DNA from: Thermus arciformis | Lineage (GTDB): Bacteria > Deinococcota > Deinococci > Deinococcales > Thermaceae | NCBI RefSeq assembly: GCF_900102145.1 | Contig: NZ_FNBC01000015.1 | Span: forward strand, 1-53,511 | Direction of reading: 5' to 3' | DNA length: 53,511 bases | In this document: positions 1 to 53,511 of the stretch, in pieces | Numbering within the stretch: position 1 is the stretch's first letter | Layout of the letters: each line of letters begins with the position of its first letter | Notes under the pieces: generated by a model | What the model was told of the DNA's origin: nothing | Databases searched by the model: none | The model's input: only the letters and a program-made list of their open reading frames with translations | Made by a program: the position numbers and the translations under genes

Positions 1-172
1 GGAAGAAGGCGCGGAAGAGAAGGAGGGCCAGGTAAAGGGCGTGGCTGTAGCGCCAGGGGCGGCCCCGCTTGCCTTTGGGGGTGGGAGGGGCCACCTCCCG
101 GGCCAGGCGCAGGCAGTGTTCCAGGACCTCCTTGGGGCTTGCCTCCCTGCGAAGGAAGCCTCGCTTGCCCAT
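1..172 (-). CDS. Transposase N-terminus (partial, cut by window edge)
   Basis: Reading leftward from ATG at 172, the 57 visible codons start MGKRGFLRREASPKEVLEHC and continue with a basic GKRGRPWRYSHALYL segment followed by a hydrophobic helix (ALLLFRAFF). A Lys/Gly/Arg-rich GRPxxYS-x-ALYLALLL pattern is what I know from the N-terminal DNA-binding region of IS4/IS5-type DDE transposases. No catalytic residue is in view because the gene continues off the left edge. A short inverted repeat (CAGGA near 173 and TCCTG near 204) lies just upstream and could belong to the element end. The family assignment is inferred; that it is part of a mobile element is likely. Confidence 0.6.
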   Translation of the reverse strand, partial: MGKRGFLRREASPKEVLEHCLRLAREVAPPTPKGKRGRPWRYSHALYLALLLFRAFF

Positions 173-229
173 CAGGAGAGAGATATACACCCGTCCTCCT
201 GACCTTTGCAAGGCAAGCCCGCCTACCCC

Positions 230-258
230 TTGACGCCCTCCCGCAGCAAGGTTAGGAT
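230..258 (+). promoter_or_regulatory. Sigma-A type promoter for the lipoprotein operon
   Basis: TTGACG at 230-235, a 17-base spacer and TAGGAT at 253-258 form a near-consensus housekeeping promoter. The expected start near 265 gives a leader of about 90 bases to the lipoprotein start at 353, containing a short ORF with its own Shine-Dalgarno sequence. Confidence 0.75.
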
Positions 259-290
259 TGACCCCGGAAACTGCGAGAAGGAGGTGCCGT

Positions 291-356
291 ATGACCCACA
301 CCTATAGGCCTAGGCTCCGGTCGCAAAGGATCCCTTCCGTTGGGGGTGATTTATGA
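291..356 (+). CDS. 21-codon leader ORF upstream of and overlapping the lipoprotein gene
   Basis: ATG at 291 is preceded by a full AAGGAGGT ribosome-binding site at 278-285 with a five-base gap, better than the site of the following gene. The frame runs 21 codons (MTHTYRPRLR, ending SVGGDL) to TGA at 354-356, which overlaps the ATG of the lipoprotein gene as ATGA. The peptide is basic, with five arginines, and has no signal sequence. This looks like a translated leader that couples ribosomes into the lipoprotein gene. I recognise no family. It could be a fortuitous frame, but the strong SD, a promoter 33 bases upstream and the exact overlap argue for translation. Confidence 0.5.
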   Translation: MTHTYRPRLRSQRIPSVGGDL

Positions 357-2353
357 GAAAAGCGTTAGGGCTCGGGCTTTTACTGGGCGCTCTCCTCTTG
401 GCGGGCTGCAGTCAGGACACCGTCAAGCCCAGCGTCACCATCACCGCCCCCCAGAACGGCGCCACGGTCAACCAGGACACCCTCACCGTCCAAGGCACCG
501 CCCAGGACAACGTCCGCGTAAGCCGGGTCACCTACCAGCTCAACAACGGCCAGGAGCAAGAGGTCCCCATCACCCCGGGGACCTCCGTCAACTTCGCCTT
601 CACCCTCACCCTCCAACAGGGCCAAAACACCATCACCGTCCACGCCTACGACCCCTCCGGTAACAAGGGAAGCGCTAGCGTACAGGTCACCTACGATCCC
701 CAAGCCGTCCATACCCTTTCGGGCTACGTGGTGAGGGAGAACGCTGGCGGTCCTGTGGCCTCGAGCACCCTTAAGCTTTACCGGGGAGGTGCCCTCGTCG
801 CCACCACCACCACGGCGAGCAACGGCTCCTTCACCTTCACCAACCTGGCTCCCGGGACCTACCGCCTCGAGGCCCAAAAACCCGGGATGGCGGGGAGCCT
901 CGTGGAGGGCATCCGGGTCCCGGAGATGGCCTCCATCACCCTCATCCAGAAGCCCGCCTTTGACGCCACCGCCACCACCACCCCGCCCACCCTCCTCATC
1001 ACCCAAGACGGGAACACCCCGCTGGAAGGGGGAACCTTCACCAACGCCATCCCCTTCCGCGTCCAGGTGGACACCTCCAAGGACTACGTGCGCCCCATGC
1101 GCTACATCTACGTGGCCTTAGGCCGTACCCCAGGCTCGGCCTTCGTCACCAACTCCGCCACCTGGACGCGCCGCATCTTCACCGACACCGAGGACACCGG
1201 CAACCAGGCCCTGAGCGGGTCCAACGTGGCGGGCTTCGGCAGCGCCGCCGGGGAAACGGTCTACGTGGAAGTGGTAGCCTACGACTTCAACCAGAACCGA
1301 AGCCACTACATCCTCCCCGTGACCTTTGTCAACACAAGTGCTACCCAGGCCAATACCGTCCAACCTCCCACGGGCGTGGCCGCCACCGCCATCACCCTCA
1401 CCCAGGCCGTGGGCTTCTACGGCGTCAATGCCCCCGCCAAGATCCAGGTTCCCGTGGCCAAGGGCCAGGTGGGCGAGCTCACGCTGGACCCCATGGCCGT
1501 CCCCGAGGAGAGCAACCTCTACGTGGAGGTGCGTTGGTGCTATACCAACACCAACTCTTCCGCCCGCCCATTCGCCTTTGACGTTGAGCGCTCCACCGAC
1601 GGGGCCAACTGGACCCGGGTGGGCACCGTGGGCGGTGGGGCCAGCTCCAGCTGTCCCAGCAACCCCTTCAACCGCCCCTTCTACTTCCGCGACGCCTCTC
1701 CCGACCTCACCCCCGGCCAGACCTACTACTACCGGGTGGTGGCCCGGGGCGCGAACTCGGCCGAAAGCCAACCCAGCTCCACCACACCCCTCCCGCCCTT
1801 CTTCGCCCCCCTCCTCTCCCCCGCCGACGAGAGCGTGGGCGTGTCCAAAACCCCGGACTTCGTGATCGGCCATCCCCAGCTTGAGATCGGTGCCGACGGC
1901 GCCGCCTACAACCTGGTCCTCTGGGACATGCTGACCGGGGACAGCGTGGCCTGGCAGACGCTTGCGGGCTACAACCTCTACGTGGAGTTTGGCAACGAAG
2001 ATAACGGCATCCCCGCGGGAGAAGCCTTGGTCTATGGCTTCCATCCCGCCGCCAACAACCTCGTGATCTTCACCGACACCACCGACCCCAACAACCCCGA
2101 CCTCGTCCCCGTGGACGTGGCCCAAGGCCAGGTCGCCCTGCCCTACAACTTTGACGGCCTGGCCCAGCTTCCCGAGCTCCAAGCCCTCCGCACCTACGCC
2201 TGGCAGCTTTACGTGAGCTACGCCTACAAGTACAACCCCGGAGAAAACTACCGCATCTCGGCCTACAGCATCCAGACCTGGCCCAGCTCCACCACCTTCA
2301 TCCGCATCAGCCGCCCGGGGACCCAGGTCTTTGATTTCACCACCGGTGAGTAA
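353..2353 (+). CDS. Cell-surface lipoprotein with Ig-like, carboxypeptidase-regulatory-like and Fn3-like domains
   Basis: A 666-residue lipoprotein. Residues 1-19 form a signal peptide ending in lipobox LLAGC (Cys19), so it should be acylated and membrane-anchored. Residues about 27-115 read as an Ig-like beta domain (PSVTITAPQNGATVNQDT). Residues about 122-195 match the carboxypeptidase regulatory-like fold (LSGYVVRENAGGPVASST, then NGSFTFTNLAPGTYRLEA). Residues about 390-480 look fibronectin-like (YYYRVVARGANSAESQPSS). No catalytic motif is visible. ATG at 353 has GGGGGTGA upstream and overlaps the leader ORF. The subtilase lipoprotein follows nine bases later, so the two are probably co-transcribed. 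Role inferred: cell-envelope binding or structural protein, perhaps working with or cut by the protease. Confidence 0.75.
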   Translation: MRKALGLGLLLGALLLAGCSQDTVKPSVTITAPQNGATVNQDTLTVQGTAQDNVRVSRVTYQLNNGQEQEVPITPGTSVNFAFTLTLQQGQNTITVHAYDPSGNKGSASVQVTYDPQAVHTLSGYVVRENAGGPVASSTLKLYRGGALVATTTTASNGSFTFTNLAPGTYRLEAQKPGMAGSLVEGIRVPEMASITLIQKPAFDATATTTPPTLLITQDGNTPLEGGTFTNAIPFRVQVDTSKDYVRPMRYIYVALGRTPGSAFVTNSATWTRRIFTDTEDTGNQALSGSNVAGFGSAAGETVYVEVVAYDFNQNRSHYILPVTFVNTSATQANTVQPPTGVAATAITLTQAVGFYGVNAPAKIQVPVAKGQVGELTLDPMAVPEESNLYVEVRWCYTNTNSSARPFAFDVERSTDGANWTRVGTVGGGASSSCPSNPFNRPFYFRDASPDLTPGQTYYYRVVARGANSAESQPSSTTPLPPFFAPLLSPADESVGVSKTPDFVIGHPQLEIGADGAAYNLVLWDMLTGDSVAWQTLAGYNLYVEFGNEDNGIPAGEALVYGFHPAANNLVIFTDTTDPNNPDLVPVDVAQGQVALPYNFDGLAQLPELQALRTYAWQLYVSYAYKYNPGENYRISAYSIQTWPSSTTFIRISRPGTQVFDFTTGE

Positions 2354-2362
2354 GGAGGCAGC

Positions 2363-4432
2363 ATGAAGAAGCCCTTGATCCTCTCCGCCCTTGCGCTGGC
2401 CGTCCTGCTCTCGGCCTGCTCCCAGGCTCCGAGGCCGACGAACACCTCCCCGACGCCCGGCCTCGTGACCACCTCCGAGGGCGTGCGCCACTACCAGGGG
2501 CAGGTGGTGGTGGGCTATGAAGACGAGCCCGGCCTTCAGGAGGCCATCCGTAAGCTTAGGGCCAAGGAGGTCGCCCGCATCCCCGAGCTGAAGGCTGCCC
2601 TCCTCGAGGTGCCCGGGGACGCCGTCAAGGCAAGCCGCGCCCTGAAGGGCCTCCCTGGCCTCCGCTACGCCGAGCCCCACCTGGCCCAGGTGACCCCACC
2701 CAAGGACGACCCCGTGGAGCTCCCCAGGGGCCGGGAAAGCAGCCTCATTCCCTTGGGCAACCCCAGCGACCAAATCCTGGACGAGCTGCCCCAGTACGCC
2801 CTGGACCCCCGCCACCTCGCCGCCAAGGCGGCCTGGGACAGGGGATTTGAGGGTGAGGGGGTGGTGGTGGCCATCATTGACGATCCCGCGGACGTAACCC
2901 ACCCCGACCTCGCCCCCAACTGGGCGGGGAAGGCCTATGACCCGGTCACCGACACCACCTACACCAGCGCCAGCGGCTGGTTGAGCTTTATCCAGAACCT
3001 CAACGCCCCGGCCGACCTCTACCACGGCACCTACGTGGCCTCCACGGTGAGCGCTCCTAGGGACGGCCAAGGCATCGCCGGGCTTGCCCCCAAGACCAAG
3101 TTCCTCCCCGTGGCCATCTTCCAGCCCGACTATGTGGGGGATTTCTACGTGGCCCGGGGCATCGTCTGGGCCGTGAACAACGGGGCCCAGGTGCTCAACA
3201 ACTCCTGGGGCGGCCTCGGCTACGGCCACCTGGTCAAGGAGGCCTTTGACTACGCCTTGGCCAACGGCGTGGCAGTGGTGGCGAGCGCCGGAAACTCCTC
3301 CAAAGACGAGGTGCGCACCCCCGCGGGCTATCCTGGGATCATCGCCTCGGCCGCCGCCGACGGCAACCGCAACAAGACGGACTTCTCCACCTACGGGAGG
3401 CACATCTCCAGCGCCGCCCCTGGCCTGGACGTCCTCCTGGCCAACCCCACGTGGCTTGGAGGCGGCTATGGCCTCATCTCCGGGACTTCCTTCTCTGGCC
3501 CCTACACGGCCGCGGCGGCCGCCCTGGTGAAAGCCACCTGCCCCGGCGCCACCCCTTACCAGGTGCGCCGTGCCCTGGAGACCACCACCTGGGAGGAAAG
3601 CTTCAGCCGGGAGAAAGGGTGGGGGCACCTGAACGCCGACAAGCTCTCCCAGCTCCTCGCCCAAGGGTGCACCGCCCTCCCCGCCAAGGGCTCGGTGGTG
3701 CGGATCAAAGTGGAGTACTTCAACGAACGGGGCACCTTCCCCGGTCTTCTCGCCGACGTGATCCTGCGGGGAAAGGGCCTAAAGCCAGGGGATCCCAGCG
3801 ACCCCACCCCCGTTTACTGGGCCCGCACGGACCAAAACGGCGAGGCCTGGTTCTATGAGATCGCCCCGGGCGAGTACGACATCTACGTGGCCGGGGCGGA
3901 CCTGGCCCTCACGGGCGGACTTCCCGAGGAGCGGGGCACCTTCGTGGGCACCCTGGTGGCCACCCCGGGCTCTAGCGCCTTCAGCCCCGACTCCAGGCTC
4001 GTCCGCCTCAACGCCAGCGAGGTCAACCTAAACCCCACCGATCCTTACGAACCCAACGACACCCTTTCTCAGGCCAAGCCCATCGCCTACGGCCAGACCA
4101 CCCAGCTGGCCTACATCTACGGCCAGCCCCAGGACTACGACTACTTCCAGTTCACGGGAAGCGCTGGGGACACGATCAAGGCCCGCGTCTACGCCCGCTC
4201 CAGCATCGGGGGTACTTTGGACTCCTACCTCTACCTCCTGGACGCCAACGGGCAGGTCATCGCCGAGAACGATGACGTTGTTGCCGGCCAAATCACCGAC
4301 TCGGAAATCACCCTTACCCTGCCCCAGAGCGGCACTTACTACCTGGTGGTGACCAGCTACACCATCGCCAACGGCGGGAGCGACGACAGCCCCTTCAACA
4401 AGTACCGCCTCGAGCTCCAGAAGACCAACTAA
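2363..4432 (+). CDS. S8 subtilisin-like serine protease, lipoprotein, with C-terminal PPC domain
   Basis: A 689-residue protein with signal peptide and lipobox LLSAC (Cys19). Residues about 40-110 resemble an inhibitor-I9-like propeptide (GQVVVGYEDEP through LPGLRYAEPHLAQV). The catalytic domain spans about 145-430 with the triad Asp173 (VVVAIIDD), His221 (LYHGTYVAS) and Ser376 (SGTSFSGP), plus the oxyanion Asn311 (ASAGNSS). A beta region follows, then from about 560 a pre-peptidase C-terminal domain (DPYEPNDTLSQAKPI, DYDYFQFTGSAGDTI). All key residues are present, so it should be active outside the cytoplasmic membrane. Start ATG 2363 has AAGGAGG just upstream, nine bases after the preceding lipoprotein gene. 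Both mature proteins begin Cys-Ser-Gln, which suggests shared sorting. Confidence 0.9.
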   Translation: MKKPLILSALALAVLLSACSQAPRPTNTSPTPGLVTTSEGVRHYQGQVVVGYEDEPGLQEAIRKLRAKEVARIPELKAALLEVPGDAVKASRALKGLPGLRYAEPHLAQVTPPKDDPVELPRGRESSLIPLGNPSDQILDELPQYALDPRHLAAKAAWDRGFEGEGVVVAIIDDPADVTHPDLAPNWAGKAYDPVTDTTYTSASGWLSFIQNLNAPADLYHGTYVASTVSAPRDGQGIAGLAPKTKFLPVAIFQPDYVGDFYVARGIVWAVNNGAQVLNNSWGGLGYGHLVKEAFDYALANGVAVVASAGNSSKDEVRTPAGYPGIIASAAADGNRNKTDFSTYGRHISSAAPGLDVLLANPTWLGGGYGLISGTSFSGPYTAAAAALVKATCPGATPYQVRRALETTTWEESFSREKGWGHLNADKLSQLLAQGCTALPAKGSVVRIKVEYFNERGTFPGLLADVILRGKGLKPGDPSDPTPVYWARTDQNGEAWFYEIAPGEYDIYVAGADLALTGGLPEERGTFVGTLVATPGSSAFSPDSRLVRLNASEVNLNPTDPYEPNDTLSQAKPIAYGQTTQLAYIYGQPQDYDYFQFTGSAGDTIKARVYARSSIGGTLDSYLYLLDANGQVIAENDDVVAGQITDSEITLTLPQSGTYYLVVTSYTIANGGSDDSPFNKYRLELQKTN

Positions 4433-4445
4433 GGTCCGTTAGCAC

Positions 4446-4473
4446 CCACCCCCCGGGCTTCCCCGGGGGGTGG
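4446..4473. terminator. Strong hairpin between convergent genes (probable bidirectional terminator)
   Basis: A perfect 12-bp stem (CCACCCCCCGGG at 4446-4457 pairing with 4462-4473) with the four-base loop CTTC lies 13 bases after the protease stop and 11 bases before the stop of lpd on the other strand. T-tracts are weak, as is common in very GC-rich genomes. Position and stem strength support termination from both sides. Confidence 0.75.
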
Positions 4474-4484
4474 TCAAGTTTCGC

Positions 4485-5852
4485 CTACAGGTGGATCGGC
4501 CTCTCCCACGCCGCCAAGGCCGCCTCCTTGAGGACCTCGGAGAGGGAGGGGTGGGCGTGGGGGGCGCGGCCCAGGTCCTCGGCGCTCGCCTTGAAGAAGA
4601 TGGCCAAGGCCGCCTCGGCCAGGACGTCCCCCACCCGGGCCCCGATCCCGTGGACCCCGAGGATCCGGTCCGTCTTGGCGTGGGCGAGGACCTTGATGAA
4701 CCCCTCCGTCTCCCCCATGGCCCGGGCGCGGCCCGAAGCGGAGTAGGGGAACTTCCCCACCTTGTAGGGGATGCCCTGCGCCTTCAGCTCTTCCTCGGTG
4801 TAGCCTATGGCGGCGATCTCGGGGTGGGTGTAGACCACGCTGGGGATGGCCTGGTAGTCCACGTGGCCGAAGCCCCGCGCCATGTGCTCCACGGCGGCGA
4901 TTCCCTCCTCGCTCGCCTTGTGGGCGAGCATGGGCCCCCGCACCACGTCCCCGATGGCGTAGATGTGGGGGACGCGGGTCCTCAGGTGCTCGTCCACGGG
5001 GATGCGGCCCTTCTCGTCCGTGGCAAGCCCGGCGTTCTCCAAGGCAAGGCCTTCAGTGTAGGGCCTCCGGCCCACGGCCACGAGGACCCGGTCCGCCTCC
5101 AGGACCTCGCCCCCCTCAAGCTCCACCCGGGCCCCCTCGGCCTCGGGCACCACGGCGGTGACCCGCACCCCGGTGCGGATCGTGAGGCCCTGCTTCTTGA
5201 AGACCCTCTCCGCCGCCCGGGAGACCTCGAGGTCCATGGTGGGGAGGATCCGGTCCAGGTACTCCAGGACGAGGACCTCCGCCCCCAGGCGGTGCCAGAC
5301 CACCCCGAGCTCCAGCCCGATCACCCCGCCCCCCACCACGATGAGCCTCTTTGGCACCTCGGGGAAGGCAAGGGCCTCGGTGGAGGTCACCACCCGCTCG
5401 TGGTCCACCTGGGCCCAAGGGGGGATGAGGGGGGCGCTTCCCGTGGCGATGAGGATGTAGCGGGCCTCCAGCTCCTCCCCCGTCTCCTCCACCAGGACCT
5501 TACGCTCGGAGAGGAAGCGGGCCGTGCCCGGGTAGCGGGCGATGCCGTTCTTCTTGAAGAGGAACTCCACCCCTTGGGTGTTGGCCTGGACCACCTTGTC
5601 CTTGTGGGCCATGAGGGCGGGAAGGTCGGGCTCCACCCCCTTCACCTTGGCCCCGAGGAGGCCCTTCTTCGCCTCGTAGATGCGCTCCGTGGTCTCCAGG
5701 AGGGCCTTGGAGGGGATGCACCCCACCCGGAGGCAGGTCCCCCCTAGGGCCTTCTCCTTCTCCACCACCCCCACCTTCATCCCGAGCTGGGCTGCCCGGA
5801 TGGCGGCCACGTACCCCCCGGGCCCGGCGCCGATCACCAGGAGGTCGTACAC
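4485..5852 (-). CDS. lpd: Dihydrolipoyl dehydrogenase (E3) of the 2-oxoglutarate dehydrogenase operon
   Basis: E3 flavoprotein that reoxidises the dihydrolipoyl arm of E2 and passes electrons via FAD to NAD+. FAD-binding GxGxxG lies at residues 8-13 (GAGPGG). The redox disulfide is Cys40/Cys45 in GGTCLRVGCIPSK. The NAD-binding GGGVIGLELG lies mid-protein and the catalytic His region near the C-terminus reads HAHPSLSE. I chose GTG at 5852 (455 residues), not the longer open frame: GGAGGT sits at a proper distance, the product begins MYDLLVIGAG as in family members, and the start lies one base after the sucB stop. It is last in sucA-sucB-lpd. A second, clearly different E3 lies at 30229-31614. 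Confidence 0.95.
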   Translation of the reverse strand: MYDLLVIGAGPGGYVAAIRAAQLGMKVGVVEKEKALGGTCLRVGCIPSKALLETTERIYEAKKGLLGAKVKGVEPDLPALMAHKDKVVQANTQGVEFLFKKNGIARYPGTARFLSERKVLVEETGEELEARYILIATGSAPLIPPWAQVDHERVVTSTEALAFPEVPKRLIVVGGGVIGLELGVVWHRLGAEVLVLEYLDRILPTMDLEVSRAAERVFKKQGLTIRTGVRVTAVVPEAEGARVELEGGEVLEADRVLVAVGRRPYTEGLALENAGLATDEKGRIPVDEHLRTRVPHIYAIGDVVRGPMLAHKASEEGIAAVEHMARGFGHVDYQAIPSVVYTHPEIAAIGYTEEELKAQGIPYKVGKFPYSASGRARAMGETEGFIKVLAHAKTDRILGVHGIGARVGDVLAEAALAIFFKASAEDLGRAPHAHPSLSEVLKEAALAAWERPIHL

Positions 5853-5853
5853 G

Positions 5854-7056
<1,203 letters not shown>

Positions 7057-7066
7057 GGCTACCTCC

Positions 7067-9748
7067 TTACCTGAACGCTTCCTCCAGAAGCTCCTCCTGC
7101 TCCAGCCTGTGGACCTTGGAGGAGCCCACGGCGGGGCTCGGGGACTCGGGCCGGGCCACCACGGAGAAGGGGTGGCCGTAGATCTCCCCGCAGAAGCGGG
7201 CGGAGAGGTACCACCAGGCTCCCTGGTTCACCGGCTCCTCCTGCACAAAGACCACGGGGACCTTCTTGGGGTAGAAGCCGAGGGCCTCCTGAAGCTCGGC
7301 CTCGGGGAAGGGGTAGAGGAGCTCCAGCCTCAGGATGGCCACGTCCTCCGCCTGAAGCTCCCTGCGCTTCTGCAGGAGGTCGTAGTAGACCTTGCCCGAG
7401 GTGAGGAGGACCTTCCGCGCCCCCTTGACCCTTTCGGGGATCACCTTCTGGAAGCGCCCTTCCGCGAGCTCCTCCAGGGCGGAGACCACCTCGGGGTGGC
7501 GGAGGAGGCTCTTGGGGGTCATGACCACGAGGGGCTTGCGGATGGGGCGCTTCACCTGGCGGCGGAGGAGGTGGAAGAACTGGGCGGGGGTGGTGGGGTA
7601 GGCCACCTGGAGGTTGTCCTTGGCCCCAAGCTGCAAGAAGCGCTCCAGCCTCGCCGAGGAGTGCTCGGGGCCTTGGCCCTCGAGCCCATGGGGCAGGAGG
7701 AGGACGAGGCCCGAGAGGCGGTTCCACTTGGCCTCGGCGCTCGCCAGGAACTGGTCTATGTAGACCTGGGCCACGTTGACGAAGTCCCCGAACTGGGCCT
7801 CCCAGAGGACGAGGCCCTCGGGGTAGTCCAGGCTGTAGCCGTACTCAAACCCCAAGACCCCGGCCTCGGAAAGGGGGGAGTTGTAGATCTCCACCTCCGC
7901 CTGGCCCTCGGCCAGGTGCTGGAGGGGGATGTAGGGTTCTCCCGTCTCGTAGTCGTAGAGGGCGGCGTGGCGCTGGGTGAAGGTGCCCCTTAGGGCGTCT
8001 TGGCCCGTGAGGCGCACCCTATGCCCCTCCACGGCCAGGGTGGCGAAGGCCAGGGCCTCGGCGGTGGCCCAGTCCACGGGGCGCTTCTCCTCGGCCATCT
8101 CCAGGCGGGCCTCGAGGAAGCGCTTGAGCTTGGGGTGCACCCGGAAGCCCTCCGGCACGGAGCCAAGCCGCACCAGGAGGTTCTTCAGGCCCTCCTTGGG
8201 GAAGGCGGTGTCCGCCTCGGGCACCAGGCGGTCGGGCCCGCCCACGTAGCCCTGCCAGATCCCGGAAAGCCCGTGGGGGACCACGGGGCCAGGCTCGCCC
8301 TTGACCCGGGCGAACTCGCTTTCCAGCCGCCCCAGGTAGGCCTCCTGCCAGGCTTTGAGCTCTTCCTCAGAGACCAGGCCCTCGGCCTTCAGCCTCTCGG
8401 CGTAGACCCGCCAGGGAGCGGGCTTCTTGGCGATGAGGGCGTACATGGGGGCCTGGGTGAAGGTGGGCTCGTCCGTCTCGTTGTGCCCCCGGCGGCGGTA
8501 GCCCACGAGGTCAAGGACCACGTCCTTCCCGTAGCGCTGGCGGTAGGCGAGGGCCAGGCGGAGGGCAAACCAGAGCTCGTCCAGGGCCTCGGCGTTCACG
8601 TGGAAGACGGGGGCCCCCACCATCTTGGCGATGTCCGTGGGGTAGCGGCAGGAGGTGTACTCCGAAGGCAGGGTGGTGAAGCCCAGCTGGTTGTTGGCCA
8701 CCACGTGGAAGGTGCCCCCCACCCTATAGCCCGGAAGCCCGGAGAGGTTCAGGGTCTCTTGGACGATGCCCTCGCCGATGAAGGCCGAGTCCCCATGGAC
8801 CAGGATGGCGAGGCCCCGCTTCCTCTCCCGGTCGCCGAAGCGGTCCTGCTTGGCCCGAAGCCTCCCCAGGGTCACGGGGTTCACGAACTCCAGGTGGCTC
8901 GGGTTGAAGTTCAAGGAGACGTGCACCGGGCCAAAGGGGGTCTCCTGGTCGCTGGAGAAGCCCAGGTGGTACTTCACGTCCCCCGAGTACCCCTCGGGGA
9001 AGATCTCCTCAAACTCCCGGAAGATGCGCTCAAAGGGCTTGCCCACCACGTGGGCCAAGACGTTGAGCCGCCCCCTATGGGCCATGCCCAGGACCACCTC
9101 CCGCACCCCCTGCCTCCCGGCCTCGAGGATGGCCTCCTGGAGGAGGGGGATGAGGCTTTCCAGGCCCTCGGCGCTGAAGGTCTTGGCCCCCAGGTACTTC
9201 CGCTGCAGGAACTCCTCAAAGAGGCTCGCCTCCAGAAGGCCCTTTAGGAGCCGCCGCCGGGTCTCGGGGTCGGGCCTGGGCCAAGGGGCCTCCACCTGGG
9301 CGAGGAGCCAGTCCCTCTCCTCGGGCTCCAGGTGGGCGAGCTCCCACCCCACCGGGCCCAGGTAGGTGGCCTCGAGGCGCTCAAGGAGGGCCCCCAAGGT
9401 AGGCGCGCCGAAGAGGGGGGGAAGGGGCCTCCCCAGGTCCTCGCGGGAGAGGCCGTGGGCCTCGAGGGAAAGCGCCCTGGGCCTCGGCCGTTCCCGGCCC
9501 AGGGGGTCTATCCGGGCCGCGAGGTGCCCGAGCTCCCGGTAGGCCTGGCGCAAGGCCTCCACCTTGAGGAGGAAGCCCAGGTCCAAGGCCTCGCCCGGGA
9601 GGGGAGCGGCCTGGCGTTCTCGTCGGCCGTCCTCCAGGGTGAGGGCGGAGAAGTAGCGCCGCCACTCCTCCGGCAGGGAAAAGGGGTCCTCCAGGTACGC
9701 CCGGTAGAGGGCCTCCAGGTAGCCTTGGCTTTCCAGCGTGAGCTCCAT
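7067..9748 (-). CDS. sucA: 2-oxoglutarate dehydrogenase E1 component
   Basis: An 893-residue thiamine-diphosphate decarboxylase of the TCA cycle. The N-terminus ([24 protein letters not shown]) is the typical OGDH E1 tail that contacts E2. The ThDP-binding core includes [33 protein letters not shown] and NNQLGFTT. The C-terminal transketolase-like part includes [21 protein letters not shown] and [20 protein letters not shown]. Length is close to the family norm of about 930. ATG 9748 has GGAGGCGAGG upstream. It is first in the operon; the divergent region at 9749-9831 holds the promoter and two palindromes. Confidence 0.95.
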
Positions 9749-9763
9749 GCCTCGCCTCCAAGG

Positions 9764-9825
9764 GGGGTATACCCCTCCATCTACCCTACACCAAAAACCG
9801 GTGTAGGTGCGCCGCCCTTTACAAT
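9764..9825. promoter_or_regulatory. Divergent sucA / paaG-like promoter region with two inverted repeats
   Basis: Two palindromes lie in the 83-base gap. GGGGTATACCCC at 9764-9775 contains a TATACC -10-like core for sucA on minus. An 8-bp inverted repeat (CCTACACC at 9785-9792, GGTGTAGG at 9800-9807) lies upstream of TACAAT at 9820-9825, which is six bases from the ATG at 9832. The second repeat covers the place where the -35 of the rightward promoter should be, and no -35 match is visible there, so a dimeric regulator site is plausible. The regulator is unknown. Confidence 0.5.
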
Positions 9826-9831
9826 GGGGCC

Positions 9832-10596
9832 ATGATCCTCAAGGAGCGCCAAGAAGGGGTCCTGGTCCTCACCCTCAACCGGCCGGAGAAGCTCAACGCC
9901 CTCACCGGGGAGCTCCTAGACGCCCTCCACGCCGCCCTGAAGGAGGCGAACGAAGACCCTGGGGTGCGGGCCCTCCTCTTCACGGGGGCGGGAAAGGCCT
10001 TCTCCGCCGGGCAGGACCTCACGGAGTTCGGCGAGGAGAAGCCCGACTACGAGGCCCACCTCCGCCGCTACAACCGGGTGGTGGAGGCCTTGAGCGGCCT
10101 GGAAAAGCCCCTGGTGGTGGCGGTGAACGGCCCGGCGGCCGGAGCGGGAATGAGCCTCGCCCTCTGGGGGGATCTGCGCCTCGCCGCCGTGGGGGCGAGC
10201 TTCACCACGGCCTTCGTCAGGATCGGCCTGGTGCCGGACTCGGGGATGAGCTTCCTCCTCCCCCGCCTGGTGGGTCTGGCCAAGGCCCAGGAGCTCCTCT
10301 TCCTCTCCCCAAGGCTTTCCGCCGAGGAGGCCTTGGCCCTCGGGCTCGTGCACAAGGTGGTGCCCGCGGAAAGGCTCATGGAGGAGGCCCTTTCCTTGGC
10401 CCAAGCCCTCGCCCAGGGCCCCACCCGGGCCCACGCCCTCACCAAGAAGCTCCTCCTGGAGACCTACCGCCTCTCCCTCACCGAGGCCTTGGCCCTGGAG
10501 GCCATCCTCCAGGGGGAGGCGGGGCGCACCCTGGACCACGAGGAGGGGGTCAGGGCCTTCCGGGAAAAGCGCCCCCCCCGCTTCCAAGGGCGATGA
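9832..10596 (+). CDS. Enoyl-CoA hydratase/isomerase family protein, PaaG-like
   Basis: A 254-residue crotonase-fold protein. Visible are the oxyanion-hole segments (FTGAGKAFSAGQDLTEF and NGPAAGAGMSLAL) and GLVPDSGMSFLLPRLVG. The PDSG segment with an acidic residue matches what I remember of PaaG, the isomerase converting 1,2-epoxyphenylacetyl-CoA to its oxepin form, better than a hydratase with paired catalytic glutamates. No other phenylacetate gene is nearby, so a beta-oxidation isomerase role is equally possible. The start is probably leaderless: TACAAT ends six bases before ATG and no SD exists. Its stop overlaps the ruvA start as ATGA. Confidence 0.8.
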   Translation: MILKERQEGVLVLTLNRPEKLNALTGELLDALHAALKEANEDPGVRALLFTGAGKAFSAGQDLTEFGEEKPDYEAHLRRYNRVVEALSGLEKPLVVAVNGPAAGAGMSLALWGDLRLAAVGASFTTAFVRIGLVPDSGMSFLLPRLVGLAKAQELLFLSPRLSAEEALALGLVHKVVPAERLMEEALSLAQALAQGPTRAHALTKKLLLETYRLSLTEALALEAILQGEAGRTLDHEEGVRAFREKRPPRFQGR

Positions 10597-11165
10597 TCCG
10601 CTACCTGAGGGGACGGGTTTTGGGGAAGGAGGCCGAGGGGTTCTCCCTCCTGGTGGGGGGGATGGGGTTCTTCCTCCAGGCCCCCGCGCCCTTCCTAGGG
10701 GCCCTAAGGGAGGGGGAGGAGGTGGAGGTCCACACCCACCTCCAGGTCCGGGAGGACGGGCTTTTCCTCTACGGCTTCCCCGATGGGGAAAGCCTCCGCC
10801 TCTTTGAACTCCTCCTCTCGGTGAGCGGCGTGGCGCCCAAGGAGGCCCTCTCCCTCCTCTCCACCCTCCCCCCCAGGCTCCTGGCCCAGGCCCTGGCGGA
10901 AGGGGATGCCCGCCTCTTGGCCTCGGCGAGCGGCGTGGGGAAAAGGCTCGCCGAAAGGATCGCCCTGGAGCTCAAGGGCAAGGTGCCCCCCCACCTCCTC
11001 GGGGAGAAGGCGGAAAGCGAGGCCGCCCTCGAGGCGGTGATGGCCCTCGCCGCCCTTGGGTTCAAGGAGGCCCAGGCCCGGGCGGTGGTCCTGGACCTCC
11101 TGGCCAAAAACCCCAAGGCCAAGGCCCAGGAGCTCATCAAGGAGGCCCTGAAGCGGCTCCGCTAG
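10593..11165 (+). CDS. ruvA: Holliday junction DNA helicase subunit RuvA
   Basis: A 190-residue tetrameric junction-binding protein that loads RuvB for branch migration. N-terminal OB fold about 1-62 (MIRYLRGRVLGKEAEGFSLL). Two helix-hairpin-helix segments: LSVSGVAPKEALSLLS and LASASGVGKRLAERIALELK. The C-terminal three-helix domain that contacts RuvB begins near 140 (EAVMALAALGFKEAQARAV). The start at 10593 is set by the MIRYLRG start typical of RuvA and by the ATGA overlap with the upstream gene, which implies translational coupling. Its last 29 bases overlap the 3' end of the histidine kinase on the other strand. The window contains neither ruvB nor ruvC. Confidence 0.95.
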   Translation: MIRYLRGRVLGKEAEGFSLLVGGMGFFLQAPAPFLGALREGEEVEVHTHLQVREDGLFLYGFPDGESLRLFELLLSVSGVAPKEALSLLSTLPPRLLAQALAEGDARLLASASGVGKRLAERIALELKGKVPPHLLGEKAESEAALEAVMALAALGFKEAQARAVVLDLLAKNPKAKAQELIKEALKRLR

Positions 11166-12351
11166 GGAGGACGAGCCGGGCCACGAGGCCCGAGGGGGGG
11201 TTGGGCCTAAGCTCAAGCCGCCCCCCGTGGGCCTCGGCCACCTTCTTGGCCACGGAAAGGCCCAGCCCCTCCCCGGGTTTGGGGGAGGCCCGGTGGAAGG
11301 GTCGGCCCGCCTCCTTCAGGGCCTCCTCGGGCATCCCCGGGCCCTCGTCCTTCACCTCCAGGACGAAAGACTCCCCCTCCTGGGAAAGCCGCACCTCCAC
11401 CCCCTTCCCCTCCCCGTGGAGGAGGGCGTTTTGCAGGAGGTTCCTGAGGGCCTGGGCGAAAAGGAGGGGGTCGCCTTCGTAGGGGAGGGTTTCGGGTCCC
11501 TGGTAGGGCACCCCGAAGGCCCTGGCCTCCTCCCGGACGAGGGCGGCAAGGTCCAAGGGCACGGGCGTCACCCGGCCTTCCCGCGCCAGGAGGAGGAGGG
11601 CCTCCACCAGGCGCTTCATGCGGAGAAGTTCCTCCTTCACCGCCTCCTGAGCCTCCTGGGGAGGAAGGTAGCCCGCTTCCGCCGCCTCCAGCTGGGCCAA
11701 AGCGGCGGCCACCGGGGTCCTGAGCTCGTGGGCCGCGTCCCGGGTGAAGCGCTTCTCCCGCTCCAGGAAGGCCTCGAGGCGTTCCAGCATGTGGTTGAAG
11801 GCCTCGGCCAAGGCCTTGAGCTCCCCACCCCCCTCCGGGGGCACCCGGTGGGAGAGGTCCTGGGAGTCCGCCACCCGCCGCGCCACCTCCGTGAGGCGGG
11901 AGAGGGGCCGTAGAGCGGCCCCGGCGAGGCGGGTGGCGAGGAGGGCGAAGGCCAGGGTGAGGGCCGCCCCCGTGGCGAAGAGGGCCAGGCGGAAACGGGA
12001 GAGGGCCAGGAGGGCCTCAGGCTCGTACCGGGCCAGGGTGAGGGTGCCCCCAGGCGCCTCCATGACCCAGACCCGCCACCCCTCCTTCCAGTACCGCCCC
12101 GGGGCAAGGGGGGGTAGGTCGGGGAAGCCGGGGCTTTGGGTCCTTGTCCCGCCTTGGACCAGGCGGAAGGCGAACTCGCCCCTAGGGCCAGGCCGTCCCT
12201 CGGCGAGGGCGCGGGCGTAGAAGAGGAGGGAGCGGTCTAGGTCCAGCTCCAAAAGGCGCCGGAAGGCCACGTAGCTCAAGGCCCCCTGGAAGAAGAGGGC
12301 AAGCCCAATGGAAAGGGCGAAGAAGAGAGCAAGCCGCGTCCTAAGGCTCAT
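11137..12351 (-). CDS. Two-component sensor histidine kinase
   Basis: A 404-residue membrane kinase. TM1 about 7-29, a short periplasmic loop of about 90 residues, TM2 about 121-142, then a HAMP linker (LRPLSRLTEVARRVADSQDL). The H-box is RDAAHELRTPV with phospho-accepting His208. The N-box is LLQNALLHGEG, the G1 box KDEGPGMPEE and the G2 box GLGLSVAKKVAEAHGG, so the ATPase is intact. Its start overlaps the response-regulator stop by 11 bases, which pairs the two. The small sensor loop gives no ligand clue. The gene sits back-to-back with apbE across the promoter region at 13 kb, which may hint at an envelope redox or metal signal, though this is only context. Confidence 0.9.
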   Translation of the reverse strand: MSLRTRLALFFALSIGLALFFQGALSYVAFRRLLELDLDRSLLFYARALAEGRPGPRGEFAFRLVQGGTRTQSPGFPDLPPLAPGRYWKEGWRVWVMEAPGGTLTLARYEPEALLALSRFRLALFATGAALTLAFALLATRLAGAALRPLSRLTEVARRVADSQDLSHRVPPEGGGELKALAEAFNHMLERLEAFLEREKRFTRDAAHELRTPVAAALAQLEAAEAGYLPPQEAQEAVKEELLRMKRLVEALLLLAREGRVTPVPLDLAALVREEARAFGVPYQGPETLPYEGDPLLFAQALRNLLQNALLHGEGKGVEVRLSQEGESFVLEVKDEGPGMPEEALKEAGRPFHRASPKPGEGLGLSVAKKVAEAHGGRLELRPNPPSGLVARLVLPSGAASGPP

Positions 12352-13000
12352 GGCCGAGCCGGTACCCCCCGGGCACGGTGCGCACCACCTCGGGGAAGAG
12401 CTTCTGCCGGAGGTAGTGGACGTAGACCTTCACCGCCCCCACCTTCTCGGGGTCGCCGAAGACCCGCTCGGCGAGCTCCTCGGGGGCGAAGACCCGGCCC
12501 GGGTGGAGGAGGAAGGCCTCCAGGAGGGCGAACTCCTTCAGGGAGAGGTCCACCCGCTTTCCCCCCAGGTAGACCCCCCGCCCCGCCAGGTCCACCTCCA
12601 AGGGGCCGAGCCGCACCCGGGAGGCCTTCACCTCCGAGGCCCGGCGGAGGAGGGCCCGCACCCGGGCCAAAAGCTCCTCCAGGTGGAAGGGCTTCACCAG
12701 GTAGTCGTCCCCGCCCAGGTCCAGGCCCTGGACGCGGTCCTCGAGGGCGTCCCGGGCGGTGAGGAAGAGGATGGGCCCCTTGTAGCCCGCCTCCCGCGCT
12801 TCCTCCGCGAAGCGGAAGCCGCCGTCCTCGTCCTCGGGAAGGCGCACGTCCAGGACCATGAGGTCGGGCTCCAGCTCCAGGAAGGCCTCCCGGGCTTCCT
12901 CCAAGTTTTTGGCCCAGCGGACCCCGTAGCCCTGGGCGGCGAGGGCCCGGGCCACCGCCTGCCCCAGGCGGGGCTCGTCCTCCAGGAGGAGCACCTGCAC
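12341..13000 (-). CDS. OmpR/PhoB-family response regulator
   Basis: A 219-residue regulator. The receiver domain holds the acidic pocket Glu7/Asp8, phospho-acceptor Asp51 (LDVRLPED), Thr81 and Lys103 (VKPF). The C-terminal winged helix (about 125-219) includes LSLKEFALLEAFLLHPGRVF and the end VRTVPGGYRLG. Start is GTG at 13000. A GATACT -10-like hexamer ends six bases upstream and no conventional SD is present, so the message is probably leaderless. GGTTA repeats at 13022-13064, between this gene and apbE, could be its own binding sites. Confidence 0.92.
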   Translation of the reverse strand: MQVLLLEDEPRLGQAVARALAAQGYGVRWAKNLEEAREAFLELEPDLMVLDVRLPEDEDGGFRFAEEAREAGYKGPILFLTARDALEDRVQGLDLGGDDYLVKPFHLEELLARVRALLRRASEVKASRVRLGPLEVDLAGRGVYLGGKRVDLSLKEFALLEAFLLHPGRVFAPEELAERVFGDPEKVGAVKVYVHYLRQKLFPEVVRTVPGGYRLGHEP

Positions 13001-13006
13001 CCCCTA

Positions 13007-13079
13007 AGTATCCCCCCTGAGGGTTAGGAGGGGGTTATGGGCCGGGGTTAACGGCGGTCTAACCCTTTGACCCTACCCT
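13007..13079. promoter_or_regulatory. Divergent promoter region with GGTTA repeats
   Basis: GGTTA occurs at 13022-13026, 13033-13037 and 13046-13050, with an inverted copy TAACC at 13060-13064, giving start-to-start spacings of 11, 13 and 14 bases. Roughly helical spacing of short repeats is how OmpR-family dimers bind, so autoregulation and control of apbE by the adjacent regulator is a reasonable guess. -10-like elements flank the cluster: GATACT (minus, 13007-13012) for the regulator and TACCCT (plus, 13074-13079), seven bases before the apbE ATG. Confidence 0.45.
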
Positions 13080-13086
13080 TCCTTCC

Positions 13087-13842
13087 ATGGGCCGGTACGG
13101 GGCCAGGTGGGAAGGGGTTTTGGGGAGCTTCCTGGAGGTGCAGCTCCTCGCCCCTCCCTGGCGGGCCCGGAGGGCCTTTGGGGCGGTGCTGCGGGAGGTG
13201 AGGCGTTTGGAAGGGGTCTTCAGCCGCCACCGGGAAAGCGAGCTCACCCGCCTGGTGCGCCAGGGGGGCGGGAGGCCGAGCCCGGAGATGCGGGAGGTGC
13301 TGGCCCTCGCCCTCCACCTCCAGGAGGCCACGGGCGGGGCCTTCCACCCGGCCCCCGCCCACGGCGGGGAGGCCTTCCGCTTCGTGGGCGAGGAGGTGGA
13401 GGTCTTGGCGCCCCTGGACCTGGACGGCCTGGCCAAGGGGTACATCGCCGACAAAGGGGCGGAGGCCGCCCTGAAGGCCGGGGCCAGGGCCGCCTTGGTG
13501 AACCTGGGGGGGGACCTGGCGCGAAGGGGCCCGGGGCGGGCCGAGGTGTTGGTGGAAGCCCCCACGGGCCCCGACAACGCCCCGCCCGTCCACCGCTTCC
13601 TCCTGGAGGAGGGGGGCGTGGCCACGAGCGGGGTGCGGCACAAGGGGCCCCACCTCCTGGACCCGAGGACGGGAAGGCCCGCCCTTGGCCTTCAGGCCAC
13701 GGTGCTCGCCCCCTCGGCCCTCCTCGCCGACGGCCTCGCCAAGGCCCTTTTCGTCCTTAAGGAGGAGGCCTTCCCCGTCCTCCGGGCCTTCCGCGCCCAA
13801 GGCCTCCTCCTCACCCCCCAAGGCCCCGTGGCCGGCCCCTAA
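13087..13842 (+). CDS. apbE: FAD:protein FMN transferase (ApbE family)
   Basis: A 251-residue member of the family that attaches FMN from FAD to Thr/Ser of exported or membrane redox proteins. Visible are the FAD/Mg-binding core LDLDGLAKGYIADKGAEA, the segment GGVATSGVRHKGPHLLDPRTG and the family's typical C-terminus ADGLAKALFVL. There is no signal peptide or lipobox, and it is shorter than the usual exported enzymes of about 330 residues, so it either works in the cytoplasm or its start is mis-set; TACCCT seven bases upstream favours the ATG at 13087. The following DUF2271 and PepSY genes suggest its flavinylation target lies in this operon. Confidence 0.88.
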   Translation: MGRYGARWEGVLGSFLEVQLLAPPWRARRAFGAVLREVRRLEGVFSRHRESELTRLVRQGGGRPSPEMREVLALALHLQEATGGAFHPAPAHGGEAFRFVGEEVEVLAPLDLDGLAKGYIADKGAEAALKAGARAALVNLGGDLARRGPGRAEVLVEAPTGPDNAPPVHRFLLEEGGVATSGVRHKGPHLLDPRTGRPALGLQATVLAPSALLADGLAKALFVLKEEAFPVLRAFRAQGLLLTPQGPVAGP

Positions 13843-13852
13843 GGAGGTGGAG

Positions 13853-14395
13853 ATGCTGAAGCGCTACTACAGCCGGAGGAGCTTTTTCCGCAGGGTGCTG
13901 GGCGGGGCGCTCGCCCTGGGCCTTTCCCGGGCCCAGGCGGGGAAGCCCTGGCCCCAGGGGTTCGTCCTCGAGGTCGCCTTCGCCTACGAGGGCGGGGGCT
14001 TCCGCTACCGGGCCCCCTACGTGGCGGCCTACGTGGAGGACGAGAAGGGGAACCTGGTGAGGACCCTGGCCCTCTTCCTCATGCCGGGGAAGGGGGAGCG
14101 CTGGTGGGACGCCTTGAGGCGCTACTACCTCCTGGGGGACGTGGCCGCCATGCGCGCCCTCTCCGGCCCCACCCGCCCCCCGGGGCGGTACGCCGTGGCC
14201 TGGGACGGCAAGGACGAGCGGGGAAGGACGGTGACCCAGGGCGTCTACTACGTCTGCGTGGAGTACGCCCGGGAGCACGGCCCCTACGAGCTTTTCCGGG
14301 AGAAGGTGGAGCTTTCGGACAAGCCCTTCCAGAAGGCCTACACGCTGAAGGGGGAGCTTAAGGAGGTGGTCCTTGACTACCGCAAGAAGGCCTAG
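13853..14395 (+). CDS. Tat-exported DUF2271 protein
   Basis: A 180-residue protein starting at ATG 13853 with AAGGAGGTGG upstream, ten bases after apbE. The N-terminus YYSRRSFFRRVLGGALALGL is a twin-arginine signal (Arg8-Arg9) with probable cleavage after AQA (about residue 29). The mature part has the pattern I associate with DUF2271: YVEDEKGNLVRTLALF, the segment WDGKDERGRTVTQGVYYVCV, and EYAREHGPYELFREKVEL. Tat export implies folding in the cytoplasm, often with a cofactor. The apbE - DUF2271 - PepSY order is a known association in bacterial extracytoplasmic flavin systems. The molecular function is unproven. Confidence 0.85.
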   Translation: MLKRYYSRRSFFRRVLGGALALGLSRAQAGKPWPQGFVLEVAFAYEGGGFRYRAPYVAAYVEDEKGNLVRTLALFLMPGKGERWWDALRRYYLLGDVAAMRALSGPTRPPGRYAVAWDGKDERGRTVTQGVYYVCVEYAREHGPYELFREKVELSDKPFQKAYTLKGELKEVVLDYRKKA

Positions 14396-14987
14396 GTCTA
14401 AAGCGGGCGCCTGGCGGAGCCGGGCCTACACCCTAAGCCGCACCCTCCACCTCTACCTCTCCCTCCTCGCCTTCCTCACCCTCCTCTTCTTCGCCGTCAC
14501 CGGCCTCACCCTGAACCACCCCGAGTGGTTCGGGGAGGGCGCCCCGAGGAAGTTTTCCGGGACCCTCCCCGGCGCGCCCTACCTCGAGGGCGAGGCCGTG
14601 GACTGGCTCCGCCTGGCGGAGGACCTGAGGGCCTTGGGCCTTAGGGGGCGGGTGGCGGACCACGGGGAGGCGGGGGAGGAGGTCTGGGTCTCCTTCCGCG
14701 CCCCCGGCTACGCCGCCGACGCCCAGGTGGACCCCAAGACGGGGGCCTACCGCCTGGTGGTCACGGACCACGGCCTGGTGGCCCTGCTCAACGACCTGCA
14801 CAAGGGGCGGGACACCGGGGGGGGCTGGAGGGTCTTCCTGGACCTCTCCGCCCTCTTCCTCGCCCTGGTGAGCCTCACCGGGCTCCTCCTGGGGGTCCTC
14901 CTCCCCAAGACGCGGAAGGCCGCCCTCCTCGTCCTGGGGCTTGGGGCCTTGGCCTTTTTGGCCCTGGCCCTCTGGGCCTCCTTGTAG
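14373..14987 (+). CDS. PepSY-associated transmembrane protein
   Basis: A 204-residue membrane protein. TM1 about 22-45 (LHLYLSLLAFLTLLFFAVTG), a periplasmic PepSY-like segment with PEWFGEGAPRKFSG and PGYAADAQVDPKTGAYRL, then TM helices about 155-175 and 184-203. Histidines near membrane faces (TLHLYLS, NDLHKGRD) are reminiscent of the heme-ligating histidines of PepSY ferric-reductase-like proteins. The farthest upstream start is TTG at 14373, 23 bases inside the DUF2271 gene. No ATG or GTG exists before TM1, so a start nearer TM1 would have to be an unusual codon. Likely the membrane electron conduit of the apbE operon. Confidence 0.75.
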   Translation: MTTARRPRSKAGAWRSRAYTLSRTLHLYLSLLAFLTLLFFAVTGLTLNHPEWFGEGAPRKFSGTLPGAPYLEGEAVDWLRLAEDLRALGLRGRVADHGEAGEEVWVSFRAPGYAADAQVDPKTGAYRLVVTDHGLVALLNDLHKGRDTGGGWRVFLDLSALFLALVSLTGLLLGVLLPKTRKAALLVLGLGALAFLALALWASL

Positions 14988-14989
14988 CC

Positions 14990-15484
14990 CTACCCCAGGT
15001 CGTCCAGGGCCTCGCGGAAGCCCCGGGGAAGGGCCAGGTACCCCCCTTCCGCCACCGCCAAGGGGAAAAGACGGGCCCAAGGCCCCTCCAGAAGGGCCAC
15101 CCGCTTCCCCCGAAGGAGGCGGGTGCCCTCAGGGGGCAGGACCTCTAGGCCCTGGGGAAAGAAGGCCAGGGCCTCCCCGCTTGGGCCTCCCTCCCCCCGG
15201 TCCAGGAAGAGGGCGCGGGCCTCGAGGTAGCCCAGCATCCGGGTCCGGTGCATCTCCCGGCGCAGGGCCTGGAGGGCCTCCAGGTCCTGGGCCCCCTGCC
15301 AGAGGAGGAGGTCGGCCTCGGCGGAAAGCCCCACCAGGCTGTAGGCCCCAAGAAACCCCCCTTTGCCCCGGAAGCGGGCGAGGAGGGCGGCAAGCTCCTC
15401 CTTCAGGTGCTCCTGGTGCTCGGCCTCGAGGCGGCGGAACTCCGGCAGGAGGCGGAAAAGCCCAAGGGCCCAGAAAAGCTCCAT
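14990..15484 (-). CDS. Chlorite-dismutase-like single-domain protein (HemQ paralogue)
   Basis: A 164-residue protein four bases downstream of hemQ on the same strand. Its core (LGAYSLVGLSAEADLLLWQG, then LEALQALRREMHRTRMLGYL) aligns by eye with one dimeric alpha/beta-barrel half of the Cld/HemQ fold. The second half is short (GPWARLFPLAVAEGGYLALP) and the heme-binding His segment of HemQ (MRAHGETGRKY) has no counterpart. It therefore probably does not bind heme in the usual way. ATG 15484 directly follows the hemQ stop, so the two are co-transcribed. I infer a heme-pathway accessory role, not a demonstrated one. Its stop is two bases from the stop of the convergent PepSY gene. Confidence 0.7.
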   Translation of the reverse strand: MELFWALGLFRLLPEFRRLEAEHQEHLKEELAALLARFRGKGGFLGAYSLVGLSAEADLLLWQGAQDLEALQALRREMHRTRMLGYLEARALFLDRGEGGPSGEALAFFPQGLEVLPPEGTRLLRGKRVALLEGPWARLFPLAVAEGGYLALPRGFREALDDLG

Positions 15485-15488
15485 GCCC

Positions 15489-16241
15489 CTAGCTTACGCC
15501 CAGGAAGCGGGCCAGGGCCTCCTCGTCCAGGTACTTGCCCACGAAGAAGGGCCCGAACTCCCCGTAGCGGGCGGAGACCTCGTCAAAGCGCATCTCGTAG
15601 ACGATCTTCTTGAACTGGATGGGGTCCTCGCTGAAGAGGTCCACCCCCCACTCCCAGTCGTCCAGGCCCTGGGCCCCGCTGATCACCTGCAGGACCTTCC
15701 CCTGGTACTTCCGGCCCGTCTCCCCGTGGGCCCGCATGAGGCCCGCCCGTTCCTTGGCGGGGAGCAGGTACCAGTTGTCCTGCCCCTGGCGGCGCTTGTT
15801 CATGGGGTAGAAGCAGACGTACCCCGACTTGGGGACCCTGGGGGTGAGGCGGGGCTTCACGTAGGGGGCCTCGGGGTCCAAGGGCTTCTCCTGGCTTCCC
15901 AGCTCCACCACGGAGTAAAAGCCGTAGGCCGGGAGGAGGTACTGGGCGAAGAGGCTCCGGTTTAAGGCGGCCTCCAGCTCCAGAAGCTCGTCCAGGCCCT
16001 CCCGGAGGTTGAGGAAGAGGAGGTCCGCCTTCTGGGTCACCACCTGGTAGACCCCAAAGGACCCCCGCCCCTCGGCCTCCACCTGGCCCCAGGCCCCGAG
16101 GAGCCCCCGAAGCCCCTCCCAGGCCTCCCGGCGCTCCTCGGGGGAAGCCTTGCGCCAGCGGGGGAAGTCCAGCCTGCGGAAATCGTGGAGGACGTGCCAG
16201 CCCTCGAGGGTGAAGGTGGGCTCGGGAACGTGCCCTTCCAT
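15489..16241 (-). CDS. hemQ: Coproheme decarboxylase HemQ (chlorite dismutase family)
   Basis: A 250-residue protein that decarboxylates coproheme III to heme b in the coproporphyrin-dependent pathway of Gram-positive and Deinococcus-Thermus bacteria. Visible are GSQEKPLDPEAPYVKPRLTP, YVCFYPMNKRRQGQDNWY and the proximal heme ligand His172 in MRAHGETGRKY, followed by the strongly conserved SGAQGLDDWEWGVDLFSEDP. A longer open frame exists, but ATG 16241 (MEGHVPEPTFTLEGW) matches remembered Thermus HemQ starts, and TATAGT lies seven bases upstream, giving a leaderless message. It is followed by the Cld-like paralogue. Confidence 0.93.
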   Translation of the reverse strand: MEGHVPEPTFTLEGWHVLHDFRRLDFPRWRKASPEERREAWEGLRGLLGAWGQVEAEGRGSFGVYQVVTQKADLLFLNLREGLDELLELEAALNRSLFAQYLLPAYGFYSVVELGSQEKPLDPEAPYVKPRLTPRVPKSGYVCFYPMNKRRQGQDNWYLLPAKERAGLMRAHGETGRKYQGKVLQVISGAQGLDDWEWGVDLFSEDPIQFKKIVYEMRFDEVSARYGEFGPFFVGKYLDEEALARFLGVS

Positions 16242-16247
16242 GCCCTT

Positions 16248-16279
16248 CACTATACGGCGGGGGGGCTTTGGGTATAGTG
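16248..16279. promoter_or_regulatory. Symmetric divergent leaderless promoters of hemQ and mscS
   Basis: The -10 elements are TATAGT on minus (16249-16254, seven bases from hemQ ATG) and TATAGT on plus (16273-16278, six bases from mscS ATG). Together with one flanking base on each side they form a perfect 8-bp inverted repeat, CACTATAC / GTATAGTG, separated by 16 bases. No -35 consensus is visible for either gene, since each -35 region falls on the opposite -10. Confidence 0.75.
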
Positions 16280-16284
16280 CCCCC

Positions 16285-17340
16285 ATGGAGGCTTGGCCGC
16301 AACTCGTCCTCACCCTCCTGGTGGCCTGGCTTCTGGGCCGGTACGGGGCGAGGCTTCTGGCCGCCTTGGGGCGCCTCACCCCTAGCGAAGGGGACGACCG
16401 CTTCTTCCGCCTCCTGGGCCTCCTCTGGTGGGGGGTGGTCCTCCTCCTCGCGGGGAGCTACCTCGCCCACGCCCTGGGCCTTCCCCAGGAGCCCTTCCGC
16501 TCCTGGGGGGCGGGGCTCGCCGCCTGGCTTGGGGAGCGGGGGCTTGCCGCCTTGGCCCTTTTGGCCCTCACCTTCTTGGGCTACCGCCTCGTCCCCCTCC
16601 TCCTCCGGGGGCTCCCCGCCCCCGAGGGGGTCCACACCCGGGAGGCGGTGAGGCGGCGCACCCTGAAGGTGGTGTCCGAGTCGGTCCTGAAGGGGGTGGT
16701 CCTCCTCCTGGGGGGGCTTTTGCTCCTCTCCAACCTGGGCTTAAACGTCACCGCCCTCCTGGCGGGGGCGGGGGTGGCGGGGCTTGCGGTGAGCTTCGCC
16801 GCGCAAAACCTCCTTCGGGACTACATCAACGGCTTCTTCATCCTCCTGGAGGACCAGTACGGGGTGGGGGACATCGTCCAGATCGGCGGGGTGGGGGGGC
16901 AGGTGGAGCGCTTCACCCTGCGGCTCACGGTGCTTAGGGACCTCGAGGGCCGGGCCCACTTCATCCCCAACTCCGAGGTGCGCCAGGTGACCGTGCTCAC
17001 CCAGGAGTGGAGCCGGGCGGTGGTGGACGTGGGGGTGGCCTACAAGGAGGACCTGGACCGGGTCTTGGAGGTCTTCCGGGACGAGGCGGCGCGCTTCTCT
17101 CAAGACCCCGAGTGGCAGGCGCGGTTCACGGCCCCCCCCGAGGTCCTGGGGGTCCAGAACCTGGCGGACTCCGCCGTGGTCATCCGGGTCCTCTTCGCCA
17201 CCAAGCCCGCGGAGCAGTGGGCCGTGGCCCGGGAGTTCCGCCGCCGCATCAAAAACCGGCTGGACCGGGAGGGCATAGAGATCCCCTTCCCCCACCTCAA
17301 GCTCTACCTGGGGGAGGCCCTCCGGCTGGAAAGGGGGTAG
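16285..17340 (+). CDS. mscS: Small-conductance mechanosensitive channel, MscS family
   Basis: A 351-residue protein. Four or five TM helices: about 4-24, 42-65, 78-101, 125-147 and the pore helix. The pore-lining and beta-domain signature is LLAGAGVAGLAVSFAAQNLLRDYINGFFILLEDQY (residues within about 150-195) followed by VGDIVQIGGVGGQVERFTLR and HFIPNSEV. The C-terminal cytoplasmic alpha/beta domain ends FRRRIKNRLDREGIEIPFPH. It protects against hypo-osmotic shock. Start ATG 16285 is six bases after TATAGT, so leaderless. The coiled-coil gene follows after ten bases and may be co-transcribed. Confidence 0.92.
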   Translation: MEAWPQLVLTLLVAWLLGRYGARLLAALGRLTPSEGDDRFFRLLGLLWWGVVLLLAGSYLAHALGLPQEPFRSWGAGLAAWLGERGLAALALLALTFLGYRLVPLLLRGLPAPEGVHTREAVRRRTLKVVSESVLKGVVLLLGGLLLLSNLGLNVTALLAGAGVAGLAVSFAAQNLLRDYINGFFILLEDQYGVGDIVQIGGVGGQVERFTLRLTVLRDLEGRAHFIPNSEVRQVTVLTQEWSRAVVDVGVAYKEDLDRVLEVFRDEAARFSQDPEWQARFTAPPEVLGVQNLADSAVVIRVLFATKPAEQWAVAREFRRRIKNRLDREGIEIPFPHLKLYLGEALRLERG

Positions 17341-17350
17341 GCTAAGGGGG

Positions 17351-19603
17351 ATGCGGGACGTCTACGGGGAGATCCTGGAGGCCCTCCGCCCCCACCTGGG
17401 GCCCCGGGCCCACGCGGTGCTGGACGAGGGGCTGAAGCGGCTGGGAAAGCGCCCCCATGAGCTCACCCCCAAGGACGGGGAGGTCCTCCTCAAGGGCCTC
17501 GTCTTCCGCGAGCTCCAGGCCCGGCTGAGCCCGGGGGAGGCCCGGCAGGTGGTGGAAGGGGTCCTGGCCCGCCTCAAGGAGGAAGCCCCCGGCCTCGAGG
17601 CCCTGGAGGAGGCCTTAAAGCGCTTCGGCCTCTACCTGGACTGGCCCGAGGTGGCCCGTCTCCGGACCCTGGTGAACCACCTCCGCCAAAGGCCCGACCC
17701 CAAGCTCTTCCGCGAGGCCCAGGAACTGCGGGAGGCCCTGGAGGAAAAGCTGGAGGAGGCCCTTTTGCGCCAGGCCAAGGACCTGGCCCACCTGGAGGAG
17801 AGCCTGGAAAGGGTCCGGCACCTGGGGGGGCCCAAGGTGCGCAGGCTGGAAAGCCTCGTGGAGATGGTGCGCCAGGCCCAGGCGGAGGGCCTCTTGGCCC
17901 AGGCGGAGGTGGAGCGGGCGAGGAAGCTCGCCCTGGAGCTGCGCAAGCTCCTGGAGTCCAGCGTGGCCCAGCCCCCCACCCTGCCGGAGATCGTCTTTGA
18001 AACCGTGGAGGAGGCCCCCAGGCACCCCACGGAGGCCTACCTCACCGTGGAGGAGGCGGGGGACCTGGAAGGGGAGCTGGTCATTGACCTGGAAGCCCTC
18101 CCCGAGGAGGCGGCGAGGCGACTCCAGGCCCTGGAGGTGGAGGAGGAAAGGCGGAGGCTGGAAGCCCTCCGCGCCCGCTACGCCCCCCTCCTGGAGCGGG
18201 CCACGGTGAGCCCCCTCCTGGCGGAGGTGGAGGCCCTCCTCCAGGCGGGAACCCCCGCGGGGGAGAAGCTCGCCCTCCTGGAAAAAGCCTTCCAGGAGGC
18301 CGAGGCCAACCTGCGGGCGGAAAAGCGCGCCCGGCTCATCCAGCTCTCCGAGGCCCTTAGGGCCCTGCCCCTGCCCGAGGAGGCCAAGGCCCCTCTGGAG
18401 AGCGCCTTGCGCCTGGCGGAGGAAACCCTAAAGGAGGGGGGCCTCCCCGACCTCCTGCCCCTGGAAGGGGAGCTTAGGCGGCTGGAGGAGGAGGCCAAGC
18501 GCCTGGAGGAAGAGGCGAAGCGCCTGGAGGAGGAAAGGCAGGCCCTGAAGGGGGAGCTCGCCCAAAAGGGCGAGGCCTTCCTCCCCCTCCTTCGGGAGCT
18601 TGAGGCCCTTCCCCAGGAGGCCCTTCCCGAAAGGCTCCCCGAGATCAAGGCCCGCTACGCCCAACTCCTCAAGGCCCAGGGGGAGGAGGCCGCCCTGAAG
18701 GCCAAGCTGGCCGAGGCCTCGGAGGCCCTGGAGGCCCTGCGGGAGGAGGCCCAGGCCCTGGGGCTGGAAGGGGCTTGGGAGGAGGCGAAAAAGGCCCTGG
18801 AGGAAGGGAGGCTTGAGGACCTCGAGGCCCTGCGGAAGGCCCTGGGGGAGGCCAGGGCCCGGGCCCGGGGGATGGCCCTGGAAGAGCTGGGCCGCCTCCA
18901 GGCCCTGGCGGAGCGCTTCCGGGGCTTCGGGGGGGAGGGGGTGTTGCGGGCCATTGAGGAGGAGAAGGCCAAGCCCCTGCCCGACCCCGCCCCCATCGCC
19001 CGGGCCCTCCAGGCCCTGAAGCGCCGGCTGGAGACCAAACGGGAGGAGCTTTTCACCCGCCTCACCGCCTTCTTCCAGGCCCACGCCCGCCTCCAGGGCT
19101 TCCAGAGCGAGACGGGCCGCCGCCTAAAGCCCCTCCTCCCGGTGCTGGAAAGCGCCCGGGAAAAGCTCCCCCGCCTCGGGCCCCAGGGGCTCCTCCAGGT
19201 GGAAAGCACCCTGGCCCAGGCGGAAGCCCTCCTGGGGGAGCTGGAGAAGGAGGCGGAGGCGGCCAAGGCCGTGCTCCGGGAGCTCAAAGGCGCGGACCTA
19301 GAGGCCCTTTTGGAGGCCCTGGGAACCCCTCCCCCTCCCCAGGACCTGGACCGCCTGCGCCTGCCCGGGGTGGAGGCCCTGGGCTACCTGGAAGGGGACC
19401 TCCCCCTGCCCAAGGAGCCCCTCTGGAAGCTCAAGGAGGCCCTGGACCGCCTGGACGAGGCCCTGGCCCAAAGGCGGGGCCCCGCGGCCTTGGCCTTCGG
19501 GGGGAAGGCCCTGGTCCTCGCCCCCCTAAAGGGGAAGACCCTGGTGGCCCTCCTGGAGCGCCCGGCCCTTTCCGCCTTCCTCCTGGAGCTTTCGGGAAGC
19601 TAG
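17351..19603 (+). CDS. Large Ala/Glu/Leu-rich coiled-coil protein of unknown function
   Basis: A 750-residue protein, dominated by Leu, Glu, Ala and Arg. Residues about 1-95 look globular (VYGEILEALRPHLGPRAHAV, GEVLLKGLVFRELQARL). From about 100 to 660 it is almost continuous heptad-like helix (for example RLEEEAKRLEEEAKRLEEER near 375-395). The last 70 residues again look folded (RGPAALAFGGKALVLAPLKG, ending SAFLLELSGS), vaguely like a roadblock-type alpha/beta end. There is no signal peptide, TM helix, Walker motif or zinc motif. It sits between mscS and rel. I do not recognise the family; a scaffold or filament-like role is a guess from architecture. Confidence 0.8.
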   Translation: MRDVYGEILEALRPHLGPRAHAVLDEGLKRLGKRPHELTPKDGEVLLKGLVFRELQARLSPGEARQVVEGVLARLKEEAPGLEALEEALKRFGLYLDWPEVARLRTLVNHLRQRPDPKLFREAQELREALEEKLEEALLRQAKDLAHLEESLERVRHLGGPKVRRLESLVEMVRQAQAEGLLAQAEVERARKLALELRKLLESSVAQPPTLPEIVFETVEEAPRHPTEAYLTVEEAGDLEGELVIDLEALPEEAARRLQALEVEEERRRLEALRARYAPLLERATVSPLLAEVEALLQAGTPAGEKLALLEKAFQEAEANLRAEKRARLIQLSEALRALPLPEEAKAPLESALRLAEETLKEGGLPDLLPLEGELRRLEEEAKRLEEEAKRLEEERQALKGELAQKGEAFLPLLRELEALPQEALPERLPEIKARYAQLLKAQGEEAALKAKLAEASEALEALREEAQALGLEGAWEEAKKALEEGRLEDLEALRKALGEARARARGMALEELGRLQALAERFRGFGGEGVLRAIEEEKAKPLPDPAPIARALQALKRRLETKREELFTRLTAFFQAHARLQGFQSETGRRLKPLLPVLESAREKLPRLGPQGLLQVESTLAQAEALLGELEKEAEAAKAVLRELKGADLEALLEALGTPPPPQDLDRLRLPGVEALGYLEGDLPLPKEPLWKLKEALDRLDEALAQRRGPAALAFGGKALVLAPLKGKTLVALLERPALSAFLLELSGS

Positions 19604-19610
19604 CGGGTGC

Positions 19611-19616
19611 TACACT
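19611..19616 (+). promoter_or_regulatory. -10 element of rel (leaderless)
   Basis: TACACT ends seven bases before the GTG at 19624. No SD precedes that GTG, so initiation on a leaderless transcript is expected. No good -35 is visible; the spacer region is the 3' end of the coiled-coil gene. Confidence 0.6.
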
Positions 19617-19623
19617 AAAAGTA

Positions 19624-21795
19624 GTGGTCGTTCACGACGCCCTCTGGGAACGCCTGGCGGCGCACCTCGCCTACCTCTCCCCCAAGGAGTGGGAGAAGGT
19701 CCAGGAGGCCTACCGCTTCGCCGAGGAGGCCCACAGGGGCCAGGTGCGAAGAAGCGGGGAGCCCTACATCACCCACCCCGTGGCCGTGGCGGAGATCCTG
19801 GCCTCCTTGCGCATGGACGCCGACACCCTGGCCGCAGGCCTCCTCCACGACACCCTGGAGGACTGCGGGGTGGCGCCCGAGGAGCTGGAGAGGCGCTTCG
19901 GCCCCACGGTGCGCCGCCTGGTGGAGGGGGAGACCAAGGTCAGCAAGCTCTACAAGCTGGCGAACCTCGAGGGGGAGGAGCGCCGGGCGGAGGACCTCCG
20001 CCAGATGTTCATCGCCATGGCGGAGGACGTGCGCATCATCATCGTCAAGCTGGCGGACCGCCTGCACAACCTCCGCACCCTGGAGCACATGCCCCCCGAG
20101 AAGCAAAAGCGCATCGCCCAGGAGACCCTGGAGATCTACGCCCCCCTGGCCCACCGCCTGGGGATGGGCCAGCTCAAGTGGGAGCTGGAGGACCTCTCCT
20201 TCCGCTACCTCCACCCCGAGGCCTACCAGGGGCTCCTCCTTCGCCTAGAGGAGACCCAGGAGGCCCGGGAGCGCCTGGTGAAGAAGGCCATGGCCCTCCT
20301 GGAGGAGGCCTTGAGGCGGGACGAGCTCCTCCAGGCCCAGCTCCAGGGCTTTGAGGTCACGGGCCGGCCCAAGCACCTCTACTCCATCTGGAAGAAGATG
20401 GAGCGGGAGGGCAAGGCCCTGGAGCAGATCTACGACCTCCTGGCGGTGCGGGTGATCCTGGACCCCAAGCCAAGCCCCACGGAGGACCTGCGGGAGAAGC
20501 AGGTCTGCTACCACGTCCTGGGCCTGGTCCACGCCCTCTGGCAGCCCATCCCGGGCCGGGTCAAGGACTACATCGCCGTGCCCAAGCCCAATGGCTACCA
20601 GAGCCTCCACACCACGGTCATCGCCCTGGAGGGCCTGCCCTTGGAGGTGCAGATCCGCACCCAGAAGATGCACCGGGTGGCGGAGTACGGCATCGCCGCC
20701 CACTGGCTCTACAAGGAAGGCCTCACCGACCCCGAGGAGCTCAAAAGGCGGGTCTCCTGGCTCAAGAACATCCAGGAGTGGCAGCAGGAGTTCAGTAGCT
20801 CCCGGGAGTTCGTGGAGGCGGTGACCCGGGACCTCCTGGGAGGGAGGGTCTTCGTCTTCACCCCCAAGGGGCGGATCATCAACCTCCCCAAGGGGGCCAC
20901 CCCGGTGGACTTCGCCTACCACATCCACACGGAGGTGGGGCACCACATGGTGGGGGCCAAGGTGAACGGGCGCATCGTCCCCCTTTCCTACGAGCTGCAA
21001 AACGGGGAGATCGTGGAGATCCTCACCGCCAAAAACGCCCACCCCTCCAAGGGCTGGCTGGAGTTCGCCAAGACCCGGAGCGCCAAGAGCAAGATCCGCC
21101 AGTACTTCCGCGCCAGGGAGCGCCAAGAGACCCTGGAAAGGGGCCAGGAGCTTCTGGAGCGCTACCTGAAGCGCAAAGGGCTTCCCAAGCCCACGGACAG
21201 CCAGCTGGAGGAGGCGGCCAAGAGGCTTGGCCTCACCCCCTCCCCCGAGGAGCTTTACCTGGCCTTGGCCCTAAACCGCTTAACCCCCAGGCAGGTGGCG
21301 GAAAAGCTCTACCCCAAGGCCCTCTCCAAGCCGGAGAAGCCCAAGGCCACCCCCAAGAACCAGTGGGGCATCCGCCTGGAGCAAGACCTCGAGGCCCCCA
21401 TCCGCCTGGCCTCCTGCTGCGAGCCCATGAAGGGGGACAGCATCCTGGGCTTCGTCACCCGGGGCCGGGGGGTCACGGTGCACCGGGCGGACTGCCCCAA
21501 CCTGCGCCGCATCCTCCAGGGCCCCGAGGCGGACCGGGTCATCGGGGCCTACTGGGAAGGGGTGGGGGGGAAGGTGGCCACCCTCGAGGTCCTGGCCCAG
21601 GACCGGGCCGGGCTTCTCCGGGACGTGATGCAGGTGGTGGCCGAGGCGGGGAAGAGCGCCCTGGGCTCGGAGACCCGCATCCTGGGCCCCCTGGCCCGCA
21701 TCCGCCTCCGCCTCACGGTGCAAGACGGGGAGCGGGAGGCCCTGGTGGAGGCCCTAAAGGGGGTCAAAAGCGTCCAGGAGGTGCGCTGGGTGTAA
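19624..21795 (+). CDS. rel: Bifunctional (p)ppGpp synthetase/hydrolase (Rel/SpoT)
   Basis: A 723-residue stringent-response enzyme. The N-terminal HD hydrolase domain shows His51 (YITHPVAVAEILA) and HDTLED (His75-Asp76), with KLADRLHNLRTL completing the metal site. The synthetase domain includes RPKHLYSIWKKM, AVRVILD and PNGYQSLHTTVIA. Then come the TGS domain (GRVFVFTPKGRIINLPKGAT, VDFAYHIHTEVGHH), a conserved-cysteine region (RLASCCEPMKGDSILGFVTR) and a C-terminal ACT domain (VLAQDRAGLLRDVMQVVAE). Both catalytic centres are intact. GTG 19624 is supported by TACACT seven bases upstream. The last 32 bases overlap yjbQ on the other strand. Confidence 0.95.
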   Translation: MVVHDALWERLAAHLAYLSPKEWEKVQEAYRFAEEAHRGQVRRSGEPYITHPVAVAEILASLRMDADTLAAGLLHDTLEDCGVAPEELERRFGPTVRRLVEGETKVSKLYKLANLEGEERRAEDLRQMFIAMAEDVRIIIVKLADRLHNLRTLEHMPPEKQKRIAQETLEIYAPLAHRLGMGQLKWELEDLSFRYLHPEAYQGLLLRLEETQEARERLVKKAMALLEEALRRDELLQAQLQGFEVTGRPKHLYSIWKKMEREGKALEQIYDLLAVRVILDPKPSPTEDLREKQVCYHVLGLVHALWQPIPGRVKDYIAVPKPNGYQSLHTTVIALEGLPLEVQIRTQKMHRVAEYGIAAHWLYKEGLTDPEELKRRVSWLKNIQEWQQEFSSSREFVEAVTRDLLGGRVFVFTPKGRIINLPKGATPVDFAYHIHTEVGHHMVGAKVNGRIVPLSYELQNGEIVEILTAKNAHPSKGWLEFAKTRSAKSKIRQYFRARERQETLERGQELLERYLKRKGLPKPTDSQLEEAAKRLGLTPSPEELYLALALNRLTPRQVAEKLYPKALSKPEKPKATPKNQWGIRLEQDLEAPIRLASCCEPMKGDSILGFVTRGRGVTVHRADCPNLRRILQGPEADRVIGAYWEGVGGKVATLEVLAQDRAGLLRDVMQVVAEAGKSALGSETRILGPLARIRLRLTVQDGEREALVEALKGVKSVQEVRWV

Positions 21796-22171
21796 GGGGT
21801 TGGACCCAGACCTCCCGGGTCCTGGGGCCATCGTACTCCGCCAGGAAGACCTGCTGCCACCGCCCGAGGCGAAGCCTTCCCCCCTCGGCGAAGAGGAGGA
21901 GAAAGACCCCCGTGAGGAGGGTCTTCAGGTGGGCGTGGGTGTTGCCCTCGGCGTGGCGGTCCTTGGGGTGGAACCTGGGGGCGAGCTCGGCAAGCCGCGC
22001 CAGGAGGTCCTGGGCCACGTGGGGGTCGGCCCCCTCCTGCAGGGTGAGGCCGCAGGTGGTGTGGGGGACGAAGAGGTAGACCAGGCCCGTGTGCCCTTCC
22101 AAAAGCCCTTCCACCGCCTCCGTGATGTTCACCAGGCCTTCCTTGGGGGTGCGGACGTAAAGGGTCTTCAT
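21764..22171 (-). CDS. yjbQ: YjbQ/UPF0047 family protein
   Basis: A 135-residue protein. Family motifs are clear: VPHTTCGLTLQEGADPHVAQD, THAHLKTLLTG and the C-terminal GRWQQVFLAEYDGPRTREV, with conserved His residues that bind a metal in solved homologues. Family members have weak thiamine-phosphate synthase activity; the physiological role is not settled. Start ATG 22171 gives MKTLYVRTPKEG. Only one base separates it from the stop of the upstream methyltransferase, so translation is coupled. The 3' end overlaps rel by 32 bases in antisense. Confidence 0.88.
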   Translation of the reverse strand: MKTLYVRTPKEGLVNITEAVEGLLEGHTGLVYLFVPHTTCGLTLQEGADPHVAQDLLARLAELAPRFHPKDRHAEGNTHAHLKTLLTGVFLLLFAEGGRLRLGRWQQVFLAEYDGPRTREVWVQPLTPSAPPGRF

Positions 22172-22172
22172 C

Positions 22173-22964
22173 TCAGGAAAGGCGCGTGACCCGCAGGAAA
22201 AACCGCTTCTCCACCGCAAAGGGGCGGTCCAGGTCGCCGAACTCCGCCTCGGCCCAATCCCAAAGCCGGGCCATGGCCCTCTCGTGGACCTCCGGGGGCA
22301 CCCCTTGGGTGAAGGAGTAGAGCCTCTCCTGCAGGGCCTCGAGGGCCTCCCGGGGAGTGCGCTCCTCCCGCCAGGCCACCACCTCCCGGGTCCTGGGCCT
22401 AAGGCCGAGGCGCCGCAGGGCCTCCTCCACCTCCTGAAGCCGCCTCCCGTGGAGGCCCCGCTCCACCATCACCCCTTCCGCCTCCACCAGGGCCCGCCAG
22501 CGCTCCTGTAGGCGGCAGTCCGCCTCGGCCTCCACCCGGTCCCACCCCTCCAGGAGGACCCCCCCCGGCTTCAGCACCCGCAGGGCCTCGGCCAGGGCCC
22601 GGGGCCAGTCGGGGAGGAGGTGCCAGAGGTGGACCACGATCACCCCGTGCACCTCCTCGGAAGGCAGGGGGATCTCCCGGGCGTCCGCCAGGAGGAGGCG
22701 CACCTTGCGCATGACCCCCGCCACCTTCTGCCGGAAGACCTCCAGCATGGCCGGGTTGCTGTCCAGAGCGATGTACCGGTACCCGCGGGCGATGAGGGGC
22801 AGGGCGATCCGCCCCGTGCCCACGCCGAGCTCCAGGAGGACGGGCTCCTCGCCCTTCGCCTGGAGGGCGTTGGCGATCCCCGTGGCGATGCGCCCCGCCA
22901 CCTCCGGCGGGTAGGCCCGGAGGCGGTCGTAGGCGTAGGCCGCCCGGGTGAGGGCGCTGGACAT
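22173..22964 (-). CDS. Class I SAM-dependent methyltransferase
   Basis: A 263-residue Rossmann methyltransferase. Motif I is LLELGVGTGRIALPL and the acidic end of strand 2 is YIALDSNPAML. Motif II/III region is ADAREIPLPSEEVHGVIVVH, with LKPGGVLLEGWDRVEAE after it. The C-terminal cap is helical. I chose ATG 22964 (MSSALTRAAYAYDRL), which fits a Thermus homologue of the same length as I remember it, over ATG 22976. TACAAT lies ten bases upstream with GGAGGAGGAG between, so either a very short leader or an SD could act. The substrate is unknown. It forms an operon with yjbQ. Confidence 0.88.
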   Translation of the reverse strand: MSSALTRAAYAYDRLRAYPPEVAGRIATGIANALQAKGEEPVLLELGVGTGRIALPLIARGYRYIALDSNPAMLEVFRQKVAGVMRKVRLLLADAREIPLPSEEVHGVIVVHLWHLLPDWPRALAEALRVLKPGGVLLEGWDRVEAEADCRLQERWRALVEAEGVMVERGLHGRRLQEVEEALRRLGLRPRTREVVAWREERTPREALEALQERLYSFTQGVPPEVHERAMARLWDWAEAEFGDLDRPFAVEKRFFLRVTRLS

Positions 22965-22974
22965 CTCCTCCTCC

Positions 22975-22991
22975 ATTGTACGGGGTATACT
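22975..22991. promoter_or_regulatory. Divergent -10 elements (methyltransferase and nucleotidyltransferase)
   Basis: TACAAT on minus at 22975-22980 serves the methyltransferase. TATACT on plus at 22986-22991 lies seven bases before the ATG at 22999. Only five bases separate the two hexamers, so the promoters must compete for polymerase. Confidence 0.65.
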
Positions 22992-22998
22992 CCCGGGC

Positions 22999-24045
22999 AT
23001 GAAGGGGCTCATCCTGGCCGCGGGCAGAGGCACGAGGCTCCGCCCCCTAACCCACACCCGGCCCAAGCCGGTGATCCGGGTGGCGGGGCGGCCCATCATC
23101 CACTACGCCGTGGAGAACCTCCTGGCCGCAGGGATGGAGGAGATCGGGGTGGTGGTCTCCCCGGAGACGGAGAAGGACATCCGCGAGGCCCTTTCCGGAT
23201 ACAAGGTGCGCTACCTCCTGCAGGAGGAGCCCCAGGGCCTGGCCCACGCGGTGGCCGTGGCCCGGGGCTTCCTGGGGGACGGCCCCTTCGTGCTCTACCT
23301 GGGGGACAACCTCTTCCAACGGGGGATTGGGCGCTTCCTCGAGGCCTTCCGCGAGGGGGTGAGCGCGGTCTTGGCCCTGGTGCGGGTGAAAGACCCCCGG
23401 CAGTTCGGGGTGGCGGTGCTGGAGGGAGACCGCATCGTGCGCCTTTTGGAAAAGCCCAAGGAGCCCCCCTCGGACCTGGCGGTGGCCGGGGTCTACGTCT
23501 TCGGCCCCGAGATCTGGGAGACGGTAGAGGGCCTCAAGCCCTCGGCCCGGGGAGAGTACGAGATCACCGACGCCATCCAGGGTCTCATTGACCGGGGGAG
23601 GAAGGTGGTGGGGGTGGAGGTGGAGGGCTGGTGGAAGGACACGGGCCGCCCCCAGGACCTCCTGGACGCGAACCGCCTCCTCCTGGAGGAGCTCTCCCCC
23701 AAGGTGGAGGGGGAGGTGGTGAAAAGCCAGCTCACGGGCCGGGTGGTGGTGGAGAAGGGGGCCAAGGTGGTGGGGAGCACCGTCATCGGCCCCGCCTTCA
23801 TCGGGGAGGGGGCGGTGGTGGAGGAGGCCTACGTGGGGCCCTTCACCTCCTTGGGGCCGGGGGCGCGGGTGGTGCGCGCGGAGGTGGAGTACTCCATCCT
23901 CGAGGACCACGCCCTTCTGGAAGACGTGGCCCTGCGCCTCCAGGAGAGCATCCTCGGGGTGGGGGCCGAGGTGCGAAGCCGAAACGGCCTCCCCCGGGCC
24001 CACCGCCTCATCCTCGGGGACCTCTCCCAGGTGGAGCTGGCCTGA
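22999..24045 (+). CDS. Sugar-1-phosphate nucleotidyltransferase, long RmlA/StrD type
   Basis: A 348-residue enzyme. The signature LILAAGRGTRLRPLTHTRPK at the N-terminus binds nucleotide and Mg2+. Further sugar-nucleotide-transferase elements are LYLGDNLFQRGI, QFGVAVLEGDRIVRLLEKP, GEYEITDAIQGLIDRG and GWWKDTGRPQDLLDANRLL, which match the glucose-1-phosphate thymidylyltransferase long form. The C-terminal 100 residues form a left-handed beta-helix (GSTVIGPAFIGEGAVVEEA). No rmlB, rmlC or rmlD is in the window, so the sugar is not fixed. Start 22999 is leaderless after TATACT. birA follows after three bases. Confidence 0.88.
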   Translation: MKGLILAAGRGTRLRPLTHTRPKPVIRVAGRPIIHYAVENLLAAGMEEIGVVVSPETEKDIREALSGYKVRYLLQEEPQGLAHAVAVARGFLGDGPFVLYLGDNLFQRGIGRFLEAFREGVSAVLALVRVKDPRQFGVAVLEGDRIVRLLEKPKEPPSDLAVAGVYVFGPEIWETVEGLKPSARGEYEITDAIQGLIDRGRKVVGVEVEGWWKDTGRPQDLLDANRLLLEELSPKVEGEVVKSQLTGRVVVEKGAKVVGSTVIGPAFIGEGAVVEEAYVGPFTSLGPGARVVRAEVEYSILEDHALLEDVALRLQESILGVGAEVRSRNGLPRAHRLILGDLSQVELA

Positions 24046-24048
24046 GGG

Positions 24049-24933
24049 ATGCCCGGGCTTTTGGACCTCCTCACGGAGTCCTGGCAAAGCGGCGAGGCCC
24101 TGGCCCGAGCCTTGGGGGTGAGCCGGGCCGCCGTCTCCAAGGAGGCCGGGCGGCTCCGGGCGGAAGGCTACCCCGTGGAGGTCTCCCGCCGGGGCTACCG
24201 CATCCTCCCCGGGACCCCCCTCCCCCACCTCTTCCGCCCCCAAGGCCGCCTGGGGAGGCCCTACCGCTACCTGGGCCGGGTGGGGAGCACCCAGGACGTC
24301 CTAAGGGCCTGGGCCGAGGAGGGCGCCCCCGAGGGGGCCCTGGTCCTCGCCGAGGTCCAGGAAAGGGGCCGGGGCAGGCGGGGCCGCCCCTGGGAAAGCC
24401 GCCCCGGGGGAAGCCTCACCTTTTCCCTCCTCCTGAGGCCAAGCCTCCCCCTCCCCGCCCTCGGGCTTTTGCCCCTCCTCGCAGGCCTCGCCCTCGTGGA
24501 AGCGGTGGGGGTGGGGGGGCTCAAGTGGCCCAACGACCTCCTGGCCCAAGACGGGCGCAAGCTCGCCGGGGTGCTCCTGGAGGCCAAGGCCGAGGGGGAG
24601 GAGGTGGCCTACGCCCTCCTCGGCGTGGGGGTGAACGTGGCCTGGGCCCCGGAAGGGGCGGCCTTCCTCCAGGAGTTCGCCCCCCTCTCCCGGCGGGAGG
24701 TGCTGGAAGGCTTCCTCCTGAGGCTGGAGGCCCTCCTTCCCCTCCTGGAAACCCCGGAAGCCCTTCTGGACCGCTACCGCCAGGCCTCCTACACCCTGGG
24801 GCGAAGGGTGCGGGTGCGCACGGGAAGGGGGGTGGTGGAGGGCCTGGCCGAGGACGTCCTCCCCGACGGGAGCCTCCTCGTGGGCGGGGTGCGGGTGGGG
24901 GCGGGGGAGGTGGAGCTTTTGCCCCTCCTTTAA
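24049..24933 (+). CDS. birA: Bifunctional biotin-protein ligase / HTH repressor BirA
   Basis: A 294-residue protein. The N-terminal winged helix (about 1-55, LARALGVSRAAVSKEAGRLR) is followed by the biotin ligase domain with STQDVL, the biotinyl-AMP loop ERGRGRRGRPWESRPGGSL and GLKWPNDLLAQDGRKLAGVL. The C-terminal SH3-like domain (GRRVRVRTGRGVVEGLAEDV) is present. It should attach biotin to acyl-CoA carboxylase carriers and may repress biotin genes; no biotin gene is in the window. ATG 24049 lies three bases after the stop of the nucleotidyltransferase gene. The next 104 bases contain a GC-rich repeat (GGGGCCCCAGCCCC near 24963) that could end the transcript. Confidence 0.92.
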   Translation: MPGLLDLLTESWQSGEALARALGVSRAAVSKEAGRLRAEGYPVEVSRRGYRILPGTPLPHLFRPQGRLGRPYRYLGRVGSTQDVLRAWAEEGAPEGALVLAEVQERGRGRRGRPWESRPGGSLTFSLLLRPSLPLPALGLLPLLAGLALVEAVGVGGLKWPNDLLAQDGRKLAGVLLEAKAEGEEVAYALLGVGVNVAWAPEGAAFLQEFAPLSRREVLEGFLLRLEALLPLLETPEALLDRYRQASYTLGRRVRVRTGRGVVEGLAEDVLPDGSLLVGGVRVGAGEVELLPLL

Positions 24934-25037
24934 CCCACCCCATGCGGGCTTGCGCCAGCACGGGGGCCCCAGCCCCAGGGGTATGAGTGAGGTAGGCTTA
25001 GATTTTCCCAAGCAGATGTGCTAGGATAGGGGCAGGT

Positions 25038-25463
25038 ATGTTCGCCCGCATCTTCACCAAGGAAGAGGCCGACGCCCTCCTGCCCGAGCTCCGGAGGGTC
25101 CTCCGGGAGATGCGCCAGGCCCGCGAGGAGCTCAAGGCGCTCCAGGCCCGTCTCCCCGAGGCCCGGGGGCTTGAGCGGCGGGCCCTGGAGGAGGAGGCCC
25201 GCTTCCTCCTGGGCTCCCTCGAGGCCGATGCCCGCTACCTGGCCTCCCTGGGCGTCTTCCTCAAAGACCTGGACCGGGGCCTGGTGGACTTCCCCGCCCG
25301 CCTCGGGGGCGAGGTGGTCTTCCTCTGCTGGCAGGAAGGGGAGCCCGAGGTGGCCCACTACCACCCCCTCTCCGGGGGCTTCGCCGAGCGCAGGCCCCTC
25401 GCCGAGGAGGCCCCTACCCTTCCCCAGGAGGCCCGCCCCGGCGAAAGGCGTCCAGGCGCCTGA
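25038..25463 (+). CDS. DUF2203 family protein
   Basis: A 141-residue protein. The N-terminal half is helical (FTKEEADALLPELRRVLREM) and the C-terminal motif is the DUF2203 signature: FLKDLDRGLVDFPARLGGEV, then VFLCWQEGEPEVAHYHP and GFAERRPL. Function of the family is unknown. TAGGAT at 25022-25027 lies ten bases before ATG 25038, so a short or absent leader is likely. Its final 50 bases overlap the metalloprotease gene on the other strand. Confidence 0.82.
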   Translation: MFARIFTKEEADALLPELRRVLREMRQAREELKALQARLPEARGLERRALEEEARFLLGSLEADARYLASLGVFLKDLDRGLVDFPARLGGEVVFLCWQEGEPEVAHYHPLSGGFAERRPLAEEAPTLPQEARPGERRPGA

Positions 25464-25802
25464 GGTCCTCCCGGACGAGGTCGTCCCGCCCCGCCAGGGA
25501 CTCCAGGTGGTGCTTAAGCTCGTGGAGGAGGGTTTCCCACGCCTCGGCCTCCCAGTCAAACCCCTCCCCCGCCACCTCCCGGAAGGAGCCATAGTAGAGG
25601 GCGATGTGCCGCCCCAAGCCCTCAAACCCCCCGAAGGCCGAGGGCGGCCCCGGGTCCAGGTACTCCCCCAGGCGCCACACGCCCCAAAGCCCCGGCTCCG
25701 GCTTGGCCTGAGGTAGGACGTGCACCCCCTGAAGCCCCCGCTTGAACTCCTCGGGGACCTCCTCCCAAAGCCTCTCCACCAGCTTTACGAAGGCCTCGTA
25801 GG

Positions 25803-25806
<4 letters not shown>
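25414..25806 (-). CDS. Minimal zincin-like metalloprotease (PF06262 family)
   Basis: A 130-residue protein with the zinc motif HELKH (His95-Glu96...His99) followed by HLESLAG. Small single-domain zincins of this family are known from thermophiles; I recall a solved Thermus structure. Start ATG 25806 gives MTYEAFVKLVERLW and overlaps the rlmH stop by four bases (25803-25806). The ligand arrangement is complete, but peptidase activity in this family is generally weak and unproven in vivo. Its 3' end overlaps DUF2203 by 50 bases, the longest convergent overlap in the window. Confidence 0.82.
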
Positions 25807-27448
<1,642 letters not shown>

Positions 27449-27457
27449 GGGGTGGGT

Positions 27458-28432
27458 ATGGCCCTCATGACCATGGTGCAGGCCCTGAACCGGGCCCTGG
27501 ACGAGGAGATGGCCAAGGACCCCCGGGTGGTGGTCCTGGGGGAGGACGTGGGGAAAAGGGGCGGGGTCTTCCTCGTGACCGAGGGGCTTCTCCAGAAGTA
27601 CGGCCCCGACCGGGTCCTGGACACCCCCCTCTCCGAGGCGGCCATCGTGGGGGCCGCTTTGGGCATGGCCGCCCACGGCCTGAGGCCCGTGGCCGAGATC
27701 CAGTTCGCCGACTACATCTTCCCGGGCTTTGACCAGCTCGTAAGCCAAGTGGCCAAGCTCCGCTACCGCTCGGGGGGCCAGTTCACCGCGCCCTTGGTGG
27801 TGCGGATGCCCTCCGGGGGCGGGGTGAGGGGCGGGCACCACCACTCCCAAAGCCCCGAGGCCCACTTCGTCCACACCGCCGGGCTCAAGGTGGTGGCCGT
27901 CTCCACCCCCTACGACGCCAAGGGCCTCCTCAAGGCCGCCATCCGCGACGAGGACCCCGTGGTCTTCCTGGAGCCCAAGAGGCTCTACCGCTCGGTGAAG
28001 GAGGAGGTGCCCGAGGAGGACTACACCCTCCCCATCGGCAAAGCCGCCCTAAGGCGGGAGGGGAAGGACCTCACCCTCATCGGCTACGGCACCGTGATGC
28101 CCGAGGTCTTGCAGGCGGCGGAAGAGCTGGAGAAGGCGGGGGTTTCCGCCGAGGTGTTGGACCTCCGCACCCTCATGCCCTGGGACTACGAGGCGGTGAT
28201 GAACTCCGTGGCCAAGACGGGGAGGGTCATCCTGGTCTCCGACGCCCCCAGGCACGCGAGCTTCGTGAGCGAGGTGGCGGCCACCATCGCCGAGGACCTC
28301 CTGGACATGCTCCTCGCCCCTCCCATCCGGGTCACGGGGTTTGACACCCCCTACCCCTACGCCCAGGACAAGCTCTACCTGCCCACCGTCACCCGCATCC
28401 TGAACGCCGCCAAGCGGGCGCTAGACTACTGA
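27458..28432 (+). CDS. bkdAB: Branched-chain 2-oxoacid dehydrogenase E1 beta subunit
   Basis: A 324-residue partner of E1 alpha. Visible are [20 protein letters not shown] (contacts the ThDP pyrimidine), [40 protein letters not shown] and the C-terminal transketolase-like domain ([33 protein letters not shown]). I prefer ATG 27458 over GTG 27452 because [11 protein letters not shown] is the start I recall for the Thermus protein and GGGGGTGGG lies at proper distance. A hicB-hicA pair begins ten bases after its stop, separating it from E2. Confidence 0.96.
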
Positions 28433-28442
28433 AGGAGGGAGC

Positions 28443-28640
28443 ATGCGTTTGAAAGTGGTCCTGGAAAAAAGCGAGGAAGGAGGGTACACCGTCTACGTAC
28501 CGGCCCTTCCCGGTTGTATTAGCGAGGGGGACACCCTCGAGGAGGCCTTGGCCAACATCCGCGAGGCCATAGCCCTCTATCTGGAGCCGTTAGAGGAAAA
28601 ACTCCCGGAGAACGCCGAGCTGGCCGAGGTAGAGGTTTGA
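28443..28640 (+). CDS. hicB: HicB-like antitoxin
   Basis: A 65-residue protein with the HicB partial RNase-H-like fold: MRLKVVLEKSEEGGYTVYVP, then ALPGCISEGDTLEEALANI and REAIALYLEPLEE. It has no C-terminal ribbon-helix-helix or HTH extension, so it probably neutralises HicA but may not bind DNA. AAGGAGGG precedes ATG 28443. Codon choice is visibly less GC-biased than the bkd genes on either side, which suggests acquisition. Its stop overlaps the hicA start by four bases. Gene order is antitoxin-toxin, and there is no room for a separate promoter of usual size upstream (ten bases). Confidence 0.85.
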   Translation: MRLKVVLEKSEEGGYTVYVPALPGCISEGDTLEEALANIREAIALYLEPLEEKLPENAELAEVEV

Positions 28641-28861
28641 AGATCCCCTCCTTGTCCTACAAGCGGGTGGTCAGGGCGCTGGAAAAGGCGGGCTTTCAGG
28701 TGGTACGTCAACGGGGAAGCCACATCCGGATGGAAAAAGAGGTGGAGGGAAAGCGGATCATCGTCATCGTACCCGCACACATCCCCATCAAACGCTCCAC
28801 TTTAGCCCACATCCTTAAGGATGCCCAGCTTCCCCTTGAAGATTTTCTAGATCTGATCTAG
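28637..28861 (+). CDS. hicA: HicA-like mRNA interferase toxin
   Basis: A 74-residue double-stranded-RNA-binding-fold toxin. The core is VVRALEKAGFQVVRQRGSHI with catalytic His29, then RIIVIVPAHIPIKRSTLAHI. The start is TTG 28637 in the overlap TTGA with the hicB stop; no ATG or GTG lies before the conserved helix, so translation should depend on coupling to hicB. E2 starts seven bases after its stop. The gene is AT-richer than its surroundings. All active-site features remain, so it should be functional rather than decayed. Confidence 0.85.
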   Translation: MKIPSLSYKRVVRALEKAGFQVVRQRGSHIRMEKEVEGKRIIVIVPAHIPIKRSTLAHILKDAQLPLEDFLDLI

Positions 28862-28868
28862 GAGAACT

Positions 28869-30218
28869 ATGCCCAAGGAAATCCTCATGCCCGAACTCGC
28901 CGAAAGCGTGGTGGAAGGCGAGATCCTGAAGTGGCTGGTGGAGGAAGGGGACTACCTGAAGAAGGACCAGCCCTTCGTGGAGGTGATGACCGACAAGGTC
29001 ACGGTGGAGCTCCCCTCCCCTTACGAGGGGGTGCTCCTGAAGAAGCTGGCCAAGGAGGGGGAGGTGGTCAAGGTCCACGCCCCCATCGCCCTCATCGCCG
29101 AGCCCGGCGAGGCGGCGGAGGCCCCCCCGGTGCAGGCGGTGGAGGAGCGCTCCATCGTGGAGCCGGGCCTGCCCGCGAAGGAGGAAAAGGAGGACCTCTC
29201 CCTCTTCAAGCCGGACCCCACCCAGGTGGCGGTGAAAAACCCCTTCCTCTCCGAAAAGCCCCAGGAGGGAGCGAGGCCGGGACGGGTCCTCGCCGTCCCC
29301 GCCGCCAGGAAGCTCGCCCGGGAGCTCGGGATCCCCATTGAGGAGGTGCCGGGCTCGGGGCCTCTGGGCAGGGTCCGGGTGGAGGACGTGCGGGCCTACG
29401 CCGAGCGGAGGAAGGCCCCGTCCCCGGCGCAGGCGCCTTCTCCAGAGGCGCCCCAGGCGCCCCCTTCCGGCTTCCCGCCCCCGCCCAAGTACGCCCCGCC
29501 CAAGGGGTACGAGCACCTGGAGGAGCGGGTGCCGCTAAGGGGGATCCGCCGCACCATCGCCCAGGGGCTCTGGCAGAGCCACCTCTACACGGTGCGCACC
29601 CTCAACGTGGACGAGGCCGACCTCACGGAGCTCGTGGCCCTTCGCGAGCGCCTCAAGCCCCAGGCCGAGGCCCAAGGGGTCAAGCTCACCTACCTGCCCT
29701 TCATCGTCAAGGCGGTGGTGCGGGCCCTGAAGAAGTTCCCCATGCTGAACACCAGCCTGGACGAGGAACGGCAGGAGATCGTCTACAAGCGCTACTACCA
29801 CATCGGCCTCGCCGTGGCCACCGAGCGGGGCCTCATCGTCCCCGTGGTGCGGGACGCGGACCGGAAGAGCGTCTTGGAGCTCGCCCGGGAGATCGCCGAG
29901 CTCTCCCAGAAGGCGCGGGAGGGGCGCCTTTCCCCGGAGGAGGTCACGGGGTCCAGCTTCACCATCACCAACATCGGTTCCGTGGGAGCCACCTTGAGCT
30001 TCCCCATCATCCACCTGCCGGACGCGGCCATCCTCGGCGTGCACTCCATAAGGAAGCGCCCCTGGGTCATGCCGGACGGCTCCATAAGGCCGCGGGACAT
30101 CATGTTCCTCTCCCTCTCCTTTGACCACCGCCTGGTGGACGGGGCCGAGGCGGCCATGTTCACCCGGGAGGTCATCAGGCTCTTGGAAAACCCCGACCTC
30201 CTCCTTCTGGAAATGTAG
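28869..30218 (+). CDS. bkdB: Branched-chain 2-oxoacid dehydrogenase E2 (dihydrolipoamide acyltransferase)
   Basis: A 449-residue E2 core. Lipoyl domain about 1-78 with Lys43 ([12 protein letters not shown]). A long charged/Pro linker with [14 protein letters not shown] leads to the E1/E3-binding domain ([20 protein letters not shown], about 144-180). A Pro-rich linker follows, then the catalytic domain with His420 in [15 protein letters not shown] 28869 follows GGAGAACT, only a moderate SD. It acts with the E1 pair upstream and E3 downstream. The toxin-antitoxin pair directly before it does not interrupt the operon strand. Confidence 0.95.
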
Positions 30219-30228
30219 GATGACGCCC

Positions 30229-31614
30229 ATGAAGACCTACGACCTCATCGTGATCGGCACGGGCCCGGGCGGCTACCACGCCGCCATCCGGGCCGCCCAG
30301 CTTGGCCTCAAGGTGCTGGCGGTGGAGGCCGCCGAGGTGGGAGGTGTCTGCCTCAACGTGGGCTGCATCCCCACCAAGGCCCTCCTCCACGCCGCCGAGA
30401 CCCTCCACCACCTGAAGGTGGCCGAGGGGTTTGGCCTGAAGGCCAAGCCGGAACTCGACCTAAAGAGGCTCGGCGGCTGGCGGGACCAGGTGGTGAACAA
30501 GCTCACCGGGGGCGTGGGCACCCTCCTCAAGGGGAACGGGGTGGAGCTCCTCCGGGGCTCCGCCCGCTTGGTGGGCCCCAAGGAGGTGGAGGTGGGGGGC
30601 GAGCGTTACGGGGCGAAAAGCCTGATCCTCGCCACGGGGAGCGAGCCCCTGGAGCTTAAGGGCTTCCCCTTCGGGGAGGACATTTGGGACTCCACCCGGG
30701 CCCTAAGGGTGGAGGAAGGAATCCCCAAGAGGCTTCTCGTCATCGGCGGGGGAGCGGTGGGGCTGGAGTTCGGCCAGATCTACCGCCGCCTGGGGGCGGA
30801 GGTGACCCTCATTGAGTACATGCCGGAGATCCTCCCCCAAGGCGACCCCGAGACCGCCGCCCTCCTAAGGCGCGCCCTGGAAAAGGAGGGGATAAGGGTC
30901 CGCACCAGGACCAAGGCCGTGGGCTACGAGAAGAAGGGGGACGGGCTCCACGTGCGCCTCGAGGCCGCCAAGGGGGGCGGGGGCGAGGAGGTGGTGGTGG
31001 ACAAGATCCTGGTGGCCGTGGGCCGGAAGCCCCGCACGGAGGGCCTGGGCCTGGAAAGGGCCGGGGTGGAGGTGGACGCGCGGGGCTTCATCCGGGTAAA
31101 CGCCCGGATGGAGACCTCCGTCCCCGGGGTCTACGCCATCGGCGACGCGGCCCGCCCTCCGCTCCTCGCCCACAAGGCCATGCGGGAGGGGCTCATCGCC
31201 GCCGAGAACGCCGCCGGCAAGGACAGCGCCTTTGACTACCAGGTCCCGAGCGTGGTCTACACCTCCCCCGAGTGGGCCGGGGTGGGCCTCACCGAGGAGG
31301 AGGCGAGGCGGGCGGGCTACAAGGTGAAGGTGGGGAAGTTCCCCCTCGCCGCATCGGGGCGGGCCCTCACCCTGGGCGGGGCCGAGGGGATGGTCAAGGT
31401 GGTGGGGGACGAGGAGACGGACCTCCTCCTCGGGGTCTTCATCGTGGGGCCCCAGGCGGGGGAGCTCATCGCCGAGGCCGCCTTGGCCCTGGAGATGGGG
31501 GCCACCCTCACCGACCTCGCCCTCACCGTCCACCCCCACCCCACCCTCTCGGAAAGCCTCATGGAGGCGGCGGAGGCCTTCCACAAGCGGGCCATCCACA
31601 TCCTGAACCGCTAG
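30229..31614 (+). CDS. lpd: Dihydrolipoyl dehydrogenase (E3) of the branched-chain complex
   Basis: A 461-residue flavoprotein. FAD motif GTGPGG at 10-15, redox Cys41/Cys46 in [20 protein letters not shown] motif [13 protein letters not shown]-binding GVYAIGDAA and C-terminal HPHPTLSES with the catalytic His. ATG 30229 ([10 protein letters not shown]) is preferred; an in-frame ATG at 30220 would add three residues. It is substantially different from the E3 at 4485-5852, so the organism keeps one E3 per complex rather than a shared one. The last four bases overlap azlD on the opposite strand. Confidence 0.95.
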
Positions 31615-31883
31615 AGAAGGCCCAAAAGCCCGTAAAGCCCCGCCCCCAGGAAGACGGCGAGGCCGAGGTTTCCCGTAAGGCGCGCCCCCATGTAGGTGCC
31701 AAGAAGGGCTAAAAGGGCGCGGAGCCACTCGGAGGAAGGGGGCGGGCCGAAGGCGGAAACCAGGAAAAGGGCCACCACCAAGGCGGGCCCCGCCTGGCCC
31801 GCCTTTAGGCCTTTTTCCGCCCGCCAGGGCAGGAACCGGAGGAGAAAGGTGCCCAGGGCCAGAAGGAGAAGGGCCAAGGTCAT
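31611..31883 (-). CDS. azlD: AzlD-like branched-chain amino acid exporter subunit
   Basis: A 90-residue, highly hydrophobic protein with three or four TM helices: [49 protein letters not shown] and [18 protein letters not shown]. Size, hydrophobic pattern and partnership with the preceding azlC identify it as the small subunit of the AzlCD/YgaZH export system for branched-chain amino acids. Its start overlaps the azlC stop by four bases. It converges on the E3 gene of the branched-chain dehydrogenase with a four-base overlap. Confidence 0.85.
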
Positions 31884-32530
31884 GGACGCCTCCTTTCGCC
31901 CAATCCCTTTCCAAGAAGCCCGATGACCCCCGCCAGGAAGAGGCCCCAGGCCGTCTGGCCCAGGAGGTGGAAGCCCAGGGCCACCCCGCCCGCCAGCAAG
32001 GCCACGGGGTTCTTCAGGTGGGGCAGGGCCAGGAGGAAGAAAAGGGCGGGAAGGGCGAAGGAAAGGGCCTCCCCCAAACCCGGAAAGGCCAGTAGCCCCT
32101 GGGCCCCCAAGGCCCCGAGGGCGGTGCCCAGGTTCCAGGAGAGGTAGGCGCCGAGGCCCAAGCCCAGGAAGTAGCCCCGCCTTTCCCCCGGGGGAAGGGT
32201 GGGAAGGGCCCTCAAGGCCACGGCGAAGACCTCGTCGGTGAGGAAGAAGGCCTCCACGGGACCTCCCTTCAGGTAGGGCCTCAGGGCGGGGCCGTAGAAG
32301 GCGTGGCGCAGGTTGAGGAGAAGGCCCAAAAGGGCCGCCAACAAGGGCGGGACCCCCTGGGCCAAAAGCCCCACCAGGGCGAACTGGCTGGTCCCGGCGA
32401 AGACCAGGAGGGAGGTGAGCTGGACCCAAAGGGGGCTGAGCCCCGCCTGCGCCCCCAAGGCGCCGAAGGCCACGGCCACGGGGAAATACCCCAAGGCGAT
32501 GGGCCAAGCTGCCCGTAGTCCCCGCTTCAT
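31880..32530 (-). CDS. azlC: AzlC family branched-chain amino acid permease/exporter
   Basis: A 216-residue membrane protein with about five TM helices. Family features are the N-terminus LRAAWPIALGYFPVAVAFGA, QLTSLLVFAGTSQFALVGL, the segment LLNLRHAFYGPALRPYL and FFLTDEVFAVAL. ATG 32530 has GAGGAGGC upstream and overlaps the stop of the regulator/methyltransferase gene as ATGA, so all three are one transcript. It probably exports surplus Leu/Ile/Val, in line with the neighbouring catabolic operon. Confidence 0.9.
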   Translation of the reverse strand: MKRGLRAAWPIALGYFPVAVAFGALGAQAGLSPLWVQLTSLLVFAGTSQFALVGLLAQGVPPLLAALLGLLLNLRHAFYGPALRPYLKGGPVEAFFLTDEVFAVALRALPTLPPGERRGYFLGLGLGAYLSWNLGTALGALGAQGLLAFPGLGEALSFALPALFFLLALPHLKNPVALLAGGVALGFHLLGQTAWGLFLAGVIGLLGKGLGERRRP

Positions 32531-34242
32531 TTGGGCCTCCTCAGGAGGAAGAGGTGGGTGCCCCCGTCCCAAGAACCGCTGCCATGGGTGGCAAACAAAC
32601 GGTGGTGGTGCTCCAGCTCAAAGCCCACGGCAAAGGCCAGCTCCAAAAAACGGCGGGGATAGGTCTTGGTCTCCACCTCGTAGTCCAGCCCGGCCAGAAG
32701 GGCCTGGAGCTCCAGCCGCGCAAAGGCAGCGAAGGGATCGGAACGCGTTTCTAGGTCTCGCTCAGCCTCCTCGGCCAAGGCCCTAAGGCCTCGGGACTCT
32801 CCTTGCAGGGCTAGCAGGCGTAAAGCCCAAAGGGCCTCCGTTTCCTCCAAGGGAAAGGGGAGCAGGTAGGCCGTGTGGTGAAGCACCAGGTTCCGGGCCC
32901 GCTCCTCTCGGGTGGTGAAGGGACTCAAAAACTCGTCCGCCACCGCCAAAAGGCCCCCAGGGCGCAAGAGCCGGTAAGCCTTCTCTAAGAAGCGCCACGT
33001 GGACATGTGGTGGCTGGCCCCCACGCAGACGATCAGGGGAAAGGTTTCCTCCGAATCCAAAAGGGTGAAATCCTCAGGCAACACCTCCACGCCTGGGACC
33101 AACTGGGCCAAGGCTTGCCTCGAGGCCGGACTGGGTCCCACCGCCACAGGCTCCAAATGGGGCAACAGCTCCAAGAGCAGGAGAAGGTGATGCCCGGGCC
33201 CCGTGCCCACGTCCAAAAACCTTCCCCTCTCCAGGCCCACGGCCTGCAGCCCATAGGCCAGAAAAAGGGGCTGCCTGGCGTAGCCGGGATGGAGGAGTTC
33301 CACCCGGGCGTAGAGGTCCACGGAGATGCGACTTTCCCAATCCTCTTCCTTCAACGAGCCCACAGGAGGCCGCGCGGTTTGGACGAGAAGGGGGGCCGGG
33401 TCGGCCACTTCCCCCTTAAGGAGCAACCCCTCCCAAGCCAGGGTCCGTAGGAGGAGGCTGGGGCTTTGCCCATGGGACCTCAGATCTTCTGTAGGGGCAT
33501 GGAGGAGGGCCAAGGCCTCGCCCAAAAGCCCCTGGGCCTCGAGGCGGGGTAAGGGGGCCAAAGGGAGGCTAAAGAGGTAGGTGCGGTTTGCGCCCCAACG
33601 AACAAAAACCCCTTCCTGGAACCCCGGCGCAAGCCAGCGGCCTTCCAAGGCCAGCCCCCCCACCCCTAGGCTCACCTCCCACAGGGCCAAGGAGGCTTTC
33701 TCCGGGCTACCAGCCTCCCCTTGCGGCCGGGGAGGCAGTGGGTAGTGCAGGAAAACCAGGAGGCTCGCCCCCTCCTCGCTTGCGTACACATGGGGTTCAT
33801 CCCCAGCGAACTCCACCTCTTCCCCCGGCCCCACCTCCCTGCCCGGAGGCGGTCCCACCCTGGCCTTCCCCCTTAGGCCGATGACCCGCTCACGAAGCCC
33901 CCGCTCGTGCGCCTCCGCCCAACGCACAGAACGGGGGGCGAGGTCCATACGGTACACCTCCAGCGGCTCACCCGACCGCCCTCGGGTTTGTTCAATCAGT
34001 TGAACCGTAACGCCCTCATCGCCTATAGGGCGGGCTTGGACCAACTCACCAAAGGGCACCCCCAGGGCCTGGGCCAAGGCCCAAAGGGTGGCCAAGGTGG
34101 GGTTGGCGCGTCCCGCTTCCAAGGCGTGAAGAAGCGATTTCGCCACCCCAGCTTTGGCCGCCAAGCCAGACAGGGTCAGCCCCTTGGCCTGACGCAACCG
34201 GCGGAGGTTTTGCCCCACTTCGTAGAACAGATCGTTCTTCAT
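32527..34242 (-). CDS. XRE-type HTH / cupin-like / SAM-methyltransferase fusion, probable azlCD regulator
   Basis: A 571-residue multidomain protein. Residues about 8-65 are an XRE HTH (LRQAKGLTLSGLAAKAGVAKSL). Residues about 75-175 resemble the sugar- or effector-binding cupin of XRE-cupin regulators (YRMDLAPRSVRWAEAHERGL, PGEEVEFAGDEPHVYASEEG). A middle region of about 150 residues is unrecognised. From about 335 to the end is a class I methyltransferase (GRFLDVGTGPGHHLLLLLEL; VCVGASHHM; YRLLRPGGLLAVADEFLSPF). Start 34242 fits MKNDLFYEVGQNLRRLRQ and a leaderless promoter; a longer frame to 34278 would cover the promoter. Base use is AT-richer than neighbours. Coupling to azlC suggests control by a branched-chain or methylatable metabolite. 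Confidence 0.82.
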   Translation of the reverse strand: MKNDLFYEVGQNLRRLRQAKGLTLSGLAAKAGVAKSLLHALEAGRANPTLATLWALAQALGVPFGELVQARPIGDEGVTVQLIEQTRGRSGEPLEVYRMDLAPRSVRWAEAHERGLRERVIGLRGKARVGPPPGREVGPGEEVEFAGDEPHVYASEEGASLLVFLHYPLPPRPQGEAGSPEKASLALWEVSLGVGGLALEGRWLAPGFQEGVFVRWGANRTYLFSLPLAPLPRLEAQGLLGEALALLHAPTEDLRSHGQSPSLLLRTLAWEGLLLKGEVADPAPLLVQTARPPVGSLKEEDWESRISVDLYARVELLHPGYARQPLFLAYGLQAVGLERGRFLDVGTGPGHHLLLLLELLPHLEPVAVGPSPASRQALAQLVPGVEVLPEDFTLLDSEETFPLIVCVGASHHMSTWRFLEKAYRLLRPGGLLAVADEFLSPFTTREERARNLVLHHTAYLLPFPLEETEALWALRLLALQGESRGLRALAEEAERDLETRSDPFAAFARLELQALLAGLDYEVETKTYPRRFLELAFAVGFELEHHHRLFATHGSGSWDGGTHLFLLRRPK

Positions 34243-34249
34243 ACAGAAC

Positions 34250-34278
34250 ACTTTAGGGGGACGTCCCCCAAAGGTCAA
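34250..34278 (-). promoter_or_regulatory. Leaderless promoter with a 14-bp palindromic operator in its spacer
   Basis: On minus: TTGACC (34273-34278), a 17-base spacer and TAAAGT (34250-34255), ending seven bases before the ATG. The spacer contains the perfect palindrome GGGGGACGTCCCCC (34256-34269), abutting the -10. An XRE protein encoded directly downstream makes autorepression the simplest reading. Confidence 0.8.
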
Positions 34279-34298
34279 CCCTTTCCCTTCCCCCTGGG

Positions 34299-34321
34299 AA
34301 AAGGGGCCCCTAAGGGGCCCC
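34299..34321 (-). terminator. Rho-independent terminator downstream of the mmsB operon
   Basis: On minus, GGGGCCCC-TTA-GGGGCCCC (34303-34321) is followed by TTTT (34299-34302). It sits about 165 bases after the 3-hydroxyisobutyrate dehydrogenase stop and just before the next promoter, so it insulates the two transcription units. The 165 bases between (34322-34487) hold only small hairpins (for example GGGGTCTTTTCCCC at 34391-34404, a possible earlier terminator) and no credible gene. Confidence 0.65.
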
Positions 34322-34487
34322 CAATCTGGTTTCCCGGCGAATCTAAGGCGGGGTATAGGGCCGACCCAGCGGTCCGGAGGAGAGAACTTGGGGTCTTTTC
34401 CCCGTCCAGCGATTTAACCTAAAGGGCGGAAGCTCCGGATGGAGATTTCCGGTGGCGGCGGGATAAACGAAACGGGGAAAAAGGGCC

Positions 34488-35357
34488 TCAGCGGATCTCC
34501 GCCCCGCCCCAGCGCTCCAAAAGCCTCAGGGCCTCCACGTGGTCCGCATCCGGGCCCAACTCCCGCTTGGCCATCTCGTAGACCTCCCGGGCGAGGCGGA
34601 GGAGGGGGCTTGGGGCCTTCTCCCCGTCCAGAACCCCCATGGCGATCCCCAGGTCCTTCACCAATAGCCCCAGGGCGAAGGTCTTGGGGAAGGCCCGGGT
34701 GAGGACCCTTTGGGGAATGAGGTTCTCCGTGGCGTTGGAGCGGCCCGAGGAGGCGTTGATGACCTCGAGGGCCTTCTCCGCGGAAACCCCCTGCTTCACC
34801 AGGGCCAAAAGCCCCTCCCCCGCCGCCCAGAGGTTCACGGCGAGGAGGGCGTTGTTGATGGCCTTCACCGCGTGCCCCGCCCCCACGGGGCCCACGTGGA
34901 CCACCTTCTTGGCGTAGGCCAGGTAGGGCCTGACCCGCTCCACCGCCTCCTCCGGCCCCCCCAGCATCACCGTGAGGGTCCCCGCCTCGGCCCCCGAGGT
35001 GCCCCCGGAGACGGGGGCGTCCAGGTAGGTGACCCCCTTTTCCGCTAGCCTCTCCGCCAGCCTGCGGCTCGCCTCCGGCTCCCCGCTCGTGGCGTCCACC
35101 CAGTAGGTGCCCTCCCTGAGGTGGGGCAGGAGGGCCTCGGCCACCTCGGCCACCTCCTTGGTGGTGGGCAGGCAGGTGAAGACCACCCGGGCCTCGGCCA
35201 CCCTCTCCAGGGGCACGGCCTCGGAGCCGAACTCCTCTTGGTGCCTAAGGGCCTTGGCGAAGGTGCGGTTCCAGACCAGGGTGGGGAAGCGCCGCGCCAG
35301 GTGCCCCGCCATGGGGTAGCCCATGGCCCCAAGACCGAGGAAGGCCACCTTTTCCAT
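34488..35357 (-). CDS. mmsB: 3-hydroxyisobutyrate dehydrogenase (beta-hydroxyacid dehydrogenase family)
   Basis: A 289-residue NAD(P)-dependent oxidoreductase; in valine breakdown it oxidises 3-hydroxyisobutyrate to methylmalonate semialdehyde. The Rossmann motif is [17 protein letters not shown], the substrate loop [20 protein letters not shown], and the catalytic lysine lies in [20 protein letters not shown]. The sequence is close to a Thermus enzyme of known structure as I remember it. It follows DUF3054 by nine bases and ends a minus-strand group with lipB and lipA. Substrate could also be another small beta-hydroxyacid, but the valine context fits. Confidence 0.92.
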
Positions 35358-35366
35358 GGCTTCTTT

Positions 35367-35722
35367 TTACCAAAGGCGAAGCCCCTTGGCGAGACCCCTT
35401 AGGAGAAGGAGAAAAAGGAGGCTAAACCCCATGGCCACGCCCAAGAAGACGAAGAACCCCACCCCAAAGCCTTCCCCGAGGACCATCTGCCGAAGCCATA
35501 ACCCCGCGGGGAAGGCCAAAGCCCAGGTGAGGAGGAGGTTTTTCCAGGTGGGGCGGCGGTAGGTGCCGAGGAAGGGGGCAAGGAGAAGCCAGACGAAGAG
35601 GACGGGGAGGACGTTCCGGGCGAGGCCCCCCAAGGAGAGGGGAAGCCCGTGGGAAAGGAGGCCCACCCCGGCGAAGAGGAGGAGGGCGAGGAGGTCCAGG
35701 AGGAAAAGGGCCGTCTTTCGGC

Positions 35723-35726
<4 letters not shown>
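35367..35726 (-). CDS. DUF3054 membrane protein
   Basis: A 119-residue protein with four TM helices: [57 protein letters not shown] and [20 protein letters not shown]. The conserved N-terminal D-x-x-A-L-L-x-F-A-x-x-G pattern and TYRRPTWKN segment fit DUF3054, whose function is unknown. Its start overlaps the lipA stop by four bases. Confidence 0.8.
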
Positions 35727-37340
<1,614 letters not shown>

Positions 37341-37343
37341 CTA

Positions 37344-37349
37344 AGGATA
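37344..37349 (-). promoter_or_regulatory. -10 element of lipB (leaderless)
   Basis: TATCCT on minus, then six bases (TAGGGC), then GTG. No clear -35 is visible within 17-18 bases upstream. Confidence 0.55.
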
Positions 37350-37392
37350 CGCCGCCCAGGCCCCCGTGTCCAAAGGCCGGGGCACAAAGCCT

Positions 37393-38220
37393 CTAGGCGC
37401 CGAGGAAGCGGGCCACGAGCCGGTCCCGTAAGGAAGCAGGAAGGAGCCTGAGGAGGAGGGTTTCCCGGGCCCGGGCCGGGTGGGCCACCAGGTAGCGGGC
37501 CCTGGGGTTTGGGCTTTCCAGGGCCTTTAGGACGGCCTCCGCCACCCTCTCCGGGGGAAGGCCCCTCTTGGCGCTCCTTTCCGCCACGCGCCGCGCCACC
37601 TCCAGGTAGCGGCCGTACACCCCCTCGGTCCCGGGGGGCGGGGGTTCCAGGTAGCCCTCGGCCCGCCGCAAGGAGCGCTCCCAGATGGGGGTGGCCACGG
37701 AGCCGGGCTCTATGAGGACCACCCTGACCCCGAAGGGAAGGAGCTCCACCCTGAGGGCATCCGCCAGGGCCTCGAGGGCGAACTTGCTCGCGGCGTAGGG
37801 CCCCATGAGGGGAAGGGCCACCAGGCCGGAGACGGAGCCCATGAGGACCACCCGGCCCCGGGAGGCCCTGAGGAGGGGGAGAAAGGCCTTCACCGTGGCG
37901 AAGGCCCCGAGGACGTTCACCTCCAAGGCCTCCCGGAAGGCGGAAAGGGGAACGAGCTCCAGGGGCCCCGCCACGGCGATGCCGGCGTTCACCACCAGGC
38001 CAAAAAGGCCCTCCCCCTCCAGGCGCTCCCTGGCCCGGAGGAGGTCCTCCTCCCGGGTCACGTCCAGAAGGAGGGGCACCACCCCCTCCTGGGCCAAGCG
38101 CGCCGCGTCCTCCTCCCGGCGCACGCCCCCGTAGACCCGGTACCCCTTGGCCGTGAGGAACCGGGCCGTGGCCAGGCCGATGCCGCTCCCCGCCCCCGTG
38201 ACCAGGACCGCCCTCCCCAT
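37393..38220 (-). CDS. Short-chain dehydrogenase/reductase (SDR)
   Basis: A 275-residue classical SDR. The cofactor motif is VLVTGAGSGIGLATARFL, followed by LLLDVTRE, NAGIAVAGPLELV, the catalytic Ser of LMGSVSGLVALP and the YxxxK motif in GPYAASKFALEAL. The length and the C-terminal RYLVAHPARARETLLLRLLP resemble SDRs acting on steroid- or retinol-like or fatty substrates, but substrate is unknown. Start ATG 38220 is preferred over an upstream in-frame ATG, because TAAACT (38229-38234 on minus) lies eight bases before it, giving a near-leaderless start. Confidence 0.88.
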   Translation of the reverse strand: MGRAVLVTGAGSGIGLATARFLTAKGYRVYGGVRREEDAARLAQEGVVPLLLDVTREEDLLRARERLEGEGLFGLVVNAGIAVAGPLELVPLSAFREALEVNVLGAFATVKAFLPLLRASRGRVVLMGSVSGLVALPLMGPYAASKFALEALADALRVELLPFGVRVVLIEPGSVATPIWERSLRRAEGYLEPPPPGTEGVYGRYLEVARRVAERSAKRGLPPERVAEAVLKALESPNPRARYLVAHPARARETLLLRLLPASLRDRLVARFLGA

Positions 38221-38228
38221 TTGGACCC

Positions 38229-38260
38229 AGTTTACCTCCCTCCCCAAGGGGTGGTACAAT
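38229..38260. promoter_or_regulatory. Divergent promoter elements (SDR and flavin oxidase)
   Basis: TAAACT on minus (38229-38234) lies eight bases from the SDR start. TACAAT on plus (38255-38260) predicts a start near 38267 and a leader of about 20 bases containing GGGAGGTG before ATG 38288. In this pair one gene is near-leaderless and the other uses an SD. Confidence 0.6.
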
Positions 38261-38287
38261 CCCGGCCAAACCCCTTGGGAGGTGCGG

Positions 38288-39616
38288 ATGATCGGGCGAA
38301 GGGTGCAACAGCGGATCTACCTGGAAGGCCTCATGGGCAGGCGCCCTCCCCTCCCCGTGCGCCCGGACGCCCTCGAGGTGGAAGCCCAAAAGCGCATGTC
38401 CCCGGAGGCCTTCGCCTACGTGGCGGGCGGGGCGGGCCTGGAGTGGACCATGGAGGCGAACCGGGAGGCCTTCCGCCGCCTCGCCCTCCTTCCCCGGATG
38501 CTCCGGGGGGCCAAGCCGCCCGGCCTCGGTGTGGAACTTTGGGGGCGCCAGTGGGCCGCGCCCCTCTTCCTCTGCCCCATCGGGGTTTTGGAGCTCGCCC
38601 ACCCCGAGGCCGAGCTCGCCGCCGTCCGGGCCGCCGCCAAGAGGGGCCTCCCCTTCATGGTCTCCAACCAGGCCTCCCACCCCCTGGAACGGGTGGTGGA
38701 GGCGGCCAAGGCGGTCAACCCCGAGGCCCCCGTCTTCTTCCAGCTCTACCACTCCACGGACCCCAAGGCGGTGGCGAGCTTCCTCCGCCGGGCGGAAAAG
38801 GCGGGGTGCGCCGGGGTGGTGCTCACCGTGGACACGGTCCAGCTGGGGTGGCGGCCCCGGGACCTGGACCTCGGCCACCTCCCCTTCCTCAAAGGGCAGG
38901 GCCTCGCCGTCTACCTCACGGACCCCGCCTTTTTGGGGGGCCTGGACGAGCCCCTGGAGGGCCCCGCTCTTCGCCCCAAGCCCACCCTCGCCCTCTTGAG
39001 GAACCTCCTCGCCCTGAGGCGGACGGGGAAGCGCTATGGGCTAAGCCTCGCCCAGATGCAGAAGGCGGTGCGCCGCTTTGTGGCCACCTACTCCTACCCG
39101 GAGCTCTCCTGGGAGGAGGTACGGCGGGTGCGGGAAAGCACCGCCCTGCCCCTCCTCCTCAAGGGGCTCCTCCACCCCGAGGACGCCCTGCGGGCCGTGG
39201 AACTCGGCGTGGACGGGGTCTACGTCTCCAACCACGGGGGAAGGCAGGTGGACGGAAGCCTCGCCGCCCTCCACGCGCTTCCCCAGGTGGTCCGGGCGGT
39301 GGAGGGCCGGGTGCCCGTCCTCCTGGACAGCGGCGTCCGCACCGGGGCCGACGCCGTCAAGGCCCTGGCCCTGGGCGCCCGGGCGGTGGGCCTCGGCCGC
39401 CCCTACGTCTACGCCCTGGCCCTGGGCGGGGAGGAAGGGGTGGGGGCGTTTTTGGACCACTTCCTGGCGGAGCTGGAGCTCACCCTGGCCCTCTCGGGGG
39501 TGGGAAGCCTGGAGGAGCTCGGCCCCCACCTCCTCACCAAGGAAAACCCCCCGCCCGGGGAGGGCGGGGAGCGGCCTGCCGGGCTCGGGTTTACTGGGCC
39601 ACCACGCTCACCTTGA
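38288..39616 (+). CDS. FMN-dependent alpha-hydroxy acid oxidase/dehydrogenase (lactate 2-monooxygenase-like)
   Basis: A 442-residue TIM-barrel flavoprotein. N-terminal part: RMSPEAFAYVAGGAGLEWTM, then APLFLCPIGVLELAHPEAEL and MVSNQASHPLERVVEAA. The flavin/substrate core is LLLKGLLHPEDALRAVELGV and VYVSNHGGRQVDGSLAAL, containing the catalytic His of SNHGGRQ, with the phosphate site LLDSGVRTGADAVKAL and ALGARAVGLGRPYVYAL. The extra mid-region loop (GHLPFLKGQGLAVYLTDP) favours lactate 2-monooxygenase-type members. Start 38288 has a GGGAGGTG SD. Its last 26 bases overlap rplI on the opposite strand. Confidence 0.87.
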   Translation: MIGRRVQQRIYLEGLMGRRPPLPVRPDALEVEAQKRMSPEAFAYVAGGAGLEWTMEANREAFRRLALLPRMLRGAKPPGLGVELWGRQWAAPLFLCPIGVLELAHPEAELAAVRAAAKRGLPFMVSNQASHPLERVVEAAKAVNPEAPVFFQLYHSTDPKAVASFLRRAEKAGCAGVVLTVDTVQLGWRPRDLDLGHLPFLKGQGLAVYLTDPAFLGGLDEPLEGPALRPKPTLALLRNLLALRRTGKRYGLSLAQMQKAVRRFVATYSYPELSWEEVRRVRESTALPLLLKGLLHPEDALRAVELGVDGVYVSNHGGRQVDGSLAALHALPQVVRAVEGRVPVLLDSGVRTGADAVKALALGARAVGLGRPYVYALALGGEEGVGAFLDHFLAELELTLALSGVGSLEELGPHLLTKENPPPGEGGERPAGLGFTGPPRSP

Positions 39617-40034
39617 GCTGGATGGGCACCTCGGGGTGGGGCTTGTAGGGCACCACGTACTCCCCAAGCTCCTTGATGGGCTTGGAAAGCTGCAGGCGCT
39701 TGGGGTCAATGGTGATGCCGTGCTGGCGGGCCAAGGCCTCGGCGATGTCCTTGGCGGTGACGGAGCCGTAGATCTTGGTCTCCCCCGCCCGCACCGGGAT
39801 GGTGAGGGTGAGGTTCTCCAGGATCTCCTTAAGCCTTTCCGCCTCGGCCTTCCTCTCCGCCAGGCGCTTGGCCTGGGCGCGGATCTTGGCCTCGAGGGCC
39901 TTCAGGTTGCTCTCCGTGGCCAAGACGGCGAGGCCCCGGGGCAGGAGGTAGTTCCTGGCGTAGCCCGGCTTCACGTCCACCACCTGGCCCACGTCGCCCA
40001 GGTTCTCCAGGGGTTCTAAGAGGATGACCTTCAC
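39591..40034 (-). CDS. rplI: Ribosomal protein bL9
   Basis: A 147-residue protein. The N-terminal domain MKVILLEPLENLGDVGQVVD plus VKPGYARNYLLPRGLAVLAT binds 23S rRNA. A long connecting helix (about 41-75) leads to the C-terminal domain (KIYGSVTAKDIAEALARQHG). GTG 40034 has GGGGGT upstream, ten bases after rpsR. It is last in rpsF-ssb-rpsR-rplI. The 3' end overlaps the flavin oxidase gene by 26 bases. Confidence 0.97.
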   Translation of the reverse strand: MKVILLEPLENLGDVGQVVDVKPGYARNYLLPRGLAVLATESNLKALEAKIRAQAKRLAERKAEAERLKEILENLTLTIPVRAGETKIYGSVTAKDIAEALARQHGITIDPKRLQLSKPIKELGEYVVPYKPHPEVPIQLKVSVVAQ

Positions 40035-40044
40035 CGCTTACCCC

Positions 40045-40311
40045 CTACTTCCGCACCAGCTTCTCCGTGAAGGGCAGGAGCCCGAGGATCCTCGCCCGCT
40101 TGATGGTCTTGGCCAGGATCCTCTGCTCCTTGGCGGAAAGCCCCGTGCGGCGGCGGGGAAGGATCTTCCCCGTCTCCGAGAGGAACCGCCTGAGCACCTC
40201 CACGTTCCGGTAGTCCCTAAGGTCAAACTCCCCCAGGGTGGCCTTCACCTTGGCCTTCCTGGAGGGGCGCTTTTGCGCCTCCTTCTTGGGTTTAGCGTCC
40301 TTCCCGTTCAA
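40045..40311 (-). CDS. rpsR: Ribosomal protein bS18
   Basis: An 88-residue protein, the family's usual Thermus length, if started at TTG 40311. The sequence [20 protein letters not shown] and [20 protein letters not shown], ending PFTEKLVRK, is nearly identical to T. thermophilus S18. The TTG overlaps the ssb stop as TTGA (40308-40311), so translation should be coupled to ssb. A longer open frame upstream is just ssb read in another frame. S18 pairs with S6 in the 30S platform. Confidence 0.94.
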
Positions 40312-41108
40312 AACGGCAAATCCTCCTCCGGCGGGAAATCTTCCAGTCCTTCGTCTATGTCCACCCCACCCGTCTGGACAGGTTGGGGCCTGCTTCCGCC
40401 GGCTTGGGCAGGCCCACGGGTGGGCCGCTCCAGCCTGAGGGCCTCCACGCGGGTCTGGAAGCGCCGCTCTCCGCTGGAGCTGGTCCAGGAGTCGTTCACC
40501 AAACGGCCGATGACCAAAAGCCCGTCGCCCTTCCTGAGCTCCCCGGCCCACTCGGCCAGCTCGCGCCAGGCCTGAACCTCTATGAAGTGGGTCCGCTCCT
40601 CCTCTCCCCCCTGGCCCCGGCGGCGCTCGTTCACCGCCAGCCCCAGGCGCACCACCGCCGTCCCTTGCGGGGTGTAGCGGAGGTCGGGGTCGCGGGTGAG
40701 GTTGCCCATGAGGAACACCTGGTTGAGGGCCCGGCGGAGCCTGGGCTGGCCCCGGGCGTCCTCCACGGTCTCGCGGTGGCGGGCCTCCAGGGGGTCAATG
40801 AACTCTCCCCGCACCTGGAGCTCGCTCCGCTTCTCCCCTTCCCGCTCCCACTGGCGGTACTCCAGGCGGCCCTCCACGAAGATGGGCTGGCCCTTCTCCA
40901 GGACATCCCCCCACATCTCCGCCTGACGGCCCAGGAGGCGCACCCGGTGGTACCAGGGGATCTCCTTCTCCTGGCCCGCCTCGTCCAGAAGGACGTCCTG
41001 GCCTGCGAGGTTGAGGTCCAAGACGGCCAGGCCCGTCTGGGTGTAGCGCATGTCCGGGCGGGCGGTGAGGGTGCCGATGAGGAAGACTTGGTTCAGGCCT
41101 CTTGCCAT
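40308..41108 (-). CDS. ssb: Single-stranded DNA-binding protein with two OB folds
   Basis: A 266-residue SSB. Two tandem OB domains are visible by repeated [20 protein letters not shown] (about 5-24) and [20 protein letters not shown] (about 128-147). The tail ends [15 protein letters not shown], the acidic protein-interaction tip. Two OB folds per chain, giving a functional dimer, is the known Deinococcus-Thermus arrangement and supports the taxonomic call. It lies nine bases after rpsF. Confidence 0.97.
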
Positions 41109-41117
41109 GGGCTCAGT

Positions 41118-41423
41118 TTACGCCTTGGAGAGGAAGGGCTCGGCGGTCTTGACCACCATCACCCGGCGCACGTTGTCGCGGATGCGGAGCTCCCGGGCCA
41201 GGTCGTTCACCCGGTCCTCGGGCATCTCCACCTGGTACCAGAGGAAGTAGCCCTGGGAGTCCTTGGCGATGGGGTAGGCCAGGCGGCGCATCCCCCACTC
41301 CTCCACCTTCTCCACCCTGGCCCCGTGGGCCTCGAGGGCCTTGGCGATGATCTCCTTCTCCAAGGCGAGCTGGCTCTGGTCCAGGTTGGGGTTCAGAATG
41401 ACGTTCACCTCGTACTTGCGCAT
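41118..41423 (-). CDS. rpsF: Ribosomal protein bS6
   Basis: A 101-residue protein beginning MRKYEVNVILNPNLDQSQLA and ending KTAEPFLSKA, essentially the T. thermophilus S6 used in folding studies. ATG 41423 follows GGGAGGTGGAG. It begins the S6-SSB-S18-L9 operon; a TATAAT lies about 40 bases upstream. Confidence 0.97.
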   Translation of the reverse strand: MRKYEVNVILNPNLDQSQLALEKEIIAKALEAHGARVEKVEEWGMRRLAYPIAKDSQGYFLWYQVEMPEDRVNDLARELRIRDNVRRVMVVKTAEPFLSKA

Positions 41424-41464
41424 CTCCACCTCCCTTCCGGGCCCGGCAGGCCGCACGAAGGTTG

Positions 41465-41470
41465 ATTATA
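41465..41470 (-). promoter_or_regulatory. -10 element of the rpsF operon
   Basis: A perfect TATAAT on minus predicts transcription from about 41458, giving a leader of about 35 bases with a strong SD. It lies 30 bases past the tRNA-Asn terminator hairpin, so the operon has its own promoter. No clear -35 match is seen. Confidence 0.65.
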
Positions 41471-41499
41471 GCCCCTTTTCCCCGCCGATAAAAGACCCA

Positions 41500-41517
41500 G
41501 GGGGCCCTAAGGCCCCC
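41500..41517 (-). terminator. Terminator of tRNA-Asn
   Basis: On minus, GGGGGCC-TTAG-GGCCCCC (7-bp stem) starts four bases after the tRNA 3' end and is followed by TGGGTCTTTTATC. Position and T-run support intrinsic termination. Confidence 0.75.
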
Positions 41518-41520
41518 ATC

Positions 41521-41596
41521 TGGCTCCGCGGGCAGGACTCGAACCTGCGACCAACCGGTTAACAGCCGGCCGCTCTACCAGCTGAGCTACCGCGGA
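41521..41596 (-). tRNA. tRNA-Asn (GUU anticodon)
   Basis: On minus the 76-nt gene begins TCCGCGGTAGCTCAGCTGG and ends CCGCGGAGCCA, so CCA is encoded. The acceptor stem TCCGCGG pairs with CCGCGGA. D-arm GCTCAGCTGGTAGAGC, anticodon loop CTGTTAA with anticodon GTT, and T-arm GCAGGTTCGAGTCCTGC are all intact. Confidence 0.97.
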
Positions 41597-41611
41597 CCGA
41601 CCGCAGAGAGC

Positions 41612-41640
41612 ACTATACCAAGAGGCCCCCTAAGCGTCAA
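41612..41640 (-). promoter_or_regulatory. Promoter of tRNA-Asn
   Basis: On minus: TTGACG (41635-41640), 17-base spacer, TATAGT (41612-41617). The expected start near 41605 is about nine bases before the mature tRNA. It begins only three bases past the transhydrogenase terminator. Confidence 0.85.
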
Positions 41641-41643
41641 GAA

Positions 41644-41666
41644 GCCCCGGGGGCTTCCCCCGGGGC
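41644..41666 (-). terminator. Terminator of the pnt operon
   Basis: A perfect 10-bp stem (GCCCCGGGGG 41644-41653 with CCCCCGGGGC 41657-41666, three-base loop) begins 15 bases after the pntB stop and is followed on minus by CTTCTTG. Confidence 0.75.
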
Positions 41667-41681
41667 CAAGGGGGCTTTCCC

Positions 41682-43037
41682 TCAAAGCTTCTTCAGGGCC
41701 TGGATGAGCTCGGTGAGGACCTTCTGCGCGTCCCCGTAGAGCATGCGGGTGTTGTCGGCGTAGAAGAGCTCGTTCTCCACCCCGGCGAAGCCCTTCCCCT
41801 GCCCCCGCTTGACCACGATGACGTTCTTGGCCTTGTCCACGTCCAGGATGGGCATGCCGTAAAGGGGGCTTCCCGGGCGGCGGGCGGCGGGGTTCACCAC
41901 GTCGTTGGCCCCGATGACCACGGCCACGTCCACCGTGGGGAACTCGGGGTTGATCTCCTCCAGGTCCTTGAGCTTGTCGTAGTCCACCCCGGCCTCGGCC
42001 AGGAGGACGTTCATGTGCCCGGGCATCCGCCCGGCCACGGGGTGGATGGCGAACTTCACCTCCACCCCGCGGGACTCCAGGAGGTCCGCAAGCTCCTTCA
42101 GCTTGTGCTGGGCCTGGGAGAGGGCCATGCCGTAACCGGGGACGAAGACCACCTTGTTCGCGTAGGCCAGCATCACGGCGGCGTCCTCCACGTCAATGGG
42201 CTTGAGGCTTCCCTTGACCTCGCCCGCCTCCTGCTCCACGCCGAAGCCCCCCACCAGGACGCTCCACACGGAGCGGTTCATGGCCCGCGCCATGAGCACG
42301 GTGAGGAGGGTGCCCGCCGCCCCCACCAGGGTGCCCGCCACCATGAGGGCTGGGTTCCCCACGGCGAAGCCCTCAAAGCCCACGGCCATCCCCGTGAAGG
42401 CGTTGTAGAAGGAGATGGCCACGGGCATGTCCCCGCCCCCGATGGGAAGCGTCATGAAAACCCCAAAGGCCAAGGCGAGGAGGAAGAAGAGGACGATGCT
42501 CGCCGTGGCGTCGTTCCAGAGGAGGGAAAGCCCGATCACCACCGTCAGGGCCAAGACCAGGGCGTTCACCACCTTCTGCCCCGGGAAGAGGATGGGGCGG
42601 CTCTTCATGATCCCCTGGAGCTTGGCGAAGGCGATGAGGCTTCCCGTGAAGGCCACGCTCCCGATGAGGCCGCCCAGGATGGCCAAGGCCATGAGCCCCT
42701 GGTTCTCAAAGGCCCCCTTGAGGAGCTCCACGAAGGCGATGGTGGCGGCGGCCCCACCCCCCATGCCGTTGTAGATGGCCACCATCTGGGGCATGTCCGT
42801 CATGGCCACCTTCACCGCCGCCCACCAGGCCACCGCCGAGCCCAGGAGGAGGGCGAGGAGCATAAGGCCGAAGTTCCCCATCCCCGGCCAGAAGAAGGTG
42901 GCGAGCACGGCGAGGACCATGCCCCAGCCCGCCCAGACGATGCCGCTTTTGGCGGTGGTGGGGTGGGCCATGCGCTTCAGGCCCACGATGAAGAGGATGG
43001 CCACCACGAAGTAGGCCGCCTGGATGAGGTCCATCAC
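41682..43037 (-). CDS. pntB: NAD(P) transhydrogenase beta subunit
   Basis: A 451-residue membrane subunit: about eight or nine TM helices in the first 270 residues (AAYFVVAILFIVGLKRMAHP at the start), then the soluble NADP(H)-binding domain III (VVFVPGYGMALSQAQHKLKE; HPVAGRMPGHMNVLLAEAGV; VVIGANDVVNPAARRPGSPL; KRGQGKGFAGVENELFY). It couples proton entry to NADPH formation. ATG 43037 overlaps the preceding small subunit by four bases. A terminator follows. Confidence 0.96.
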   Translation of the reverse strand: MMDLIQAAYFVVAILFIVGLKRMAHPTTAKSGIVWAGWGMVLAVLATFFWPGMGNFGLMLLALLLGSAVAWWAAVKVAMTDMPQMVAIYNGMGGGAAATIAFVELLKGAFENQGLMALAILGGLIGSVAFTGSLIAFAKLQGIMKSRPILFPGQKVVNALVLALTVVIGLSLLWNDATASIVLFFLLALAFGVFMTLPIGGGDMPVAISFYNAFTGMAVGFEGFAVGNPALMVAGTLVGAAGTLLTVLMARAMNRSVWSVLVGGFGVEQEAGEVKGSLKPIDVEDAAVMLAYANKVVFVPGYGMALSQAQHKLKELADLLESRGVEVKFAIHPVAGRMPGHMNVLLAEAGVDYDKLKDLEEINPEFPTVDVAVVIGANDVVNPAARRPGSPLYGMPILDVDKAKNVIVVKRGQGKGFAGVENELFYADNTRMLYGDAQKVLTELIQALKKL

Positions 43038-43336
43038 TGACCACCCCCCTTGCCGGGTTTCTTCTCAAACATCTCCAGCATGCGCACCGTGACCGCGTAC
43101 CCCCCGGCGGCGTTGGCCGCCCCAAGGATGACCCCCAGGAAGCCGATGAGTTTTTCCAAGCCGGTCTCCGCGTGGCCCAGGACCACCATGGCCCCCACCA
43201 CCACCACCCCGTGGATGAAGTTGGACCCCGACATCAAGGGGGTGTGGAGGATCACCGGCACCCGGGTGATGAGCTCGTAGCCCAAAAAGGCCGTGAGCAC
43301 GAAGATGTAAAGCGCCGACCAGAAACCGAACTCCAT
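43034..43336 (-). CDS. pntA2: NAD(P) transhydrogenase alpha-2 (small membrane) subunit
   Basis: A 100-residue protein with three TM helices (ALYIFVLTAFLGYELITRVP, NFIHGVVVVGAMVVLGHAE, LIGFLGVILGAANAAGGYAV). This is the membrane part of PntA encoded separately, as known for Thermus and Rhodospirillum. The HTPLMSGSNFIHG segment is strongly conserved. ATG 43336 shares one base with the stop of the large alpha subunit (TGATG). Confidence 0.93.
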   Translation of the reverse strand: MEFGFWSALYIFVLTAFLGYELITRVPVILHTPLMSGSNFIHGVVVVGAMVVLGHAETGLEKLIGFLGVILGAANAAGGYAVTVRMLEMFEKKPGKGGGQ

Positions 43337-44463
43337 CACGCACCTCCTAGAAGGGCCTTGGTGGGCCCGTGGAGCACCTCGCCCTCCTTCATGAGGAGGG
43401 CCCCTTGGAGGATCTCGTCCTCCCACTTGGGGGCGAACTCCCCCTTTTCTATGAGCAGGCCGGAGAGGTTCAGGAGGTTTTTGGCGTACATCTCCGAAGC
43501 GTGCACGGAGAGCTCGCTCGGCAGGTTCAAGGGGCCAAAGACCCGCACCCCCCGCACCTCCACCACCTCCCCCGGCTTGGTGAGGACGCAGTTGCCGCCA
43601 CTCTCGGCGGCCAGGTCCACCACCACGGTCCCGGGCTTCAGGCGCTCCACCATGTCCTCGGTGAGGAGGATGGGGGCCCGCCGGCCCGGGACCTGGGCGG
43701 TGGTGATGATGGCGTCCATCCCCGCCACGTGGTCCCGGAGGGCCTCGTGCTGGATGCGCTTCTCCTCCTCGGTGAGCTCCCGGGCGTAGCCCCCTTCCCC
43801 TTCGGCGCTGATGGGGAGCTCAATGGGCTTCGCCCCCAGGGAGAGGGCCTGCTCCAGGGCGGCCTTGCGCACGTCGTAGGCGAAGACCTGGGCCCCCAGG
43901 CGCTTGGCGGTGGCGATGGCCATGAGCCCCGCCACCCCCACCCCCATGACCATCACCTTGGCCGGGCGGATGGTGCCCGCCGCCGTGGTGAGCATGGGGA
44001 AGAAGCGGGGGGAAAGCCTCGCCGCGTGGACCGCCGCCAGGTACCCCGCCACCGTGGCCTGGCTGGAGAGGGCGTCCATGCTCTGGGCCCGGGTGATGCG
44101 GGGAATGAGCTCCATGGCGATCACCGTGGCCTTTTTAGCCACCAGGGCCTTCACCAGGTCCAGGTTCTTGTGGGGCTGGACGAAGCCCACCACGATGGCC
44201 CCGGGCTCCAGGGCCCCGATGAGGTCCTCCGGGGGGGGCTGGACGGTGAAGAGGAGGTGGGCGCCCTTTAGGAGCTCTCCTCGTTCCACCACCTCGGCCC
44301 CGGCCTCCTGGTAGAGGGCGTCGGGGTAGTAGGCCCCCTCCCCCGCCCCCCGTTCCACCCGCACCCTGGCCCCTTGCTTCACCAGGCGGGCCACCACCTC
44401 GGGCACCAGGGCCACCCTGCGCTCGCCCGGTGCCCTCTCCTTGGGAACGGCGATGGTCACCAT
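43336..44463 (-). CDS. pntA1: NAD(P) transhydrogenase alpha-1 (NAD-binding) subunit
   Basis: A 375-residue soluble domain I. Motifs: MVTIAVPKERAPGERRVALV, VQPHKNLDLVKALVAKKATV, RITRAQSMDALSSQATVAGY, the Rossmann VMVMGVGVAGLMAIATAKRL and the mobile-loop/hydride region SAEGEGGYARELTEEEKRIQ. Start ATG 44463 has AAGGAGGTC upstream; a longer frame to 44817 is an artefact of the region before the promoter. TATACT lies at 44482-44487. First of three pnt genes. Confidence 0.95.
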   Translation of the reverse strand: MVTIAVPKERAPGERRVALVPEVVARLVKQGARVRVERGAGEGAYYPDALYQEAGAEVVERGELLKGAHLLFTVQPPPEDLIGALEPGAIVVGFVQPHKNLDLVKALVAKKATVIAMELIPRITRAQSMDALSSQATVAGYLAAVHAARLSPRFFPMLTTAAGTIRPAKVMVMGVGVAGLMAIATAKRLGAQVFAYDVRKAALEQALSLGAKPIELPISAEGEGGYARELTEEEKRIQHEALRDHVAGMDAIITTAQVPGRRAPILLTEDMVERLKPGTVVVDLAAESGGNCVLTKPGEVVEVRGVRVFGPLNLPSELSVHASEMYAKNLLNLSGLLIEKGEFAPKWEDEILQGALLMKEGEVLHGPTKALLGGA

Positions 44464-44481
44464 AGGACCTCCTTCCGCGCC

Positions 44482-44562
44482 AGTATACCAACCCGGGTAT
44501 GGGCATTTGCCCCGGCGCTTGCGGCTGACCCACTGGTCAAGGACCCCCGCTTGTGAAACAAT
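44482..44562. promoter_or_regulatory. Divergent promoters of pnt and the EamA-MFS transporter cluster
   Basis: On minus, TATACT at 44482-44487 gives a leader of about ten bases plus SD for pntA1. On plus, TGGTCA at 44534-44539, a 17-base spacer and AACAAT at 44557-44562 lie six bases before ATG 44569, a leaderless arrangement with a weaker -10. Confidence 0.55.
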
Positions 44563-44568
44563 GCCGCC

Positions 44569-45456
44569 ATGCGGCCCTCCGGCCTCCAGATCGCCGCGGT
44601 TTTGGTGGTGGGGATCCTGGCCATCAGCTTTGGCTCCATCCTGGTGCGCCTGGCCCTTTCCGCCTCGGGGGAGAAGGGCCTCGCCTTCAGCCTGGTGATG
44701 AGCGCGGGGCGGATGGGGCTTGCGGCCCTCCTCCTGGCCCCGGGCTGGAGGAGGGGCTTGGGAAGCCGGGCCGGGCTTCCCTGGGCGGTGGGGGCCGGGG
44801 TCTTCCTCGCCCTCCACTTCGCCTTCTGGATCACCTCCCTTTCCTACACCTCCGTGGCCGCGAGCACCGCCTTGGTCACCACGAACCCCGTGTGGGTCAC
44901 CCTTTTTGGCTGGCTTCTTTTCAAGGAAAAGCCCTCGGGAACCACGCTCCTCGGGGTGGCCGTGGCCCTTTTGGGGGGCCTTCTCATCGGGCTTGGGGAC
45001 GCGGAAGAGGGAGGGGGAACCAACCCCCTTCTGGGGGACCTCCTGGCGGTCTTAGGGGCGGTGGCGGCCTCCTTCTACTTCCTCCTGGGACGAGAGGCCC
45101 AGCGCAGGGAGCTTTCCACCCTGGAGTACGTGCGGGTGGCCTACACGGCGGCCGCCTTCCTCCTCCTACCCCTGCCCTACCTCTTCGGCGGGGGGTACGG
45201 GGGGTATCCCCTCGAGGTCTATGCCTACCTCCTCCTCATGGCCCTTCTGCCCCAGCTCGTGGGCCACACCAGCTTCAACTGGGCCACCCGGCACATCCCC
45301 CCGGTCCTCGTCACCCTGGCCATCCTCTTTGAGCCCGTGGGGGCGAGCCTCCTCGCCTACCTCCTCTTCGGGGAGCTCCCCGGAAGCCAGGTCCTCCTTG
45401 GGGCCCTGATCCTCCTTCTGGGCGTGGGCCTGGCCGTGGTGGGGGGTAGGCGGTGA
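44569..45456 (+). CDS. EamA-family (DMT) transporter 1
   Basis: A 295-residue protein with ten predicted TM helices in two EamA repeats (first ILAISFGSILVRLALSASGE; second starting about residue 158, LGAVAASFYFLLGREAQRRE). The repeat ends YTSVAASTALVTTNPVWVTL and ATRHIPPVLVTLAILFEPVG are typical. Substrate unknown; family members export amino acids or other metabolites. The start is leaderless (AACAAT six bases upstream). Its stop overlaps the next transporter start as GTGA. Confidence 0.9.
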   Translation: MRPSGLQIAAVLVVGILAISFGSILVRLALSASGEKGLAFSLVMSAGRMGLAALLLAPGWRRGLGSRAGLPWAVGAGVFLALHFAFWITSLSYTSVAASTALVTTNPVWVTLFGWLLFKEKPSGTTLLGVAVALLGGLLIGLGDAEEGGGTNPLLGDLLAVLGAVAASFYFLLGREAQRRELSTLEYVRVAYTAAAFLLLPLPYLFGGGYGGYPLEVYAYLLLMALLPQLVGHTSFNWATRHIPPVLVTLAILFEPVGASLLAYLLFGELPGSQVLLGALILLLGVGLAVVGGRR

Positions 45457-46265
45457 TCCCCGTGGCCCTGGCCGCCCTGCTTTGGGGGCTTGGGGGAGCC
45501 CTGGCCGGGCGGTTCATGCGGGAGATCCCTCCGGAAGCGCTCATCCCTTTGCGCTTTCTCCTGAGTTTCCTCCTGCTCCTTCCCCTCGTCCTCCGCCGTC
45601 CCCCCCGGCCCGAGGAACGACCCCGCCTCCTCCGGGTGGGGCTTGCCCTCTCCGGGGCCCAGGCCTTTTACTACCTGGCCATCCACACCACCACGGTGGC
45701 CACGGGCATCTTCCTCCAGTACTTGGCCCCAGCCCTCCTCACCCTCTACGCCCTCCTCCGGGGGGAAAAGCTACCCCTTAGGGCCCTTCTGGGGGTGGCC
45801 TTGGCCCTCCTTGGGGCCTACGTCCTGGTGGTGGGGGGAAAGGGCCTTTCGGGAAGCCCCCTGGGGGTGGCCTTCGGCCTCCTTTCCGCCCTCTCCTTCG
45901 CCCTCTACGCCGCCTTCTCCCACGGCCTTAAAACCCCGCCCCTGGTGAGCCTCGGGGTGGCCACGGGGGTGGGAAGCCTCCTCTCCCTGCCCTTCCTCCT
46001 TTACAACCTGGAAAAGGCCCTGGCCCTCACCCCGGGGCAGTGGGGCGCGGTGGCCTATCTGGTGGTCTTCGGCACGGTGGTGCCCTTTGGCCTCTTCCTC
46101 CTGGGGGTGCGGACCCTTCCCGCCCGCACCGCCACCCTGGTGGCCATGCTGGAACCCCTGAGCGGGGCCCTCTTCGCCTGGCCCTTGGCGGGAGAGCCCT
46201 TGAGGCCAGAGGCTTTCCTTGGAGGCGCTATGATTCTTTTGGGGGTGGGGCTCAACCGGAGGTAG
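45453..46265 (+). CDS. EamA-family (DMT) transporter 2
   Basis: A 270-residue ten-TM protein starting at GTG 45453 (MIPVALAALLWGLGGALAGR) in a four-base overlap with transporter 1. Repeat features: IHTTTVATGIFLQYLAPALL and RTATLVAMLEPLSGALFAWP. It differs enough from transporter 1 not to be a recent duplicate. Tandem EamA pairs may form heteromers, but this is inference. The MFS gene starts one base after its stop. Confidence 0.9.
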   Translation: MIPVALAALLWGLGGALAGRFMREIPPEALIPLRFLLSFLLLLPLVLRRPPRPEERPRLLRVGLALSGAQAFYYLAIHTTTVATGIFLQYLAPALLTLYALLRGEKLPLRALLGVALALLGAYVLVVGGKGLSGSPLGVAFGLLSALSFALYAAFSHGLKTPPLVSLGVATGVGSLLSLPFLLYNLEKALALTPGQWGAVAYLVVFGTVVPFGLFLLGVRTLPARTATLVAMLEPLSGALFAWPLAGEPLRPEAFLGGAMILLGVGLNRR

Positions 46266-46266
46266 C

Positions 46267-47406
46267 ATGGCGGCACGGGTTTTCTTCCTCTTCACCCTGG
46301 GCTATTTCCTCTCCTACTTCTACCGCTCGGCGAACGCGGTCCTCGCCAAGGACCTCTCCCAGGAGCTGGGCCTGGGGCCGGCTGAGCTCGGCTTCATGAC
46401 GAGCCTCTTCTACCTGGCCTTCGCCGCGGTGCAGCTCCCCTTGGGAAGCCTCCTGGACCGCCTTGGCCCCAGGCGGGTCACCCCGGCCCTCCTCCTGGTG
46501 GCCGCCCTGGGGAGCGGGGTCTTCGCCCTGGCACCCAACTTCGCCGTCTTGGCCCTGGGGCGCGCCCTCATCGGGGTGGGGATGGCCGCGGCCCTCATGG
46601 GCTCCCTGAAGGCCTTTAGCCTTTGGTTCCCTAAAAACTACGCCACGGTCTCCACCCTCCTCGTGGGCCTCGGGGCCACGGGGGGGCTCCTGGCGGCCAC
46701 GCCCCTCGCCCTCCTGAAGGAGGCCCTGGGCTGGCGGGGGGTCTTCCTCCTGGGGGCTTTGGTGGTGGTCCTGGTGGCCCTGGCCCTCTACCTGGGGGTG
46801 CGGAACGCCCCGCCCGGGGTGGCCTGGCCCAAAGGGGAAGACCAGGGAGGGCTCGGGCAGGTCTTCCGCAACGGGAGGCTCATACGGGTCGCCTTCTTGG
46901 CCTTCGCCTTCGCCGGGAGTTTCCTCGCCCTCCAGACCCTCTGGGCCGGGGCCTACGCCTACCACCTGGGCCTCGAGGCCCTGGCGGTGGGCAACCTCCT
47001 CTTCCTCTACTCGGGGGGAGCGGTTTTGGGCTTTCTCGTTTCCGGCTACCTGGCGGACCGGCTGGGCACGGCCCGGGTCCTCCTCGCTTCGGCCCTCCTC
47101 TTCGCTCTGGGCCTCCTTCTCCTCCTCCTCAAGGCCCTCGTTCCCGCTTACCTCCTCCTCGGCTTCTTCGGGGCCTTCAACATCCTCACCCTCACCCAGG
47201 CCCGGGAGCTGGTCCCTTCCCACCTGGTGGGCCGGGGCACCACCTTGGTGAACCTCTTCGGCATCGGGGGCACCTTCCTCCTGCAGTGGGGCCTCGGGGT
47301 GGTGGTGGGGGCCTTGGGGTACCCCTGGGCCTTTGGCGGGCTCCTTGGCCTCCTCCTCCTGGCCCTCGGCCTTTACCTGCCCCTGCTTCACAAATCCTCT
47401 GGGTGA
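46267..47406 (+). CDS. MFS transporter
   Basis: A 379-residue protein with twelve predicted TM helices. The N-terminus FTLGYFLSYFYRSANAVLAK and the loop 2-3 signature GSLLDRLGPRRVTPALLL identify the major facilitator superfamily; SGYLADRLGTARVLL is the equivalent loop in the second half. The RSANAVLAKDL start resembles sugar-phosphate or nitrate-type MFS subfamilies but substrate is not fixed. ATG 46267 follows transporter 2 by one base. Its last 19 bases overlap the Fic gene on the other strand. Confidence 0.9.
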   Translation: MAARVFFLFTLGYFLSYFYRSANAVLAKDLSQELGLGPAELGFMTSLFYLAFAAVQLPLGSLLDRLGPRRVTPALLLVAALGSGVFALAPNFAVLALGRALIGVGMAAALMGSLKAFSLWFPKNYATVSTLLVGLGATGGLLAATPLALLKEALGWRGVFLLGALVVVLVALALYLGVRNAPPGVAWPKGEDQGGLGQVFRNGRLIRVAFLAFAFAGSFLALQTLWAGAYAYHLGLEALAVGNLLFLYSGGAVLGFLVSGYLADRLGTARVLLASALLFALGLLLLLLKALVPAYLLLGFFGAFNILTLTQARELVPSHLVGRGTTLVNLFGIGGTFLLQWGLGVVVGALGYPWAFGGLLGLLLLALGLYLPLLHKSSG

Positions 47407-48482
47407 AAGAGAAGCCGCTGGAGGTCTTTCACCCTCTCGGGCCACTCGGGCCTTGGGGGTGGCAGCTTGGGGGGGAGGAGGGGAGGCCGCTCCCGGGTCC
47501 CCAGGAAAAGCCAGGGGTGGGAAAGGAGGCTTCGCTTACCGCCGGGGCGGTAAACCACAAGCCTCCCCCTTTGCTGCCAGACGTAGAGGATCTGCCGATC
47601 CACCCCCAGGGACCGCGCCACCTCATCCAGGGGAAGAAGGTCGGCAAAACGCAGGAGGGCCAAGGCGATGACCTTGTCCAGACGGGCCAAGAGGGCTTCG
47701 CCCAAAAGGAGGGCCAAGGGCCGCCACTCCCCCTGGTCCAGGGCCTCCACCAGGGCGTTGGGTTCGGGTGGAGGAAAGCCATGGTGCAACCCCCGGTCCG
47801 CCTGCTCCAAGGCAAGGTAATAGCGCCTGCGGTCCTCCTCCTCTAGGCCCTTGACCACCAGGGGGGGAAGACCGGAGCGTATGGCCACGTAGTTGAGAAG
47901 AATCCTCCCCACGCGGCCGTTGCCGTCCCGGTAGGGGTGGATGGCCTCAAAGAGGGTGTGGACCTTGGCCAGGGCTTCCAGAACCTCGCCCCTTTTCAGG
48001 AGGAGGGGAACCGCTCGGACAAAGGCCCTGAGGTACTCCCCGGCTTCCAGAGGGGGCCTCACCTTGGCCCCTTGGATTCGGCGCTCCACCCCATCGGCGG
48101 GCCTGCCCCGCTCCGCCTCTTGGGGGGTTTCGCGGAAAAGCTGGCCGTGGATGTTGTTCACGAAGGCCACGTCCAGATGCCAAGCCTCCTCTTGGAGGTC
48201 CTGCAAAGCTTGCTCGTAGACAAACTGGGCCGTGCGAAAGTAGTTGAGGACCTCCGCCGCCCCCTTGCGTCCCCTAAGCACCTCCCGTAGCTCCCGCTCC
48301 GTGGTGAAGTAGCCCTCTATGGCCAAGGAGTTGCGGGTGTCCTCCTGAAGCATGTAGAGCCACTCCTCGTTGGCCACTTGGATCAAGCGGAGGTCCATTC
48401 CCCCAAGGCGGCGGAGGAGGGCCGAGCGCTCCTCCAGGGCGCGGCGCATTTTGTTATACGCCACATGAGGCTCGTGCGCCAT
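47388..48482 (-). CDS. Fic family protein with N-terminal inhibitory motif and C-terminal HTH
   Basis: A 364-residue predicted nucleotidyl- (AMP-) transferase. The core motif HPYRDGNGRVGR begins at His183 with all catalytic and ATP-contact residues. An upstream class II autoinhibitory motif reads SLAIEG (Ser52, Glu56, Gly57), so it regulates itself without a separate antitoxin. The C-terminal part (LPLDEVARSLGVDRQILYVW, then VVYRPGGKR) is an excisionase/MerR-like winged HTH, suggesting DNA binding. ATG 48482 has TATCAT eight bases upstream; an internal ATG at codon 12 is an alternative. Base use is slightly AT-richer than neighbours. It probably stands alone. Confidence 0.9.
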   Translation of the reverse strand: MAHEPHVAYNKMRRALEERSALLRRLGGMDLRLIQVANEEWLYMLQEDTRNSLAIEGYFTTERELREVLRGRKGAAEVLNYFRTAQFVYEQALQDLQEEAWHLDVAFVNNIHGQLFRETPQEAERGRPADGVERRIQGAKVRPPLEAGEYLRAFVRAVPLLLKRGEVLEALAKVHTLFEAIHPYRDGNGRVGRILLNYVAIRSGLPPLVVKGLEEEDRRRYYLALEQADRGLHHGFPPPEPNALVEALDQGEWRPLALLLGEALLARLDKVIALALLRFADLLPLDEVARSLGVDRQILYVWQQRGRLVVYRPGGKRSLLSHPWLFLGTRERPPLLPPKLPPPRPEWPERVKDLQRLLFHPEDL

Positions 48483-48490
48483 CTGGCCCC

Positions 48491-48562
48491 ATGATAAGGC
48501 CGTTTTCGCCCCTGCTCACTAAACCCCTATTTTGGGCGGAACTAACAGCGCCGTGATAAACT
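48491..48562. promoter_or_regulatory. Divergent leaderless promoters of the Fic gene and comM
   Basis: TATCAT on minus (48491-48496) ends eight bases before the Fic ATG. TAAACT on plus (48557-48562) ends six bases before the comM ATG at 48569. The 60 bases between are relatively AT-rich (TATTTTGGG near 48529). Confidence 0.6.
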
Positions 48563-48568
48563 CTCTCC

Positions 48569-50053
48569 ATGCTGGCCCAGGTGCGAAGCTACGCCCTCTT
48601 CGGTCTGGACGCGGTTCCCGTCACCGTGGAGGTGGACGTTAGCCCCGGGCTTCCCAGCTACGCCCTGGTGGGCCTGCCCGACAAGGCGGTGGAGGAAAGC
48701 CGGGAGAGGGTGCGGGCCGCCCTGAAGAACGCGGGCTTCCCCTACCCCCAGGCCCGGGTGGTGGTGAACCTGGCCCCGGCGGAGCTCAAGAAGGAAGGGA
48801 GCCAGTTTGACCTGCCCATCGCCCTGGGCCTCCTGGCCGCGCAAGGGGTGGTGCCCCTCGAGGCCCTCTCCCCCTTCGCCCTCGCCGGGGAGCTCGGCCT
48901 GGACGGGAGCCTGAGGCCCATCCCGGGAGCGGTGAACCTGGCCCTGGGGGCCCTGGCCGAGGGGAAAAAGCTCCTCCTCCCCCTGGAAAGCGCCAAAGAG
49001 GCGGCCTTGGTGGAGGGGGTGGAGGTGTACGGGGTGGGGCACCTGGAGGAGGCGGTGGCCTTCTTCGAGGGGGAAGCCCCCCTGGAAAGGGCCCGTCCCG
49101 AGGACCCCTTGGAGGCCTTGGAGGTCCTGGACCTCCGGGACGTGAAGGGCCAGGCCAAGGCCAAGCGGGCCCTGGAGATCGCCGCCACGGGCTACCACCA
49201 CCTCCTCATGGTGGGAAGCCCGGGCTCGGGCAAGACCATGCTGGCGAGGCGGCTTCCCTTCCTCCTCCCGCCCCTCTCTCGGGAAGCCGCCCTGGAGGTG
49301 ACCCGGATCCACTCCGCGGCGGGCCAGCCCGTGCGGGGCCTCCTCAAGACCCCGCCCTTCCGCGCCCCGCACCACACGGTGAGCTACGCCGGGCTCATCG
49401 GGGGCGGGGCCATCCCCAAGCCGGGAGAGGTCTCCTTGGCCCACCGAGGGGTGCTCTTTCTGGACGAGTTTCCGGAGTTCTCCCGGGAGGCCCTCGAGGC
49501 CCTCCGCCAGCCCCTGGAGGACGGGGTGGTGACCATCGCCCGGGCCCGGGCGAGCCTCACCTTCCCCGCCCGCTTCCTCCTGGTGGCGGCCATGAACCCC
49601 TGCCCCTGCGGCTGGTACGGGGACCCGGAAAGGCCCTGCGCCTGCAGTCCCGCAAGCCGCCAGCGCTACGTGGGCAAGATCTCCGGGCCCCTCCTGGACC
49701 GGTTTGACCTGGTGGTGGAGGTGCCCCGCCTCACGCCCCAAGAGCTCGCCCACGCCCCGGAAGGGGAGGGCACGGAGGCGGTGCGGGAAAGGGTCTTGAG
49801 GGCCCGGGAGAGGATGCTAAAGCGCCAGGGCCGCCCCAACGGGGAGCTTTCCGGAAAGGCCCTAAGGGAACACGTCCGCCTCACCCCGGGGGCCGAGGCC
49901 CTCCTCTTGGCGGCGGCCAAGAAGATGCTCCTCTCCGCCCGCTCCTTTGACCGCCTCCTCCGTGTGGCCCGCACCGTGGCCGACCTCCAGGGTGCGGAGA
50001 GGGTGGAGGAGGCCCACGTGGCCGAGGCCCTGGCCTACCGCAAGGCCCTTTAG
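48569..50053 (+). CDS. comM: YifB/ComM-type magnesium chelatase-like AAA+ ATPase
   Basis: A 494-residue protein. The N-terminal Lon-like fold ([40 protein letters not shown]) precedes the AAA+ domain with Walker A GSPGSGKT (about 216-223) and Walker [12 protein letters not shown], plus [17 protein letters not shown] Cys cluster ([18 protein letters not shown]) and the C-terminal domain follow. Homologues are hexameric branch-migration helicases that aid integration of DNA in natural transformation, relevant to Thermus, which is naturally competent. Start is leaderless after TAAACT. It ends four bases into mgsA on the other strand. Confidence 0.93.
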
Positions 50054-50424
50054 GAGAGGCTCCTGAGCCAGGGGACCAGGGCCTCGGCCCCTTGGGGGTT
50101 GGTCACCAGGGGCACCCCGTGCACGTTGCAGACCCGCATCAGGGCCTGGACGTCGGGCTCGTGGGGCTTGGGGGTGAGGGGGTCTTGGAAGAAGATCACC
50201 GCCAGCACCCGGCCCTCGGCCACCCTGGCCCCGATCTGCTGGTCCCCCCCCAAGGGCCCCGAGAGCACCCGCTCCACGGGAAGCCCCGTGGCCTCGGCGA
50301 TGCGCTTCCCCGTGGTGCCCGTGGCGAGGAGGGGAAAGCGGGCAAGAAGCTCCCGGTGCCTTTGGCAGAAGGCCACCATCTCCTCCTTCTTGGCGTCGTG
50401 GGCGATGAGGGCCAGAAACCTCAT
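50050..50424 (-). CDS. mgsA: Methylglyoxal synthase
   Basis: A 124-residue enzyme that converts dihydroxyacetone phosphate to methylglyoxal plus phosphate. Motifs: [17 protein letters not shown], phosphate-binding [10 protein letters not shown], catalytic loop [17 protein letters not shown] and [20 protein letters not shown] with His and Asp. ATG 50424 ([10 protein letters not shown]) is supported by TACAAT six bases upstream, so leaderless. The related Thermus enzyme I remember has a longer C-terminal tail (GYQT...), missing here. The 3' end overlaps comM by four bases. Confidence 0.94.
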
Positions 50425-50430
50425 GGGGGC

Positions 50431-50440
50431 ATTGTAAGCT
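50431..50440. promoter_or_regulatory. Overlapping divergent -10 elements of mgsA and the M42 peptidase
   Basis: TACAAT on minus (50431-50436) is six bases from the mgsA ATG. TAAGCT on plus (50435-50440) is six bases from the peptidase ATG at 50447. The two hexamers share two base pairs, so polymerase cannot open both at once. Confidence 0.7.
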
Positions 50441-50446
50441 TGGGGC

Positions 50447-51478
50447 ATGGACTACGCGCCCAACCTGGACTTCCTGGAAAGGCTCCTCCTCGCCGTGGGG
50501 CCCTCGGGCTTTGAGGAGGAGGCGGCCCAGGCCTTCTTGGAGGAGGCCCGCACCTTCGCCGAGGCCGAGCGGGACCGGCACGGCAACGTCTACGCCCGCA
50601 TCCACCCCGGGGGGAGGCCCAAGGTCCTCCTCCTGGGGCACCTGGACGAGATCGGGGTCATCGTGAGCCACGTGGAGGAAAAGGGCTTCCTGCGCCTGAA
50701 GCCCCTCGGGGGCTGGGACCCCCAGGTGCTGGTGGGCCAGCGGCTGCGGTTTTTGGGCAAGCGGGGGCACGTGCTGGGGGTGGTGGGGCGGAAGGCCATC
50801 CACGTGCTGAAGGAGGAGGAAAGGAGGAAGGCGGTGGAGCTTTCCGAGCTTTTCGCCGACATCGGGGCGAGGAGCCGGGAGGAGGCCCTGGAGCACCTCG
50901 AGGTGGGGGCGGTGGGGGTCTTGGACCAGGCCCCCCAGTGGCTCCTGGGGGAGAGGCTGGTGTCCAAGGCCCTGGACAACCGCCTGGGGGCCTTCGTGGT
51001 CCTCGAGGCCCTGCGCCTCCTGAAGGGGAAGACCCCCGCCGAGGTGGTGGCGGTGGGCACCGTGCAGGAGGAGATCGGGGCCTACGGGGCCAGGACCGCC
51101 GCCTTCCGGGAGAACCCGGACCTGGCGGTGGTGGTGGACGTGCACCACGACAGCGCCACCCCGGGCATGGAGAAGGCCCAGGTGGGGGAGGCGGAGCTTG
51201 GCCGGGGGGTGGTCCTGGACATCGGCCCCTTCGTGGACAAGGAGGTCTTCCGGGCCCTGAGGCGGGCGGCGGAGCGGGAGGGCCTCCCCTACGTCCTCCA
51301 CGCCCACGGCCGCTGGTCGGGCACCGACGCCGACGAGGTGGCCAAGGTGCGGGAGGGCATCCCCACGGGGATCGTCTCCATCCCCCTGCGCTACATGCAC
51401 TCCCCGGTGGAGATGGTGGACCTGGGGGACGTGGAGCGGGCCGTGCGCCTCCTCGCCGCCTTCGTGGAGGGGGTGTAG
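50447..51478 (+). CDS. M42-family dinuclear-metal aminopeptidase
   Basis: A 343-residue cytosolic tetrahedral aminopeptidase-like enzyme. Metal and catalytic residues are visible in order: [14 protein letters not shown] (first His and Asp), [12 protein letters not shown] (bridging Asp), [15 protein letters not shown] (Glu pair), [13 protein letters not shown] (Asp) and [14 protein letters not shown] (last His). A PDZ-like insertion lies about 60-155. Family members were often annotated as endoglucanases, which is not supported. Start is leaderless after TAAGCT. The MazG-like gene follows after two bases. Confidence 0.92.
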
Positions 51479-51480
51479 TC

Positions 51481-51801
51481 GTGGCCCTCACCTTCAAGGA
51501 GGCCCAAGAGCGGGTGGACGCCTGGATTTCCTCCTTCCAGGAGGGCTACTTCCCTCCCCTCCTCATGCTCGCCCGCCTCACGGAGGAGCTCGGGGAGGTG
51601 GCCCGGGTCCTGGCCCACCGCCACGGCAAGAAGCCGAAGCCCGGGGAGGAGGAGGGGGACCTGGCCATGGAGCTCGCCGACCTCCTCTTCGTCCTCATCT
51701 CCCTGGCCAACCGGGAGGGGATTGACCTGGAGGAGGCCTTCCTCAAGGCCATGGAGAAGTACCGCTTGCGGGATAGCGGGCGCTGGACCAGGAAAGGATG
51801 A
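51481..51801 (+). CDS. MazG-like NTP pyrophosphohydrolase
   Basis: A 106-residue all-alpha protein. The metal-binding EExxE...ExxD pattern reads RLTEELGEVARVLAHRHGKK and GDLAMELADLLFVLISLANR. GTG 51481 gives MALTFKEAQERVDAWI, starting two bases after the M42 stop. Single-domain MazG-like enzymes hydrolyse (d)NTPs to monophosphate and pyrophosphate, usually for house-cleaning. Its stop overlaps the next gene start as ATGA. Confidence 0.88.
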   Translation: MALTFKEAQERVDAWISSFQEGYFPPLLMLARLTEELGEVARVLAHRHGKKPKPGEEEGDLAMELADLLFVLISLANREGIDLEEAFLKAMEKYRLRDSGRWTRKG

Positions 51802-52382
51802 GGCCCGTTCCGGTCCTCCACGTGGGCTACCGCTCCACCAACTACTGGCTGGTGGGCCACGGGGAAAACCGCCTTCTTGTGGACCTAGGCTGGCCCGGGA
51901 CCCTAGGGGCCTTGCGGGTAGCCCTGCGCCGGGCCGGGGTCTCTCTGGAAGCCGTTCGCTACGGCATGGCCACGCACTACCATGTTGACCACGCAGGCCT
52001 GGCCCAGGAGCTCAAGAAATTTGGCATGACCCTCCTGGTCATGGAAACCCAAGTAGAAGCCATACCCTTAATGAAGCGCTTTACCAAACCCTGGGACCGC
52101 TACCGAGAAATCCGCGCGGAAGGAAACCAGGTCCTGGGCTTTGGGGAAAGCCGGGCCTTCCTGGAGGCCTTGGGCATTCCCGGGGAAATCCTCCCCACCC
52201 CCGGGCACACGGAGCACTGCGTGAGCCTTCTTCTGGACGATGGCCGGGCCTTTACCGGGGACCTGCCCCCAGAAGAGGCCGCCTGGGATAACCCCGTTGC
52301 GCTTCAAAGCTGGAGCCTCCTACGCGCCCGGGGAGCAAGGTGGGTGTACCCCGGGCACGGCCCCGTTAGGCCTTTAGAATAG
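51798..52382 (+). CDS. Metallo-beta-lactamase fold hydrolase
   Basis: A 194-residue MBL-fold protein. Metal motif THYHVDHAG supplies His60, His62, Asp64 and His65; later ligands are in PTPGHTEHCVSLLLDD, FTGDLPPEE and YPGHGPVR. The substrate is not evident; glyoxalase-II-like or RNase-like small hydrolases are options. Codons in the second half (for example around 52000-52130) are AT-richer than the preceding genes, hinting at a different history although it is coupled to mazG by ATGA. Confidence 0.88.
   Translation: MRPVPVLHVGYRSTNYWLVGHGENRLLVDLGWPGTLGALRVALRRAGVSLEAVRYGMATHYHVDHAGLAQELKKFGMTLLVMETQVEAIPLMKRFTKPWDRYREIRAEGNQVLGFGESRAFLEALGIPGEILPTPGHTEHCVSLLLDDGRAFTGDLPPEEAAWDNPVALQSWSLLRARGARWVYPGHGPVRPLE
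52375..52380 (+). promoter_or_regulatory. -10 element upstream of the short ORF and cut MFS gene
   Basis: TAGAAT ends six bases before ATG 52387, the same spacing as other leaderless starts in this window. It lies inside the final codons of the MBL-fold gene. Confidence 0.5.
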
Positions 52383-52386
52383 GCCC

Positions 52387-52461
52387 ATGGAAAAGGTCCT
52401 CCTCGAGGCCCCGAAGGCGGCCCAGGGCGTAGGGCGGTGGAGGCTTCCCCATGGGCGCTAG
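52387..52461 (+). CDS. 24-codon leaderless upstream ORF overlapping the MFS start
   Basis: MEKVLLEAPKAAQGVGRWRL plus PHGR, ending at TAG 52459-52461, eight bases beyond the ATG of the MFS frame at 52451. The start lies six bases after TAGAAT, so it should be translated from the 5' end of the message. The overlap with the MFS start would couple or compete with its translation. There is no recognisable domain. It may be chance, since the MFS gene has its own GGTGGAGG site. Confidence 0.4.
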   Translation: MEKVLLEAPKAAQGVGRWRLPHGR

Positions 52462-52630
52462 GGGGCTTCTTTTAGCCCTGGGCCCGGCTGCAGCCTTGGG
52501 CCTCGGCCGCTTCGCCTACGCCCTGGTTCTTCCCCTCATGCAAACCGCCTGGGGGCTTTCCTACGCGGAGGCGGGCCTCTTGGGGAGCGCCAACACCCTA
52601 GGCTACCTGGTCAACCAAAGTGCACATTAG
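52451..52630 (+). pseudogene. YbfB/YjiJ-like MFS transporter, truncated by an insertion
   Basis: ATG 52451 (SD GGTGGAGG) opens MGARGLLLALGPAAALGLGR, then FAYALVLPLMQTAWGLSYAE and AGLLGSANTLGYL, the first TM helix and loop of YbfB-type MFS proteins, which normally run to about 390 residues. Homology stops at residue 53 (52609); the frame then runs VNQSAH into the adjacent insertion and stops at 52628-52630. Only the first TM segment or so remains, so the gene is inactive. The rest of the gene may lie beyond the insertion, outside the window. Confidence 0.8.
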
Positions 52631-53511
52631 CGCACCCCGGCCCTCCACCAGGAGGAGGACCTAAGCTTCCTTTCCACCCCTCCCACGCTCCCCGGTGAAG
52701 GAGGGCCTTCAACGGGGAGAGGTCACGCGGCACCGCGTTCCTGAGGAGGGGAAGGAAAGTGCCTACCCTCAGGACCCTCCAGGCGTTCCCTCCAGGACGG
52801 TTCCTTCCCTCGGTAAACCCGTCCTGGCCACCTAGCGAGCCCTGAAGGCTTGAAAGCAAGGCCAAGTGGCGCTTCGCCCTCCCGATCTCCCGGGAAAGCC
52901 TGCGCCTCAGGTAAGGGTTGCGCTCCTGCGCTTTTTTGGCCCGGAGTTCCTGCACCTTGGAGGCGTAGAAGCCCTGGACGTGACCCCTGAAGCGTTCGTC
53001 CCGGAGAAGCCTCTCGTACCCCCTGGGAAGCTTCTCCCTGAACCCCAAGGCCCTCCTCCCGATGACGTAAGCGGCGGCCACGTCCTTGGAGAGGGAAAGC
53101 TGGGGGGCGTACTTCAGCATCCCGATGGTGGAGGTGTCCTGCGGGTTGACCTCCACAACCTGGATGCCCTTCCTCCTGGCTAGGGAGTGGACCTTTCTGA
53201 GCAGAGAGGCGTAAGCGAAGCGGTGCTGCTTCCCGCGGAAAGCCCTCCCCGAGCCGTCACCCCTCCTGGACTTCCTGAGGTGCTTTAGGCGCTCGGTGGC
53301 GATGACCACTCCGTGTTCCTCCGCCAGGGAGATGACCTGGTGGGCGATCTTCCAAAGAACGAGTTCCTTGGCTCCCTTGTTCTTCGCCCGATCCACTTCC
53401 TCAAGGGAGAGGGTGAGGTGGCGCCTCAGGTTCCCGTCAGGGGCGACGAGGGCCAAGGCCAGGTGGTAGGGGTCCGAGTTCACGTCCAGGGCGAGGACCC
53501 CGTTCTCCTTC
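52605..53511. mobile_element. Insertion carrying the tnpB-related gene; one end near 52610
   Basis: The MFS reading frame loses homology at 52609-52610, which marks one end of the insertion within a few bases. GTGC / GCAC (52620-52635) could form a small subterminal hairpin as in IS200/IS605 elements. The other end is outside the window. No tnpA (Y1 transposase) is visible. Confidence 0.6.
52611..53511 (-). CDS. IS200/IS605-type TnpB-related protein (partial, runs off the right edge)
   Basis: The frame is open to the window end, so the N-terminus is missing. Visible are a RuvC-I aspartate in NGVLALDVNSDPYHLALALV, the RuvC-II glutamate in GVVIATERLKHLR, RKGIQVVEVNPQDTSTIGML and a RuvC-III aspartate in SLSKDVAAAYVIGRRALGF. 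In canonical TnpB a CxxC...CxxC zinc finger sits between the second and third parts; here the stretch (STIGMLKYAPQLSLSK) has no cysteines. A tail of about 140 residues follows RuvC-III. It matches the TnpB-related accessory proteins common in thermophiles. The stop (52611-52613) lies at the junction with the cut MFS gene. Confidence 0.82.
   Translation of the reverse strand, partial: KENGVLALDVNSDPYHLALALVAPDGNLRRHLTLSLEEVDRAKNKGAKELVLWKIAHQVISLAEEHGVVIATERLKHLRKSRRGDGSGRAFRGKQHRFAYASLLRKVHSLARRKGIQVVEVNPQDTSTIGMLKYAPQLSLSKDVAAAYVIGRRALGFREKLPRGYERLLRDERFRGHVQGFYASKVQELRAKKAQERNPYLRRRLSREIGRAKRHLALLSSLQGSLGGQDGFTEGRNRPGGNAWRVLRVGTFLPLLRNAVPRDLSPLKALLHRGAWEGWKGSLGPPPGGGPGCANVHFG

Follow-up and report, generated by a model that had tools for sequence, protein, structure and literature searches.

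Gene content and layout of the locus

The window, a 53,511-nucleotide stretch of Thermus arciformis DNA (contig NZ_FNBC01000015.1), carries at 13087-14987 on the forward strand the genes for an ApbE flavin transferase, a twin-arginine DUF2271 protein and a PepSY_TM_like_2 membrane protein, in that order. All three score well above their Pfam cut-offs, at the place and on the strand reported in an earlier interpretation made from the letters of the DNA (the sequence-only reading). That reading had treated them as a single operon, and their spacing agrees, as apbE and the DUF2271 gene are separated by 10 bp and the DUF2271 and PepSY genes overlap by 23 bp. The TTG start of the PepSY gene is a guess; no ATG lies nearby. 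On the other side, hemQ is convergent with the cassette, with a short Cld-like gene in between. The coordinates of the sequence-only reading leave out the genes at 11137-13000, a linked two-component system that it did not pick up. Wherever the surroundings of an intact Thermus copy were read, a histidine kinase and a response regulator lie divergently upstream, and because this pair adjoins all of the intact Thermus cassettes examined, the real unit is one of five genes (Table 1).

Table 1. Features of the five-gene unit, its promoter region and the adjoining genes in the T. arciformis window
Feature	Position	Strand	Evidence or remark
Sensor histidine kinase	11137..12351	-	Pfam HAMP, HisKA, HATPase_c
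OmpR/PhoB-type response regulator, divergent from apbE	12341..13000	-	Pfam Response_reg and Trans_reg_C
-10-like element GATACT, near regulator start codon	13007..13012	-	Conserved in place in the intergenic regions of 14 relatives
Direct-repeat box GGTTAGGAGGGGGTTA	13022..13037	+	Probable response-regulator site; aligned in Thermus relatives
Facing box copy GGTTAGACCGCCGTTA	13049..13064	-	One mismatch; CTAAC...CTAACC conserved in Thermus
-10-like element TACCCT, 7 nt before apbE ATG	13074..13079	+	CCTACCCT conserved in all 15 aligned regions
apbE, FAD:protein FMN transferase, 251 aa	13087..13842	+	PF02424, 114 bits
DUF2271 protein, Tat signal (YYSRRSFF), 180 aa	13853..14395	+	PF10029, 95 bits
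Predicted flavinylation site S104-G-P-T107	14162..14173	+	Acceptor Thr codon 14171-14173
PepSY_TM_like_2 membrane protein, 204 aa, three TM helices	14373..14987	+	PF16357, 129 bits
Short Cld-fold gene, 164 aa	14990..15484	-	PF06778, 36 bits; neighbour, outside the unit
hemQ	15489..16241	-	NCBIfam NF008913, 322 bits; neighbour, outside the unit

Profile searches of the genome found one ApbE and one DUF2271 protein. Searches for FMN_bind, DUF3570 and NqrB/RnfD domains returned none; the DUF2271 protein is thus the only visible ApbE substrate among the families searched. The sequence-only reading had also described the chemistry of such cassettes as unproven, a view that is out of date: DUF2271 as an ApbE substrate and the ApbE/DUF2271/PepSY cluster were both published in 2021 (PMC8238504). 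In that work the DUF2271 protein of Amantichitinum ursilacus was flavinylated by its cognate ApbE upon co-expression, and mutation of the acceptor threonine to alanine abolished flavinylation. The name ‘PepSY-like systems’ was introduced there for clusters that combine ApbE and DUF2271, often together with DUF4198; an extracytosolic redox role is proposed for them (Meheust et al. 2021, PMC8238504). Members encode a protein of family PF16357 or PF03929 at a distance of up to five genes from an ApbE, FMN_bind, DUF3570 or DUF2271 protein and have at least one exported component, and this arrangement is found here. On its gene content the T. arciformis cassette belongs to these known flavinylation systems; its biochemistry is predicted. 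It differs in having neither a DUF4198 gene nor a TonB receptor beside it, in its apbE-DUF2271-PepSY order, and in its altered target motif and ApbE metal site. It also adjoins a dedicated two-component pair, whereas Fur control has been reported for the Caulobacter and Shewanella clusters. The family is known, and the new points are the lysine-bearing ApbE, the SGPT acceptor site and the regulator.

Inheritance, selection and the hemQ neighbourhood

Among 50 Thermaceae genomes, ApbE and DUF2271 are both present in 31 and both missing from 17, a co-occurrence far beyond chance. Only two genomes have a single partner: G031 retains a piece of ApbE, and G013 has only the DUF2271 protein. The latter is a nearly complete genome in which the DUF2271 gene (locus L021) is accompanied by a PepSY gene and ApbE was not detected. 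In eight cassette-minus Thermus genomes ruvA directly abuts the pair of short Cld gene and hemQ, forming an empty site for the five-gene block. Two further genomes hold remnants, G031, in which an internal deletion has fused the beginning of apbE with the terminal part of the PepSY gene, and G038, in which apbE, the DUF2271 gene and the start of the PepSY gene are deleted and the regulator is left. The effector genes thus break or vanish together, in two remnants and eight clean empty sites. In G046, apbE is read in two frames, which reflects a frameshift or a sequencing error. Median dN/dS values are 0.27 for apbE, 0.19 for the DUF2271 gene and 0.25 for the PepSY gene, as compared to 0.18 and 0.30 for the neighbours hemQ and mscS. 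By this measure the cassette genes are under purifying selection, and values within the range of the neighbours argue against decay and favour a working variant.

The sequence-only reading took the facing hemQ as a hint to function, and it could be supposed that the cassette serves heme metabolism together with hemQ, as the two adjoin in most cassette-bearing Thermus genomes and the PepSY product is a probable heme protein. We regard this as highly improbable. The cassette and its regulators lie away from hemQ in G048 and in the sister-genus genome G049, hemQ is unmoved in the eight cassette-minus genomes, and no hemQ adjacency was seen in Meiothermus or on Deinococcus plasmids. Because the cassette can lie elsewhere and hemQ stays in place without it, the neighbourhood is uninformative on function; a functional link to hemQ was rejected on synteny, and the proximity looks incidental. 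The short Cld gene also stays in place where the cassette is absent. The tandem Cld-fold genes at 14990-16241 consist of a full hemQ and a short gene that matches part of the family, and the pair is kept in most Thermus.

The block in G048 occupies a different place, with ends that coincide with the stop codons of the kinase and PepSY genes. Identity between G048 and this genome is 93% to the left of the block, 96% within it, 96.6% at another locus and 79% in the hemQ region. Horizontal transfer of the five-gene block between the two genomes, considered on the strength of 96% identity in the block against ~80% at hemQ, was dropped because the left region and the other locus are equally similar, so that the block matches the background level of identity and has moved, and it is the hemQ side that stands out. 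Within 14810-21738 of the window, identity to G048 falls, close to the 3' end of the PepSY gene, from 93-96% to 79%, a pattern which suggests recombination in one of the lineages, with replacement of the hemQ side. Farther afield, Deinococcus plasmids (L068, L074) show the same apbE-DUF2271-PepSY order, with no two-component pair adjacent in the annotated stretch. Directly upstream of apbE, Meiothermus encodes a protein that combines a Tat-like N-terminus with an intradiol-dioxygenase domain (PF00775; L187:5592-6392).

The predicted flavin transferase, its acceptor site and export

The structural model of the ApbE product (mean pLDDT 91) matches solved ApbE structures with TM-scores of up to 0.85 (best E 6e-15), in keeping with its family profile. 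Alignments show that the catalytic residues Asp215, Ser181 and His189 are kept, their roles being taken from FmnB (PMC8906456). Four residues after the aspartate, where a Mg-ligand threonine is expected, stands Lys219, which the sequence-only reading did not pick up; the counterpart of this position in FmnB, Thr305, was found to coordinate Mg in the complex with ATP (PMC8906456). Lysine occupies position 219 in 15 of 15 copies from Thermus and the sister genus, as compared to threonine in all 94 copies elsewhere (73/73 proteobacterial and 21/21 other Deinococcota). In addition, the protein is shorter by ~35 residues ahead of the LDLDGLAKG motif. With Lys219 in place of the Mg ligand, we class the protein as a variant ApbE whose activity is predicted only. 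No description of such a substitution was found in the literature searched.

The acceptor site of the DUF2271 protein is also altered. The sequence-only reading had proposed that the partners be checked for an Asp-x-x-Ser/Thr-Gly-Ala-Thr-like motif. In the DUF2271 protein the site reads R101-A-L-S-G-P-T107, so that the full D-x-x-[S/T]-G-A-[S/T] motif is absent, with arginine for the aspartate and proline for the alanine, and the acceptor threonine is retained as Thr107. This residue is unvarying in 122 of 122 aligned DUF2271 sequences. SGPT is the usual tetrapeptide in Deinococcota, as compared to SGAT in the proteobacterial sample, in which an aspartate precedes the tetrapeptide in 81 of 84 sequences and SPT variants are also present. 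The A. ursilacus protein has a [S/T]GA[S/T]-type site; it shares with the Thermus protein an acceptor threonine beside a cognate ApbE, but differs from it in the SGPT sequence, in the arginine six residues before the acceptor and in Tat export. Literature searches found neither a test of proline at the alanine position nor a description of RxLSGPT in place of DxxSGAT.

These departures raise the possibility that flavinylation was lost in Thermus, the Lys219 enzyme transferring no FMN and the DUF2271 protein partnering the heme protein in unmodified form. The lysine at the ligand position in all 15 copies, the shortened ApbE and the two motif changes all point that way. We nevertheless consider loss unlikely. 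The acceptor threonine is invariant and the catalytic triad of aspartate, serine and histidine is kept, apbE, like the genes around it, shows purifying selection, and gene losses remove the cassette genes together. Moreover, SGPT is usual also in relatives whose ApbE retains the threonine, and in the motif of a fumarate reductase an Asp-to-Ala change had a minor effect and an Ala-to-Val change left about half of the flavinylation (PMC12052999). A different activity, in which ApbE acts as an FAD pyrophosphatase that supplies flavin and leaves the DUF2271 protein unmodified, has a precedent in an FAD-hydrolysing Treponema homologue (PMC4767422), but appears quite improbable given that strict pairing with DUF2271 and an invariant acceptor threonine suit a transferase better. 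It is conceivable, albeit doubtful, that the flavin transferase of the Thermus lineage works with a lysine where a Mg2+ ligand would sit. Such a one-metal or metal-sparing ApbE would be matched to the SGPT acceptor site and to the loading of flavin ahead of Tat export.

The Tat signal that the sequence-only reading assigned to the DUF2271 protein holds up. Its N-terminus, MLKRYYSRRSFFRR, contains the motif given in Table 1, and a strict Tat motif occurs in 15/15 Thermus, 22/23 other Deinococcota and 1/84 proteobacterial copies, as determined by a genome scan that used a proteobacterial DUF2271 alignment and sampled Deinococcota and Pseudomonadota. The one Deinococcota copy lacking it is a fragment read in the wrong frame, and the lone proteobacterial match is a false hit upstream of the start; every Deinococcota DUF2271 protein with an assessable start carries the motif. 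The ApbE product, by contrast with its exported partner, has no hydrophobic or lipobox N-terminus and no membrane segment. The sequence-only reading was right that a signal peptide is absent, but the feature it puzzled over is not peculiar to T. arciformis, being the rule in the sampled DUF2271/PepSY cassettes, proteobacterial ones included. A hydrophobic N-terminus is missing from ApbE in 15/15 Thermus, 48/49 other Deinococcota and 70/73 proteobacterial copies, by a hydropathy test rather than SignalP and with uncertain start codons. Tat-exported DUF2271 and signal-less ApbE are paired in nearly all Deinococcota examined, a pairing for which no description was found in the literature searched. 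In proteobacterial cassettes (L070, L072, L073, L076-L155), ApbE has no recognisable export signal and the DUF2271 protein lacks a Tat motif and is apparently Sec-exported. A signal-less ApbE and Tat export therefore need not be causally linked.

FAD is cytosolic, and the Tat pathway moves folded proteins that are already loaded with cofactor. Together with the lack of a signal or membrane segment, this makes it improbable that ApbE is exported by an unrecognised route and flavinylates outside the membrane as in other bacteria, although its signal-less form accompanies non-Tat DUF2271 proteins in Proteobacteria too. A cytoplasmic site of action has been shown for the likewise signal-less ApbE of Klebsiella pneumoniae, which modifies a soluble fumarate reductase (PMC12052999); that substrate stays in the cytoplasm, whereas the Thermus substrate carries a Tat signal.

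The membrane protein, the promoter region and a proposed mechanism

The model of the PepSY protein (mean pLDDT 87) has a first transmembrane helix (residues 10-48), a PepSY domain, and second (150-176) and third (178-203) helices. The membrane-edge histidines noted in the sequence-only reading prove to be conserved, His26 in 122/122, His49 in 118/122 and His143 in 122/122 sequences. The positive-inside rule would place His49 and His143 on the outer side of the membrane and His26 on the inner side. A related architecture is found in FoxB, the ferrioxamine reductase of Pseudomonas aeruginosa (PDB 7ABW), a PepSY-like reductase that binds two hemes through histidine pairs (PMC11334425, PMC13038864). 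Both proteins have a PepSY domain between transmembrane helices and membrane-edge histidines, predicted in the Thermus protein to bind heme b, but the latter has three helices and only three conserved histidines per chain, as compared to two pairs in FoxB. The fold match is weak, FoxB ranking third in a Foldseek search with the PepSY model (E 0.1), and a PDB sequence search with the PepSY profile gave no match. The PepSY product is a probable heme protein, in which a second heme site could possibly form by dimerization.

The region between the regulator and apbE spans 86 bp. The position of TACCCT close to the apbE ATG, and of a -10-like element at the regulator start, suggests that both transcripts are leaderless. 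Between these elements lie a box with the pattern GGTTAG-N3-GNGGTTA and its facing CTAAC..CTAACC copy. Both are found, slightly altered, in the Thermus relatives, and G049 has shortened forms of them. The perfect form, GGTTAGNNNGNGGTTA, occurs once in the genome, at the site upstream of apbE, and from its sequence and conservation the direct repeat is probably bound by the response regulator. Box sites were counted only if perfect or conserved in a promoter, which leaves aside the one-mismatch sites that contigs 47 and 50 of the T. arciformis genome contain; a wide regulon was dropped, as one-mismatch matches are at or modestly above a reversed-pattern control in most genomes. A heavy-metal identity for the two-component pair was likewise dropped, its best NCBIfam scores being far below cut-off, and the pair was left without an assigned signal. 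Among cassette-minus Thermus genomes, orthologues of the regulator (>=85%) occur only in the two with cassette remnants. In Meiothermus a related regulator pair lies ~2 kb upstream and is kept even where the cassette is missing, which makes the tight regulator link a Thermus feature.

The flavin/heme electron-transfer module put forward in the sequence-only reading is plausible, given the operon, the Tat signal and the conserved PepSY histidines. We propose, with a probability of roughly two in three, that the locus encodes a PepSY-type flavinylation system with its own two-component switch. ApbE would remain in the cytoplasm and move FMN from FAD onto Thr107 of the DUF2271 protein, which the Tat pathway would then export in its flavin-bearing form. 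The three-helix PepSY protein is predicted to hold at least one heme b, with His49 and His143 at the outer face and His26, which may pair across a dimer, at the inner one, and would take electrons from a donor in the membrane or cytosol and hand them to the FMN. The flavin may in turn reduce a substrate outside the membrane, ferric iron by analogy, or possibly copper. Iron limitation elicits a response from a Caulobacter PepSY-like locus, which comprises a flavin-dependent reductase, DUF2271 and DUF4198 (PMC11870441). The response regulator would bind the repeats between the divergent promoters and control both sides. Flavinylation is not assured, because Lys219 replaces an otherwise unvarying metal ligand and the motif departs at two positions, and G013, which keeps DUF2271 and PepSY without a detectable ApbE, counts against this proposal. 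If the system works, ApbE can do without one of its metal ligands and accept a looser target motif, a point of relevance to the prediction of flavinylated proteins and to flavin-tagging tools. It would also be a heat-stable example, and would reveal, for one class of exported flavoproteins, the place of flavin attachment. The link to a two-component pair provides a handle on what such systems sense and reduce outside iron uptake.

A tolC-tolC-MFP-ABC-ATPase efflux operon is not beside the kinase in the T. arciformis window. In several relatives (L172, L175, L176, L180, L182, L184) it lies beyond the kinase with regulator-type repeats in its promoter, and the two-component switch may also control efflux there.
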